Part shown: piece after piece, positions 1 through 43,426 of the stretch
How the letters are laid out: the number at the start of each line of letters is the position of its first letter
Numbering within the stretch: position 1 is the stretch's first letter
NCBI GenBank assembly: GCA_017508555.1
Contig: JAFVYP010000181.1
Coordinates: 1 to 43,426, forward strand
Reading direction: 5' to 3'
Length of the DNA stretch: 43,426 bases
Source: Lentisphaeria bacterium
GTDB taxonomy: Bacteria; Verrucomicrobiota; Lentisphaeria; Victivallales; Victivallaceae
Position numbers and translations under genes: made by a program
The notes under the pieces: model-generated
Databases searched by the model: none
What the model saw: the letters and a program-made list of their open reading frames with translations, nothing else
What the model was told of the DNA's origin: nothing

Positions 1-90
1 CAGACGCAGTTCAACACTTTCTTTAGAATATTTTACTTTTTCCTGTTGAAATCCGCGTACCTTCTGTGTATAGTAGAGATTGACCGGCAT
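1..90 (-). CDS. Partial unknown protein, N-terminus only (runs off left edge)
   Basis: An open frame starts at an ATG at 90-88 and stays open for 30 codons to the window edge. It begins MPVNLYYTQKVRG. A G-rich Shine-Dalgarno-like stretch (AGGGGG) lies 7 bases upstream, and a plausible promoter lies at 124-152. No signal peptide or known motif is visible in these 30 residues, so no function is offered. The case for a real gene rests on the start context and promoter, not on homology. Confidence 0.45.
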   Translation of the reverse strand, partial: MPVNLYYTQKVRGFQQEKVKYSKESVELRL

Positions 91-123
91 TGTTTACCCC
101 CTACTGTTTTTGTTGGACACTTT

Positions 124-152
124 ACAATAGGTGCAATTCCGGTCTTTTTCAA
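124..152 (-). promoter_or_regulatory. Sigma70-type promoter for the left-edge gene
   Basis: Reading the minus strand, TTGAAA (152-147) and TATTGT (129-124) are separated by 17 bases, about 35 bases before the ATG at 90. No terminator was seen between this promoter and the end of miaA at 308. Confidence 0.4.
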
Positions 153-307
153 TTCCGTCTTTCTATTTTTCTGCTTTTTCTGCGTATTTCTGTCACAAAC
201 CGTCGAAGAACCAAAAATTTGCCATTTCAGCGATCTTCTTTTTCCTTGCCGGGGGCGGTGTCTCTTGAAAACAGAGTGGTCACTTTTCGGCAGAACGGCG
301 AGGCGTT

Positions 308-1201
308 TCATGGGCGGCGGGTGTCGGGATTGATGATGTCCGTCAGACGGAAAGCCGGGGCGGGCAGCTCCTTCCGGGCGAGGAAAAGTGTTATCAGCTC
401 CTCCGCCTGTTTCTGATCCCCGCGGAGCAGCCAGTGGATCGGAATGCCCTCCCGCTCCATCTTGCGGAAAAAGATATCCTGTCTTTTGGCGAACTGACGG
501 ATCCTGTTGAGCAAAGTTGTCCGCATTTCCTCAAAGGTCGTTTCTCCTTTGAGATGCAGGGACATTTCCCGGTACTCCAGACCGAAAAACTCCAGCTGTT
601 CATGGGTGACGCCGGAATCCAGCAGACGGCGTTCCTCCGCGAGCATGCCGTTGTCGAGTCTTTTATCCAGACGCTCCATGATCCGTTTTCTCACCTCCGC
701 CCGGGGATAATAGACGCCCAGCACAAGGGCATCCAGTTCAAACGGAGGGGTGAAGGAGTATTCTGCTGAAGTATCCTGTTTCTGCCGGGGAAGTCCTGAA
801 TTGCGGGGCGGCAGTTCTTCGCCCGGCAGCCGGTATCCGGCAAGAAGCGCCTGAAGATACAAGGCTGTGCCGCCGCAGAGAACCGGCAGTTTTCCCCGGC
901 TGACGATCTTTGTTACCGCGGCGAAAGCATCTTTGCAGAAACGGGCCAGATTATACACTTCGCAGGCGGGATCTGCAATGTCGATCAGATGATAGGGGAT
1001 ATCGCCGTATTCTTCGATATCCTTGCCGGAACCGATATCCAGTCCTTTATAGACCTGACGGGAGTCAACGCTGATGATCTCTCCGTTGAACCGCTGCGCC
1101 AGAGCCACGGCCAGAGCGGTCTTGCCGGTTGCCGTGGGACCTGTGACGGCAAGAATACGGACTTTTTCAGCGGATTTTTTACAAAAATTTTCCATGTTCA
1201 T
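308..1201 (-). CDS. miaA: tRNA dimethylallyltransferase
   Basis: MiaA transfers a dimethylallyl group to N6 of adenosine 37 in tRNAs reading UNN codons, the first step of ms2i6A formation. The P-loop GPTATGKTALA is near residues 21-31, followed by the family signature DSRQVYKGLDIGSGKD and DIPYHLIDI. The substrate-channel motif CGGTALYLQALL is present. At 297 residues it is slightly shorter than the usual 300-315. Two starts are possible, ATG at 1201 and ATG at 1195; a weak TTGGA lies 5 bases before the second, so MENFCKK may be the true N-terminus. It is divergent from lpxC across 96 bases and appears to be a single gene. Confidence 0.95.
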   Translation of the reverse strand: MNMENFCKKSAEKVRILAVTGPTATGKTALAVALAQRFNGEIISVDSRQVYKGLDIGSGKDIEEYGDIPYHLIDIADPACEVYNLARFCKDAFAAVTKIVSRGKLPVLCGGTALYLQALLAGYRLPGEELPPRNSGLPRQKQDTSAEYSFTPPFELDALVLGVYYPRAEVRKRIMERLDKRLDNGMLAEERRLLDSGVTHEQLEFFGLEYREMSLHLKGETTFEEMRTTLLNRIRQFAKRQDIFFRKMEREGIPIHWLLRGDQKQAEELITLFLARKELPAPAFRLTDIINPDTRRP

Positions 1202-1223
1202 CCAAAAATAAGGGGTATCAAGT

Positions 1224-1251
1224 TTTACTTTTATTTTATCTGCGTTATATT
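1224..1251 (+). promoter_or_regulatory. Candidate promoter for lpxC
   Basis: TTTACT (1224-1229) and TATATT (1246-1251) are 16 bases apart in a very AT-rich 96-base divergent gap between miaA and lpxC. The match is weaker than for other promoters in this window. An RBS (AAAGGATG) precedes the lpxC ATG. Confidence 0.35.
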
Positions 1252-1297
1252 ATGATATGTAATTGTAAAAAAATCAACCCTGAAAGGATGATATTTT

Positions 1298-2137
1298 ATG
1301 GAAAAGCAACAAACTTTGGCAAAAAAGGTACGTCTTTCGGGAATTGCGCTGCATACCGGTATCCGTGCGACGTTGAATCTTCTGCCCGCTGATGAGAACA
1401 CCGGAATCATTTTCCGCAGGATCGATGTGGAAGGCAAACCCGAAGTGCGGGCCGTGGCCTCCAATGTGGTGGATGTCCAGCGGGGAACCACTATTGCGTC
1501 AGGCAAAGCTGTGGTCTATACGGTGGAACATATCATGTCCGCGCTGCATTCCCAGGGGATCGACAACTGTATCGTCGAGATGGATGGTCAGGAGCCGCCC
1601 ATTTGCGACGGTTCCAGTCTGCCCTTTCTGGAATTGGTCAAGTCTGCCGGAACAGTTGTCCAGAGCGCCGATGCCCGTATCTATACGCCCCCGGTTCCCC
1701 TGTCTGTGGTCAACGGACATACCCAGATCATGATGTTCCCGGATGAGGAAAAACTCTCCATTTCCTGCATCACCAGTTTCAAGGGCTGCCCTGTGGATCC
1801 CCAGTTCTACGAATATGTGCTGGATAAGGATACCTACGGCGCTGAAGTTGCTCCCGGACGGACTTTCGTGGATTACAAAGACCTGAAAATGCTTCTGGCT
1901 ATGGGACTGGTCAAAGGGGGCAGTCTGGATGCCGCAGCCATTATCCACAACGGCGCCATCATCTGCAAAGATGCTTTGCGCTTCCCCAACGAGATCGTGC
2001 GCCACAAGATCCTCGACCTGATCGGCGATCTTTACCTGGCCGGTGTGCGTGTCCGCGGACGGATCATCGCCGTCAGACCCGGACATCCCACCAATGTCAA
2101 ACTGGCTGGTGAGATCATCAAAACCATGCAGAAATAA
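1298..2137 (+). CDS. lpxC: UDP-3-O-acyl-N-acetylglucosamine deacetylase
   Basis: LpxC is the zinc hydrolase that removes acetate from UDP-3-O-acyl-GlcNAc, the committed step of lipid A synthesis. The zinc ligands are visible: H78 in TVEHIMSAL, and H236 and D240 in RHKILDLIGDLYL, close to E. coli positions 79, 238 and 242. The substrate-loop motif CDGSSLPF and the APGRTF segment are also present. At 279 residues it is compact; the N-terminal GIALHTG motif is intact and the C-terminus stops soon after the catalytic helix. Start context is AAAGGATG then ATG. The downstream lipoprotein begins 23 bases later and probably shares the transcript. It implies a lipid A-containing outer membrane. Confidence 0.96.
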   Translation: MEKQQTLAKKVRLSGIALHTGIRATLNLLPADENTGIIFRRIDVEGKPEVRAVASNVVDVQRGTTIASGKAVVYTVEHIMSALHSQGIDNCIVEMDGQEPPICDGSSLPFLELVKSAGTVVQSADARIYTPPVPLSVVNGHTQIMMFPDEEKLSISCITSFKGCPVDPQFYEYVLDKDTYGAEVAPGRTFVDYKDLKMLLAMGLVKGGSLDAAAIIHNGAIICKDALRFPNEIVRHKILDLIGDLYLAGVRVRGRIIAVRPGHPTNVKLAGEIIKTMQK

Positions 2138-2160
2138 ACAGTCAAAACAAAGGGGTACGC

Positions 2161-2613
2161 ATGAAAAAACTCGGGATTTTTCTTGCAGCCGCTGCTGCGG
2201 CAGTTGTTTTTTCCGGATGTTCCAGCCCTCAGCTGGATATCGGTGAATACCGTATCGAAGCATCCGGACGCAGAGATTTCATCGTTGCTTATCAGGATAT
2301 GATCTTTCTTCAGATCAAAAGCCCTGAAGATGCCCCCGGTTCTCTGGAATATTGGAACTGGGCCGGAACATACTCCCTTGATGAAAACGGTGAGATCCTC
2401 TTTGACATGGACCGCGAAACCGGAAAAAGATGGCGCTTTTATTTCAACTTTCTGAAAAAGCGCAACGGGATCGTCCTCAATGATCTGAGCAACAACAAGG
2501 GATATCTGCTGAAATACAGGATCCCGGCCAAACGGGCCAATGCCCGCCCCACTTATATGCGTACCGGTTCCACCGGAACAGATCCCAACTACACGCCGCT
2601 GCCGGCTGAATAA
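2161..2613 (+). CDS. Small hypothetical lipoprotein
   Basis: A 150-residue protein with a classic lipoprotein signal: MKKLGIFLAAAAAAVVFSGC, lipobox VFSGC with Cys20 as the lipidated residue, so it should be anchored in a cell membrane facing the periplasm. The mature part contains YWNWAGTYSLDENGEILFDMD and looks like a small beta-rich domain; I recognise no family. It sits 23 bases after lpxC with an AAGGGG RBS, so an envelope role is plausible but unproven. Its stop codon overlaps one arm of a short inverted repeat that may end the transcript. Confidence 0.75.
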   Translation: MKKLGIFLAAAAAAVVFSGCSSPQLDIGEYRIEASGRRDFIVAYQDMIFLQIKSPEDAPGSLEYWNWAGTYSLDENGEILFDMDRETGKRWRFYFNFLKKRNGIVLNDLSNNKGYLLKYRIPAKRANARPTYMRTGSTGTDPNYTPLPAE

Positions 2614-2625
2614 AATCTGCCGGCA
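2600..2625. terminator. Weak inverted repeat between convergent genes
   Basis: TGCCGGC (2600-2606) pairs with GCCGGCA (2619-2625) over a 12-base loop, between two convergent genes. There is no clear T-run on either side, so termination activity is uncertain. The right arm is also part of a tRNA-3'-end-like string (see findings). Confidence 0.25.
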
Positions 2626-2649
2626 GGGGGACTTGAACGGATAACCGGG

Positions 2650-3345
2650 TCAGTTCGCTCTTTTTTCCTGCTGTGAAAGGGCCGTAAAGGGCATGCCCGG
2701 CGTCAGGGGATCTGCTGTGCCGGAAACAGGCACAGCGGCTGAGACCCAGGGGCGGACGGATATGACCCGCAGACGCAGAGAGGGGTTCCGTTCGCATTGA
2801 TAGATCAAGCCCGGAAAAACCCCGTGGACCGCCCCGGCAGAAAGAACGGCTGTTTCCAGCTCTCTGTTGACCGCCACGATGCGCACATTCCGGAACGCTG
2901 ACGGATCTTTTTCATTTTCAGCCGCGCCCGTAATGGATACGACCCGCATGGCGGCCCGCTCCAGATCTTCCATCTGAAGCAGCAGGTGAGCCTGACGGGC
3001 GGGACCTATGGGAAACTCTTTGATAAGTCTGCGGAAGGTCCGGGTGATATCCGAAGCCTCCACAGCCAGACGGCTGCTGTGTTTGATCATTTCTGTCAGG
3101 ATCTCCGCCTGACGGATCTCCCGTTGGGAGACCGTTGTCAGCTTGCCCGTATCCGTCACGCCTGCCGCCCAGCGGCGGAACTGCATGATCTCTCTGTCAC
3201 GGGTGGTCAGTTCCTGTCTCAGGCGGTCCAGTTCGTGACGGAGTTTGCGGTTTTCAAGGCGCAGACGGTCGATGGCCGTTTCTCCGGCAAAAAGAGGGAT
3301 GCGGCACAGGGCTGCAAATAAAGTCAGCAGAAAAAAGATTTTCAC
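2650..3345 (-). CDS. Exported coiled-coil protein with C-terminal beta domain
   Basis: A 231-residue protein with a signal peptide (MKIFFLLTLFAALCRIPLFAG), then a short heptad-like coiled coil at about residues 24-55 (LRLENRKLRHELDRLRQEL), a helical middle, and a C-terminal segment with GAVHGVFPGLIYQ and DPLTPGMPF. That last pattern resembles small beta-barrel modules seen in MreC-like and other periplasmic coiled-coil proteins; the comparison is inference. Its ATG overlaps the stop of the upstream DUF3089 gene by 4 bases, so the two are translationally coupled, as the last gene of an operon with the LptF/G-type permease. Specific function unknown. Confidence 0.7.
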   Translation of the reverse strand: MKIFFLLTLFAALCRIPLFAGETAIDRLRLENRKLRHELDRLRQELTTRDREIMQFRRWAAGVTDTGKLTTVSQREIRQAEILTEMIKHSSRLAVEASDITRTFRRLIKEFPIGPARQAHLLLQMEDLERAAMRVVSITGAAENEKDPSAFRNVRIVAVNRELETAVLSAGAVHGVFPGLIYQCERNPSLRLRVISVRPWVSAAVPVSGTADPLTPGMPFTALSQQEKRAN

Positions 3346-4766
3346 TTTTTCCGGTTCTCCTGCATGAGGACTGCGATTTTCTTTTTCAACGCCTCCAGCG
3401 CCTTCCGGGGATCGTTGATCCCCTGGACTGACTGCTCAAGAGGACAGAGACCGTTGCGTTTGCGGTTGAGGATGCGATGGACTTTGAGGGAACAGGAAGA
3501 GGAGATCCCGTTCTCCTGAAGAAAACGCTGGGCGTCTTCACTCATAACAAGTCCGTAAACATGTTTGGCTTTGCCGTTAATGGCAATGGCGGCGGCGGCC
3601 CGGCCGATGACTTTATCGACGATCACGGCTCCTTCCATGGCTTTTTTATCCCGCTCATACAGACGCAGCAGGGGACTGACGCCCCGGCCCCGTTCGGCGG
3701 CGGCGATCCTGCCCTGCCGCAGAAGGACGCACTCCGCCTCTCCCGCTTTGACCATGGAAACGGCTTTGTCGAACTCATTTTTCATGGCATGGAGCGCTGT
3801 CCGCAGACGGGCATTGGAGGCGATGTTGCCGGCAAAAAGCCAGATGTCTCCGGCATGGAAACAGCCCGGACCGAAAAGACCTTCGTAGAGTTTCCGGGCA
3901 AGAGACGGCACATCTGAAACAAGCAGCGTGCCGTTTTTATCCAGAACGGCCGAACAGACCGGCAGAGGCGCGTTCCTGTGCATCCAGAGCAGAGGGGCAA
4001 GAGTCCTGTGGTCAAAAAAGACCATGCCTTTGTGGAGAGCGGCTGCAGCCGGGAATGTATCTGTCCGCCAGTTGAGCGGATTGATGCCGTATCCGCCGGA
4101 AGAGGTAAAGGAGGATCTGCTTTCCGGACTTTGGGTGTTCCAGATGATGACAACACCCGTTGAGCCCTCGTCTTCTGCGGGCAAAATGCCCCGTTTGCCC
4201 AGATCTTCTCTGATCTGCCGGGCCGTCAGGCCGGGGAGGCCGGGCAGATAGGCCGCCGCAAATCCTTTCCCGGGCGTGATCTCCGGGACGCGTTTGAGGA
4301 CTTCATACAGAACCATCGCTCCCTGACTGTGTCCGAAAAGGATGTAGGGACGGCCCTGGTTCCAGTGTTTCAGGTAATATCTGAAAGCTGCTGCTGTGTC
4401 GGCAACGCCGGGATAAAAGGGGGAATCTTTGTCGATACAGCCGTTTTTGTATCCTTTGAGCGCCTCTTTGCAGCGGGTGTATTCCAGCTGACGGACTGCG
4501 GGGACAAAGATACGGGCGTTGTGGTCAAAGATCCCTGTCTGTGCCGCCGAAAATTTTTTCAGCCGTGTCCGGACTTTCGCGGCGGAAAGATCGGGATAGG
4601 GCGTCTCTTTATCTTTCAGAAGCGTCGGATAGATGTAAAATACATCGAATGAGGCATTTTTTTTATCCTTTTCAGCGATAAGCCAGCTGCTTTTCGGGGC
4701 GTTATCCAGCGCGGAGAGACAGAAAACAACTGTCAATGCCGGAAGGAACAGAAACTTTTTCAGCAT
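3342..4766 (-). CDS. Exported DUF3089 alpha/beta hydrolase fused to DUF1893
   Basis: A 474-residue protein with a signal peptide (first about 20 residues). Residues 25-320 match the DUF3089 alpha/beta-hydrolase family: DVFYIYPTLL, NARIFVPAVRQLEYTR, and the nucleophile elbow GHSQG at 145-149 with Ser147. Residues of about 345-455 match DUF1893, a small domain placed in the cytidine-deaminase-like superfamily, with ERGRGVSPLL, VIVDKVIGRAAA and NGLCPLE. The fusion is unusual and places DUF1893 outside the cytoplasm if the signal works. Start is supported by AAGGAG before the ATG. It lies 26 bases after the permease gene and overlaps the next gene by 4 bases. Substrate unknown; esterase or lipase activity is the family guess. 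Confidence 0.85.
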   Translation of the reverse strand: MLKKFLFLPALTVVFCLSALDNAPKSSWLIAEKDKKNASFDVFYIYPTLLKDKETPYPDLSAAKVRTRLKKFSAAQTGIFDHNARIFVPAVRQLEYTRCKEALKGYKNGCIDKDSPFYPGVADTAAAFRYYLKHWNQGRPYILFGHSQGAMVLYEVLKRVPEITPGKGFAAAYLPGLPGLTARQIREDLGKRGILPAEDEGSTGVVIIWNTQSPESRSSFTSSGGYGINPLNWRTDTFPAAAALHKGMVFFDHRTLAPLLWMHRNAPLPVCSAVLDKNGTLLVSDVPSLARKLYEGLFGPGCFHAGDIWLFAGNIASNARLRTALHAMKNEFDKAVSMVKAGEAECVLLRQGRIAAAERGRGVSPLLRLYERDKKAMEGAVIVDKVIGRAAAAIAINGKAKHVYGLVMSEDAQRFLQENGISSSCSLKVHRILNRKRNGLCPLEQSVQGINDPRKALEALKKKIAVLMQENRKK

Positions 4767-4792
4767 AAAATCCCTCTCCTTGTGTTAAAAAT

Positions 4793-5887
4793 CTATCTTT
4801 TGGAAATCCTGACGGTCAGAATGGCTCCCAGCACCTGAAAAACGATATTGGGCAGCCAGAGCAGATACTGCGGATACAGATGCGGCCGGGAATCCAGACT
4901 CTCGCACAGAATGATCGAGAGAAAAAATGCCCCCGCAAGGATCACGCTCAAAAAGAGCCCCACCGATGTCTCTCTGCGGCTCGTTCTGATGGCCAGAGGC
5001 AGGCCCAGCAGCAGGAAGGCGATGGGCGAAAGTGCAAAGGCGATACGCTGATTGAGTTCCACCTCCAGCTTTGTGGAGTCCCGGTTCCACTGTTTGGTCA
5101 TGCGGATCATGCCCATCAGGTCGGAAAGCTTCATGTATTTGGGTTTGATCTGGATGCGCCGGGCATTGGTCTGTTTTCCGTAATAGAAGCGGAATTCCAG
5201 TTCGCTGCTGTAAAAGCGGTCGATGGTTTTGGTTTTATCGGCCTTTTTGTCGGTGACAAGGCAGTCGTAAAGGCGGATCGTCAAAGTCTTTTGTTCCTTA
5301 TCCACAAAGACTTTTCCTCTGACGGCGGAAATATCCTGAGCCACAGTCGTCCGGTCGGCAAGGGTGTAGAGCTGAACGCCGAGGATGGTGTTTTCCCCCT
5401 CCTTGTCTTCGATGTAGATGATGGTGTTTTCATAACTGATGGGTTTGCCCGGTTCAAACATGGCCAGCGGCTGATTGATAGCCGCTTCGCCCATCATTTC
5501 GCGGGATCTTCCCAGCATGGGGGGACCGATTTCCACCTGAAGATAGAGACAGAGGGCCGTCAGCAGTATGGTGATGATCATAATGGGGGAAACGATCTGC
5601 ATGATGGATACACCGCAGGCCCGCATGGCCGTGATCTCGTTGTCGGCGGACATCCTGCCGAAAACCAGCATCACCGCCACCATAACGGCCCAGGGGACCG
5701 TGAAAGTCAGGATGATCGGCAGGATATAAAGGGTGAATTTGCAGAAAGTCACAAAGGAGATCCCCTGTGAAACATAGTCCAGGACTTTGACAAGATTGGC
5801 TCCTGTCATCCCGAAAGTCAGTATCCCGATGGCCATGGAAAAGGCCAGCAGAAAACCGCGTGTAACGTACCAGTTGAGTGTTTTCAT
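4793..5887 (-). CDS. LptF/LptG family permease (LPS transport)
   Basis: A 364-residue inner-membrane protein of the YjgP/YjgQ family, which with LptB forms the ABC transporter that extracts LPS for delivery to the outer membrane. Features include N-terminal membrane helices, the ADNEITAMRACGVS coupling segment that touches LptB, a central periplasmic beta-jellyroll (about residues 120-260) and three C-terminal helices including LSPIAFLLLGLPLAIRTSRR. The start MKTLNWYVTRGF at 5887 is chosen because AGGGAAAT precedes it, because LptF/G proteins begin this way, and because the upstream in-frame ATG at 5959 would lie before the predicted transcription start. No partner permease is in the window. 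I cannot tell F from G. Confidence 0.9.
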   Translation of the reverse strand: MKTLNWYVTRGFLLAFSMAIGILTFGMTGANLVKVLDYVSQGISFVTFCKFTLYILPIILTFTVPWAVMVAVMLVFGRMSADNEITAMRACGVSIMQIVSPIMIITILLTALCLYLQVEIGPPMLGRSREMMGEAAINQPLAMFEPGKPISYENTIIYIEDKEGENTILGVQLYTLADRTTVAQDISAVRGKVFVDKEQKTLTIRLYDCLVTDKKADKTKTIDRFYSSELEFRFYYGKQTNARRIQIKPKYMKLSDLMGMIRMTKQWNRDSTKLEVELNQRIAFALSPIAFLLLGLPLAIRTSRRETSVGLFLSVILAGAFFLSIILCESLDSRPHLYPQYLLWLPNIVFQVLGAILTVRISKR

Positions 5888-5950
5888 ATTTCCCTGCTGA
5901 TATTCAAAAATGTGACCGGTTCTCTCTATTGGAGAATTGTTCCTCCATGT

Positions 5951-5979
5951 AAGATACATGGCAGAACGGTTTTTGGCAA
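5951..5979 (-). promoter_or_regulatory. Promoter for the LptF/G-DUF3089 operon
   Basis: Minus strand TTGCCA (5979-5974) and TATCTT (5956-5951), spacer 17. It lies about 60 bases before the ATG at 5887 and is back to back with the plus-strand promoter at 6021-6049, which has an identical -10 hexamer. Confidence 0.55.
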
Positions 5980-6020
5980 GGGGAGGAAGGATTTTTTTAC
6001 GTTGAAAAATCGCTTTTACC

Positions 6021-6049
6021 TTGACCTTTTGGAAAATATGATGTATCTT
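6021..6049 (+). promoter_or_regulatory. Promoter for the kinase operon
   Basis: TTGACC (6021-6026) and TATCTT (6044-6049), spacer 17, about 65 bases before the first gene of the 6.1-11 kb operon. Confidence 0.6.
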
Positions 6050-6114
6050 TTATGTAAATTCTGTTCTGATTGCTGTTTTGTTGAACATCAAATATACCAA
6101 GGAGAATGACTGCA

Positions 6115-6666
6115 ATGAAAAAATCAATGTCCTGGCTTCCGGCGATCCTGGCTGTTGTCGCGGGTGCCGCATTTATCTGGTACATGAACTACTCTTTTGA
6201 AAACTCTCCCCTTGTCCGGGAGCTCTTTTCCGGTTCCGGTTCGGGCGTTTTGGGAGAGGTCAATGAAAACAGCGGGGAGACCCTGGCCATGCGCGCCCGT
6301 TTCACCGGCAAGATCTCCATGCTGATCTTTTCGGCCATCACGGTTTTGCAGTTTGTGGCCTTCGGTGCCGGGACCGGTGTGATCTCCCGTATCCGTACGA
6401 GCAGTGAAAGTCCTGAACTCAAGCTCAAGAGACTGGATAACTCCGACATTATTTTCGACGTGCCTCTTTATGTGGGATTGTTCGGTACGGTCTCCGCATT
6501 TCTGGTGATGACATTTTCTCCCCAGAGCAGCCGTTTGATCGCATACAGCTCCACACTGATCGGCATTATTTTCAGTCTGCTGCTGCGCCTGACCATGCAC
6601 TACCCGCTCAAAAACAAGCTGCTGGGCATTGCAGGGAACAGTGAAAACAAAGGAGCTGACAAGTGA
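6115..6666 (+). CDS. Four-helix membrane protein, possibly TolQ/ExbB/MotA-like
   Basis: A 183-residue integral membrane protein with predicted helices at about 7-25, 66-88, 115-133 and 138-158. The pair around DVPLYVGLFGTVSAFLV (GLFGTV at 121-126), then a helix rich in small residues, recalls the third and fourth helices of TolQ/ExbB/MotA proton-channel subunits, where a GLLGTV-type motif is typical; this is inference from a short pattern. ATG at 6115 is preferred over 6106 because AAGGAG ends at 6104, too close to the first. The next gene begins with a GTG that overlaps this stop by 4 bases. Its partner has an Asp in its only membrane helix, as expected for the second stator subunit. Confidence 0.75.
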   Translation: MKKSMSWLPAILAVVAGAAFIWYMNYSFENSPLVRELFSGSGSGVLGEVNENSGETLAMRARFTGKISMLIFSAITVLQFVAFGAGTGVISRIRTSSESPELKLKRLDNSDIIFDVPLYVGLFGTVSAFLVMTFSPQSSRLIAYSSTLIGIIFSLLLRLTMHYPLKNKLLGIAGNSENKGADK

Positions 6667-8441
6667 ACAGGGCGATCCTGATCGTCATCTGCGACTTTCT
6701 GGTCTCTGCGATGCTTTCCATGATGACCGGCATGGTCGCCTCCCACACCGGCGGTACGGGGGTGGGGTTGGATGAAAACACCACGCAGGTCCTGCTGGCC
6801 CAGCTGGATGCCAGCAAGAGGGAGTTGGAGCGTGTCCGCAGAGAGCTGCGCGCTGCTGCCGAAAAAATGGGGCAGCACGGCCAGTACGATCCCCAGCTGC
6901 GGGAGATCGCTGAAAAACTGGCACAGAATCGTTTCAAACGGGAACAGCTCGAAGAGATCCTGCGGCGGACGCCCCGGAATACCGGGAAACTTTCCGCTGA
7001 AACGCTGAAAAAAAGACTGGATGAGGAAAAGCTCAAACGCTACCGCACCGAGATCGAACTCAAAGACCGCCAGGAAAATCTCAAACAGGCCCGTGAGGAC
7101 ATCAAAGAGTACCGTTCCGAGAGCAAAACGCTCCGCAAGGAACTGGCTGAGTCCAATAAGAACCTGCGCGAGATGGCCTCCACCTACGGGGATGCCCGCC
7201 AGAAGATCGCCGCCGCAGAAGCCGCCGCAGCCGGCAACAAAAAGGAGCTGGCTCAAAAGGAACAGGAACTGGCCCGGAAAGAGGCTGATCTCTCTGCCGT
7301 CCGCGAAGCGCTGACAGAAATGTCCAAACGTGTGGGGCAGGCCGATACCCAGGCCCGCAAACTGCAGAACACGCTGGCCTTCACCACCGGAAAACTCAGC
7401 ACCACAGAGCGGGATCTTGCCGGATACCGGGATCGTTTCAACCGTATGCAGCGGGAGCTGGCAGCGGTCAAACTTCAGCGGAACGAGGCTGTCCGCAACC
7501 GGGAGGAGATGGAAAATCTTGTCCGCCGCACCGTCGCGGATCTCACCCGCGCCCGCACCGATCTGGAACAGACAAAGATCGCTGCTGAAAAAGATCATAA
7601 GCAGGCCGTGGCCGTCAAAGCCAAACTGGTTGCGGCTGAGACCATGCTGGCCGATACACGCCGCCAGCTTCAGACCAATGTCCTTGAAAGTTACAGCGGG
7701 GCGGCTTTGCGCCTGAAAGTCAGAGTCACCGAATCCCGCTTTTTCATCAACCAGCAGGGCGGAGGACTGTATTATCTGCCCCTGGTCAGGTTCGGCAGCA
7801 AAACCTTTGTCACCGGATTTTTCCGGACCTTTGCCGGCAACGGTGAAGTTCCCATGATGTTCCGCAACGTGAAGGAGCTGCTTTACGAAGCGGTCCGTCC
7901 CGGCAGCGACGGCAAAAGCATTGTTGTCAAAGGACCTCTGCTTTCTCTGCCCCGGGAACAGAGGGTGGCCGCTCTGGAGGTGGCTCTTCCCGGAGCAAAA
8001 CCGCTTAAGATCATCACCCGTTCCCAGCTGGCCAAACGGGGCATCCATCGGCTGTATCTTTTCAAAAACAGCTCTTTCGGACGGGAGTGTGCTGAACTGG
8101 GCGGACGCTGTTCCTATGATCTCTTCAACAAAACGGGCAACCTGCTCATCCGCAACGCTGCCCGCGGCACCGGTAGCGAACTGCGGGCTGAACCGGGAGA
8201 TTTTGTCCTGACAGGCGAGGGGGATTTCGCCGGTATCGTCACGGGACTTTCCTCCTCGGATCTGGGCCGCCGGCAGACAGCTCATGTCTATGTTTTCGAG
8301 GATGAAAAGGTCTGGGAAAATGCCGACAGGATCCGTCTCTACCGGGAGCCGGGAAAAGGTTTTGCTGAGTTTGCTCAAAAGGTCCGTATCATCGACCACA
8401 AGATCACCGGCGCGAACAACAGGGCAAGACGGAGGCGATGA
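6663..8441 (+). CDS. Membrane-anchored long coiled-coil protein with Asp in its TM helix
   Basis: A 592-residue protein starting with GTG inside the previous stop. Residues 4-25 form a single membrane helix with a buried acid, ILIVICDFLVSAMLSMM (Asp11), as in MotB and TolR/ExbD. Residues of about 45-335 are an almost continuous charged coiled coil (ASKRELERVRRELRA, EIELKDRQENLKQAREDI). Residues 345-592 form a separate globular domain, probably periplasmic, with RGIHRLYLFKN, a Cys pair (REC and GRC) and EPGDFVLTGEGDFAGIVTG; the last has a faint resemblance to an inactive trypsin-like fold. The next gene overlaps by 4 bases. I propose a mechanical or sensory partner of the kinase; no established family was recognised. 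Confidence 0.8.
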   Translation: MNRAILIVICDFLVSAMLSMMTGMVASHTGGTGVGLDENTTQVLLAQLDASKRELERVRRELRAAAEKMGQHGQYDPQLREIAEKLAQNRFKREQLEEILRRTPRNTGKLSAETLKKRLDEEKLKRYRTEIELKDRQENLKQAREDIKEYRSESKTLRKELAESNKNLREMASTYGDARQKIAAAEAAAAGNKKELAQKEQELARKEADLSAVREALTEMSKRVGQADTQARKLQNTLAFTTGKLSTTERDLAGYRDRFNRMQRELAAVKLQRNEAVRNREEMENLVRRTVADLTRARTDLEQTKIAAEKDHKQAVAVKAKLVAAETMLADTRRQLQTNVLESYSGAALRLKVRVTESRFFINQQGGGLYYLPLVRFGSKTFVTGFFRTFAGNGEVPMMFRNVKELLYEAVRPGSDGKSIVVKGPLLSLPREQRVAALEVALPGAKPLKIITRSQLAKRGIHRLYLFKNSSFGRECAELGGRCSYDLFNKTGNLLIRNAARGTGSELRAEPGDFVLTGEGDFAGIVTGLSSSDLGRRQTAHVYVFEDEKVWENADRIRLYREPGKGFAEFAQKVRIIDHKITGANNRARRRR

Positions 8442-10975
8442 CTGACGCAGGAAATGCGCCGGGAGAACAGACCTCCTCCGTCCCCGGTGTCAGTGACAAC
8501 GAGGCAACGCTTATCGCCGGCACGTCGCCGGAGGATATCTCTTTTACACCGTTGGAAATGCGTCAGCGTCTGGGGCTCCCCGATGATGAGAGGATGAGCA
8601 ATTACAACAATCTTCATCCCATCGGACTGGGCGGTGTCGGTGCTGTCTATTCCGGCAGAGAACCGGGAACGAACCGCGAAGTCGCCATCAAAATTTTAAG
8701 GCCCCAGTACCGTTACAGCACCGACAGGATAGAGTCTTTTGTCCAGGAGGCCCGGACGACGGCCCAGATCGACCATCCCAACGTGGTCCCTGTTTATCGT
8801 TTCGGCGTGTTCGATAATGAGGGTGTGTTTTTTTCCATGAAGCGTGTTCAGGGAGAAACTTTGCGGAATGTGCTGCGTAAATTGGAGGAAAACCGCAAAG
8901 GCTATGCCCGTAAATACACGCTCCGCCGTCTGGTGGATATCTTTCTTGCCGCCTGCAACGGCGTCGCTTTCGCCAATAAAAACGGTATCCTCCACGGAGA
9001 CCTCAAACCCGGCAATATCATGATCGGGGAGTTCGGTGAAGTGCTGGTCATGGATTGGGGCATGGCCCGTTACCGTCCGGAACTGGATACCATCGAGGGA
9101 CGGAAAAAGATCCGGCTCGGTTCTCAGGATGAACTGCGCTTTGAACCTCTGCCGGAAGATGACAAACCCATTGGCGGAACGCCTGTTTTTATGGCGCCGG
9201 AACACTTGACGGGGCAGGAGAAAAATCTGACGGAAAGCTCTGAAGTCTATTCTCTGGGAACGATCCTTTACTCCATCCTCACCTGGAAAATGGCGCCTTA
9301 CGATACCGATCAGCCCCGGGAAAAGATCGTTCAGCAAGTTGTCCGGGGGCGTTTCATCTCTCCGCGCCGCGCCGGCAACAAGCGGCAGACCGTTCCCCGG
9401 GAGCTGGAGGCCATCTGCTGCAAAGCCATGGCCAGAGAGCCGCGGAAACGTTATAAAAATGTCAGTGAGATGGTGGAGGAGATCCAGAACTACCTTGACG
9501 GTTATCCGGTGCGGGCTTATTCTCCCTCACCTCTTTATCATCTGGGCAAGTGGCTGTTCCGTCACCCGCTGATCCCTGTCACCCTGGTCACGCTGATTCT
9601 GGGCGTGGGCGGATTCAAAGCCTATACCGTGCTGGTAAAAGAGGCTGAAGACCGTTCCCGTTTCAGACTGGCTGAATACAATGCCAACAGAGCTTTTGAT
9701 TATGCCTCCACTGTCCGCAATTCTCTGCGTAAACTCCGTCACGGGGATGACTTGGAGTATGATGAGCGTTTCCGCCTTTTCCGGAGCATCAGCCGTCAGG
9801 CGGCTCTGATGGCCAACTCCAACGCCATGGCGCTGGCCTCGCTTTCGCTGCTGCCCCGCACGATCGGCGATGCCAATTCTCCCCGTCTGGTGCTGGCAAG
9901 GGAGATCTTCCGCAGTGCCGTTGCCCTCTACCGGGAAATCGGCGAACAATCCCTGCTTCAGGAGGCCGTGGATAACTACCGCAAACGCTGGGGAACTCTT
10001 TTTCTGGAAGTCCTTCAGCACGACCCGGAGCTGCTGCGCCTGATCACATTGACGGAGGCCCACAGCGGCTTCCTGAAGATCGAACTGCCTGCGGATAAAA
10101 AATGGCAGGTGCAGATCAGGACGCTTTCAGGCAAAATCGTGGATATCAAAGGAAAAACACTTGACAATCTGCAGCTGGCTGCGCAGGACTATGTTGTCCG
10201 GTTCACGTCTGAAAAGAATGAAAGTTTCACCTTCCCTGTCCGTGTATCCTCCAGCAAAAGCGTGACGCTGGCGCCGGGATTTCCCGACCGTATTCCGGAA
10301 AATATGTGTTATGTCGGTGCAGGAGAGATCCCTGTCCACGACCTGCTCCACTCCCGGGCAGGCGGGGATGTGCCGCCCTTTTTCATCGCCAGATATGAGG
10401 TGAGTATCGGCGAATATCTGAAGTTCTGGCATGCGCTTCCTGCGGCAGAACGGCTCAAACATATTCCCGTGACCTCCATTTCCCGCGACGGGACACCCGC
10501 CCGTATCTGGGATGCGGCGGGGATGCTCCGGGCTCCCTACCGGGAAGAGCTGCCTGTAACGGGGATCTCTGCCGCCTCCGCAGAGGCTTACTGCCGCTGG
10601 CTGGGAAAGCAGCTCGGGCTGAAAATAACGCTTCCCACGATCGCCCAGTGGCGCAAGGCCGCCTTCTTTGCTGATCCGGAGGAGGCCCGCAAAACAGGCT
10701 TGTTTTACACTTCCGTCAACGGCAAACTTCATCCGGCAGGGGCGCCGGTCAGGTCGAAGCCGCAGGATGTTTCCGTTTTCGGGGTGGTCAATACCCGCGG
10801 CAATGTCAGGGAGATGCTTGCCAACTCCCGCGGACGGACAAATCTGGTCATCGGCGGATCTTTTCTGACCTCCGGAAGCATGACTTTGCTTCAGCGTCCC
10901 CAGTTTACGATTTCAGGCGACAACGATATCGGTTTCCGTTTTGTCGCTGATATATCTCCATCATCCAACAGATAA
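8438..10975 (+). CDS. Membrane Ser/Thr protein kinase with SUMF1/FGE-like domain
   Basis: An 845-residue protein. The kinase domain (about 55-355) has the glycine loop IGLGGVGAVY (62-71), Lys85 in VAIK, the catalytic loop HGDLKPGN with Asp188, DWG at 206-208 and PVFMAPEHL. HGD replaces HRD, making it a non-RD kinase, and DWG replaces DFG. A membrane helix lies near 377-398 (IPVTLVTLILGVGGF). After a helical region comes a C-terminal sulfatase-modifying-factor-like domain (about 645-843) with FFIARYEVSIGEYLKF, LPTIAQWRKAA and GFRFVAD. The catalytic cysteines of true formylglycine-generating enzymes are not seen, so this domain is probably a ligand- or protein-binding module. It is coupled by a 4-base overlap to the coiled-coil gene. 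Confidence 0.9.
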   Translation: MTDAGNAPGEQTSSVPGVSDNEATLIAGTSPEDISFTPLEMRQRLGLPDDERMSNYNNLHPIGLGGVGAVYSGREPGTNREVAIKILRPQYRYSTDRIESFVQEARTTAQIDHPNVVPVYRFGVFDNEGVFFSMKRVQGETLRNVLRKLEENRKGYARKYTLRRLVDIFLAACNGVAFANKNGILHGDLKPGNIMIGEFGEVLVMDWGMARYRPELDTIEGRKKIRLGSQDELRFEPLPEDDKPIGGTPVFMAPEHLTGQEKNLTESSEVYSLGTILYSILTWKMAPYDTDQPREKIVQQVVRGRFISPRRAGNKRQTVPRELEAICCKAMAREPRKRYKNVSEMVEEIQNYLDGYPVRAYSPSPLYHLGKWLFRHPLIPVTLVTLILGVGGFKAYTVLVKEAEDRSRFRLAEYNANRAFDYASTVRNSLRKLRHGDDLEYDERFRLFRSISRQAALMANSNAMALASLSLLPRTIGDANSPRLVLAREIFRSAVALYREIGEQSLLQEAVDNYRKRWGTLFLEVLQHDPELLRLITLTEAHSGFLKIELPADKKWQVQIRTLSGKIVDIKGKTLDNLQLAAQDYVVRFTSEKNESFTFPVRVSSSKSVTLAPGFPDRIPENMCYVGAGEIPVHDLLHSRAGGDVPPFFIARYEVSIGEYLKFWHALPAAERLKHIPVTSISRDGTPARIWDAAGMLRAPYREELPVTGISAASAEAYCRWLGKQLGLKITLPTIAQWRKAAFFADPEEARKTGLFYTSVNGKLHPAGAPVRSKPQDVSVFGVVNTRGNVREMLANSRGRTNLVIGGSFLTSGSMTLLQRPQFTISGDNDIGFRFVADISPSSNR

Positions 10976-10982
10976 AGCAGTT

Positions 10983-12944
10983 ATGATCGATTTTCAAAAT
11001 GTCTCCAAAAGTTATTCCGGAGAATACATCCTCCGGAATGTCTCCTTCAGGATCAACCACGGTGAACGGGCCGGTATCGTCGGTCCCAACGGCGCGGGCA
11101 AGAGTACCCTTTTCGGTATGATAACCAACACCGTCATTCCCGACTCCGGCAGCATCATCATTCCGAAAGATCACCGTCTGGGGATCATGCGCCAGCATAT
11201 CGACAGCAGTGATACCGTCCGGACCCTTCTGGAATTTACGGCCGATGCCATCCCGGAACTCAATACGTACAGTGCGCGTATCGAAGAGATCGAAGAGCTT
11301 CTGGCTGACGGCTCCTGTTCCGCAGATGCGCAGGACTCTCTGCTGCGGGAACACGGCAGACTTCAGACGGCCATCGAGCATCTGGGGGCATACAGTCTGG
11401 ATATGGAGGCCCGGCAGGCCCTTTCCAGTCTGGGATTTCCGGTCAGCAGTTTCGACCGTCCTCTGGGAGAGTTTTCCGGCGGCTGGCAGATGCGTGCCGC
11501 TCTGGCCCGGGTGCTGATCTCCCATCCCGACATCCTGCTTCTGGACGAACCCTCCAACTATCTGGACGTGCCTGCGGTGGAGTGGCTCTGCCGCTATCTG
11601 GCCAATTTCCCCGGAACGCTTCTGCTGATCTCCCACGACCGCTTTCTGCTGCGGAAACTTGCGGATATTACCATTGAGGTCAATTCCGGATGCGTCACCC
11701 GTTATCCCGGCAACTACGATTTTTACCGCACAGAACGGGACAACCGCCAGAAGATGCTTGAAGCCGCCAAGAAGAATACCGACCGCAAAAAAGAGCAGAT
11801 GGAGCGGGTCATCGACCGTTTCCGCGCCAAAAGCACCAAAGCCGCTCTGGCCAAAAGCATGCAGAAAAAACTGGATAAGATCGAAGATGTGGAGCTGCCC
11901 GATTCTCTGGAATACAAAGGCGTCATCCGTTTCCCTGCGCCGCCGCCGGGAGGAACAGAGGCCTTCCGTTTTGAAGACCTGGCCTTCGGATATGAACCGG
12001 GAAAACTCCTGTTCCGGCATGTGGATCTTGCTGTGGATGCCGGAGCCAAGTGCGCTTTTATCGGATACAACGGTCTGGGCAAAACCACGCTGCTCAAGCT
12101 GCTGACGGGGAAACTCAAGCCCACGGAGGGGTCCGTTGTTCCCGGACACCACAGCATCATCGGTTATCAGGCTCAGGAGTTCGGCGATCTGGATGCCGAC
12201 GGCATGAGCGTTTACGATGCCGTCAAACAGGCTCTGCCCCCCGGAGCCTCCACGGCCAACCTGATGAACGTGCTGGGCTCCTTCGGATTTTCCGGAGAGG
12301 CCTCCGGCAAACTCTGCAAAGTTCTTTCCGGCGGTGAAAAGATCCGCGTTCAGTTTGCCCGTATTTTCGTCAATCCCCCCAATCTGCTTGTGCTGGATGA
12401 ACCGACCACCCATTTGGATGTTCAGGCCCGTGAACTTTTGCAGAACGCCTTACGGAATTTTCCCGGAACGGTCTGTTTTGTCAGCCATGATATCGAATTT
12501 GTCCGGGGCGTGGCAGAGACGATCATTGCTCTGGAAAACGGCTCCGTCAAAAAATATTTCGGCAATTACGATTATTATCTGGAAAAATCCGGCCAGCTGG
12601 CCAATGATTCGGAACAGACGAAAGAGATCCCTCTTGCGCCCAACTCCGGAGGACTGGCCAAAGACCGCCGCCGCGCCCGCGCCCAGGCCCGGCAGGCGAT
12701 TTCCGGACAGTACCGCAAAGCCAAAGAGCTGCTGGCCTCTCTGGAAAAGAAACTCGATGAGGACAGCGAAAAGAAAAAGGTCCTTATCGCCAAACTTTCC
12801 AGCGGTATGAAGGTGGATTTTGCCGCTGTCAAAAAAGAGCTTTCCGAGCTGGAAAAATCTCTGGAGGAGACTGAGGCCCGCTGGGAGGAGACCGCCGAAG
12901 AGGTGGAGGCTCTCCGGCTGGAAAATGCCCGGATCAACGGATAA
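10983..12944 (+). CDS. ABC-F family ATPase (ribosome-associated type)
   Basis: A 653-residue soluble protein with two ABC ATPase domains and no membrane segment. Domain 1 has Walker A GPNGAGKST, signature FSGGWQMR and Walker B ILLLDEPSNYLD. Domain 2 has GYNGLGKTT, LSGGEKIR and LLVLDEPTTHLD. Between them is the charged helical linker (RKKEQMERVIDRFRAKSTKA) that in ABC-F proteins reaches the ribosomal P-site tRNA. The C-terminal 90 residues are a coiled coil as in Uup-like members. The start MIDFQNVSKSYSG at 10983 is 7 bases after the kinase stop; the in-frame ATG at 10941 lies inside the kinase gene and lacks an RBS. It is probably a translation factor, cotranscribed with the kinase operon by read-through. 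Confidence 0.92.
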   Translation: MIDFQNVSKSYSGEYILRNVSFRINHGERAGIVGPNGAGKSTLFGMITNTVIPDSGSIIIPKDHRLGIMRQHIDSSDTVRTLLEFTADAIPELNTYSARIEEIEELLADGSCSADAQDSLLREHGRLQTAIEHLGAYSLDMEARQALSSLGFPVSSFDRPLGEFSGGWQMRAALARVLISHPDILLLDEPSNYLDVPAVEWLCRYLANFPGTLLLISHDRFLLRKLADITIEVNSGCVTRYPGNYDFYRTERDNRQKMLEAAKKNTDRKKEQMERVIDRFRAKSTKAALAKSMQKKLDKIEDVELPDSLEYKGVIRFPAPPPGGTEAFRFEDLAFGYEPGKLLFRHVDLAVDAGAKCAFIGYNGLGKTTLLKLLTGKLKPTEGSVVPGHHSIIGYQAQEFGDLDADGMSVYDAVKQALPPGASTANLMNVLGSFGFSGEASGKLCKVLSGGEKIRVQFARIFVNPPNLLVLDEPTTHLDVQARELLQNALRNFPGTVCFVSHDIEFVRGVAETIIALENGSVKKYFGNYDYYLEKSGQLANDSEQTKEIPLAPNSGGLAKDRRRARAQARQAISGQYRKAKELLASLEKKLDEDSEKKKVLIAKLSSGMKVDFAAVKKELSELEKSLEETEARWEETAEEVEALRLENARING

Positions 12945-12968
12945 GCGGCTGTTTTTGCGAAATCCTGC

Positions 12969-12997
12969 TTGACGAAACCCCTGAAACGATGTATATT
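12969..12997 (+). promoter_or_regulatory. Promoter for mcsA-mcsB
   Basis: TTGACG (12969-12974) and TATATT (12992-12997), spacer 17. Transcription would start close to the strong RBS AAGGAGGAAGG at 13004-13014, giving a very short leader. No CtsR-type operator was recognised. Confidence 0.6.
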
Positions 12998-13020
12998 TCC
13001 GTCAAGGAGGAAGGTTGATT

Positions 13021-13596
13021 ATGCTCTGTGACAAATGCAAGAAAAATGAAGCCACGATCCATGTGAAAAAAGTTTCAGGCAGCAAGATAGAATCTCTTCA
13101 TTTATGCGCCGCGTGCGCAAAAGAAAATGAGGAACAGGGCGCTTTGGGCGCATTCGGTTTCAATCTGGCTGAAGTCCTTTTCAATATCGGTGAGATCAAT
13201 AAACAGGAGTCCTCTGCTGAGAAGGCCGCATCAGAAAACAGCGGCAGTTCAGGAGAAGAGGGGCCCTGCTGTCCCGTCTGCGGCTGGAATATGGATAACT
13301 TGCGCAAATTCAACGGCCGCGTGGGCTGCGCTTCCTGTTATGAGACTTTTTCTGAGATCATCGCCGATGCCCTGACCCGCATCCAGCGGGGGAAAGTGCA
13401 TCTGGGCAAGAGACCCGGGGCCTCTGATCCTCTGGCCAATACAGCCGCGCTGCAAATAGAGATCGAACGCAATAAAAAGGAGCTGGCCGGATTCATTCTC
13501 CGCGAAGAGTACGAAAAGGCCGCCGTCTGCCGGGATAAGATCGCCGATCTCAACGCCTGTCTGGCCCTGTTGAAAGGAACGGATGATGAACAGTGA
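13021..13596 (+). CDS. mcsA: McsA-like zinc-finger/UVR protein, McsB activator
   Basis: A 191-residue protein. In Firmicutes McsA binds and activates the arginine kinase McsB. Two pairs of CxxC are visible: C3/C6 with C29/C32, and C84/C87 with C103/C106, each suited to bind one zinc. Residues of about 145-182 form a UVR domain (IERNKKELAGFILREEYEKAAVCRDKIADLNA region), the UvrB/UvrC/ClpC interaction helix pair. The ATG at 13021 is chosen over an in-frame TTG at 13015, since AAGGAGG lies 10 bases before the ATG but only 4 before the TTG, and McsA proteins begin with the first zinc knuckle. Its 3' end overlaps mcsB by 14 bases. Confidence 0.9.
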   Translation: MLCDKCKKNEATIHVKKVSGSKIESLHLCAACAKENEEQGALGAFGFNLAEVLFNIGEINKQESSAEKAASENSGSSGEEGPCCPVCGWNMDNLRKFNGRVGCASCYETFSEIIADALTRIQRGKVHLGKRPGASDPLANTAALQIEIERNKKELAGFILREEYEKAAVCRDKIADLNACLALLKGTDDEQ

Positions 13597-14656
13597 TCTT
13601 ATTCAGCGTCTGCTTGCCAGCCCCGTCAGTTTTCTTGCAGATTCCGGTCCGGATGAGGATATTGCCATTTCAAGCCGTATCCGGCTGGCCAGAAATGTGC
13701 GCGATCTGCCCTTCCCCTGTGCCGCTGGGCCTCAGGAAATGGAACAGGTCTGTCAGCTGGTCCGCGCCGCCGCCCGTTCCTCCGGCACTTTGGGCTGTCC
13801 CGATTGTCTGGAGTTCAGGATCGGAGAACTTTCCGCCACAGACCGGGAGATCCTTCTTGAACGGCGGCTGGCCAGTCGGGAGTTGATCGGCAATCTGGCT
13901 GGCGGATGTCTGCTGGTCAAGGGAGACGGCTCCTGCTCCGTTATGGTCAACGAAGAGGATCAGCTGCGTATTCAAGTCCTTGCGCCCGGTTTTCAGCTGG
14001 AAAAGGTCTGGAACAAGATCAATGCCCTGGATAATGAACTGGGAAAAGAACTGGCGTATGCTTTTGATGAACAGCTGGGATATCTGACCTGCTGTCCCAC
14101 CAATGTAGGAACGGGTATGCGCGCCTCCGTCATGCTCCATCTGCCCGGACTGGTCATGACCGGAAAAATCAATGCCACGATCCACGGCATCAACAAACTC
14201 AATCTGGCGGTGAGAGGCATTTTCGGCGAGGGATCCGAAAATCAGGGCAATCTCTTTCAGGTTTCCAATCAGATCACCCTCGGGGACAATGAAGAGCATA
14301 TTATCGAAGAGCTTTCCAAAGTCATCCGCCAGCTCATCAACCATGAAAAAGCCGCCCGGATCCATCTGATGGAACACGATCAGGCCTCCCTGCTTGACCA
14401 TGTGGGACGCTCTTACGGTATTTTGCGCCACAGTTATAAACTCTCGGCCAAAGAGGCGCTCAACTGCCTCTCCGGTCTCCGGACAGGGGTGGATCTGGGA
14501 CTCTTCAACAATGTGGATATCCACAGAGTCAATCAGATGTTCCTGACGATCCACCCCGCTCACCTGCAAAAAAGTGCCGGAAGAAACCTTTCCGCCGCTG
14601 AACGGGACGTTTTCCGCGCCTCCTATTGCAGACAGCTGCTGGCAAAAGGCTCTTGA
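13583..14656 (+). CDS. mcsB: Protein-arginine kinase McsB
   Basis: McsB phosphorylates arginine side chains and in Gram-positives marks proteins for ClpCP. This 357-residue protein has the guanido-kinase hallmarks: ISSRIRLARN near the N-terminus, VNEEDQLRIQVLAPG, CCPTNVGTGMRASVMLHLPGL and the GIFGEGSENQGN loop. Near the C-terminus RDVFRA (341-346) matches the RDxxRA phosphoarginine-sensing motif reported for McsB, so the allosteric site looks intact. It lacks the small N-terminal domain of creatine/arginine kinases, as expected. Start is ATG at 13583 or 13586, after GAAAGGAA. No ctsR or clpC is next to it, unlike the Firmicute operon; a repeat element follows directly. Confidence 0.93.
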   Translation: MMNSDLIQRLLASPVSFLADSGPDEDIAISSRIRLARNVRDLPFPCAAGPQEMEQVCQLVRAAARSSGTLGCPDCLEFRIGELSATDREILLERRLASRELIGNLAGGCLLVKGDGSCSVMVNEEDQLRIQVLAPGFQLEKVWNKINALDNELGKELAYAFDEQLGYLTCCPTNVGTGMRASVMLHLPGLVMTGKINATIHGINKLNLAVRGIFGEGSENQGNLFQVSNQITLGDNEEHIIEELSKVIRQLINHEKAARIHLMEHDQASLLDHVGRSYGILRHSYKLSAKEALNCLSGLRTGVDLGLFNNVDIHRVNQMFLTIHPAHLQKSAGRNLSAAERDVFRASYCRQLLAKGS

Positions 14657-14664
14657 CAAAGGGA

Positions 14665-14812
14665 GATGGTATCGCGGGGAGGGGGCCGAACGTCGGCTCC
14701 GTTATCTTTCTTTTCGCGGGAAAAGAGGTTTTTCCCCTCCCCGCGATACCATCGCCCCTTGTCGGGAACAAAGCATTCAAAAAAAGCGGCGTGTTTTTTT
14801 GATTTTGGGGGA
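14665..14812 (+). repeat. Dispersed hairpin repeat, copy 1 (multibranch)
   Basis: Nine bases after mcsB, a perfect 20-base inverted repeat (14665-14684 with 14734-14753) encloses two smaller hairpins: GCCGA/TCGGC (14685-14697) and TCTTTTC/GAAAAGA around loop GCGG (14709-14726). A tail carries GCCCCTTGTCGGGAACA and AAAAAAAGCGGCG, shared with other copies. Bases 14667-14742 are identical to the reverse complement of 43351-43426. The rest of this 323-base gap (14813-14979) is AT-rich, with a perfect palindrome GAGTGCAGCACTC just before the next gene and no clear promoter. Confidence 0.85.
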
Positions 14813-14979
14813 GCAGGGGGGCCCTGTCGGAGGCAGAGATAAATAAAAAATATTAAAATTTTCCAAATAGTTAAAATATCCTTATTGTTTTTGCCGTTAA
14901 ATGGTCAGAAAGAGTGCAGCACTCCGGCGCTGCGCAAGAGATCAAAAAGACAAAAACAGAGATAAAAGGAGACAAAACT

Positions 14980-15336
14980 ATGAAAAAGACAACATGGATC
15001 GGAATCGCGCTCTTCTGCACGGCGGCTGTTATGGCAGGACCTCACCGTCCTCATCATCATCACCATGACAACGGCGTCCGTCTGGCGGCGGATATCGTGA
15101 ATCTGGTGGGGGCAAGCCTGAACACGGCCAATGCCCTTGTGAATCCGGCGCCGGTCGTGGTGACGCAGCCTGTGGTTTATCAGCAGCCTGTTGTGGTGAC
15201 GCAGCCCGTGGTCTGTCAGGTGCCGCCGGCAGTTCCCCGGCCCGTGATCTACCGCACGCCGCCCCCGCCGCCGGCTCCGCGTCATCACCATCGTATGGCA
15301 CCGCCTCCGCGTCATCACCACCGCGGCAGACGATAA
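14980..15336 (+). CDS. His/Pro-rich exported protein
   Basis: A 118-residue protein with a signal peptide (MKKTTWIGIALFCTAAVMAG) and a low-complexity mature part. It has a His run (HRPHHHHHDNG), a short amphipathic helix (VRLAADIVNLVGASLNTANALV), a Val-Val-Thr-Gln-Pro repeat (PVVVTQPVVYQQP then PVVVTQPVVCQ) and a PPPPPAPRHHH tail. The His clusters suggest metal binding in the periplasm or on the surface, but this is inference from composition. Start at 14980 has AAAGGAG 8 bases upstream; an earlier in-frame ATG at 14914 would destroy the signal peptide. The flavoprotein follows after 23 bases. Comparable in character to the protein at 22962-23321. Confidence 0.75.
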   Translation: MKKTTWIGIALFCTAAVMAGPHRPHHHHHDNGVRLAADIVNLVGASLNTANALVNPAPVVVTQPVVYQQPVVVTQPVVCQVPPAVPRPVIYRTPPPPPAPRHHHRMAPPPRHHHRGRR

Positions 15337-15359
15337 GTTAACCCAAAGGAAAAAGACAA

Positions 15360-15980
15360 ATGAAAGTTCTTATGATCAACGGCAGCCCCAACAGTGCGGG
15401 CTGCACCTTTACCGCCCTTTCTGAAATTGCACAAACCCTTTCTCAGGAGGGGATCGAAAGCGAGATCTTCCAGATCGGCGCAGAGCCTGTCAGCGGATGC
15501 ACCGCCTGCGGGCTCTGCCGGACAGAGGGAAAATGCGTTTTGGATGACTGTGTGAACAGATGTATCGAAAAAGCCGCCGCGTGTGATGCGCTGATCGTCG
15601 GTTCTCCTGTGTACTACGCCTCCGCCAATGGCACGCTGACAGCTTTTCTGGACCGGCTGTTTTTTTCAGGCGCGCGTCATTTTTACCTGAAACCCGCGGC
15701 GGCAGTTGCCTCTGCGCGCAGAGCCGGTACGACGGCGACGCTGGATCAGCTCAATAAATATTTCCTCATCAGTCAGATGCCGGTGATCGGCTCCCAGTAT
15801 TGGAACATGGTCCACGGTTCCACACCCGATGACGTGCGTCAGGATAGGGAAGGTATGCAGATCATGCGGACATTGGCCCGGAATATGGCCTATTTCCTCA
15901 AATGCAAAGCCGCAGGCGCTGCCGCCGGAGTACCGCTGCCCCTCCGGGAGGATGTGGTCAGAACAAACTTTATCCGGTAG
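15360..15980 (+). CDS. Flavodoxin-fold NAD(P)H-dependent oxidoreductase
   Basis: A 206-residue cytoplasmic protein of the NADPH-dependent FMN reductase / iron-sulfur flavoprotein group. The FMN phosphate loop is INGSPNSAGCTFT at the N-terminus, and the second FMN-contact motif is VGSPVYYASANGTLTAFLDR. Between them is the cysteine cluster SGCTACGLCRTEGKC, which in related proteins ligates a [4Fe-4S] cluster or forms redox disulfides. The C-terminal third (NMAYFLKCKAAG) is typical of these short family members. RBS AAAGGA precedes the ATG. Natural substrate unknown; it probably shares a transcript with the His/Pro-rich protein, which might point to metal or redox handling. Confidence 0.85.
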   Translation: MKVLMINGSPNSAGCTFTALSEIAQTLSQEGIESEIFQIGAEPVSGCTACGLCRTEGKCVLDDCVNRCIEKAAACDALIVGSPVYYASANGTLTAFLDRLFFSGARHFYLKPAAAVASARRAGTTATLDQLNKYFLISQMPVIGSQYWNMVHGSTPDDVRQDREGMQIMRTLARNMAYFLKCKAAGAAAGVPLPLREDVVRTNFIR

Positions 15981-16037
15981 ATCCGCTCTCCGTGCAGGCC
16001 GGACACAGGCCCCCGGGGTGAGAGCCGGGATATCCCG

Positions 16038-16730
16038 TCACCATCCTGCGCCGATGCGGATACCGTGATAGGTGAAATCCAGAGGGGCCAGAACGGCTTC
16101 GGGCAGGGCGGGGTGAAAGAATTTGGCATCTCCGCCTGTCAGAACGATTGATACGATATTGTGTTTTTCGCGGGCAATGCGGATATATTCCCTGACCATG
16201 CCGATACATCCGCAGTCGATACCGAAAGCGATGGTATTGCGCGTGCCTGCGCCGATATCCGCAGGCACATTCCGTGAAAGCGGGATATCCGGCAGCTGAG
16301 CTGTTCCGGCAAAGAGACTGCGGCGCATCAGGGATCTTCCCGGGGCGATGGCGCCGCCGCGGAAGACTCCCTCCTGATCCACCAGCTCCATGGTGATGGC
16401 TGTACCGCAGTCCAACACGATCCCCGGCAGGGGATAAAAAGCCGCCAGAGCTTCGGCGTTGGCAACGCGGTCCGCTCCCAGCGTGGAGCAGTCGATACGG
16501 GTGAAATCCACCTTTCCGCGGCTGTTGGAGGCATCCAGAAAGTGGATGTTGCGGCTCTCAAGCTCTCTGCGCAGCTTGGGGACAACTGATATGGCGGCGA
16601 TTTCCCCCTCCGGCAGATCGTTGACGGAAAAATTTTCCGTGTAAAACGTCTGCATCAGGCTGATCCCCCGGGGGGGATCATACTGCGCAAGAGTCGTGTG
16701 GGTGTTGCCGATATTGAGCAGATATTTCAC
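16038..16730 (-). CDS. coaX: Type III pantothenate kinase
   Basis: CoaX phosphorylates pantothenate, the first step of coenzyme A synthesis. The 230-residue protein has the ASKHA-fold signatures: an N-terminal phosphate loop in LLNIGNTHTTLA, GADRVANAEA, the catalytic region VLDCGTAITMELVD, and GGAIAPGRSLM. The first motif is normally DxGNT; here Asn6 takes the place of the usual Asp (NIGNT), which is worth checking because that Asp is usually a catalytic residue. The start overlaps the end of the PilC/GspF gene by 4 bases, so a housekeeping CoA enzyme is translationally coupled to the secretion genes. Length is a little shorter than the usual 240-260 residues. Confidence 0.9.
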   Translation of the reverse strand: MKYLLNIGNTHTTLAQYDPPRGISLMQTFYTENFSVNDLPEGEIAAISVVPKLRRELESRNIHFLDASNSRGKVDFTRIDCSTLGADRVANAEALAAFYPLPGIVLDCGTAITMELVDQEGVFRGGAIAPGRSLMRRSLFAGTAQLPDIPLSRNVPADIGAGTRNTIAFGIDCGCIGMVREYIRIAREKHNIVSIVLTGGDAKFFHPALPEAVLAPLDFTYHGIRIGAGW

Positions 16731-17992
16731 GACAGTTTTTCAATGATCTTGGTGAGCGGCATGAACAGAGCGATAACGATAGATCCCACGATACCGGCCA
16801 GAGCCACGATCATCAGAGGTTCGATCAGTGAGGTCAGGGCGCTGACGGCGTTATCCACCTCATCCTCATAGGTATCGGCGATCTTGTTGAGCATTTCGGA
16901 GAGTTTACCGGTTTCTTCGCCCACTTCGACCATACTGATGACCATGTCTTCAAACACATGGGTCTCTCCCAGAGGTTTGGCGATACCTTCACCCTCTTTG
17001 ACCGCGTCATGCACCTTCTGGATGGCATTGGCCACCACATCGTTTCCGCTGGTCTCTTTGACGATGGAAAGAGCCTGAAGCACCGGCACACCGGAACTCA
17101 TCAGCGTTCCCAGCGTGCGGCTGAAACGGGAAACGGCTGTCTTGGAAACGATCGGTCCGAAGATGGGAATATTGTATTTCACCCAGTCCATGGCGAATTT
17201 TCCCAGAGGGATCTTGACGATGATCTTGAAGAAAGCGACCACGCCCACAATACCGCCCACATAGTAATACCAGCGGGAGATCAGGGTGTTGCTTATTCCC
17301 AGGATCAGCAGCGTGACGCCGGGCAGCGGTTCATTGGGGCCCAACAGGTCCTTGAAGATCTTTTCAAAGTTCGGCACGATGAAGATCATCAAACCCACCA
17401 CGGCCAGCAGTGAGATGGAAAGCACCACGATAGGATAGATCATGGCAGATTTGACTTTTCCGGCGATCTTGGCAGATTTTTCCATGAAGGCCGCCAGACG
17501 GTCAAGGATCGTTTCCATCGCACCGGAGGCTTCACCCGCACGGACCATGTTGAGATAAAGTTTGTCAAAGGATTTGGGGTTCTGGGAAAGCGCTTCTGCA
17601 AAAGTTGCACCGCCTTCAACCGTTTCGGCCGTTTTGCCCAGAACGATTTTGACCACAGGATTTTTCGCCTGTTTTTCAAGGGTGTGCAGGGAGCGGATCA
17701 GGGGCAGACCCGCATCCAGCAGAATGGCCAGCTGACGGGTGACAACGGTCAACTCTTTCTTTTTGATGACCGTGGGACCCAGGGTCATATTGAATCCGCC
17801 GCCGCCTTTGGCCTTGGAGCCCTTACTGGACATCTTTTTGGCGGCCTCTTTGCCGACTTCAAGTTTGATGGATGTGGGAAACATTCCCTTGGCTCTCAAA
17901 GCCGCCATCACTGCTTCTTCATTGGCGGCCTGGATCTTGCCTTTCTGTTCCTTGCCTTTGGCATCCATCGCCACATAATTAAATTGGGGCAT
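16727..17992 (-). CDS. PilC/GspF family inner-membrane platform protein
   Basis: A 421-residue polytopic protein of the type II secretion / type IV pilus F family, which couples the cytoplasmic ATPase to pilin assembly. It starts MPQFNYVAMDAKGKEQKGKI, the usual soluble N-terminal segment, and contains two GspF domains (about 85-210 and 290-410), each with a LDAGLPL or MSSGVPVLQAL type motif followed by membrane helices (IYPIVVLSISLLAVVGLMIFI and the C-terminal PLMIVALAGIVGSIVIALFM). RBS GGGAGGA precedes the ATG. It lies 32 bases downstream of the second ATPase gene in the same operon. Confidence 0.93.
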   Translation of the reverse strand: MPQFNYVAMDAKGKEQKGKIQAANEEAVMAALRAKGMFPTSIKLEVGKEAAKKMSSKGSKAKGGGGFNMTLGPTVIKKKELTVVTRQLAILLDAGLPLIRSLHTLEKQAKNPVVKIVLGKTAETVEGGATFAEALSQNPKSFDKLYLNMVRAGEASGAMETILDRLAAFMEKSAKIAGKVKSAMIYPIVVLSISLLAVVGLMIFIVPNFEKIFKDLLGPNEPLPGVTLLILGISNTLISRWYYYVGGIVGVVAFFKIIVKIPLGKFAMDWVKYNIPIFGPIVSKTAVSRFSRTLGTLMSSGVPVLQALSIVKETSGNDVVANAIQKVHDAVKEGEGIAKPLGETHVFEDMVISMVEVGEETGKLSEMLNKIADTYEDEVDNAVSALTSLIEPLMIVALAGIVGSIVIALFMPLTKIIEKLS

Positions 17993-18024
17993 AATTCATT
18001 TCCTCCCGGATAAAAAACAATATA

Positions 18025-19710
18025 TCAGGTGTAACGGACGACTTCGTCCACGCTGGTCTCACCGTTGAAAATCGCCAGCAGTCCGTCCTCACGCAGGGGA
18101 CGCATACCCAGCTGACAGGCCTTGTCGCGGATCACGTTGGCGGGAGCGCCGGAGGAGATCATATCGCGCATCTCCTGGTCCACCGTCAAAAGTTCCGTCA
18201 GGGCTTTCCGGCCTTTGTAGCCGGTATTGTTGCAGATGGGACAGCCCTTGCCGTAGCAGAACTGGATACCCTCCACCTGCGCCCGTTCCAGACCCAGACG
18301 CTCCAGGTCTTCGTCCGTCGGCGTGTACATGGTCTTGCAGTTCTTGCAGACCCGGCGGATCAGACGCTGTCCCAGAACGCCCGCCAGTGAGGAGGCGATC
18401 AGGAAGGGTTCAACGCCCATATCCATCAGACGGGTCACGGTACTGGCGGCGTCGTTGGTGTGGAGCGTACTGAACACAAAGTGTCCCGTAAGAGAGGCTT
18501 CCACGGCGATCTGGGCCGTTTCAAAGTCACGGATCTCTCCTACCAGAATACGGTCAGGGTCCTGACGGAGGAAGGCGCGCAGCGCTTTCTGGAACGTCAT
18601 GCCCACGGCATCGTTGATGGGGCACTGCATGATGCCCTCGATATCGTATTCCACAGGGTCCTCGGCCGTCAGGAGCTTGTCTTCAGGATTGTTGATCTCT
18701 CCCAGCGCGGAGTAAAGCGTCGTCGTTTTGCCGGAACCCGTCGGGCCTGTTACAAGCATGATGCCGTTGGGCAGACGGATGATCTCGCGGATCTTTTCAA
18801 GCACGTCCTCGCCGATGCCCAGGGCATCCAGCTCCAGGTTCACCACGCTTCTGTCAAGCACACGGAGCACCACGGATTCGCCGTAGCTTGTGGGCAGACA
18901 GGATACACGCAGGTCCACGGGACGGCCGTTCATTTTTGTCTGGATACGTCCGTCCTGGGGACGGCGTCTCTCTGAAATGTTCAAGCCTGAAATGATCTTC
19001 ACACGGCTGATGACCGGTGTCGCCAGACTGCGGGGCGGCGGCGGCAGCTCATAAAGCGCTCCGTCCACCCGGTAACGGATACGGAAATCTTTTTCAAAAG
19101 GCTCAAAGTGGATGTCGGAGGCCTTGTCGCGGATTGCCTGCTGCATGACCACATCCACAAATTTGATGATCGGGGCGTCGTTGGCATGATCTTCGTCCTC
19201 CATGTCGGTCTCTTCGACATGTTCACCGAACTCAGCGACGATGTCGGCAACGGAATCCACCTTTTCAGGATAATACCGCAGAAAGGCCTTGTCAAATTCA
19301 TCAGGGTCGCAGGGAACGGGGATGATCGGTTTGCCAAGAATAAAGTGGACGGTCTCCACCACCTGATAATCCAGCGGACGGGACATGGCAAGGTAAAGAT
19401 TTTCTCCGTCGAACTGCACAGGAAGAACACCGTGGGTGCGGGCAGTGGCGTCATCCACCATATTGATGATATCCAGACTGATATCTCCGGCCCTCGGGTC
19501 CCAGACGTAGGAACCCAGGTTTTCAGCCATGAGTTCAAGCATCTGTTTTTTGGTCAGAATACCGAAGTTTTCAATCACTTCAAACGCTGTTTTTCCTGAA
19601 CGCTCACACTCTTCTGCGACCTCTGCCAGGTGCTTGGAAAGACCGGGGATATCGGACGCATGTTCGTTTTTGATCAGATCTATCAGCGCAGAACTTTCTA
19701 TATCCAGCAT
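18025..19710 (-). CDS. PilB/GspE-type assembly ATPase (second copy)
   Basis: A 561-residue hexameric motor ATPase of the type II secretion / type IV pilus family. It has an N-terminal GspE-N domain (to about 150), then a RecA-like domain with Walker A GPTGSGKTTTLYSAL (about 321-335), Asp box (DKLLTAEDPVEY), Walker B (DRILVGEIRDFETA) and His box (STLHTNDAAST). A zinc knuckle CKNC...CPIC lies near 445-500. All catalytic elements look intact. It follows a paralogue of similar length with a 22-base gap, so the two may form a mixed system or serve different pilus or secretion machines. The overall identity between them looks moderate, so the duplication is old. Confidence 0.94.
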   Translation of the reverse strand: MLDIESSALIDLIKNEHASDIPGLSKHLAEVAEECERSGKTAFEVIENFGILTKKQMLELMAENLGSYVWDPRAGDISLDIINMVDDATARTHGVLPVQFDGENLYLAMSRPLDYQVVETVHFILGKPIIPVPCDPDEFDKAFLRYYPEKVDSVADIVAEFGEHVEETDMEDEDHANDAPIIKFVDVVMQQAIRDKASDIHFEPFEKDFRIRYRVDGALYELPPPPRSLATPVISRVKIISGLNISERRRPQDGRIQTKMNGRPVDLRVSCLPTSYGESVVLRVLDRSVVNLELDALGIGEDVLEKIREIIRLPNGIMLVTGPTGSGKTTTLYSALGEINNPEDKLLTAEDPVEYDIEGIMQCPINDAVGMTFQKALRAFLRQDPDRILVGEIRDFETAQIAVEASLTGHFVFSTLHTNDAASTVTRLMDMGVEPFLIASSLAGVLGQRLIRRVCKNCKTMYTPTDEDLERLGLERAQVEGIQFCYGKGCPICNNTGYKGRKALTELLTVDQEMRDMISSGAPANVIRDKACQLGMRPLREDGLLAIFNGETSVDEVVRYT

Positions 19711-19732
19711 ACTCTTACTACTCTCCCTGTTT

Positions 19733-21442
19733 TTAAGAATCGTCGCGCAAGGTGACGAAGATCACCTCTTCCAGTGTGGAAATGCCTGCTTCCGCCTTGC
19801 GGATGGCGTCATCGCGCAGACTGCGCATACCGTTTTTACGGGCATGTTCTCTGATACGGCCGCTGGTTTCGTTGGCAAAGATCAGTTTGGCAATATCCTC
19901 AGTGACCTCAAAAATTTCATAGATGCCGATACGTCCCTTGTAGCCTGTGTAGCCGCAGGTCTGACATCCTTTGCCCTTGTAGAACTGGTGATTGGCCAGA
20001 TATTCCGGCGTCAGGCCCAGAACGCGGATCTCTCCGGCGCTGGGGGTATAGGGTTCTTTGCAGTCCTTGCAGACGCGCCGCAGGAGACGCTGCGCCATCA
20101 CCGCACGCAAAGAGGTGGCCACAAGGAAGGGTTTGACGCCCATATCCACCAGTCGCGTCACGGCGCCGGGAGCATCGTTGGTGTGGAGCGTACTGAACAC
20201 AAGGTGACCTGTCAGAGAGGCGTTGATAGCGATCTCTGCCGTTTCCACGTCTCGGATCTCACCGACCATGATGATGTTGGGAGCCTGACGCAGCATGGCG
20301 CGCAGAGCGGCTGAGAAGGTCATATCCACGTATCTGTCCACCTGCACCTGGTTGATACCGGCCAGCTGGTATTCCACAGGGTCTTCCACGGTGATGAGTT
20401 TGCGGGCCGGGGTGTTGATGGTGTTGAGAAACGCATACAAAGAGGTGGTCTTGCCCGAACCGGTGGGACCTGTCACAAGGAAGATGCCGTCCGGGTAGTT
20501 GATGATCTTGTTGACAAGATCCAGATCGTCTGCATAGAATCCCAGTTTGGGGATATCCAGCTGGATACTGCTTTTATCCAGAATACGCATGACGACGCTT
20601 TCGCCGAAGACCGTGGGGATGGAGCTGACACGCAAGTCCACATCTTTGTCGCCCACGATCACCTGGATACGTCCGTCCTGCGGGATGCGCTTTTCCGTAA
20701 TGTCCATGCGGGACATGATTTTGATACGGCTGGTGAAGTTCGCCTGAAGATATTTGGGCGGGCCATCCACTTCACGCAGCGCGCCGTCGATGCGGTAGCG
20801 GACGCGGTAACGCTTTTCCATGGGTTCAAAGTGGATATCGGAGGCCTTCATCTTGTAGGCATCGACGATCAGTTTTGTCACCAGACGGATGATGGGGGTA
20901 TCGTCATCTTCCCGTTCGGGGCCGCCGATATTGCTTTCTGCGACCTCTTCGATCTCCACATCTTCAGCATCGCTGAGCAGGCCGCCGGATTCCTCTTCCT
21001 TTTCCGCATAAAACTGGTCGATGATCTGCTGGATCTGTTTTTTGGGAGCTGCAACAGCATCCACATCGCCGCCGAGAAGATAGCGCAGCGTATCCAGCGT
21101 CTCCATATCTGCCGGATCGCTCATGGCGATGGTCAGCATATCGTCGTGTTTGGCCACGGGGATAACGCCGTAATGGCGGGCGATATCCACATCGAGACTG
21201 GCAATCACCTCTGCCGGGATCTCATATCCGGAAAGATCCATGATTTCCATGCCGTACTGCTGGGCAAGCATCGCCAGCAGCTCATCTTCATTGACTGCGC
21301 CGATTTCCACAAGCGCATCAATGATATCCATTTCGCCGAATTCCGACTCCAGTGCATGATCCCGGGCTGATGCGATCTGCTCATCCGTCACCATCCCGTA
21401 CTCTTTCAGCAGTGTCAGAATGTATTCAGAATCCCGTGCCAA
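19733..21442 (-). CDS. PilB/GspE-type assembly ATPase (first copy)
   Basis: A 569-residue motor ATPase with GspE-N domain, Walker A GPTGSGKTTSLYAFL (about 322-336), LITVEDPVEYQ, Walker B NIIMVGEIRDVETA, STLHTNDAPG, and the zinc knuckle CKDC...CQTCGYTG. An acidic insert (EKEEESGGLLSDAEDVEIEE) links the N-domain to the motor. The start is a TTG at 21442: GAGG lies 8 bases upstream, and the first in-frame Met (MVTDEQIAS) would remove part of the N-domain. It is first in an operon with the second ATPase, PilC/GspF and coaX, behind a strong promoter at 21499-21527. Confidence 0.93.
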   Translation of the reverse strand: MARDSEYILTLLKEYGMVTDEQIASARDHALESEFGEMDIIDALVEIGAVNEDELLAMLAQQYGMEIMDLSGYEIPAEVIASLDVDIARHYGVIPVAKHDDMLTIAMSDPADMETLDTLRYLLGGDVDAVAAPKKQIQQIIDQFYAEKEEESGGLLSDAEDVEIEEVAESNIGGPEREDDDTPIIRLVTKLIVDAYKMKASDIHFEPMEKRYRVRYRIDGALREVDGPPKYLQANFTSRIKIMSRMDITEKRIPQDGRIQVIVGDKDVDLRVSSIPTVFGESVVMRILDKSSIQLDIPKLGFYADDLDLVNKIINYPDGIFLVTGPTGSGKTTSLYAFLNTINTPARKLITVEDPVEYQLAGINQVQVDRYVDMTFSAALRAMLRQAPNIIMVGEIRDVETAEIAINASLTGHLVFSTLHTNDAPGAVTRLVDMGVKPFLVATSLRAVMAQRLLRRVCKDCKEPYTPSAGEIRVLGLTPEYLANHQFYKGKGCQTCGYTGYKGRIGIYEIFEVTEDIAKLIFANETSGRIREHARKNGMRSLRDDAIRKAEAGISTLEEVIFVTLRDDS

Positions 21443-21498
21443 AACAAAGACCTCGTGTTTTTTGAGTTACATTTTTCAAGAATACTTTACCACTGGAA

Positions 21499-21527
21499 AA
21501 TCTAATCCACAGCAGTCGTTTTGTCAA
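21499..21527 (-). promoter_or_regulatory. Promoter of the pilus/secretion operon
   Basis: Minus strand TTGACA (21527-21522) and TAGATT (21504-21499), spacer 17, about 57 bases before the TTG start at 21442. The -35 is a perfect consensus. Confidence 0.6.
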
Positions 21528-21577
21528 GTGATTTCCCCCCTTTTTACGCAAAAAATCTCTTTTTTTTCCGCTGATGC

Positions 21578-21605
21578 TTGATTTTTCCGCCGGGATGTTT
21601 ATAAT
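21578..21605 (+). promoter_or_regulatory. Promoter of the lipocalin gene
   Basis: TTGATT (21578-21583) and TATAAT (21600-21605), spacer 16, followed by the very strong RBS AGAAGGAGGAGG and ATG at 21631, giving a short leader. Confidence 0.6.
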
Positions 21606-21630
21606 TGTCTCCAGAAGGAGGAGGATCGTT

Positions 21631-22056
21631 ATGAAATTCTGGATCGTTTTTCTTGCCCTTGCCGTGTCCGGCTGCCGTGCTGCGGAAAGCACACCGGTCG
21701 TCCCGCATCTGGATATCAGGAAATTTATGGGCACCTGGTATGAACAGGCACGCACACCCAACTGGTTCCAAAAAGGATTGACCGGTGTTTCTGCCCATTA
21801 TACCCTGCTGCCTGACGGCAGGATCAAAGTTGTCAACTCTGGTTTCCGCAAGGGCAAACGTGTTTCCATCACAGGGTATGCGCGTTTTGCGTCAAAACAG
21901 CAGAACGGAGAACTGGAAGTTTCGTTTTTTCCGCCCTTTTACGCGCCGTACAGAGTTGTGCTGATCGCGCCGGATTACTCCTTTGCGGTCATCATGGGAG
22001 GATCTCCGGAATATGTGTGGCTGCTTTCACGGCAGAAAACTCCCGGCACGCCGTAG
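21631..22056 (+). CDS. Short bacterial lipocalin lipoprotein (Blc-like)
   Basis: A 141-residue lipoprotein with signal MKFWIVFLALAVSGC (Cys15). The mature part matches bacterial lipocalins: LDIRKFMGTWYEQARTPNWF with the invariant GxW (Gly34, Trp36), VSAHYTLLPDGRIKVVNSG, and near the end the YVWLLSRQ strand. Lipocalins of this type bind fatty acids or lysophospholipids at the outer membrane. The protein stops soon after this strand and lacks the usual C-terminal alpha helix and tail (about 30 residues), so it is a shortened or recently truncated member. The start is set by AGAAGGAGGAGG; the earlier in-frame ATG at 21574 lies upstream of the promoter. Confidence 0.85.
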   Translation: MKFWIVFLALAVSGCRAAESTPVVPHLDIRKFMGTWYEQARTPNWFQKGLTGVSAHYTLLPDGRIKVVNSGFRKGKRVSITGYARFASKQQNGELEVSFFPPFYAPYRVVLIAPDYSFAVIMGGSPEYVWLLSRQKTPGTP

Positions 22057-22090
22057 CCGGTGATGACTGCGGCAGTCCGGGAAAGGCGTT

Positions 22091-22954
22091 TTATTCCGGC
22101 AGGCGCAGACGCAGGCGGTTGAAAAGATCGTGACCGTGATAGGGGATGGCCACAGGGGTCCTGTAATCTTCGATTGCGGGATCCCAGCGCAGCAGTCCGG
22201 CGCGGCAGCAGCCGTCGGGATGGATCTTCAATAAGCGCCGGGGAATGGCAAGCTCTATGGAGTAGCCGTGCTGAAGAACGGCGGAAGCCGCCTGTATCTG
22301 CGGCTCTCCGCTGTCGGGCAGGATCCGTTCACGGGCTCCGTTGCCGCAATAACTCCAGGTCATGAAAGTGTTGCCTTTTTCCGGAGAGAGGATGCACTCT
22401 TTATAGCGCCATCCGCTGCCGCCGGGAATATCAAAATAGACGATGGCGTGATCCTCTTTGCTCTGTTTGCCGTTCGTAAAGGGAAAATACGCTCCGATGT
22501 AGAGAAAATCTTTGTCGTATTTGAACAACAGCCGCGAGCCGTCAAAATAGCGTCTGCGGCGGCCGGCCGGACAGGAACCCTGGATCTCGATCGTACTTTT
22601 CCACTCATTCCGTCCCAGTTTTCCGTCGATCACAGGTTTGGTCACGACCAGTCCGGGATTCAGTTCAAAAGCAGGCATCTGCCAGGATAAACCAAACTCG
22701 ATCAGCTCTTTCAGCTGTGACAGCTGGCGGAAAGCCTCTTTGCGTCTGCCTTCATCTCTTGAGGAAAGATCCCGCAAGTATCCGGCCGTCTCATCTGAAA
22801 GCGTCCTGTCGGTCATATACCGGGCCGGGGTGCTGCGTCCTTCAGAAGCAAGGTCCCGTTCAAAAAAAGCGGCGAGGCTGCTGCTGTTGGAAAAACATCC
22901 CGACAGCAGCAGCATGAAAAATACAGCCGGACAAAACAGAAAAGTTCTTTTCAT
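22091..22954 (-). CDS. CBM9-like exported lipoprotein
   Basis: A 287-residue lipoprotein with signal MKRTFLFCPAVFFMLLLSGC (Cys20). After a helical region (about 45-95), residues of about 105-285 resemble the family 9-like carbohydrate-binding/DOMON-type fold: KPVIDGKLGRNEWKSTIEI is the usual IDGxxxxxEW opening, and KDFLYIGAYFPFTNG and YSIELAIPRRLL are later strands. Such domains bind sugar chain ends, but ligand binding here is not demonstrable from sequence. It starts 7 bases after the stop of the His/Pro-rich gene and is probably cotranscribed; an upstream in-frame start at 23002 is rejected because it would overlap that gene and spoil the signal peptide. Confidence 0.75.
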   Translation of the reverse strand: MKRTFLFCPAVFFMLLLSGCFSNSSSLAAFFERDLASEGRSTPARYMTDRTLSDETAGYLRDLSSRDEGRRKEAFRQLSQLKELIEFGLSWQMPAFELNPGLVVTKPVIDGKLGRNEWKSTIEIQGSCPAGRRRRYFDGSRLLFKYDKDFLYIGAYFPFTNGKQSKEDHAIVYFDIPGGSGWRYKECILSPEKGNTFMTWSYCGNGARERILPDSGEPQIQAASAVLQHGYSIELAIPRRLLKIHPDGCCRAGLLRWDPAIEDYRTPVAIPYHGHDLFNRLRLRLPE

Positions 22955-22961
22955 AGAGGCC

Positions 22962-23321
22962 TTACCAGAAACGCCACCAGGGCTTCGGCGGCGGCGCTGC
23001 ATGCTTGTGATGATGCGGTTTGGGCGGCGGAGGCGGCGGCGCTACATGCTTGTGATGATGCGGTTTGGGCGGCGGAGGCGGCGGCGCTACATGCTTGTGA
23101 TGATGCCGGACGGCCGGGGGCGGCGGCGCCACATGTTTATGCGCAGGAGCTGCAGGTTTTCTGACAGCGGGAGCCGGCGCCATGCGTTTGGGAGCCGGAG
23201 CCGCGGGTTTTCTGACAGCGGGGGCAGGCGCCCTGCCGGGAGCGTGTCCGGGCGGCGGCGGGGCCGCCGCAACAACACCGGTCAGACCGGCCAGACCGAA
23301 AAACAGCAAAAGTTTTTTCAT
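22962..23321 (-). CDS. His/Pro-rich exported repeat protein
   Basis: A 119-residue protein: signal peptide (MKKLLLFFGLAGLTGVVAAA) then a repetitive mature chain. Two degenerate repeats of PAPAVRKPAAPA-type are followed by near-identical 15-residue units (HHHKHVAPPPPPPKP), ending in WWRFW. The units are encoded by 45-base tandem repeats at 23000-23044 and 23045-23089, plus a partial third from 23090. Histidine clusters on a polyproline frame suggest a metal-binding or wall-spanning spacer protein; this is inference. RBS GAGG precedes the ATG by 7 bases. Its mRNA leader carries a stable hairpin (23345-23369). The CBM9-like lipoprotein follows directly. Confidence 0.7.
   Translation of the reverse strand: MKKLLLFFGLAGLTGVVAAAPPPPGHAPGRAPAPAVRKPAAPAPKRMAPAPAVRKPAAPAHKHVAPPPPAVRHHHKHVAPPPPPPKPHHHKHVAPPPPPPKPHHHKHAAPPPKPWWRFW
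23000..23106. repeat. 45-base coding tandem repeat
   Basis: Two full and one partial copy of a 45-base unit (starts at 23000, 23045 and 23090) inside the His/Pro-rich gene. Copies 1 and 2 differ at very few bases, so they are recent and copy number may vary between strains. Confidence 0.85.
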
Positions 23322-23344
23322 CTTATTACCTCGTTTTTATGTCG

Positions 23345-23369
23345 GGAAAAGGCTTTCCCGGCCTTTTCC
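23345..23369 (-). promoter_or_regulatory. Stable hairpin at the 5' end of the His/Pro-rich mRNA
   Basis: GGAAAAGGC (23345-23353) pairs perfectly with GCCTTTTCC (23361-23369), loop 7. It lies between the predicted promoter (23379-23407) and the ATG at 23321, close to the expected transcript 5' end. No T-run follows on the minus strand, so it looks like a leader structure and not a terminator. Confidence 0.4.
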
Positions 23370-23378
23370 TCCTGTTTT

Positions 23379-23407
23379 ACCATAGAGCATTAAATGCCTT
23401 TTTTCAA
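23379..23407 (-). promoter_or_regulatory. Promoter of the His/Pro-rich gene
   Basis: Minus strand TTGAAA (23407-23402) and TATGGT (23384-23379), spacer 17, lying just past the end of the symporter gene at 23416. Confidence 0.5.
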
Positions 23408-23415
23408 GGGAAAAA

Positions 23416-25512
23416 TCAATTTTCTGCGGGAGATTCTTCCTTTTTGTCAGCGACGGAACCGTTGTCAGCATCGTCCTGACGGACATTTTTGAGTGCCCGG
23501 AAAAGTCCGAACACGTCCTTGATGCCGCCGACGAGGAACCAGATCGTGCAGCTGATACCCAGGATCAGCGAGAAGAAGAGCTTGAAGTGCCACAGCTTCA
23601 TCCACTGTGAAACCGGCACCCCGGCAATGGCACGCTGGATGGAAAACCAGAGGAAGATGATAAACCACATCAAAGTCTGGGCGATGGTGGCAAAATAGAT
23701 CAGCTTGTCGCCGGTGGTGAACTCTTTGGTGATCCCCAGACGGCGGGCCAGCCAGCCCACATTGCCGCTGCTCTGATCCTGGTGTTCGTTATCCAGATCA
23801 TAGGCTCCCCGGTGGAGCAGTTTATCCATGTTGTAGTCTTTTCTGCCCAGAACATAATGTTCGTAAAGGGAGATCGTGATGTAGAGCGTCGCGCAGGTGG
23901 ACATACAGATGAAAGAGATCCACTGGCCGTTGATGGGGAATTTTTCCATATTGTTGAGGACCCATTCCCATTTGAAATGTTCCGCCAGCCAGGGAGCCAG
24001 GAAGGGTTTCCAGATCTGCTGAAGGATAATGCCCGAAAGGGCCATGACGGCACCGCTGATATACCTGACCCATGCCGCGAGGCGTCCGCCCCGTTTCCAG
24101 TAGAGACCGCCCACGAGACTTGCGCCGGCACCGCTGACGATGGCGCCGGTCAGCGCAAAGAACATGTAGATATAGTCCGTCTGGCGGAAGAAATAACTGA
24201 AACACCAGGCGAAAATACCGACGAAAATAACTGAAAAGCGCAAGGCCCAGATCTGCTGTTTGGGCGTGAAGGGTTTCTTTCTGAAGGGCATGATGACGTC
24301 CTGCACGAAGATACTGCCCCAGCTGTGCATGTAGGTATCATCGGTACTGAGCATGGCGGCGAACATCACTGCCACCAGAAGTCCCAGCAGTCCGGAGGGG
24401 ATGATGAGGGAAAGGGCCGTGGCCACACGGGCCTGTTTATACATCTGGGGATCGCTCTTGTACTGGTCCAGAACAGCGTTGATCTGCGTGGCGGTCTCGC
24501 CGAAATCGACGTGATTGAGCAGCACGATCACCGCCAGGGGGAAGAGCATGATCATCAGCCATTGAGCCTGACCGCGCCATCCTGCCAGCACGCCTGCCAT
24601 TTTGCGTTCGTGGGGATTCTTGGCGGCGGCGGCGTATCCCATGCTGCCCTGCCAGGCGCCCCGGCTGTAAAGGGTGGTGAAAAGACCGATCATGTAGTAC
24701 CAGAAGTTGAAATCGCCGATCCGGTTGGTGCTGAAGGGATCCACCTGGGATTTACCGGTGATGATGCAGAGCGACTCCTCGATCTGCTGCCAGGAGATCA
24801 AGCCGCCGGTAACATCCCAGTTTCCCAGACGGAAGATGAACAGAATAAAGACCAGAAAGGCCGCGTTGCAGAAGACGCCCTGGATAAAATCCGTCACCAT
24901 AATGGCGATCTGACCGCCGCAGATGGTGAAATAAACAGCGATACCGATGGCGAATGTCAGCAGAACAGCATAGGTATCCCAGTTGACGCCGAGAAAACAG
25001 AAGCTCTTGGGAAAGCGGCAGAAGTACATGAAGAAACGGACCGAGACTGCCGGGAAAATACCGTAATTGACGATTCCTGACAGCCAGGTGATGATTCCCG
25101 TCACCACACGGAATTTCCGGCTGTACCGCACTTCAAAAAACTGTGAAAGTGTAAAACACCGGGTCTCCCTGAAACGGTAGGTCACGTATCCCGTCAGCGA
25201 CAGGATCAGCGTGATGGGTGAGGTGAGCATGCTCCACCAGGTCGAGGTAAATCCCGCTTCGTAAAACATCTCAAACGTGGCTACCGAGCTGACCACAGCA
25301 AAGCCTGCCACGCCTTCGGCGATACTCAGCACATACCGTCCGGCACAGCGGCTGGCTGCCAGAAAGTCGGCCGCATTGCGCATGAAGCGGTTGCAGTAAA
25401 TGAGGATCGCTATCAAAGCAACGATCATGGTGATGATGATGCCCCAGTCAAGAGGCATCATGCCCTGATTGATTTTGACGGCCTGAGCCGCTGCAAATAA
25501 GGTTGTATCCAT
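23416..25512 (-). CDS. Sodium:solute symporter (SSS family)
   Basis: A 698-residue polytopic transporter with about 14 predicted helices. Helix 1 (WGIIITMIVALIAILIYC), the RNAADFLAASR segment, GVAGFAVVSSVATFEMFYEAG and the YVTYRFRETRCFTLSQFFEVRYSRKFR loop are typical of SSS proteins, which use the sodium gradient to import sugars, organic acids or amino acids. The C-terminal 150 residues add further helices and an acidic, Ser-rich cytoplasmic tail. It is the last gene of the lpxK-galK-trpS run, 34 bases after trpS. A sugar substrate is attractive because galK is in the operon, but no substrate residue can be assigned. Confidence 0.88.
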   Translation of the reverse strand: MDTTLFAAAQAVKINQGMMPLDWGIIITMIVALIAILIYCNRFMRNAADFLAASRCAGRYVLSIAEGVAGFAVVSSVATFEMFYEAGFTSTWWSMLTSPITLILSLTGYVTYRFRETRCFTLSQFFEVRYSRKFRVVTGIITWLSGIVNYGIFPAVSVRFFMYFCRFPKSFCFLGVNWDTYAVLLTFAIGIAVYFTICGGQIAIMVTDFIQGVFCNAAFLVFILFIFRLGNWDVTGGLISWQQIEESLCIITGKSQVDPFSTNRIGDFNFWYYMIGLFTTLYSRGAWQGSMGYAAAAKNPHERKMAGVLAGWRGQAQWLMIMLFPLAVIVLLNHVDFGETATQINAVLDQYKSDPQMYKQARVATALSLIIPSGLLGLLVAVMFAAMLSTDDTYMHSWGSIFVQDVIMPFRKKPFTPKQQIWALRFSVIFVGIFAWCFSYFFRQTDYIYMFFALTGAIVSGAGASLVGGLYWKRGGRLAAWVRYISGAVMALSGIILQQIWKPFLAPWLAEHFKWEWVLNNMEKFPINGQWISFICMSTCATLYITISLYEHYVLGRKDYNMDKLLHRGAYDLDNEHQDQSSGNVGWLARRLGITKEFTTGDKLIYFATIAQTLMWFIIFLWFSIQRAIAGVPVSQWMKLWHFKLFFSLILGISCTIWFLVGGIKDVFGLFRALKNVRQDDADNGSVADKKEESPAEN

Positions 25513-25546
25513 ATTTCCCCCCCTTATTCAAAATTTGGTTTTGAGA

Positions 25547-26506
25547 TCAGAGACCGACGGCTTCGCGGACTTTTTTCATCAGTTTCATGGCTTCCGCGCG
25601 GGCGATCTCGCCGTTTTTGCGGAGGATGCCTTCCACATAACCGGGGTCCGCTTCCAGCTCCGCCCGGCGTTTGCGCATATCTTCAAAGAAGCTCCACATC
25701 TTTTCAAAGAGAGCTTTTTTGGCGTGGCCGTAGCCGTAGTTGCCGCCCAGATAGTTTTGACGCATCTCTTCGATCTCTGCTTCTGAAGCGAAAAGTTTAT
25801 AGAGCGCAAAGACGTTGCAGCTGTCGGGATCTTTGGGTTCTTCCAGACCTTTGCAGTCGGTGACGATGTTCATAACGGTCTTTTTGATCTCCTTTTCCTT
25901 GCCGAAGATCGGAATGGTGTTGCCGTAGCTCTTTGACATTTTCTGCCCGTCGGTTCCGGGAACGACAGCAACTGTTTCGGGAATGAAACCTTCAGGAATG
26001 GTAAAGATCTCGCCGTACTGGTTGTTGAATTTGATCGCCAGATCGCGGGTGATCTCCAGATGCTGTTTCTGGTCTTTGCCCACGGGAACCAGATTGGAGC
26101 CGTAAAGCAGGATATCCGCCGCCATGAGGATCGGATAGGTGAAAAGACCGCAGTTGGGGGCAAAGCCCTTGGCGATCTTGTCCTTGTAGCTGTGGGCGCG
26201 TTCCATGAGTCCCACGGGGGAGACATTGGCCAGCATCCAGGCAAGTTCGCAGACTTCAGGCACAGCGGACTGACGGAAAAACACCGTCTTATCCAGATCG
26301 ATGCCGCAGGCGATGAAGTCGATGGCCAGATTCAGGATATTTTCACGCAGTTTCTGCGGATCGAGCGAGGTGGTCAGAGCGTGATAGTCTGCAATGAAAA
26401 GGAAACTCTCTCCCTTGTTCTGGAGTTCGCAGACCTGACGCATGGCGCCGAAGTAATTGCCCAGATGGGGCAGCCCCGAGGGCTGGATACCGGTAAGGAT
26501 TCTCAT
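25547..26506 (-). CDS. trpS: Tryptophanyl-tRNA synthetase
   Basis: TrpRS charges tRNA-Trp. The 319-residue class I synthetase has the HIGH-type motif PHLGNYFG at 13-20 in the TGIQPSG context, SFLFIADYHALTT, LVPVGKDQKQHLEITRDLA, and QKMSKSYGN (near 187-195). Length is normal for the bacterial enzyme. RBS AGGAAAAT precedes the ATG. It lies 18 bases after galK, so the gene is embedded in a mixed-function operon and no tryptophan-responsive leader (T-box or attenuator) was seen in front of it. Confidence 0.96.
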   Translation of the reverse strand: MRILTGIQPSGLPHLGNYFGAMRQVCELQNKGESFLFIADYHALTTSLDPQKLRENILNLAIDFIACGIDLDKTVFFRQSAVPEVCELAWMLANVSPVGLMERAHSYKDKIAKGFAPNCGLFTYPILMAADILLYGSNLVPVGKDQKQHLEITRDLAIKFNNQYGEIFTIPEGFIPETVAVVPGTDGQKMSKSYGNTIPIFGKEKEIKKTVMNIVTDCKGLEEPKDPDSCNVFALYKLFASEAEIEEMRQNYLGGNYGYGHAKKALFEKMWSFFEDMRKRRAELEADPGYVEGILRKNGEIARAEAMKLMKKVREAVGL

Positions 26507-26524
26507 AAAAAATATTTTCCTGTA

Positions 26525-27679
26525 TTAAAAGTGATAAAGTTCAGCTCCGCTGCCGATGGCGCAGATGATAGATTGTGCTTCAATGCCTGTCCGGGCCTTG
26601 TAGGCGGCCGTTGCGCGCTGTGCGTAAAGCTCCGCATCAGCGGTTTTGACCAGGTGGATGGTGATGCCGCCGAAGCCGCCGCCGGAAAGACGCGCGCCGA
26701 GGCATCCGGGGATGGAACGGGCCAGTTCCACCAGATAATCCAGTTCCGGGGTGCTGTTTTCAAAATTCTCCCTGCTGGACTGGTGGGAATCGAACCAGAG
26801 CTGTCCGAAGCCGGCCACATCCTGCTGTTCCAGCAGACGGATGCTTTCCATGACGCGGGCGCACTCGCCGACCACATGCAGCGCTCTGCGGTAAACCCGT
26901 TCATCCATTTGATCTCTGGCGCTTTCAAGCTGTTCCGGGGAAATATCCCGCAATGTTTTGGCACCGGGGATGAGTTTGCTCATGATCCGGGCGGCCTCTT
27001 CGCAGTCCTGACGGCGCACGTTGTATTCTGAATCCACGAGATTGTGTTTTTTCATGGAGTTGATGACGACGATGGAATATCCTTCCGGCAGAGCCGCTGT
27101 CCGCAGGACCTCCACGGAGCGGAAATCGCTCAGGATCATGGAGTCTTTTTTTCCGAAAATGGAGCTGAACTGATCGAGCAGTCCGGATTTGAGTCCCAGA
27201 TACTGATTTTCGACTCCCTGTCCGGCCCGGGCCAGATCGGCGGAAGAGAGGTTAAAGTTGAAAACCTTCATCAGAGCCAGTCCGGCGGAAACCTCCAGCG
27301 CGGCAGAGCTGGACATGCCTGCTGAGAGCGGCACACTGCTTTCGATGGCCGCATCAAAGCCCGTGCAGGACATTCCCCGCTGCATCAGCTGAAGGACCAT
27401 GCCTTTGACATATTTGCTGCCGTCTTTGGCCGGAGCCGCCTCTTTTTCCGCCAGATCAAAACTCATTGCTGCTCCGCTGCGGAAGTCGATCAGACGGCAC
27501 CGGGTCCCTTCAACGGGATAAAGGGCGAATTTTGTTGTCTGCTCCACGGCGCAGGAAAGCACAAATCCCTCGTTGTAATCGGTGTGGTTTCCCAGGATCT
27601 CCAGCCTGCCGGGAGCTTGAGAGGCTGCCGCAGGCTTTCTGCCGTAATGCTGTTCAAATTTTGCAATAAACTCTTTCAT
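26525..27679 (-). CDS. galK: Galactokinase
   Basis: GalK phosphorylates alpha-D-galactose at C1, the entry step of the Leloir pathway. This 384-residue GHMP kinase has the galactokinase signature PGRLEILGNHTDYNEGFVL, the ATP-binding motif VPLSAGMSSSAALEVS and the third motif ARLSGGGFGGITIHL. GNHTDYN differs slightly from the classic GEHTDYN, with Asn in place of the Glu, as also seen in some related sugar kinases, so another hexose substrate cannot be excluded. RBS AGGAG precedes the ATG. It lies between lpxK and trpS with short gaps; no galT or galE is in the window. Confidence 0.9.
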   Translation of the reverse strand: MKEFIAKFEQHYGRKPAAASQAPGRLEILGNHTDYNEGFVLSCAVEQTTKFALYPVEGTRCRLIDFRSGAAMSFDLAEKEAAPAKDGSKYVKGMVLQLMQRGMSCTGFDAAIESSVPLSAGMSSSAALEVSAGLALMKVFNFNLSSADLARAGQGVENQYLGLKSGLLDQFSSIFGKKDSMILSDFRSVEVLRTAALPEGYSIVVINSMKKHNLVDSEYNVRRQDCEEAARIMSKLIPGAKTLRDISPEQLESARDQMDERVYRRALHVVGECARVMESIRLLEQQDVAGFGQLWFDSHQSSRENFENSTPELDYLVELARSIPGCLGARLSGGGFGGITIHLVKTADAELYAQRATAAYKARTGIEAQSIICAIGSGAELYHF

Positions 27680-27709
27680 TGGTTTTCTCCTGAAAGTAAT
27701 ATAAAGATC

Positions 27710-28882
27710 TTACATGAAACATATACGCGATATGCACTGGTCAAAGTTTTCCTGACCGCTGAGGATGTCGATCTGGATCCTCAAATAGATGATGGGGACA
27801 TCGCAGCGGTCCATCCGGGGGATACGGACGGCATCTTTTTCCGTGGTGACAACATATTCAGCTCCGGCCGCTTTGGCCTGATTGATAAAGTCAATGATCT
27901 CCTGCTGGGTGTAGCGGTGATGATCAGCGTAGTGATCTTTGAGGACAAGGTCAGCCCCCAGCTGGACCAGAAATCCTTCAAAACTTTCCGGACGGGCGAT
28001 GGCCGACAGTGCCGCCACTTTCAGCCCCTTGAGTTTTTCAAGAGGCATTTCCTCTCCGCTGCCGAGTTTCACCAGATGCCGGGGTTTGTGGCAGCACTCA
28101 ATGATCTCCGCCCGGTGATTGTGACGGCGGAGAAAGTTTTTCAGATGCCGCAGCTTGTGGCTGCCGTCGGATTTGGTGAGAAAAATATAATCCGCCCGGC
28201 GGATATTTTTGATCGGTTCCCGCAGGATACCCCGGGGCAGGACATGACCGTTGCCGAAGGGGTCTGTGGAGTCCACCAGAACGATATTGATATGCGGTTT
28301 GAGCATGAGATACTGAAATCCGTCATCCAGAATGATGACATCTGTTTCAAAGTGGTCGATGGCATAAACGCCTGATTTCACCCGGTCTTTATCGACGAGG
28401 ACGGCGACATTTTTGAGATTGGAGGCCAGCATATAAGGTTCATCTCCGGCAAAATCGCTGTTGAGCAGCAGATTCTGTCCGTCAGAGACGACTTTGGGCG
28501 GCAGTTCGATCTTCTGAGCTGCAAACATCTGGCTGATCCGGAACCAGAGGGAGCGTTTTTTGCTCCGGTAGCCGCGGCTGAGGATACCGACTTTGCGCCC
28601 CTGGGCACTCAGGGTGCGGGCAATGACCTCCACCACCGGGGTCTTGCCGGTCCCGCCGCAGGTCAGGTTGCCGATGCTCACCACCAGACAGCCCAGGGCA
28701 TGATTGCGGATCACACGTTTATCATACATCCAGTTGCGGAACTGGATCCCCATCCGGTAAAAACGCGAAGCAAAAAAGAGCAGCGCGATCATTACCTGAT
28801 CGGGAAAAGATTTTTTTCCCCGGGCCATAAGGCCGAGGAAATATTGTTCCAAATCTTCAGCTTTCAACTTGAACGGATGCAT
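27710..28882 (-). CDS. lpxK: Tetraacyldisaccharide 4'-kinase
   Basis: LpxK adds the 4'-phosphate to the tetraacyl-disaccharide, making lipid IVA at the inner membrane. The 390-residue protein has a membrane-facing N-terminal helix, then [25 protein letters not shown] with the P-loop, [12 protein letters not shown], the DDGFQY motif and [18 protein letters not shown]. An insert around residues 120-145 ([18 protein letters not shown]) makes it longer than the usual 320-340 residues. RBS AGGTG precedes the ATG. First gene of the operon; together with lpxC it supports a full lipid A pathway. Confidence 0.94.
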
Positions 28883-28913
28883 GTTTCACCTGTTGTCACA
28901 TTGTCATTTATAT

Positions 28914-28942
28914 AAATTAACACCTCTTTGCCTTCTCTTCAA
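28914..28942 (-). promoter_or_regulatory. Promoter of the lpxK-galK-trpS-symporter operon
   Basis: Minus strand TTGAAG (28942-28937) and TAATTT (28919-28914), spacer 17, about 30 bases before the lpxK ATG. An alternative -10 in the TATATAAAT region nearby cannot be excluded. Confidence 0.45.
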
Positions 28943-28993
28943 GTTCACCCTTCCCCCTGATCCCGTTTTTGATGTCTGCAAAGCGGAAATCAC

Positions 28994-29021
28994 TTGAAAA
29001 TACAGAAAAAACTGCTATTGT
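28994..29021 (+). promoter_or_regulatory. Promoter of the exported protein at 29080
   Basis: TTGAAA (28994-28999) and TATTGT (29016-29021), spacer 16, with a TATATAAA stretch just downstream; RBS AAGGAG precedes the ATG at 29080. Confidence 0.45.
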
Positions 29022-29079
29022 ATATAAACCGTTATATGTATTGGCTTTTTGTTTGAAAAACATGATTTAAGGAGAAAAA

Positions 29080-29676
29080 ATGGTGAAAAATCTGATTCTG
29101 TTCCTTGCCGTTTGCCTTGTTCTTCCTCCGGTCGTCTGCGGCGCGCCCTCCTCTGTCTATGGAAAAGCCTTGCAGAAGGCAAAAAACGTGACCGCTCAGG
29201 CAGAGAAATCCCGGGCAGTGCCGGAGGAAAAGAAACAAGCTGCTCCGAAGTTTTCCATTTCCGCCAAACAGGCCGGTGAAATCGCTGCCGCCATCAAAAA
29301 AGCCAAGCTCAAAAGATATCCGGTTTCCGGCGCTCAGGGCGTGAAAGATCTTCTTGAACGCAAGATTTTGCCCCCGGAACTGCTGGGACTGCCCGCTGGA
29401 AAAAACGCCTTTCTTGAAAAAGAGCTGCCCATCGCCTGGTTCGGAACTGAGGCCAACAAGGCGCAGAAACAGCTTTTTCCTCTGTTTATCGTCAAACCCG
29501 GCTGCGGAGAGGTTTCTGCCGGTTTCACCAACGGCACTGTGACCACGCTCAAAAAAGCGCCCCGCAGCGTTACGGGGACGATCTCCGTTTTGAGAAGTTC
29601 TGCCAAAAACAAAAAGAGCGCTTTGTGGAACAGCTATCTCAAACGCGCCCGCAAGATCGACCGTTCCTCCAAGTAA
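29080..29676 (+). CDS. Exported hypothetical protein, basic
   Basis: A 198-residue protein with a signal peptide (MVKNLILFLAVCLVLPPVVCG), a Lys/Ala-rich helical spacer (residues 25-75: KALQKAKNVTAQAEKSR, EEKKQAAPKF), and a C-terminal domain with ISAKQAGEIAAAIKKAKLKRYP, GAQGVKDLLERKILPPELLG and KNAFLEKELPIAWFG. The GAQGVKDLLERKILPPELL block is reminiscent of domains found in PVC exported proteins, but I cannot name a family. It has its own promoter and a good RBS, and the antiporter gene begins 15 bases after its stop, so they are likely cotranscribed. Confidence 0.65.
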   Translation: MVKNLILFLAVCLVLPPVVCGAPSSVYGKALQKAKNVTAQAEKSRAVPEEKKQAAPKFSISAKQAGEIAAAIKKAKLKRYPVSGAQGVKDLLERKILPPELLGLPAGKNAFLEKELPIAWFGTEANKAQKQLFPLFIVKPGCGEVSAGFTNGTVTTLKKAPRSVTGTISVLRSSAKNKKSALWNSYLKRARKIDRSSK

Positions 29677-29691
29677 GTCTTTTCAGTTGAC

Positions 29692-31155
29692 ATGTCCGAT
29701 ATCAGTATTGTTTTTGCCGCCGTGGGAGCCTTGCTTCTGATCGGCGCTTTTTCCAATAAACTTTCCAGCCGTTTCAATGTGCCCATCCTGCTGATCTTCC
29801 TTGCTGTCGGCATGTTTCTCGGCAGGGCACACGCGCCGGGTGATCTGGAGTTCGGACGCATCAGCATCGCCGGAACGGTTGCCATGTGTTTCATCCTCTT
29901 TTCCGGCGGTCTGGACACCCGTTTTTCCACCATTAAACGGGTCCTGCTGCCCGGAGGCGCGCTGGCGACCGCTGGCGTGGTGCTGACTTCGCTCATCTTC
30001 GCCTTCTGCATCTGGCTGATCCTGCCCGGAAAGATCACGTTTCCGGACTGTCTCCTGCTGGGAGCCATGATCTCCTCCACCGATGCAGCGGCGGTCTTTG
30101 CCCTGCTTTCCGGCAGAAGCGTCAGCCTCAAAGGACGTCTCAAACCCCTCCTGGAACTGGAAAGCGGCAGCAATGACCCCATGGCCTACTTTCTCACCCT
30201 TCTGATGATCGACGTGGTTCTGGGCAAGGAGACGCTTTCCGTCAGCACCATCCTTGTTCTTGTTTACCGGATGGGGACTGGCGTGCTGCTGGGCATCCTG
30301 GCCGGTATGTTCGCCCGCATCCTCTTCCGCACAAAACTGGATTACGAAGGACTCTATTTCGTGTTTGCTTTTGCCGTTGTTCTTCTGGCCTACGGACTGG
30401 CTGAAGGCATCGGCGGCAACGGCATGATGGCCTGTTATGTCTGCGGGATCACCATGAGTCATCTGGGCTTCAATTACAGCAAAGGGATCACCCGTTTCTG
30501 CGACGGCATCTCCTGGCTGATGCAGGTGATTTTGTTCACCACGCTGGGGGTTTTTGTGGATGTGGCCCGACTGCCGCAGATCGCCGTTTGGGGACTGCTG
30601 CTGGCTGCGGTTCTGCTTTTTATCGCCCGTCCCGCAGCTGTATTTCTCACGCTGCCGGGAAAAACTTTTTCATGGCGGGAAAAGTTCTTTATCTCCTGGG
30701 TCGGACTCCGGGGAGCGGCTCCCATCGTCCTGGCAACATTTCCTCTGGCCTGCGGCGTATCCAATGCCAGAATGTATTTCAATATGATCTTTTTCATGGT
30801 CCTTGTTTCCATGGTCGTCCAGGGAACGACCATCATGCCGCTTGCCAAACTGCTGAAACTGGATCTCCCCTGCGATGACAAAGAGCGCCTGCCGCTGGAA
30901 TTGGAAACGACGCCGGCAAGTTCCGGCCATGAAATGAAAGAGTTCACCGTTCCCGCTGACGCATCTTATGCAGGAAAGACCATCGCCCAGCTGGCTCTTC
31001 CCTCCGGCGTCCTCATCACGCTGGTCCGGCGGGGCAAAAAGTTGATCCAGCCCAACGGCTCTACGGAAATCGCTGCCGGAGACGGTCTCCTTATTATGGG
31101 ACACGCGGATAAACTCAAACTTCTGGAAGAGGAGTTTTTCTCCCCCGGCCGCTGA
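29692..31155 (+). CDS. Cation/proton antiporter, CPA1 NhaP2-like, with RCK-C domain
   Basis: A 487-residue inner-membrane protein. About 12 helices occupy residues 1-385, including ILLIFLAVGMFLGR, FILFSGGLDTRF, AMISSTDAAAVFALL (the conserved Asp pair region is STDAAA) and ELESGSNDPMAYFLT, whose NDP motif is typical of CPA1 antiporters. Residues of about 415-485 form a TrkA-C/RCK-C domain (TIAQLALPSGVLITLVRRG, IAAGDGLLIMG) as in the K+/H+ antiporter NhaP2/CvrA. It probably exports K+ or Na+ in exchange for protons. No clear RBS precedes the ATG, 15 bases after the previous stop, which suggests coupled translation. Confidence 0.9.
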   Translation: MSDISIVFAAVGALLLIGAFSNKLSSRFNVPILLIFLAVGMFLGRAHAPGDLEFGRISIAGTVAMCFILFSGGLDTRFSTIKRVLLPGGALATAGVVLTSLIFAFCIWLILPGKITFPDCLLLGAMISSTDAAAVFALLSGRSVSLKGRLKPLLELESGSNDPMAYFLTLLMIDVVLGKETLSVSTILVLVYRMGTGVLLGILAGMFARILFRTKLDYEGLYFVFAFAVVLLAYGLAEGIGGNGMMACYVCGITMSHLGFNYSKGITRFCDGISWLMQVILFTTLGVFVDVARLPQIAVWGLLLAAVLLFIARPAAVFLTLPGKTFSWREKFFISWVGLRGAAPIVLATFPLACGVSNARMYFNMIFFMVLVSMVVQGTTIMPLAKLLKLDLPCDDKERLPLELETTPASSGHEMKEFTVPADASYAGKTIAQLALPSGVLITLVRRGKKLIQPNGSTEIAAGDGLLIMGHADKLKLLEEEFFSPGR

Positions 31156-31181
31156 AAACTGCGGCTGTATCCTCCCGCCCG

Positions 31182-32063
31182 TCAGCTGGATTTGAAAAAG
31201 ACTGTCAGTTCCGGCAGACGCCGGAGCGCCTGATTGCGGCCGATGTCATAGGCCGCCTGTAAGAGTTCCGGATCGTGGCAGAGCCGTCCCAGCGGCAGCG
31301 GATTTTCCGGACGGAAAACAAAGATCTCATTCTTTTTTTCCAGCTCATCCACCAGACGCAGGGCCGCGTTGTAGCGTTCGTGGCGCCTTTCAAGGCTTTG
31401 GACAAGCTGAGGATATTTTCTCAATGCCCACGCAAAGAAAGCCATCCCTTTCTGTTTCCTTTTGACATATCCCCGGGGCTGGGTCAGAATGACGACGTTT
31501 TTGCCGCACCCCTGAGAACGGAGGAACGCAAGAGGAATGGAATCTGCCAGAGCGCCGTCAAGATATTCTCCGCCCCCAACGGCAACAGTCCGGGAGACAA
31601 ATGGCATGGAGGCCGATGCCCGCATCCATTTGAAACAATCCTCATCCGCCTGATTGCAGAGCTGATAGCGGGCCTTCCCTGTATGGACATCAGTACAGAC
31701 GATCCAGAAATCCGCCGGATTACTCTCAAAGGCCCTGCGGTCAAATGGATCGAGGTGATCCGGCAGTTCCCGGTAACAGAAATCTGCACCGAAAAGATCG
31801 CCTGTTTTCAGCAATGAACTCCAGCTGCAGAAACGTTTGTCCCGGCAGAAGCGTTTGTTATAGCGCAGGACGCGCCCGATCTGACCGGACTTGTAATTGC
31901 ATCCGAAGGCCGCTCCCGCTGATACACCGGCAATGGCGTCAAAACGGAAATCATGTGCCATCAAGACATCCATGACGCCTGCCGAAAAAAGACCGCGCAT
32001 GGCTCCGCCCTCAAGAACAAGTCCTTTGCGGGTGGAAAATTTTTTTTCACTGGGAGCATCCAT
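31182..32063 (-). CDS. Patatin-like phospholipase
   Basis: A 293-residue cytoplasmic protein of the bacterial patatin / YjjU group. The oxyanion motif LVLEGGAMRGLFSAGV and the nucleophile elbow GVSAGAAFG contain the catalytic Ser; the dyad Asp lies in GGEYLDGALADSIP. Family members are lipid acyl hydrolases. There is no signal peptide. I place the start at 32063 (MDAPSEKKFSTRKG), because GAGGAG lies 9 bases before this ATG, whereas the upstream ATG (32087) and TTG (32096) have no RBS. Convergent with the antiporter; a small inverted repeat GCCGC/GCGGC lies between the two stops without a T-run. Confidence 0.9.
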   Translation of the reverse strand: MDAPSEKKFSTRKGLVLEGGAMRGLFSAGVMDVLMAHDFRFDAIAGVSAGAAFGCNYKSGQIGRVLRYNKRFCRDKRFCSWSSLLKTGDLFGADFCYRELPDHLDPFDRRAFESNPADFWIVCTDVHTGKARYQLCNQADEDCFKWMRASASMPFVSRTVAVGGGEYLDGALADSIPLAFLRSQGCGKNVVILTQPRGYVKRKQKGMAFFAWALRKYPQLVQSLERRHERYNAALRLVDELEKKNEIFVFRPENPLPLGRLCHDPELLQAAYDIGRNQALRRLPELTVFFKSS

Positions 32064-32197
32064 CTGCCCACTCTCCTCTTTTGACATATTTCTCAATTAC
32101 TATAACACCGCCGGCACAAAATTCAAGGCTTGGTGCAGAACAGGACGATCCAAAACTTGAACGGTATCCGATGATTGCAGATAAAACAGCATTTTAT

Positions 32198-32226
32198 TTG
32201 ACAAATCAGAGTTTAACGGATATATT
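32198..32226 (+). promoter_or_regulatory. Near-consensus promoter upstream of a repeat-containing leader
   Basis: TTGACA (32198-32203) and TATATT (32221-32226), spacer 17, one of the best promoter matches in the window. Transcription would start near 32233 and run about 128 bases through repeat copy 2 before the ATG at 32361. Confidence 0.6.
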
Positions 32227-32245
32227 CCTACATGTTTTTACAGAC

Positions 32246-32350
32246 TGTGTTTCCCGTACGGGCAGATAAATAACCAAAAATCAAAAAAATACGCCGCTTT
32301 TCCTGAAAAGGGTTTCCTCCTCCCATGTCGGGGAACAGAGCGTCAAAACA
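32246..32350. repeat. Dispersed hairpin repeat, copy 2 (in a 5' leader)
   Basis: A reverse-oriented module (TTCCCGTACGGGCAGATAAA, then AAAATACGCCGCTTTTC) is followed head-to-head by a forward module (CCTCCCATGTCGGGGAACAG). The element ends directly at the AGGAG RBS of the downstream gene. The remaining intergenic DNA (32097-32245) holds only the promoter. Confidence 0.75.
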
Positions 32351-32360
32351 GGAGTACATG

Positions 32361-33266
32361 ATGACTTTGCCGGATATCTCTTATAATTTCGGTCCTGCCG
32401 CAACGGCAGAGGAGATCGCCCCCCGTATGGAAAAACTTGCCGCTGCCGGAGCAAAACGGATCATGCTTGATGCACCGCAGCTTCTTCTGACTGCTCAGGA
32501 TAAAACCTATGCCGCTGCCCTTGAAAAGGCTTTGAAAGAGAACGCTCTTCAGCTCTTTGATGTTCATGCTCCCCACGGCGCTCAGGATTCTTTCGGCTTT
32601 CCCGCCCCCGAAGCCTGGCCCTGTTTTTATGAAAAGGCCTTCGGCGCTCTCGAAGCAGCTGCCGCCCTGGGCGCCAAAACCGTCACTTTCCACTGCGCCC
32701 GTACCCGGAGAGTGGGACAGATGGTCGATGAATACGGCGTCTTTGAAAAAGCGGAAACAGCCAAAGCTCTGGAAAACGTCTGCCGTCAGCTTGAAATCGT
32801 TCTGCCCAGAGTTGAAAAACTCGGCCTGGTCATTGCCCTTGAAAATCTTTTCCTGCCTACCTCCACGGCCTCTTTTCTCGTTTCAGTCCTGCAAAAGTTC
32901 TCCCACCCCGCCCTGGGACTCAATTACGATGCCGGACACGCCCTCCTGCTGGAAAAACAGCCCGGCAAAACATCCGGAGATATCGCCGGATGGATCCGCT
33001 GCGGATGGGACGACGATACCGTTGTCTTTCAGGAAGATGCTCTGGATCTGATGCTGGAAAATGTCGTTACTGCTCATCTCCACGATAATCACGGCTGCGA
33101 AGATGAACACCGCCTCCCCGGACAGGGCATCGCCGACTGGACGAAGATCATCGCCCGCTTCCGCCAAGCCCCCCGCCTGCTTTCCCTCCAAAGCGAAGTC
33201 TCTCAAAAATTCTACGGCTCCACCCCCGAGATCCAACCCGCCTTTTTTCACGCCTGCGGTTTCTGA
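32361..33266 (+). CDS. Sugar phosphate isomerase/epimerase-like TIM-barrel protein
   Basis: A 301-residue protein of the xylose-isomerase-like TIM-barrel (AP endonuclease 2) superfamily. Metal-site positions are recognisable: FDVHAP near residue 70, TFHCAR (His), VIALENLF (Glu), GLNYDAGHALLL (Asp and His), VVTAHLHDNHG (His and Asp) and a terminal LQSEVS (Glu). Relatives isomerise or epimerise keto-sugars or cyclitols; the substrate cannot be read from sequence. Of two adjacent ATGs (32358, 32361) the second is preferred, with AGGAG 6 bases upstream. The RBS directly abuts repeat copy 2, and a large repeat hairpin follows the stop. Confidence 0.82.
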   Translation: MTLPDISYNFGPAATAEEIAPRMEKLAAAGAKRIMLDAPQLLLTAQDKTYAAALEKALKENALQLFDVHAPHGAQDSFGFPAPEAWPCFYEKAFGALEAAAALGAKTVTFHCARTRRVGQMVDEYGVFEKAETAKALENVCRQLEIVLPRVEKLGLVIALENLFLPTSTASFLVSVLQKFSHPALGLNYDAGHALLLEKQPGKTSGDIAGWIRCGWDDDTVVFQEDALDLMLENVVTAHLHDNHGCEDEHRLPGQGIADWTKIIARFRQAPRLLSLQSEVSQKFYGSTPEIQPAFFHACGF

Positions 33267-33270
33267 GAAA

Positions 33271-33347
33271 GGGGTGATGGCGTCGGGGGAGGGAAAAACT
33301 TTTTTTCGCGGGAAAAAAAGTTTGTCCCTCCCCCGAACCCCCTCCTT
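33271..33347 (+). repeat. Dispersed hairpin repeat, copy 3 (54-base hairpin)
   Basis: Within this copy 33283-33336 folds into a near-perfect stem: 12 base pairs (TCGGGGGAGGGA with its complement), one mismatch, 12 base pairs (AAACTTTTTTTC with its complement) and loop GCGG. It starts 4 bases after the stop of the upstream gene and may act as a transcript end or stabiliser. Same 4-base loop as copy 1. Confidence 0.85.
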
Positions 33348-33535
33348 TTTCAAAAAAAGCGGCGTATTTTTATCAGGGGGGGACTGTTGGCTCCGGTATT
33401 TTTCTTTTCGCGGGAAAAGAGGTTTTTCCCCTCCCCGCGATACCATCGCCCCGTATCGGGAACAGAGCCTTTCAAAAAAAGCGGCGTATTTTTATTAGGG
33501 GGGGATTGTTGGCTCCGGTATTTTTATCAGGGGGG
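33348..33535 (+). repeat. Dispersed hairpin repeat, copy 4, with about 122-base tandem duplication
   Basis: The segment CAAAAAAAGCGGCGTATTTT through TTGGCTCCGGTATTTTT occurs twice, beginning near 33348 and 33470, with only a few differences. Between them lies TCTTTTCGCGGGAAAAGA followed by CCCCTCCCCGCGATACCATC, almost identical to copy 1. Together with copy 3 this fills the whole 330-base gap 33267-33596 between convergent genes; no gene was seen in it. Confidence 0.8.
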
Positions 33536-33596
33536 AGCGTTTCCTGTTGGTGTTTATTTGTTTATCTCTGTAACAGGAGCTTTGTCGAGCGCCCGT

Positions 33597-34481
33597 TCAA
33601 TGTCTGCGGTAATCCCGGGGGGAGACGCCGTAATGACACCGGAACTGACGCGAAAAATAGTTGGAGTCGGCAAAGCCGCACTCACGGGAAATGTCTGATA
33701 TGCTCAATTCCTCCCGGGAAAGCAGTTCCGCCGCTTTGGAAAGACGCACCCGGATCAAATAATCCACAGGCGAATAACCCGTGACCTTTTTGAATACCGG
33801 GATCAGCGTGCTGGGCGCCATGGAAACCAGTCGCGACATGCGCGCAATCGTCCACTCCTCTTTGTAACAGCTTTCCAGACGGCTGATAAGCTGACCCAGA
33901 CGGTGCAGGGATCTGACCATGGGATCTTTGTTTTTGGAATACTCCCGCGAGATAAAAACAAAGATCTCCAGCGCTTTCGCCAAAAGAAGCAGATCCGCCC
34001 CCGGAGCATTTTTATTCTGCCCCGAAGCCATCTGCTGAAGGATCTGACGCAGCGTGCACATGGTTTCTCCTGTCACATGCAGCCGGCTCCGGAATTTGTG
34101 GCTCTTACGGTAGCTCGGCTCAAAAAGAAAAAAGGCGTTGAAGCCCGACAGAGAACGCAGACTCCGCAAATGTTCTTTCAGATAAGAGTCGTCAAACATG
34201 ATGTTGAACATACTCAAATGACTGCGTTTCAAAAAGTAATGGGCCGTGTTTCCCTGAATGAGAAAAATATCTCCGGCTGAAACCTGATAAGATTCTCCGT
34301 CGATCCAGTGGGTCCCGCCTCCCTCCGTGATGATGATAAGCTCTGAAAAATCGTGGGTATGGCAGATGTCTGTCAAGTCCCCCTCATGCTGCTCTGGTAT
34401 ATCTCCCTGAATGGTCCGCAAGGCGATGGGACAACATTCCGGATGAAAAAAATCCTGTCTGTTGGCTCTTACTGTCTGCAT
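33597..34481 (-). CDS. AraC-family transcriptional regulator
   Basis: A 294-residue regulator with an N-terminal cupin ligand-binding domain (DICHTHDFSELIIITEGGGTHWIDGE, VSAGDIFLIQGNTAHYF) and a C-terminal AraC-type double helix-turn-helix (about 195-294): WTIARMSRLVSMAPSTLIPVFKKVTG, then LSISDISRECGFADSNYFSRQFRCHYGVSPRDYRRH. It is divergent from the xylose-isomerase-like gene and probably controls that sugar operon and itself in response to a sugar. Start ATG at 34481 follows GAGGA. Candidate binding sites, two 10-base direct repeats spaced 21 bases apart, lie 11-41 bases upstream of its start. Confidence 0.93.
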   Translation of the reverse strand: MQTVRANRQDFFHPECCPIALRTIQGDIPEQHEGDLTDICHTHDFSELIIITEGGGTHWIDGESYQVSAGDIFLIQGNTAHYFLKRSHLSMFNIMFDDSYLKEHLRSLRSLSGFNAFFLFEPSYRKSHKFRSRLHVTGETMCTLRQILQQMASGQNKNAPGADLLLLAKALEIFVFISREYSKNKDPMVRSLHRLGQLISRLESCYKEEWTIARMSRLVSMAPSTLIPVFKKVTGYSPVDYLIRVRLSKAAELLSREELSISDISRECGFADSNYFSRQFRCHYGVSPRDYRRH

Positions 34482-34491
34482 TTTTCCTCAA

Positions 34492-34522
34492 TTCGTAATA
34501 TTGTGCTGATATTTCGTAATAT
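34492..34522. promoter_or_regulatory. Candidate AraC-type operator (direct repeats 21 bases apart)
   Basis: TTCGTAATAT occurs at 34492-34501 and 34513-34522, start-to-start 21 bases, i.e. two helical turns, as expected for the two half-sites bound by an AraC-family protein. The sites overlap the predicted regulator promoter on the minus strand (TTGACT at 34528-34523) and lie about 70-100 bases upstream of the expected start of the sugar operon transcript. Confidence 0.55.
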
Positions 34523-34553
34523 AGTCAAGGAATTTTATTTGTAAAGGGCTACA

Positions 34554-34583
34554 TTGTTAAAAGAGTAAAAAATTTTTTATACT
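34554..34583 (+). promoter_or_regulatory. Promoter of the sugar isomerase/dehydrogenase operon
   Basis: TTGTTA (34554-34559) and TATACT (34578-34583), spacer 18; the imperfect -35 and long spacer suit an activator-dependent promoter. RBS AAGGAG lies 7 bases before the ATG at 34609. Confidence 0.5.
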
Positions 34584-34608
34584 CTGGGCTAAATCAAGGA
34601 GAATAAAA

Positions 34609-35643
34609 ATGCAAGGCACATTCCGTTTTTCTTTCGGTCCCTGGAACATCCATGAAGGCGCTGACCCCTTCGGCCCTGAAGTCCGCAGGACGATCCCCTT
34701 CAGAAAAAAGCTGGAAAGCTACAAGAAACTGGGCTTCGACGGTGTTCAATTCCATGATGATGATGCTGTTCCGGATATGGAAAATCTGACGCCGCAGCAG
34801 ATGATGAAAGAAGCTGCCGAACTGAAAAAAGTGCTGGACGATCACGGACTTGTTCCCGAATTTGTTGCTCCGCGCATGTGGTTTTCTCCCATGACCATCG
34901 ACGGCGGATACACCAATAATGACGCCAAATGCCGGGAATATGCTGTTGAACGCTCCAAGCGCACCATCGACATCGCCAATGCCCTCGGTACTCGTAATAT
35001 TGTCTTGTGGCTTGCCCGGGAAGGAACCTATATCCGCGAAGCCAAAGATCCGGGCACGGCAACGCAGCGGATCGGTGAGGCGCTCCAAACCATGCTGGAT
35101 TATGATAAAAATATCCGTATTATGATTGAATCCAAGCCCAATGAACCGATGGATCACACCTATATCCCCACCATCGGTCACGCGATTGCCATGGGATTGA
35201 TGACCGATGCCCCCGACCGTGTGGGATGTCTCATTGAGACCGCTCATGCGCTTCTGGCCAATCTTTCCCCTTCGGATGAAATGGGATTTGCCCTGGCTCA
35301 CAAAAAACTCTGGAGTGTCCATCTCAACGATCAGAACGGTCTCAAATTCGATCAGGATCTGACCTTCGGCGCCGTCGATCCCCGCAGGGCGCTCAATCAG
35401 GTGCGCGTTCTGGATCAGCACGGCTTCGGCAATAACGGCGAATGGGTCGGTCTGGATGTGAAGGTCATGCGCACCCAGAAAGAGGGTGCGGATATGAAAC
35501 ATCTGGAATACAGCCGTAAAATTTTTATGAAACTCCTTGACATTTCACGTTCTCTGGACGATTGTAAAATAGAGCAGCTCACGGCTGAACGGGATTATGA
35601 GGAGTTGAACTATTATATCCTCGATGCCATGCTCAAAGGTTGA
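34609..35643 (+). CDS. Class I xylose-isomerase-like sugar isomerase
   Basis: A 344-residue TIM-barrel protein clearly related to the short (actinobacterial) class I xylose isomerases. Matching positions: FSFGPWNIH at the start, VQFHDDD (His49 and Asp52, catalytic His54/Asp57 in Streptomyces), NIVLWLAREG, IESKPNEP (Glu174, Lys176), IETAHALL (Glu210, His213), NDQNGLKFDQD (Asp248, Asp250) and GLDVKV (Asp283). One metal-1 ligand differs: the position of Streptomyces Asp245 is His238 here (SVHLN). This suggests a related aldose or ketose other than xylose, or altered metal use. First gene of the AraC-controlled operon; the dehydrogenase follows after 26 bases. Confidence 0.85.
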   Translation: MQGTFRFSFGPWNIHEGADPFGPEVRRTIPFRKKLESYKKLGFDGVQFHDDDAVPDMENLTPQQMMKEAAELKKVLDDHGLVPEFVAPRMWFSPMTIDGGYTNNDAKCREYAVERSKRTIDIANALGTRNIVLWLAREGTYIREAKDPGTATQRIGEALQTMLDYDKNIRIMIESKPNEPMDHTYIPTIGHAIAMGLMTDAPDRVGCLIETAHALLANLSPSDEMGFALAHKKLWSVHLNDQNGLKFDQDLTFGAVDPRRALNQVRVLDQHGFGNNGEWVGLDVKVMRTQKEGADMKHLEYSRKIFMKLLDISRSLDDCKIEQLTAERDYEELNYYILDAMLKG

Positions 35644-35669
35644 TGATGACAAAATAAGGAGATTCCCAC

Positions 35670-36794
35670 ATGAGACAGAAGATCCGAATGGGTATGGCCG
35701 GCGGCGGTCCCGGCGCTTTTATCGGCGCTGTTCACCGGATGGCGGCTCAGCTGGACGGCCAGATCGAACTTGTCTGCGGTGTTTTCGGCAGAGATCCCGA
35801 AAAATCCCGCCGTTTTGCAGAAGAGCTTTATCTGGAGCCCGAAAGAGGTTATGCGGATATTGACGCCATGATCTCGGGTGAGTTGGCTCTGCCTCCTGAA
35901 AAACGGATGCAGTTTGTTTCCGTCTGCACCCCCAATCACTGTCATTTTCCCATCGCCAAAGCTCTTTTGGAAGCCGGATTCCATGTTCTGTGTGAAAAGC
36001 CTCTGGCCATGGATTCCGCCGAGGCCGCTGCGCTGGAGCAGCTGGTCAAGGTTACGGGAAAACAGTTCTGTCTCATGCACAATTACACCGGGTTCCCCAT
36101 GATCCGTCAGGCCCGCAGCCTGATCGCCGCAGGCGAACTGGGAACGATCCGCAAAGTCAATGTGGAGTATTCTCTGGGGTGGCTGGCTTCCCCCAATGCC
36201 GGCAAACAGGCGGCCTGGCGGGTCGATCCCAAACAGTCCGGGATCTCCGGCTGCATGGCCGATATCGGCACGCACGCCCAGAATCTCATTGAGTTTGTCA
36301 CCGGACTGAAAATAGATGCCGTCAGCGCGGAACTGGCCTCTTTTGTCCCCGGCAGACTGCTGGATGATGACGGCAGTGTTCTGCTGCGTTTTGACAGCGG
36401 CGCCCGGGGCGTCATTTTTGCCAGCGAAGTCGCCACCGGGGAGGAGAATAATTTCATCCTCAAGATCTACGGCGACAAAGCCGCTCTTGAGTGGCACGAA
36501 CAGGACCCTGAAAATCTGATTTTGCGCTCCAATGATGCGCCCATCCGTATTCTCCGCCGTGGCTGGCCGGGAACGGGAGAGGCCGCCGCCCTGAACTCCC
36601 GTCTGCCTGCGGGACATCCTGAAGGCTTTATTGAGGCCTTTGCCAATATTTACCGGATGTTCGCCGAAGCTGTCCGGTCGGACCGGCCGGGAGACTATCC
36701 CTCTGTGGCCGATGGAGTTGCAGAAATGCGTTTTATCGAAGCTGTCGTTGCCAATTCCAACGGCAATGAAAAATGGACAAAGATCGAGAGGTAG
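35670..36794 (+). CDS. Gfo/Idh/MocA family oxidoreductase
   Basis: A 374-residue NAD(P)-dependent sugar or inositol dehydrogenase. The N-terminal Rossmann fold has GMAGGGPGAFIGAVHR as the nucleotide loop, VSVCTPNHCHFPIAKALLEAGFHVLCEKPLA with the family EKP motif (catalytic Lys), and the second domain has DIGTHAQNLIEFVTGL with the catalytic His. These enzymes oxidise hydroxyl groups of sugars, sugar acids or glycosides, often at C3 or C1. RBS AAGGAG precedes the ATG. It sits between two TIM-barrel isomerases, a grouping typical of keto-sugar or inositol-like catabolism. Confidence 0.92.
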   Translation: MRQKIRMGMAGGGPGAFIGAVHRMAAQLDGQIELVCGVFGRDPEKSRRFAEELYLEPERGYADIDAMISGELALPPEKRMQFVSVCTPNHCHFPIAKALLEAGFHVLCEKPLAMDSAEAAALEQLVKVTGKQFCLMHNYTGFPMIRQARSLIAAGELGTIRKVNVEYSLGWLASPNAGKQAAWRVDPKQSGISGCMADIGTHAQNLIEFVTGLKIDAVSAELASFVPGRLLDDDGSVLLRFDSGARGVIFASEVATGEENNFILKIYGDKAALEWHEQDPENLILRSNDAPIRILRRGWPGTGEAAALNSRLPAGHPEGFIEAFANIYRMFAEAVRSDRPGDYPSVADGVAEMRFIEAVVANSNGNEKWTKIER

Positions 36795-36797
36795 ATC

Positions 36798-37787
36798 ATG
36801 GCAAGACCCGTTACGCTTTTTACCGCCCAATTCAGCGATATGCCCTTTGATGACCTTTGCCGTCTGGCAGAAAAATGCGGCTATGACGGCCTCGAACTGG
36901 CGACTTTCGGCGGTTATCTGGATATTGAAAAAGCCGCAGAAGATGTGGACTATTGCCGAGCCATCAAATCCAAAATGGCGGCGCACGGCCTGAAACTCCT
37001 GGCCATCAGCAATCACTTTGCCGGACAGCTGGTCTGCGACCCGGACAACGACTCCCGCTCGGACTGTTTTGCTCCGGCAGAATATGCCGGTGACGCTCAG
37101 GCCAAGCGGGCGTGGGGTATCCGCTGTATGAAAGCCAGCGCCCGGGCCGCTCATAATCTGGGCGTCAGCGTCGTCACCGGATTTACCGGTTCCCCCATCT
37201 GGCATCTGCTTTACAGCTTCCCGCCTCTGGGACCGCAGGATATTGCCGACGGATACAAATTTTTTGCTGAAAAATTCAATCCTATTCTGGATGAATATGC
37301 CAAATACGGTATCCGTTTTGCGCTGGAGGTCCACCCCACGGAGATCGCATTCGATCTCTACACCGCTCAGATGGCGCTGGAGGCTCTGGACAACCGGCCT
37401 GAATTCGGATTCAATTTTGACCCCAGCCATCTTTACTGGCAGGGGGTCGATCCGGTCAAGTTCATCAGGGCGTTCCCCGACAGGATCTATCACTGCCATA
37501 TCAAAGATGCCCAGATCACACTGGATGGCCAAAGCGGTATCCTGGGATCTCATTTGAATTTCGGCGATGCCCGCAGAGGATGGGATTTCCGCAGTCCCGG
37601 TCACGGCAGTATTGATTTTGAAGCCATCATCCGCGAACTCAACCGCATCGGTTATGCGGGCCCCCTTTCTGTTGAGTGGGAGGATTGCGGTATGAACAGG
37701 GAATACGGCGCCGCAGATGCTCTGCGCTTTACGCGCTCTCTGGATTTTTCTCCTTCCGGACAGAATTTTGACGCTGTGTTCAAATAA
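36798..37787 (+). CDS. Sugar phosphate isomerase/epimerase-like TIM-barrel protein
   Basis: A 329-residue member of the xylose-isomerase-like TIM-barrel superfamily. Recognisable barrel segments are CGYDGLELATFGGYLD, LLAISNHFAGQLVCDP, VVTGFTGSPIWHLLYSFPP, FALEVHPTEIAFD (metal Glu and His), FGFNFDPSHLYWQGVD (Asp and His), IYHCHIKDAQ (His and Asp) and LSVEWEDCGM (Glu). All four metal-binding acidic/His positions appear present. It begins 3 bases after the dehydrogenase stop and ends the operon; a strong terminator follows. Likely an epimerase or isomerase acting on the keto-sugar made by the neighbouring dehydrogenase (inference). Confidence 0.88.
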   Translation: MARPVTLFTAQFSDMPFDDLCRLAEKCGYDGLELATFGGYLDIEKAAEDVDYCRAIKSKMAAHGLKLLAISNHFAGQLVCDPDNDSRSDCFAPAEYAGDAQAKRAWGIRCMKASARAAHNLGVSVVTGFTGSPIWHLLYSFPPLGPQDIADGYKFFAEKFNPILDEYAKYGIRFALEVHPTEIAFDLYTAQMALEALDNRPEFGFNFDPSHLYWQGVDPVKFIRAFPDRIYHCHIKDAQITLDGQSGILGSHLNFGDARRGWDFRSPGHGSIDFEAIIRELNRIGYAGPLSVEWEDCGMNREYGAADALRFTRSLDFSPSGQNFDAVFK

Positions 37788-37801
37788 AACTTTACACCCG
37801 G

Positions 37802-37847
37802 AAAACGGACGGCTTTTCTTCCCGGCCGGGAAGCCGTCCGTTTTTTT
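37802..37847 (+). terminator. Strong intrinsic terminator of the sugar operon
   Basis: AAAACGGACGGCTT (37802-37815) pairs with AAGCCGTCCGTTTT (37831-37844), the inner loop holding the palindrome CCCGGCCGGG, followed by seven T (37841-37847). Located 15 bases after the stop at 37787. Confidence 0.93.
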
Positions 37848-37894
37848 CCCCCGGATCACCATGCTGATCCCAAATCCTCAAAACAGGCTGTTGT

Positions 37895-38016
37895 TTCTGG
37901 ATGGTTTTGTTCCCGATACGGGGAGATAAATGATAAAAAACTGAAAATACGCCGCTTCTCTCCTCCCTGCGATACCAGCGCCCCTTGTTGGGAACAGAAC
38001 CTTCTGGAAAAATACA
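37895..38016. repeat. Dispersed hairpin repeat, copy 5
   Basis: A reverse module (GTTCCCGATACGGGGAGATA, then GAAAATACGCCGCTT) is joined head-to-head to a forward module (CTCCCTGCGATACCAGCGCC, TTGGGAACAGAACC), the same arrangement as copy 2. The rest of the 399-base gap 37788-38186 holds the terminator and an AT-rich stretch (38040-38160) with only a poor promoter candidate (TATATT at 38126-38131); the RBS AGGAGG at 38171 precedes the prepilin ATG. Confidence 0.75.
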
Positions 38017-38186
38017 ACTGCAAAATACGTCCTCCGGTCAAACAAAAACAATCGGATCGGTAACTTGTGACGGAATCATACAAATTTTTTTCAAAACTGT
38101 CCTATCTATTTTGTGTTTTTTCTGTTATATTTCCGGTAAATAGGGAAATTTGATTTCAGAACATCAACACAGGAGGAACGGTTTTT

Positions 38187-39101
38187 ATGCAGTACGATAC
38201 TTTGTCAGGAAAGAGCAGCGCAAGTCCCTTTGATTTTGTGGCATCACAAAGTACCCCGCTTTTCTTTGAAAGTGAAAGGGGGTTTGGGGGAAAGCGAAAA
38301 CCTTCTTTTCTCGTGAAAAGAAAGTTTTCGCTGTCCCCCAAGCTCTCCCCCTTTACTCTCATAGAACTGCTGGTGGTGATCGCGATCATAGCCATATTGG
38401 CGGCGATGCTGATGCCGGCGTTGAGTCAGGCACGGGAGCGGGCAAGGACCTCCAACTGCATGTCGCAGCTCAAGCAGGTTTCCCAGGCCCAGCAGTTTTA
38501 TACCGATGACTACAAAGGGCATATCCTGCTCAATGACAGCACTCTTTCCACGGTGATGCATTGGGGTATGATGCTGGTGGGAATGTGTCCGTGGGCCAAG
38601 GGCAAATACATTGAACCGAAAGTGATGTTGTGTCCTGCCATCAAAAACATCGCACCGATCCCCTATGCCGGGGCGCCGTTCGGCAGTAACGTCAACTCCA
38701 ATTTGTACGGTATGTGGCAGGCTGCTTATGCCCATGAACGGCGGAGCGGCCGTGAACGCAGTATCGGAACGATCTCCGGCGTGTTCAAAACTTCCGGCGG
38801 TCTGGTCGGATATTTGAAACCTGCCACGCTGAAAAAGCCCAGCGGAACTGTCTTGCTGGCCGATACGGGCAAATTGAATTTCGGTGCTGCTGATTTCGGC
38901 CGGAGTTATACCTTCTTCACCACGGTCAAAGACAACATCTACGGCGATGCCCGCGGCATCTGGCGTCTGCACAATGACCGGGCCAATGTGGTCTTTGTTG
39001 ACGGACATGCGGCCAGTCTTTCCGGCGGCGAACTGCTGGGGACAGCCATGGGTATCAACCGCAGTTACAGCAAAGAGGGAGTTGAGGAGATCCGCGAATG
39101 A
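38187..39101 (+). CDS. Type IV prepilin / pseudopilin with long repeat-derived leader
   Basis: A 304-residue prepilin-like protein. The hydrophobic assembly helix [24 protein letters not shown] begins at residue 56 and is followed by [12 protein letters not shown]; the C-terminus carries the H-X9-DG motif ([13 protein letters not shown]) typical of PVC prepilins. The leader before the cleavage site is about 55 residues, where 5-20 is normal, is rich in Lys/Arg/Ser/Pro/Phe, and is mostly encoded by a copy of the dispersed repeat (38248-38354). The residue before FTLIE is Pro, not the usual Gly. AGGAGG supports the ATG at 38187; no other start gives a short leader with an RBS. The next gene overlaps by 4 bases. 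Confidence 0.88.
38248..38354 (-). repeat. Dispersed hairpin repeat, copy 6, inside the prepilin gene
   Basis: GTACCCCGCTTTTC followed by GAAAGGGGG-type sequence matches the reverse module of copies 2, 3 and 7. Then 38284-38310 pairs with 38315-38341 (27 bases per arm, two mismatches, loop TCGT), and AAAGGGGG (38275-38282) pairs with CCCCCTTT (38347-38354). The hairpin ends at the codon for the Phe of FTLIELL. It encodes residues 21-56. Confidence 0.8.
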
Positions 39102-39850
39102 TGAAACGGATATTGACCATGGCCCTTCTGGCTGTTTCCCTTCTTGCCGGAGCAGCGGAGAAAATGGGCATTTTCTCTCAGGATACGCAAAGTTACCTTG
39201 TCCGGGGGAAGGGGTACAGTTTCCTCTTTTTTGAAGGACACATGTTTCCCCGCCGCTTCACCCTTGACAAAGCCGGTGAAATGTGTACCGTCCGCAATCA
39301 CGACTTCATCAGATACAAAAACAGAACCTATTATCTGAACCTTGACCGCTGGACAAAACACAGGATCATCAGCAATACCTCTCAGGAGTTCATTATTGAA
39401 TTTGAAGGCAAATTCTGCTGTAATGAGCGTCCTCTGGCCGATCATCTGAAATTTGTCACCGCCATCTACCGCTACACGTTCAAATACGATGTTCCCGGTT
39501 TCCATGTTGCCGGGCGTCTGGTCAAGGCACCTGACTTCAAAGAGACGATCCGTCTGCCCCAGACCCTTAATTTCACCTGGGCGGAAAACTTTGTCACTCA
39601 GGTCAAACGCGGAGACCGCGGCGGTTTTGAAGCGGTCAAACGCAATAAATACTACGATGTTCCCCAAAAAGGTCTGACTTTTGCCGGAAAACAGTTTTCA
39701 GTCACCATCCGGGGCCGCCGCTCTATCGGCATCGTTGAGCCCAAAGGATGGATGAGTAAAGTCATGATGAATGCCGGTTTGTGGTCATACGACTGGAAAA
39801 CACCTGAAGTCCGGTACGAAACACAGCTGCTTTTAGGAGACGGAAAATGA
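39098..39850 (+). CDS. Exported protein of unknown function
   Basis: A 250-residue protein with a signal peptide ([21 protein letters not shown]). The mature part is beta-rich: [71 protein letters not shown] and [12 protein letters not shown]. The alternating pattern and lack of cysteines suit a beta-sandwich such as those in glycan-active proteins, but no family is recognised. Its ATG overlaps the prepilin stop and its stop overlaps the start of the glycosidase gene (4 bases each), so the three are made together; a role in handling the same polysaccharide is a reasonable guess. Confidence 0.75.
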
Positions 39851-42800
39851 AAAAAATATTTTTACTGCTGCTGCTGAGCCAGTCCGTGTTCCTTGCAGCC
39901 AAACCCATCATCCACTACACCTTCGACAAAATCGAGAACGGCAGGGTCCGGAACACGGCCGGAAAAGATCACCCCGCTGTCATCAAAGGAAAAGTCCGGA
40001 TCACGCCGCAGAAAACACTGTATATGGAGGGCAACGGCGTTGAGATCACCCTTGCCGGAACTGAAAAGTTGGCCCCTCAGGACGGTATGACCTTCATGCT
40101 GATCTACAAGCGCCGCACCCTGCCGGGAGACAAACCTCTGGATTATAACCATGATATGTTTTTCTTCCGGGACAAGCACTTTCTTTTCGGCCGGACAAGA
40201 AACCGTTTTTACACCAATTTCTGTACCGCTGACAAAAAATTCGTCAACGGCTCTTACTCCCAGCAGATCATTCCAGATGACGGCAAATTTCATCATTTTG
40301 CCCTGACCTTCTATCATCACAAAGAGCCTGCCCACGGAATAGATCAGGTCGAATCCCGTGTCTATATGGACGGACTTCTGGTCCATCAGGATAATCAGCG
40401 CAATCTGGCAATGCGCCGTGCGGAAGTGCCGATCGAACTTGCCAGCGGACGCATGTTCGGAACGCCCTGGCGCGTTGCCGGAGAGATCGCCGATGTCCGT
40501 ATTTACAAACGGGTCCTTTCCGGAGACGAGATCAAAAAGATCGTCAGCAATCAGACCCTGGCCGCACCCGGATTCCGTGTGCCGGCAAAACTTGCCGCCG
40601 CCGATGAAAAACTTCTTGCACAAGTCAAGGCTCCGGGAGTCCGGGAGGGGTTGAAGACCCTGGTCGCCCGGGGAAATACCCTCTGGCGGAAAGCGCTCAA
40701 AGATCAGAAAAAATATCTCATCACCCTGCCGGGCAAAAAAAGTATCCTCACGCTTCTTTCTGCCCCGGAACACGCGGGGATCGTCTCCTGGTACGATACA
40801 GTCGGAAAACGGGAGCTTCTGCGCTGGGACAACGGATTTTTTGAACTTATCCTCTCGCAGAAAGGGAAAAATATCTCTTATCCGGCAGATGCGCCTGAAG
40901 TGAAAAGCTCCTGGATTTCCCGTCCTGTCAAAAACAAAGACAAATGGCAGTTTTCCATAGGGTACAGCCATCCGGAATGGCAGGCCGTTGTTGATTTCAC
41001 CTGGCAGAACGACCGGCTGGAATACAAGATCTCTCCCAAAAGCAAATTGCCGATCCGTCAGCTCAATGCGCCTCAGGTCAAGCTGAACTGCTTCAACCGG
41101 GGCAAAGGCATGCTGCTCACGCCCGATGAGATCGGCAGATTGCTGGACAGCACGGTCTCCTCCGGCGCCGCTTATGCCGGACTTTATCCCGGACGCCGCG
41201 CCTGCGTGCAGATGGGGGCTTATTATGATGCCCGGGGCGGTGTGTTCCTTTCCTCCGGCGATCCCCTGGGCCGGATGAATCTGCTGGGGATGTCGGCCAA
41301 TACCGGAGGCGCTGAATTTAATTTCAGGCAATCGGTCCTTCCCTGCGGCGGCAATAAAAGTACGGCTGTTCTGGAACTTTTCCACGGGGACTGGAACGAT
41401 GCTGCCGTCTGTTATATCAATATGCTCGACAGGATCAAACCTGTCTGGTGGCAGAAAGAGATGGTGGCTTATCCCACGCCCGCATGGCTCAAACGCAACA
41501 CGCTCAATGTCAATTACGCCTACGGCAATGAAAATCATCAGCAGCTCAAAGCGCTGCGCAAATATCTTGAACTGCCCTTTATCGTCACCGTTGAAGGCAG
41601 TCATATCCGCGGCGAAAAATATATTCCGGGCATCCGGCTGCATCCGGATATGGCCTCTCATGCCCGGGATCTCCAGAAGGCCGGGATCAATGTTCAAATT
41701 TATACCAATGCCCGCATGATCCAGAAGTACACGCCCCACGCGCCGGAAAATTTCTTCAAAAACAAGATCCTGCCCGGAGCTGTCAGACAGAATGGACAGA
41801 CTGTTTTTGAATATTATCCGGATACCCACGGCAATGTTGCGGTGATCTGTCCCTCGTCTCCTGTGTATGAAGGACAGGTCCACGATGTCAGCATCCGCTT
41901 TGCCGCCCAGGGGATCGACGGCATCTACCTTGACCAGTTCGGCTGCACCAGCGCCCTGGTCTGCGAGGCGGCCAATCACGGTCACAAGCCTTTTGATCCC
42001 GATGCCTGGTATCTCAACGGACAGTATAAAAAAATCGCCGCTCTCCGCCAGATGTATAAGGAGAAGGGATTTGTGAACAAGTATCTTTCCAATGAAAGCT
42101 GCGGCGAGATCGTTGTTTCCCTGAGTGACGTGGTTACGCCCTGGGGCGCGCTTTATGACGATCAGGTCCCGCTGTTCAACAAGATCTATTCCAGCAAAGT
42201 TCAGAGCGCTGACCGTGACCGCGTCGGCGAAAACGAAGGCGCCGCTTTTGCCAAAGATGCTGAGCAGATCCTCTGGGGAGAACAGCTTGGCCGCCTCAAC
42301 AGCCGCAATCTGATGTCTCCGCTGCGCCTGGATTATCGCGCGTATGTCAAGAGACTGATCCATCTGAGAACGGGACTGCTGGATTTCCTCAATGACGGAT
42401 TCATGGATAGAGAACCGCGTCAGGAGCCGGAACCTGTCAGAAAGCCCCAGTTCTGGGGCCGGTTCGGGACCAGGATACTTTCCCGTCCTCCGGTGATGAC
42501 TGCCAAATGGAACTTGAAGGGCAAGACCGCCGTTATCGCCATCAATACCACTGGGAAAAAACAGGAAACGACCCTGTGTTTTGATCTTGAAGACACCGCA
42601 AGTCCCCTTGTCTGTTACTTTGTCTGCGGCAGAAAGACCCGGGTCAAAGCGGCTAAAAAGATGCGCTTCCGCTGTACCCTTGAGCCTTTTGCCTGCATGG
42701 TGCTGACCAATGCTCCCGGAAAAGCGCTGGATCAGGCCTTCAAGGTGATCGCCAAGACGCTGACGGAAAAAGATCCCTTTGCGTTTGATGCGGCCAAATA

Positions 42801-43206
42801 TCCTGACCGGGCATTTGTTCTCAACAAAGAGTACCCGGCCATTGACTCCTCCGTCAGCGGCGCTCAGCGCGCTGTTGCCAGAAACGAGATCAATTATGTC
42901 TATTACGGCGTCGTTTATCCGGGAACTCTGGATTTCGGCAGCAGCAAGGAGATCAGAAATGTCGATCTGCTTCTGTCGGCTCCCCCTGAAAGCGGAGACG
43001 GCAGAGTCAGGATCTACATCGACAGGATCGAACCCGGCAACGAGATCTTCTCCTGTCCTCTGGAATCCAATTTCCACACGGATAACTGGCGGCATTACAA
43101 GACGCTCAAGGGGAAACTTTCCCGTCCTGTCACGGGCAGACACAAGATCTTCTTCTGTTTTTCCGGCAGCTCCGTCTGCAACTTCAGAAGCTGGAAAATC
43201 TATTGA
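39847..43206 (+). CDS. Large exported LamG - DUF6259 glycoside-hydrolase-like protein
   Basis: A 1119-residue exported protein (signal [18 protein letters not shown]). Residues of about 20-235 form a LamG/concanavalin-like domain (PIIHYTFDKIENGRVRNTAG, FHHFALTFYHH, RVYMDGLLVHQD, GEIADVRIYKRVLS). Residues of about 290-500 are a beta-sandwich, and about 515-860 a DUF6259-type TIM barrel with GIDGIYLDQFGC; Asp696 and the Glu in NESCGE are catalytic candidates. A C-terminal beta domain (870-965) and a 150-residue beta tail follow. It is probably a secreted glycosidase acting on host mucin or algal glycans, substrate unknown. The ATG overlaps the previous stop by 4 bases. Repeat copy 7 starts right after its stop. 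Confidence 0.85.
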   Translation: MKKIFLLLLLSQSVFLAAKPIIHYTFDKIENGRVRNTAGKDHPAVIKGKVRITPQKTLYMEGNGVEITLAGTEKLAPQDGMTFMLIYKRRTLPGDKPLDYNHDMFFFRDKHFLFGRTRNRFYTNFCTADKKFVNGSYSQQIIPDDGKFHHFALTFYHHKEPAHGIDQVESRVYMDGLLVHQDNQRNLAMRRAEVPIELASGRMFGTPWRVAGEIADVRIYKRVLSGDEIKKIVSNQTLAAPGFRVPAKLAAADEKLLAQVKAPGVREGLKTLVARGNTLWRKALKDQKKYLITLPGKKSILTLLSAPEHAGIVSWYDTVGKRELLRWDNGFFELILSQKGKNISYPADAPEVKSSWISRPVKNKDKWQFSIGYSHPEWQAVVDFTWQNDRLEYKISPKSKLPIRQLNAPQVKLNCFNRGKGMLLTPDEIGRLLDSTVSSGAAYAGLYPGRRACVQMGAYYDARGGVFLSSGDPLGRMNLLGMSANTGGAEFNFRQSVLPCGGNKSTAVLELFHGDWNDAAVCYINMLDRIKPVWWQKEMVAYPTPAWLKRNTLNVNYAYGNENHQQLKALRKYLELPFIVTVEGSHIRGEKYIPGIRLHPDMASHARDLQKAGINVQIYTNARMIQKYTPHAPENFFKNKILPGAVRQNGQTVFEYYPDTHGNVAVICPSSPVYEGQVHDVSIRFAAQGIDGIYLDQFGCTSALVCEAANHGHKPFDPDAWYLNGQYKKIAALRQMYKEKGFVNKYLSNESCGEIVVSLSDVVTPWGALYDDQVPLFNKIYSSKVQSADRDRVGENEGAAFAKDAEQILWGEQLGRLNSRNLMSPLRLDYRAYVKRLIHLRTGLLDFLNDGFMDREPRQEPEPVRKPQFWGRFGTRILSRPPVMTAKWNLKGKTAVIAINTTGKKQETTLCFDLEDTASPLVCYFVCGRKTRVKAAKKMRFRCTLEPFACMVLTNAPGKALDQAFKVIAKTLTEKDPFAFDAAKYPDRAFVLNKEYPAIDSSVSGAQRAVARNEINYVYYGVVYPGTLDFGSSKEIRNVDLLLSAPPESGDGRVRIYIDRIEPGNEIFSCPLESNFHTDNWRHYKTLKGKLSRPVTGRHKIFFCFSGSSVCNFRSWKIY

Positions 43207-43210
43207 TGAT

Positions 43211-43426
43211 AAAAACTTTGTTCCCTGTTTGGGGCGCGCAGTCAAAAATGAAAGCATGCCGCTTTTCCGGAAGGCTCTGTTCCCAATACGGGTAGATACA
43301 ATGATATAAAACTAAAAATACTTCGCTTTTCTCGAAAAGGGGTGGGGTGTGGGGAGGGGAAAAACCTCTTTTCCCGCGAAAAGAAAGATAACGGAGCCGA
43401 CGTTCGGCCCCCTCCCCGCGATACCA
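43211..43426 (-). repeat. Dispersed hairpin repeat, copy 7 (cut by window end)
   Basis: Two reverse modules in tandem (one with GCATGCCGCTTTTCC; one with GGCTCTGTTCCCAATACGGG and AAAATACTTCGCTTTTC) are followed by the hairpin portion. Bases 43351-43426 are the exact reverse complement of 14667-14742. The element continues beyond the window. No gene was seen in 43207-43426. Confidence 0.85.

Follow-up and report, generated by a model that had tools for sequence, protein, structure and literature searches.

A phylum-wide gene pair, found here in a Lentisphaeria bacterium, that may work as an ion-driven membrane motor with a built-in coiled-coil stalk and a degenerate HtrA-type head

Cells use ion-driven motors of the TolQR/MotAB kind for flagella and gliding, for nutrient uptake, secretion and outer-membrane maintenance, and for defense against phages. 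In TolQ, residues T145 and T178 belong to a threonine ring that has been proposed to hold D23 of TolR (PMC8928145). In the Zorya system it is ZorA that carries the long tail, which lies in the cytoplasm, and the peptidoglycan-binding subunit is ZorB (PMC11890865). A survey has also described TolQ partners, Verrucomicrobia included, in which a vWA transducer is combined with an Asp transpore helix, and it expects more TolQ transpore-helix systems still to be found (PMC12204202).

Here we analyze three neighboring genes, g1, g2 and g3, from a Lentisphaeria bacterium (GenBank assembly GCA_017508555.1, contig JAFVYP010000181.1; the whole stretch of 43,426 nucleotides is referred to below as the window). 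The explanation that accounts best for the data, to which we assign a probability of roughly 60%, is that g1 and g2 form an inner-membrane ion-driven motor in which g2 carries the transducer, with a kinase added in Victivallaceae-type relatives. A search of the open-access literature, outside which most subscription papers fall, returned no description of the g1-g2 pair.

Predicted architecture of the g1 and g2 proteins

The first gene, g1 (window positions 6115..6666, + strand), encodes a protein of 183 amino acids whose open reading frame, AlphaFold2 model and Foldseek matches point to a four-TM, TolQ/MotA-like channel-type subunit. Its ATG at 6115 is preceded by AAGGAG at 6099-6104; the alternative in-frame ATG at 6106 lies too close to this motif. 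Four TM segments were found by hydropathy, and the AlphaFold2 model (pLDDT 88) has helices at residues 5-30, 51-95, 100-131 and 136-181. The sequence GLFGTV sits in the third TM, with Thr125 within GLFGT, and Thr147 lies within AYSST in TM4. Alignment with 85 homologues showed a hydroxyl residue at position 125 in every case (Thr in 78, Ser in 7) and a polar residue at position 147 in every case (Thr in 80, Asn in 5), while G121, A143, Y144 and G150 were invariant across the 85 aligned pairs. The conserved face of TM3 is made up of L118, L122, T125 and F129, and that of TM4 of A143, T147, I151, S154 and R158 (shuffle p ~0.02 for each). The presence of Thr125 and Thr147 on these faces counts in favor of a motor function.

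The second gene, g2 (6663..8441, +), begins with GTG and encodes 592 amino acids that would make up an Asp-helix subunit with a built-in stalk and a pseudo-protease head. Hydropathy gave a single TM, starting at residue 4 and containing Asp11, and the AlphaFold2 model places a TM helix at residues 2-22. The N-terminal helix is delimited as residues 1-22 (6663..6728, +), with Asp11 in a Cys-Asp-Phe motif. Asp11 is kept in 85/85 homologues while overall sequence identity drops to 21% (83 were found by pattern, and L160 and L162, which read MIDV, by eye); the flanking Cys10 and Phe12 are variable. Conservation within g2 is highest at the Asp-helix end, with mostly 66-78% identity vs mostly 26-51% for the head when the two closest relatives are left out.

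Helix 1-22 is followed by a predicted coiled-coil stalk spanning residues 38-347 (6774..7703, +), which is helical in the AlphaFold2 model, draws matches from SMC-type profiles and contains an unbroken helix of up to 139 residues, or ~20 nm. Matches to SMC, Rad50, LmuB and JetC in the Pfam, NCBIfam and PADLOC scans were dismissed as reflecting coiled-coil composition, and none of these three scans assigned a family to g1 or g2. The stalk leads into a beta domain at residues 348-557 (7704..8333, +), assigned by Foldseek and alignments to an HtrA/DegS chymotrypsin-type fold. In a Foldseek search of the PDB, the model of this head matched DegP, DegS, DegQ and HtrA1, the best being DegP (E 5.9e-6, prob 1.00), with 66 matches at E<=0.001. 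The catalytic His-Asp-Ser of HtrA was not conserved in the homologue alignments of the head, where the only invariant residues were Gly and Asp positions (Gly512, Asp513, Gly524). The model thus describes a degenerate chymotrypsin-type HtrA/DegS fold, and the simplest reading is that the head may be a binding module of protease descent. Bacterial HtrA proteins are mostly periplasmic. An N-in, C-out topology of g2 is weakly favored by the charge bias around the helix (K+R of 1.0 before it, and acidic residues in excess after it).

An earlier sequence-only reading of this DNA had described three genes overlapping by 4 bases, and the ORF check bore out both their positions and the overlaps (g1/g2 and g2/g3 in the window). 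Its four membrane helices in g1, with GLFGTV in helix 3, and its single N-terminal helix in g2, with Asp11, were recovered by hydropathy and AlphaFold2, the Asp being further supported by its conservation. The coiled coil and globular end of g2 are present as it had proposed, but the coil measures ~310 residues in the AlphaFold2 model, not ~290. The HtrA/DegS-type fold of the head, the phylum-wide occurrence of the pair and the long forms of g1 go beyond that reading.

Co-inheritance of g1 and g2 and their relation to known motors

Judged by g1, the closest relatives are Lentisphaeria MAGs and Victivallis, and g1 is single-copy in 70/100 relatives. Within the order, g2 follows g1 in all 65 readable loci; of the 63 loci in which the overlap was measured, 46 have one of precisely 4 bases. 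A g1 profile finds 98/289 genomes of the phylum, among them many families outside the class, and a g2 homologue follows g1 in 20/20 distant loci read outside the order. When the same 195 genomes were searched with a g1 core profile and a g2 head profile, the two matched 76 and 77 genomes, with 75 in common; the genomes used for profile building match by construction, and many of the others are independent. The non-shared genomes were G086 (g1 only, the contig ending inside g2), G045 and G170 (marginal match). In G045 a g2 fragment is present and a partial g1 was detected in a separate g1 profile search. Co-conservation of the two membrane genes had been named as one test of the original proposal, and the 75 common genomes together with the adjacency of the genes exclude its absence. 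The genes g1 and g2 are thus a strict pair across the phylum, and the pair conservation, 4-base overlap, invariant Asp11 and GLFGT hydroxyl lie far beyond chance.

Both genes are missing from several families within the order and class (G061-G069 among them), so that the pair is patchy among nearer relatives and yet present in distant classes, by loss or transfer. In homologues from outside the class, the channel part of g1 is often preceded by an additional N-terminal region of ~350-400 residues (L157, L158, L163-L175). These long homologues are ~520-610 aa in length, and their extra region has its own first TM and gave no Pfam match. In a further subgroup (L156, L159-L162), [LI]DV replaces CDF in g2 and the pore position of g1 reads GS or GT, which possibly reflects a different ion or geometry.

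To what extent g1 can be linked to described motors was assessed by profile and structure comparison. In hhalign comparisons with TolQ/ExbB homologues of related genomes, GLFGT of g1 aligned onto GLLGT, and A143/T147/G150 onto the A/T/G of the last TolQ/ExbB helix. Alignment of the template to E. coli TolQ chains from the PDB identified the two template threonines as T145 and T178 of TolQ, although the threonines are 22 residues apart in g1 vs 33 in TolQ. The hhalign probability was 10-20%, with scores of 28.7-30.4. Across four comparisons, block-shuffled templates reached the observed score in 0, 0, 2 and 0 cases per 100 (398/400 below), and 11 membrane-protein decoy families scored at most 20.5, all below g1. 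These controls point to a real g1-TolQ/ExbB signal; the sequence link itself is formally weak. In Foldseek searches with the g1 model, TolQ took ranks 1 and 2 (best E 0.25, which is not significant, with a large rmsd), and TolQ or MotA chains made up 14 of the top 25 matches.

Standard models did not recover either protein. PF01618 (MotA_ExbB) missed g1 in 21 genomes with E-values up to 10 allowed and in 41 members searched singly with E up to 1, and the g1 profile, also allowed E up to 10, failed to retrieve the TolQ/ExbB proteins of its own genome; the source genome encodes separate PF01618 proteins besides g1. PDB sequence-profile searches with g1, the g2 helix and the g2 head gave no relevant match, and g2 matched neither the ExbD nor the MotB plug profiles and showed no peptidoglycan-binding domain. 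Features of a B subunit that are present in g2 are the single N-terminal TM, the invariant Asp and the position of its gene adjoining g1.

That g1 matches motor proteins significantly neither in sequence nor in fold would suit a structural anchor, in which g1 holds the g2 helix by Asp-Thr/Ser hydrogen bonds with no ion flow and g2 serves as a fixed tether in the periplasm, its HtrA-like head binding an envelope partner. Buried polar contacts serve assembly too. However, an invariant Asp paired with two aligned hydroxyl positions on pore-type helices, in the context of GLFGT and A...T..G, is a motor signature that goes beyond the needs of assembly, and we regard the anchor as an unlikely alternative that still deserves to be taken seriously. 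The motor-type reading follows from the topology, both threonines, the invariant Asp, the co-inheritance and the top structural rank, and we propose with fair confidence that g1 and g2 work like an ion-driven motor of the TolQR/MotAB type. Given the hhalign probability, the Foldseek E-value and the lack of a PF01618 match, we say "works like" and do not claim family membership. The earlier suggestion of a TolQ/MotA-like channel with an Asp-helix subunit is therefore supported by topology, residues, co-inheritance and fold rank, with no significant sequence match.

The adjoining kinase and the genomic setting

The third gene, g3 (8438..10975, +), encodes 845 amino acids, with a Ser/Thr kinase domain at residues 56-340 (Pkinase, 6.3e-33), a TM at ~382-400 and a C-terminal FGE-like domain at 644-836 (FGE-sulfatase, 9e-18). 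The catalytic motifs HGDLKPGN and DWG are present, so that its earlier description as a membrane Ser/Thr kinase with an FGE-like domain holds by Pfam and hydropathy.

Whether the kinase is a working part of the g1-g2 machine is another matter. That the motor pair gates g3, or is gated by it, would fit the translational overlap in the window and the 51/63 assessable loci of the order in which a kinase adjoins the pair. Victivallis vadensis (L037) has all three genes of the operon. However, the pair stands without a kinase in the remaining 12 (L033, L034, L038, L041, L075-L077, L079-L081, L093, L094), which include a whole sister family and four loci from close relatives. Among these four, L033 and L034 have the ABC-F gene, which elsewhere comes after the kinase, immediately behind g2. 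None of the 20 loci read outside the order has a kinase next to the pair. Furthermore, the C-terminal regions of the kinases at this site differ, and some lack the FGE domain (L045, L047). Because the pair is kept without it both within and outside the order, g3 is an accessory, family-level addition to the pair in Victivallaceae-type gut bacteria. A force-coupled kinase, with g3 as the constitutive component that the sequence-only reading had made it, is accordingly improbable. The search for the three-gene cassette in relatives, which that reading had called for, recovered the pair phylum-wide; among the loci read, the kinase adjoined it only within the order, and no defense-island setting was seen.

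The operon neighbors are housekeeping genes: LptF/LptG, ABC-F, leucyl-tRNA synthetase and peptide deformylase. The ABC-F type ATPase gene (window 10984-12944, +) comes directly after the kinase and keeps its place behind the operon in most relatives. It is followed by two overlapping genes (13015-14656, +) that appear to resemble McsA and the arginine kinase McsB, the latter implying that another protein kinase, of an unrelated type, lies nearby. On the opposite strand (16727-21442, -) are a putative GspF/PilC-like gene and two tandem putative GspE/PilB-like ATPase genes.

A Zorya-type anti-phage system would fit two observations: Zorya is likewise built on a channel paired with an Asp-bearing subunit (PMC11890865), and g3 matches PADLOC kinase models. 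However, the PADLOC matches are limited to the kinase domain and the g2 coiled coil, with none to g1, and in a scan of the operon proteins the NCBIfam ZorA match reached only E 0.15 (10.9 bits vs a cut-off of 500). The housekeeping neighbors, the single copy per genome and the vertical pattern make a defense island unlikely, neither a peptidoglycan-binding domain nor a partner nuclease or helicase was seen, and the defense role offered in the sequence-only reading is very improbable. Equally far-fetched is that g2 is an inner-membrane lipoprotein, acylated at Cys10 with Asp at +2 as a Lol-avoidance signal and with no channel role: Cys-Asp occurs in 78/83 pattern-matched homologues, but we rejected this reading because the Cys is not invariant (the seven divergent homologues L156-L162 have Leu, Met or Ile in its place, and all of them keep the Asp), and in addition the residue before it is large and hydrophobic or Thr, unlike a lipobox, and the hydrophobic stretch continues past it.

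Proposed mechanism and comparison with known systems

As an ion-driven motor, the pair may be pictured with five g1 subunits in a ring around two g2 helices (5:2), the pore being lined by TM3 and TM4 of g1 with Thr125 and Thr147. The two g2 helices would stand in this pore with Asp11 as the ion carrier opposite the threonines, and the passage of ions would make g1 rotate against g2. In contrast to TolR and ExbD, g2 would be its own transducer: its coiled coil, presumably periplasmic, would carry force or position to the inactive HtrA-type head, which may bind a periplasmic, cell-wall or outer-membrane partner. In Victivallaceae-type operons the membrane kinase, with a putative periplasmic domain, perhaps reports on or regulates the same envelope process. 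What the data support directly are the gene order, co-inheritance, conservation, predicted helices, predicted head fold and accessory status of the kinase.

The new aspect is that the Asp subunit would itself be the transducer, ending in a degenerate HtrA/DegS-fold domain. No motor that has an HtrA-like head is known to us, which counts against the motor reading. More tentatively, at somewhat less than even odds, the pair may be an undescribed, phylum-conserved class of motor that unites in one chain an Asp pore helix, a coiled coil spanning the periplasm and a pseudo-HtrA head, and that is wired to a membrane kinase in Victivallaceae-type bacteria. Having all three in one chain would couple the ion gradient directly to an envelope partner. 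If this is correct, a further motor class present in more than one third of the sampled genomes of the phylum has been missed by standard profiles, and a transducer with a dead protease domain on the pore helix widens what such motors drive. It would also offer a two-gene system for asking how ion flow becomes force, and the kinase variants would permit a test of motor-to-signal coupling.

Compared with described systems, g1-g2 shares several features with TolQ-TolR and ExbB-ExbD: adjacent genes, a GLFGT hairpin, a Thr-bearing last TM and a partner helix with an Asp near its N-terminus. In contrast to these, g1-g2 is unmatched by the PF01618 and ExbD models, the TM3-TM4 loop of g1 is short, the small domain of TolR/ExbD is replaced in g2 by the stalk and HtrA-like head, and no separate TolA/TonB-like gene was seen beside the pair. 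With MotA-MotB it has in common an A subunit with four TM, and the Asp of MotB is followed by Phe, as in the Asp-Phe of g2; the pair differs in having neither a peptidoglycan-binding domain nor a large cytoplasmic torque domain. ZorA-ZorB also combines a channel, an Asp subunit and a very long helical extension, but in g1-g2 it is the Asp subunit that bears the stalk, and a peptidoglycan-binding domain was not seen. The transpore-helix vWA proteins resemble g2 in uniting an Asp transpore helix and a transducer in one protein. They end in a vWA domain and have recognizable TolQ partners, whereas g2 continues into a coil and HtrA-like head and its partner g1 is much more diverged and is missed by TolQ models. 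The HtrA/DegS proteases have the fold of the g2 head, but in g2 the catalytic residues are not conserved and the head is fused to a coiled coil and an Asp TM helix. Finally, membrane Ser/Thr kinases with an FGE-like domain have the same kinase-TM-FGE layout as g3, which is a kinase of an ordinary kind, unusual only in its operon partners.
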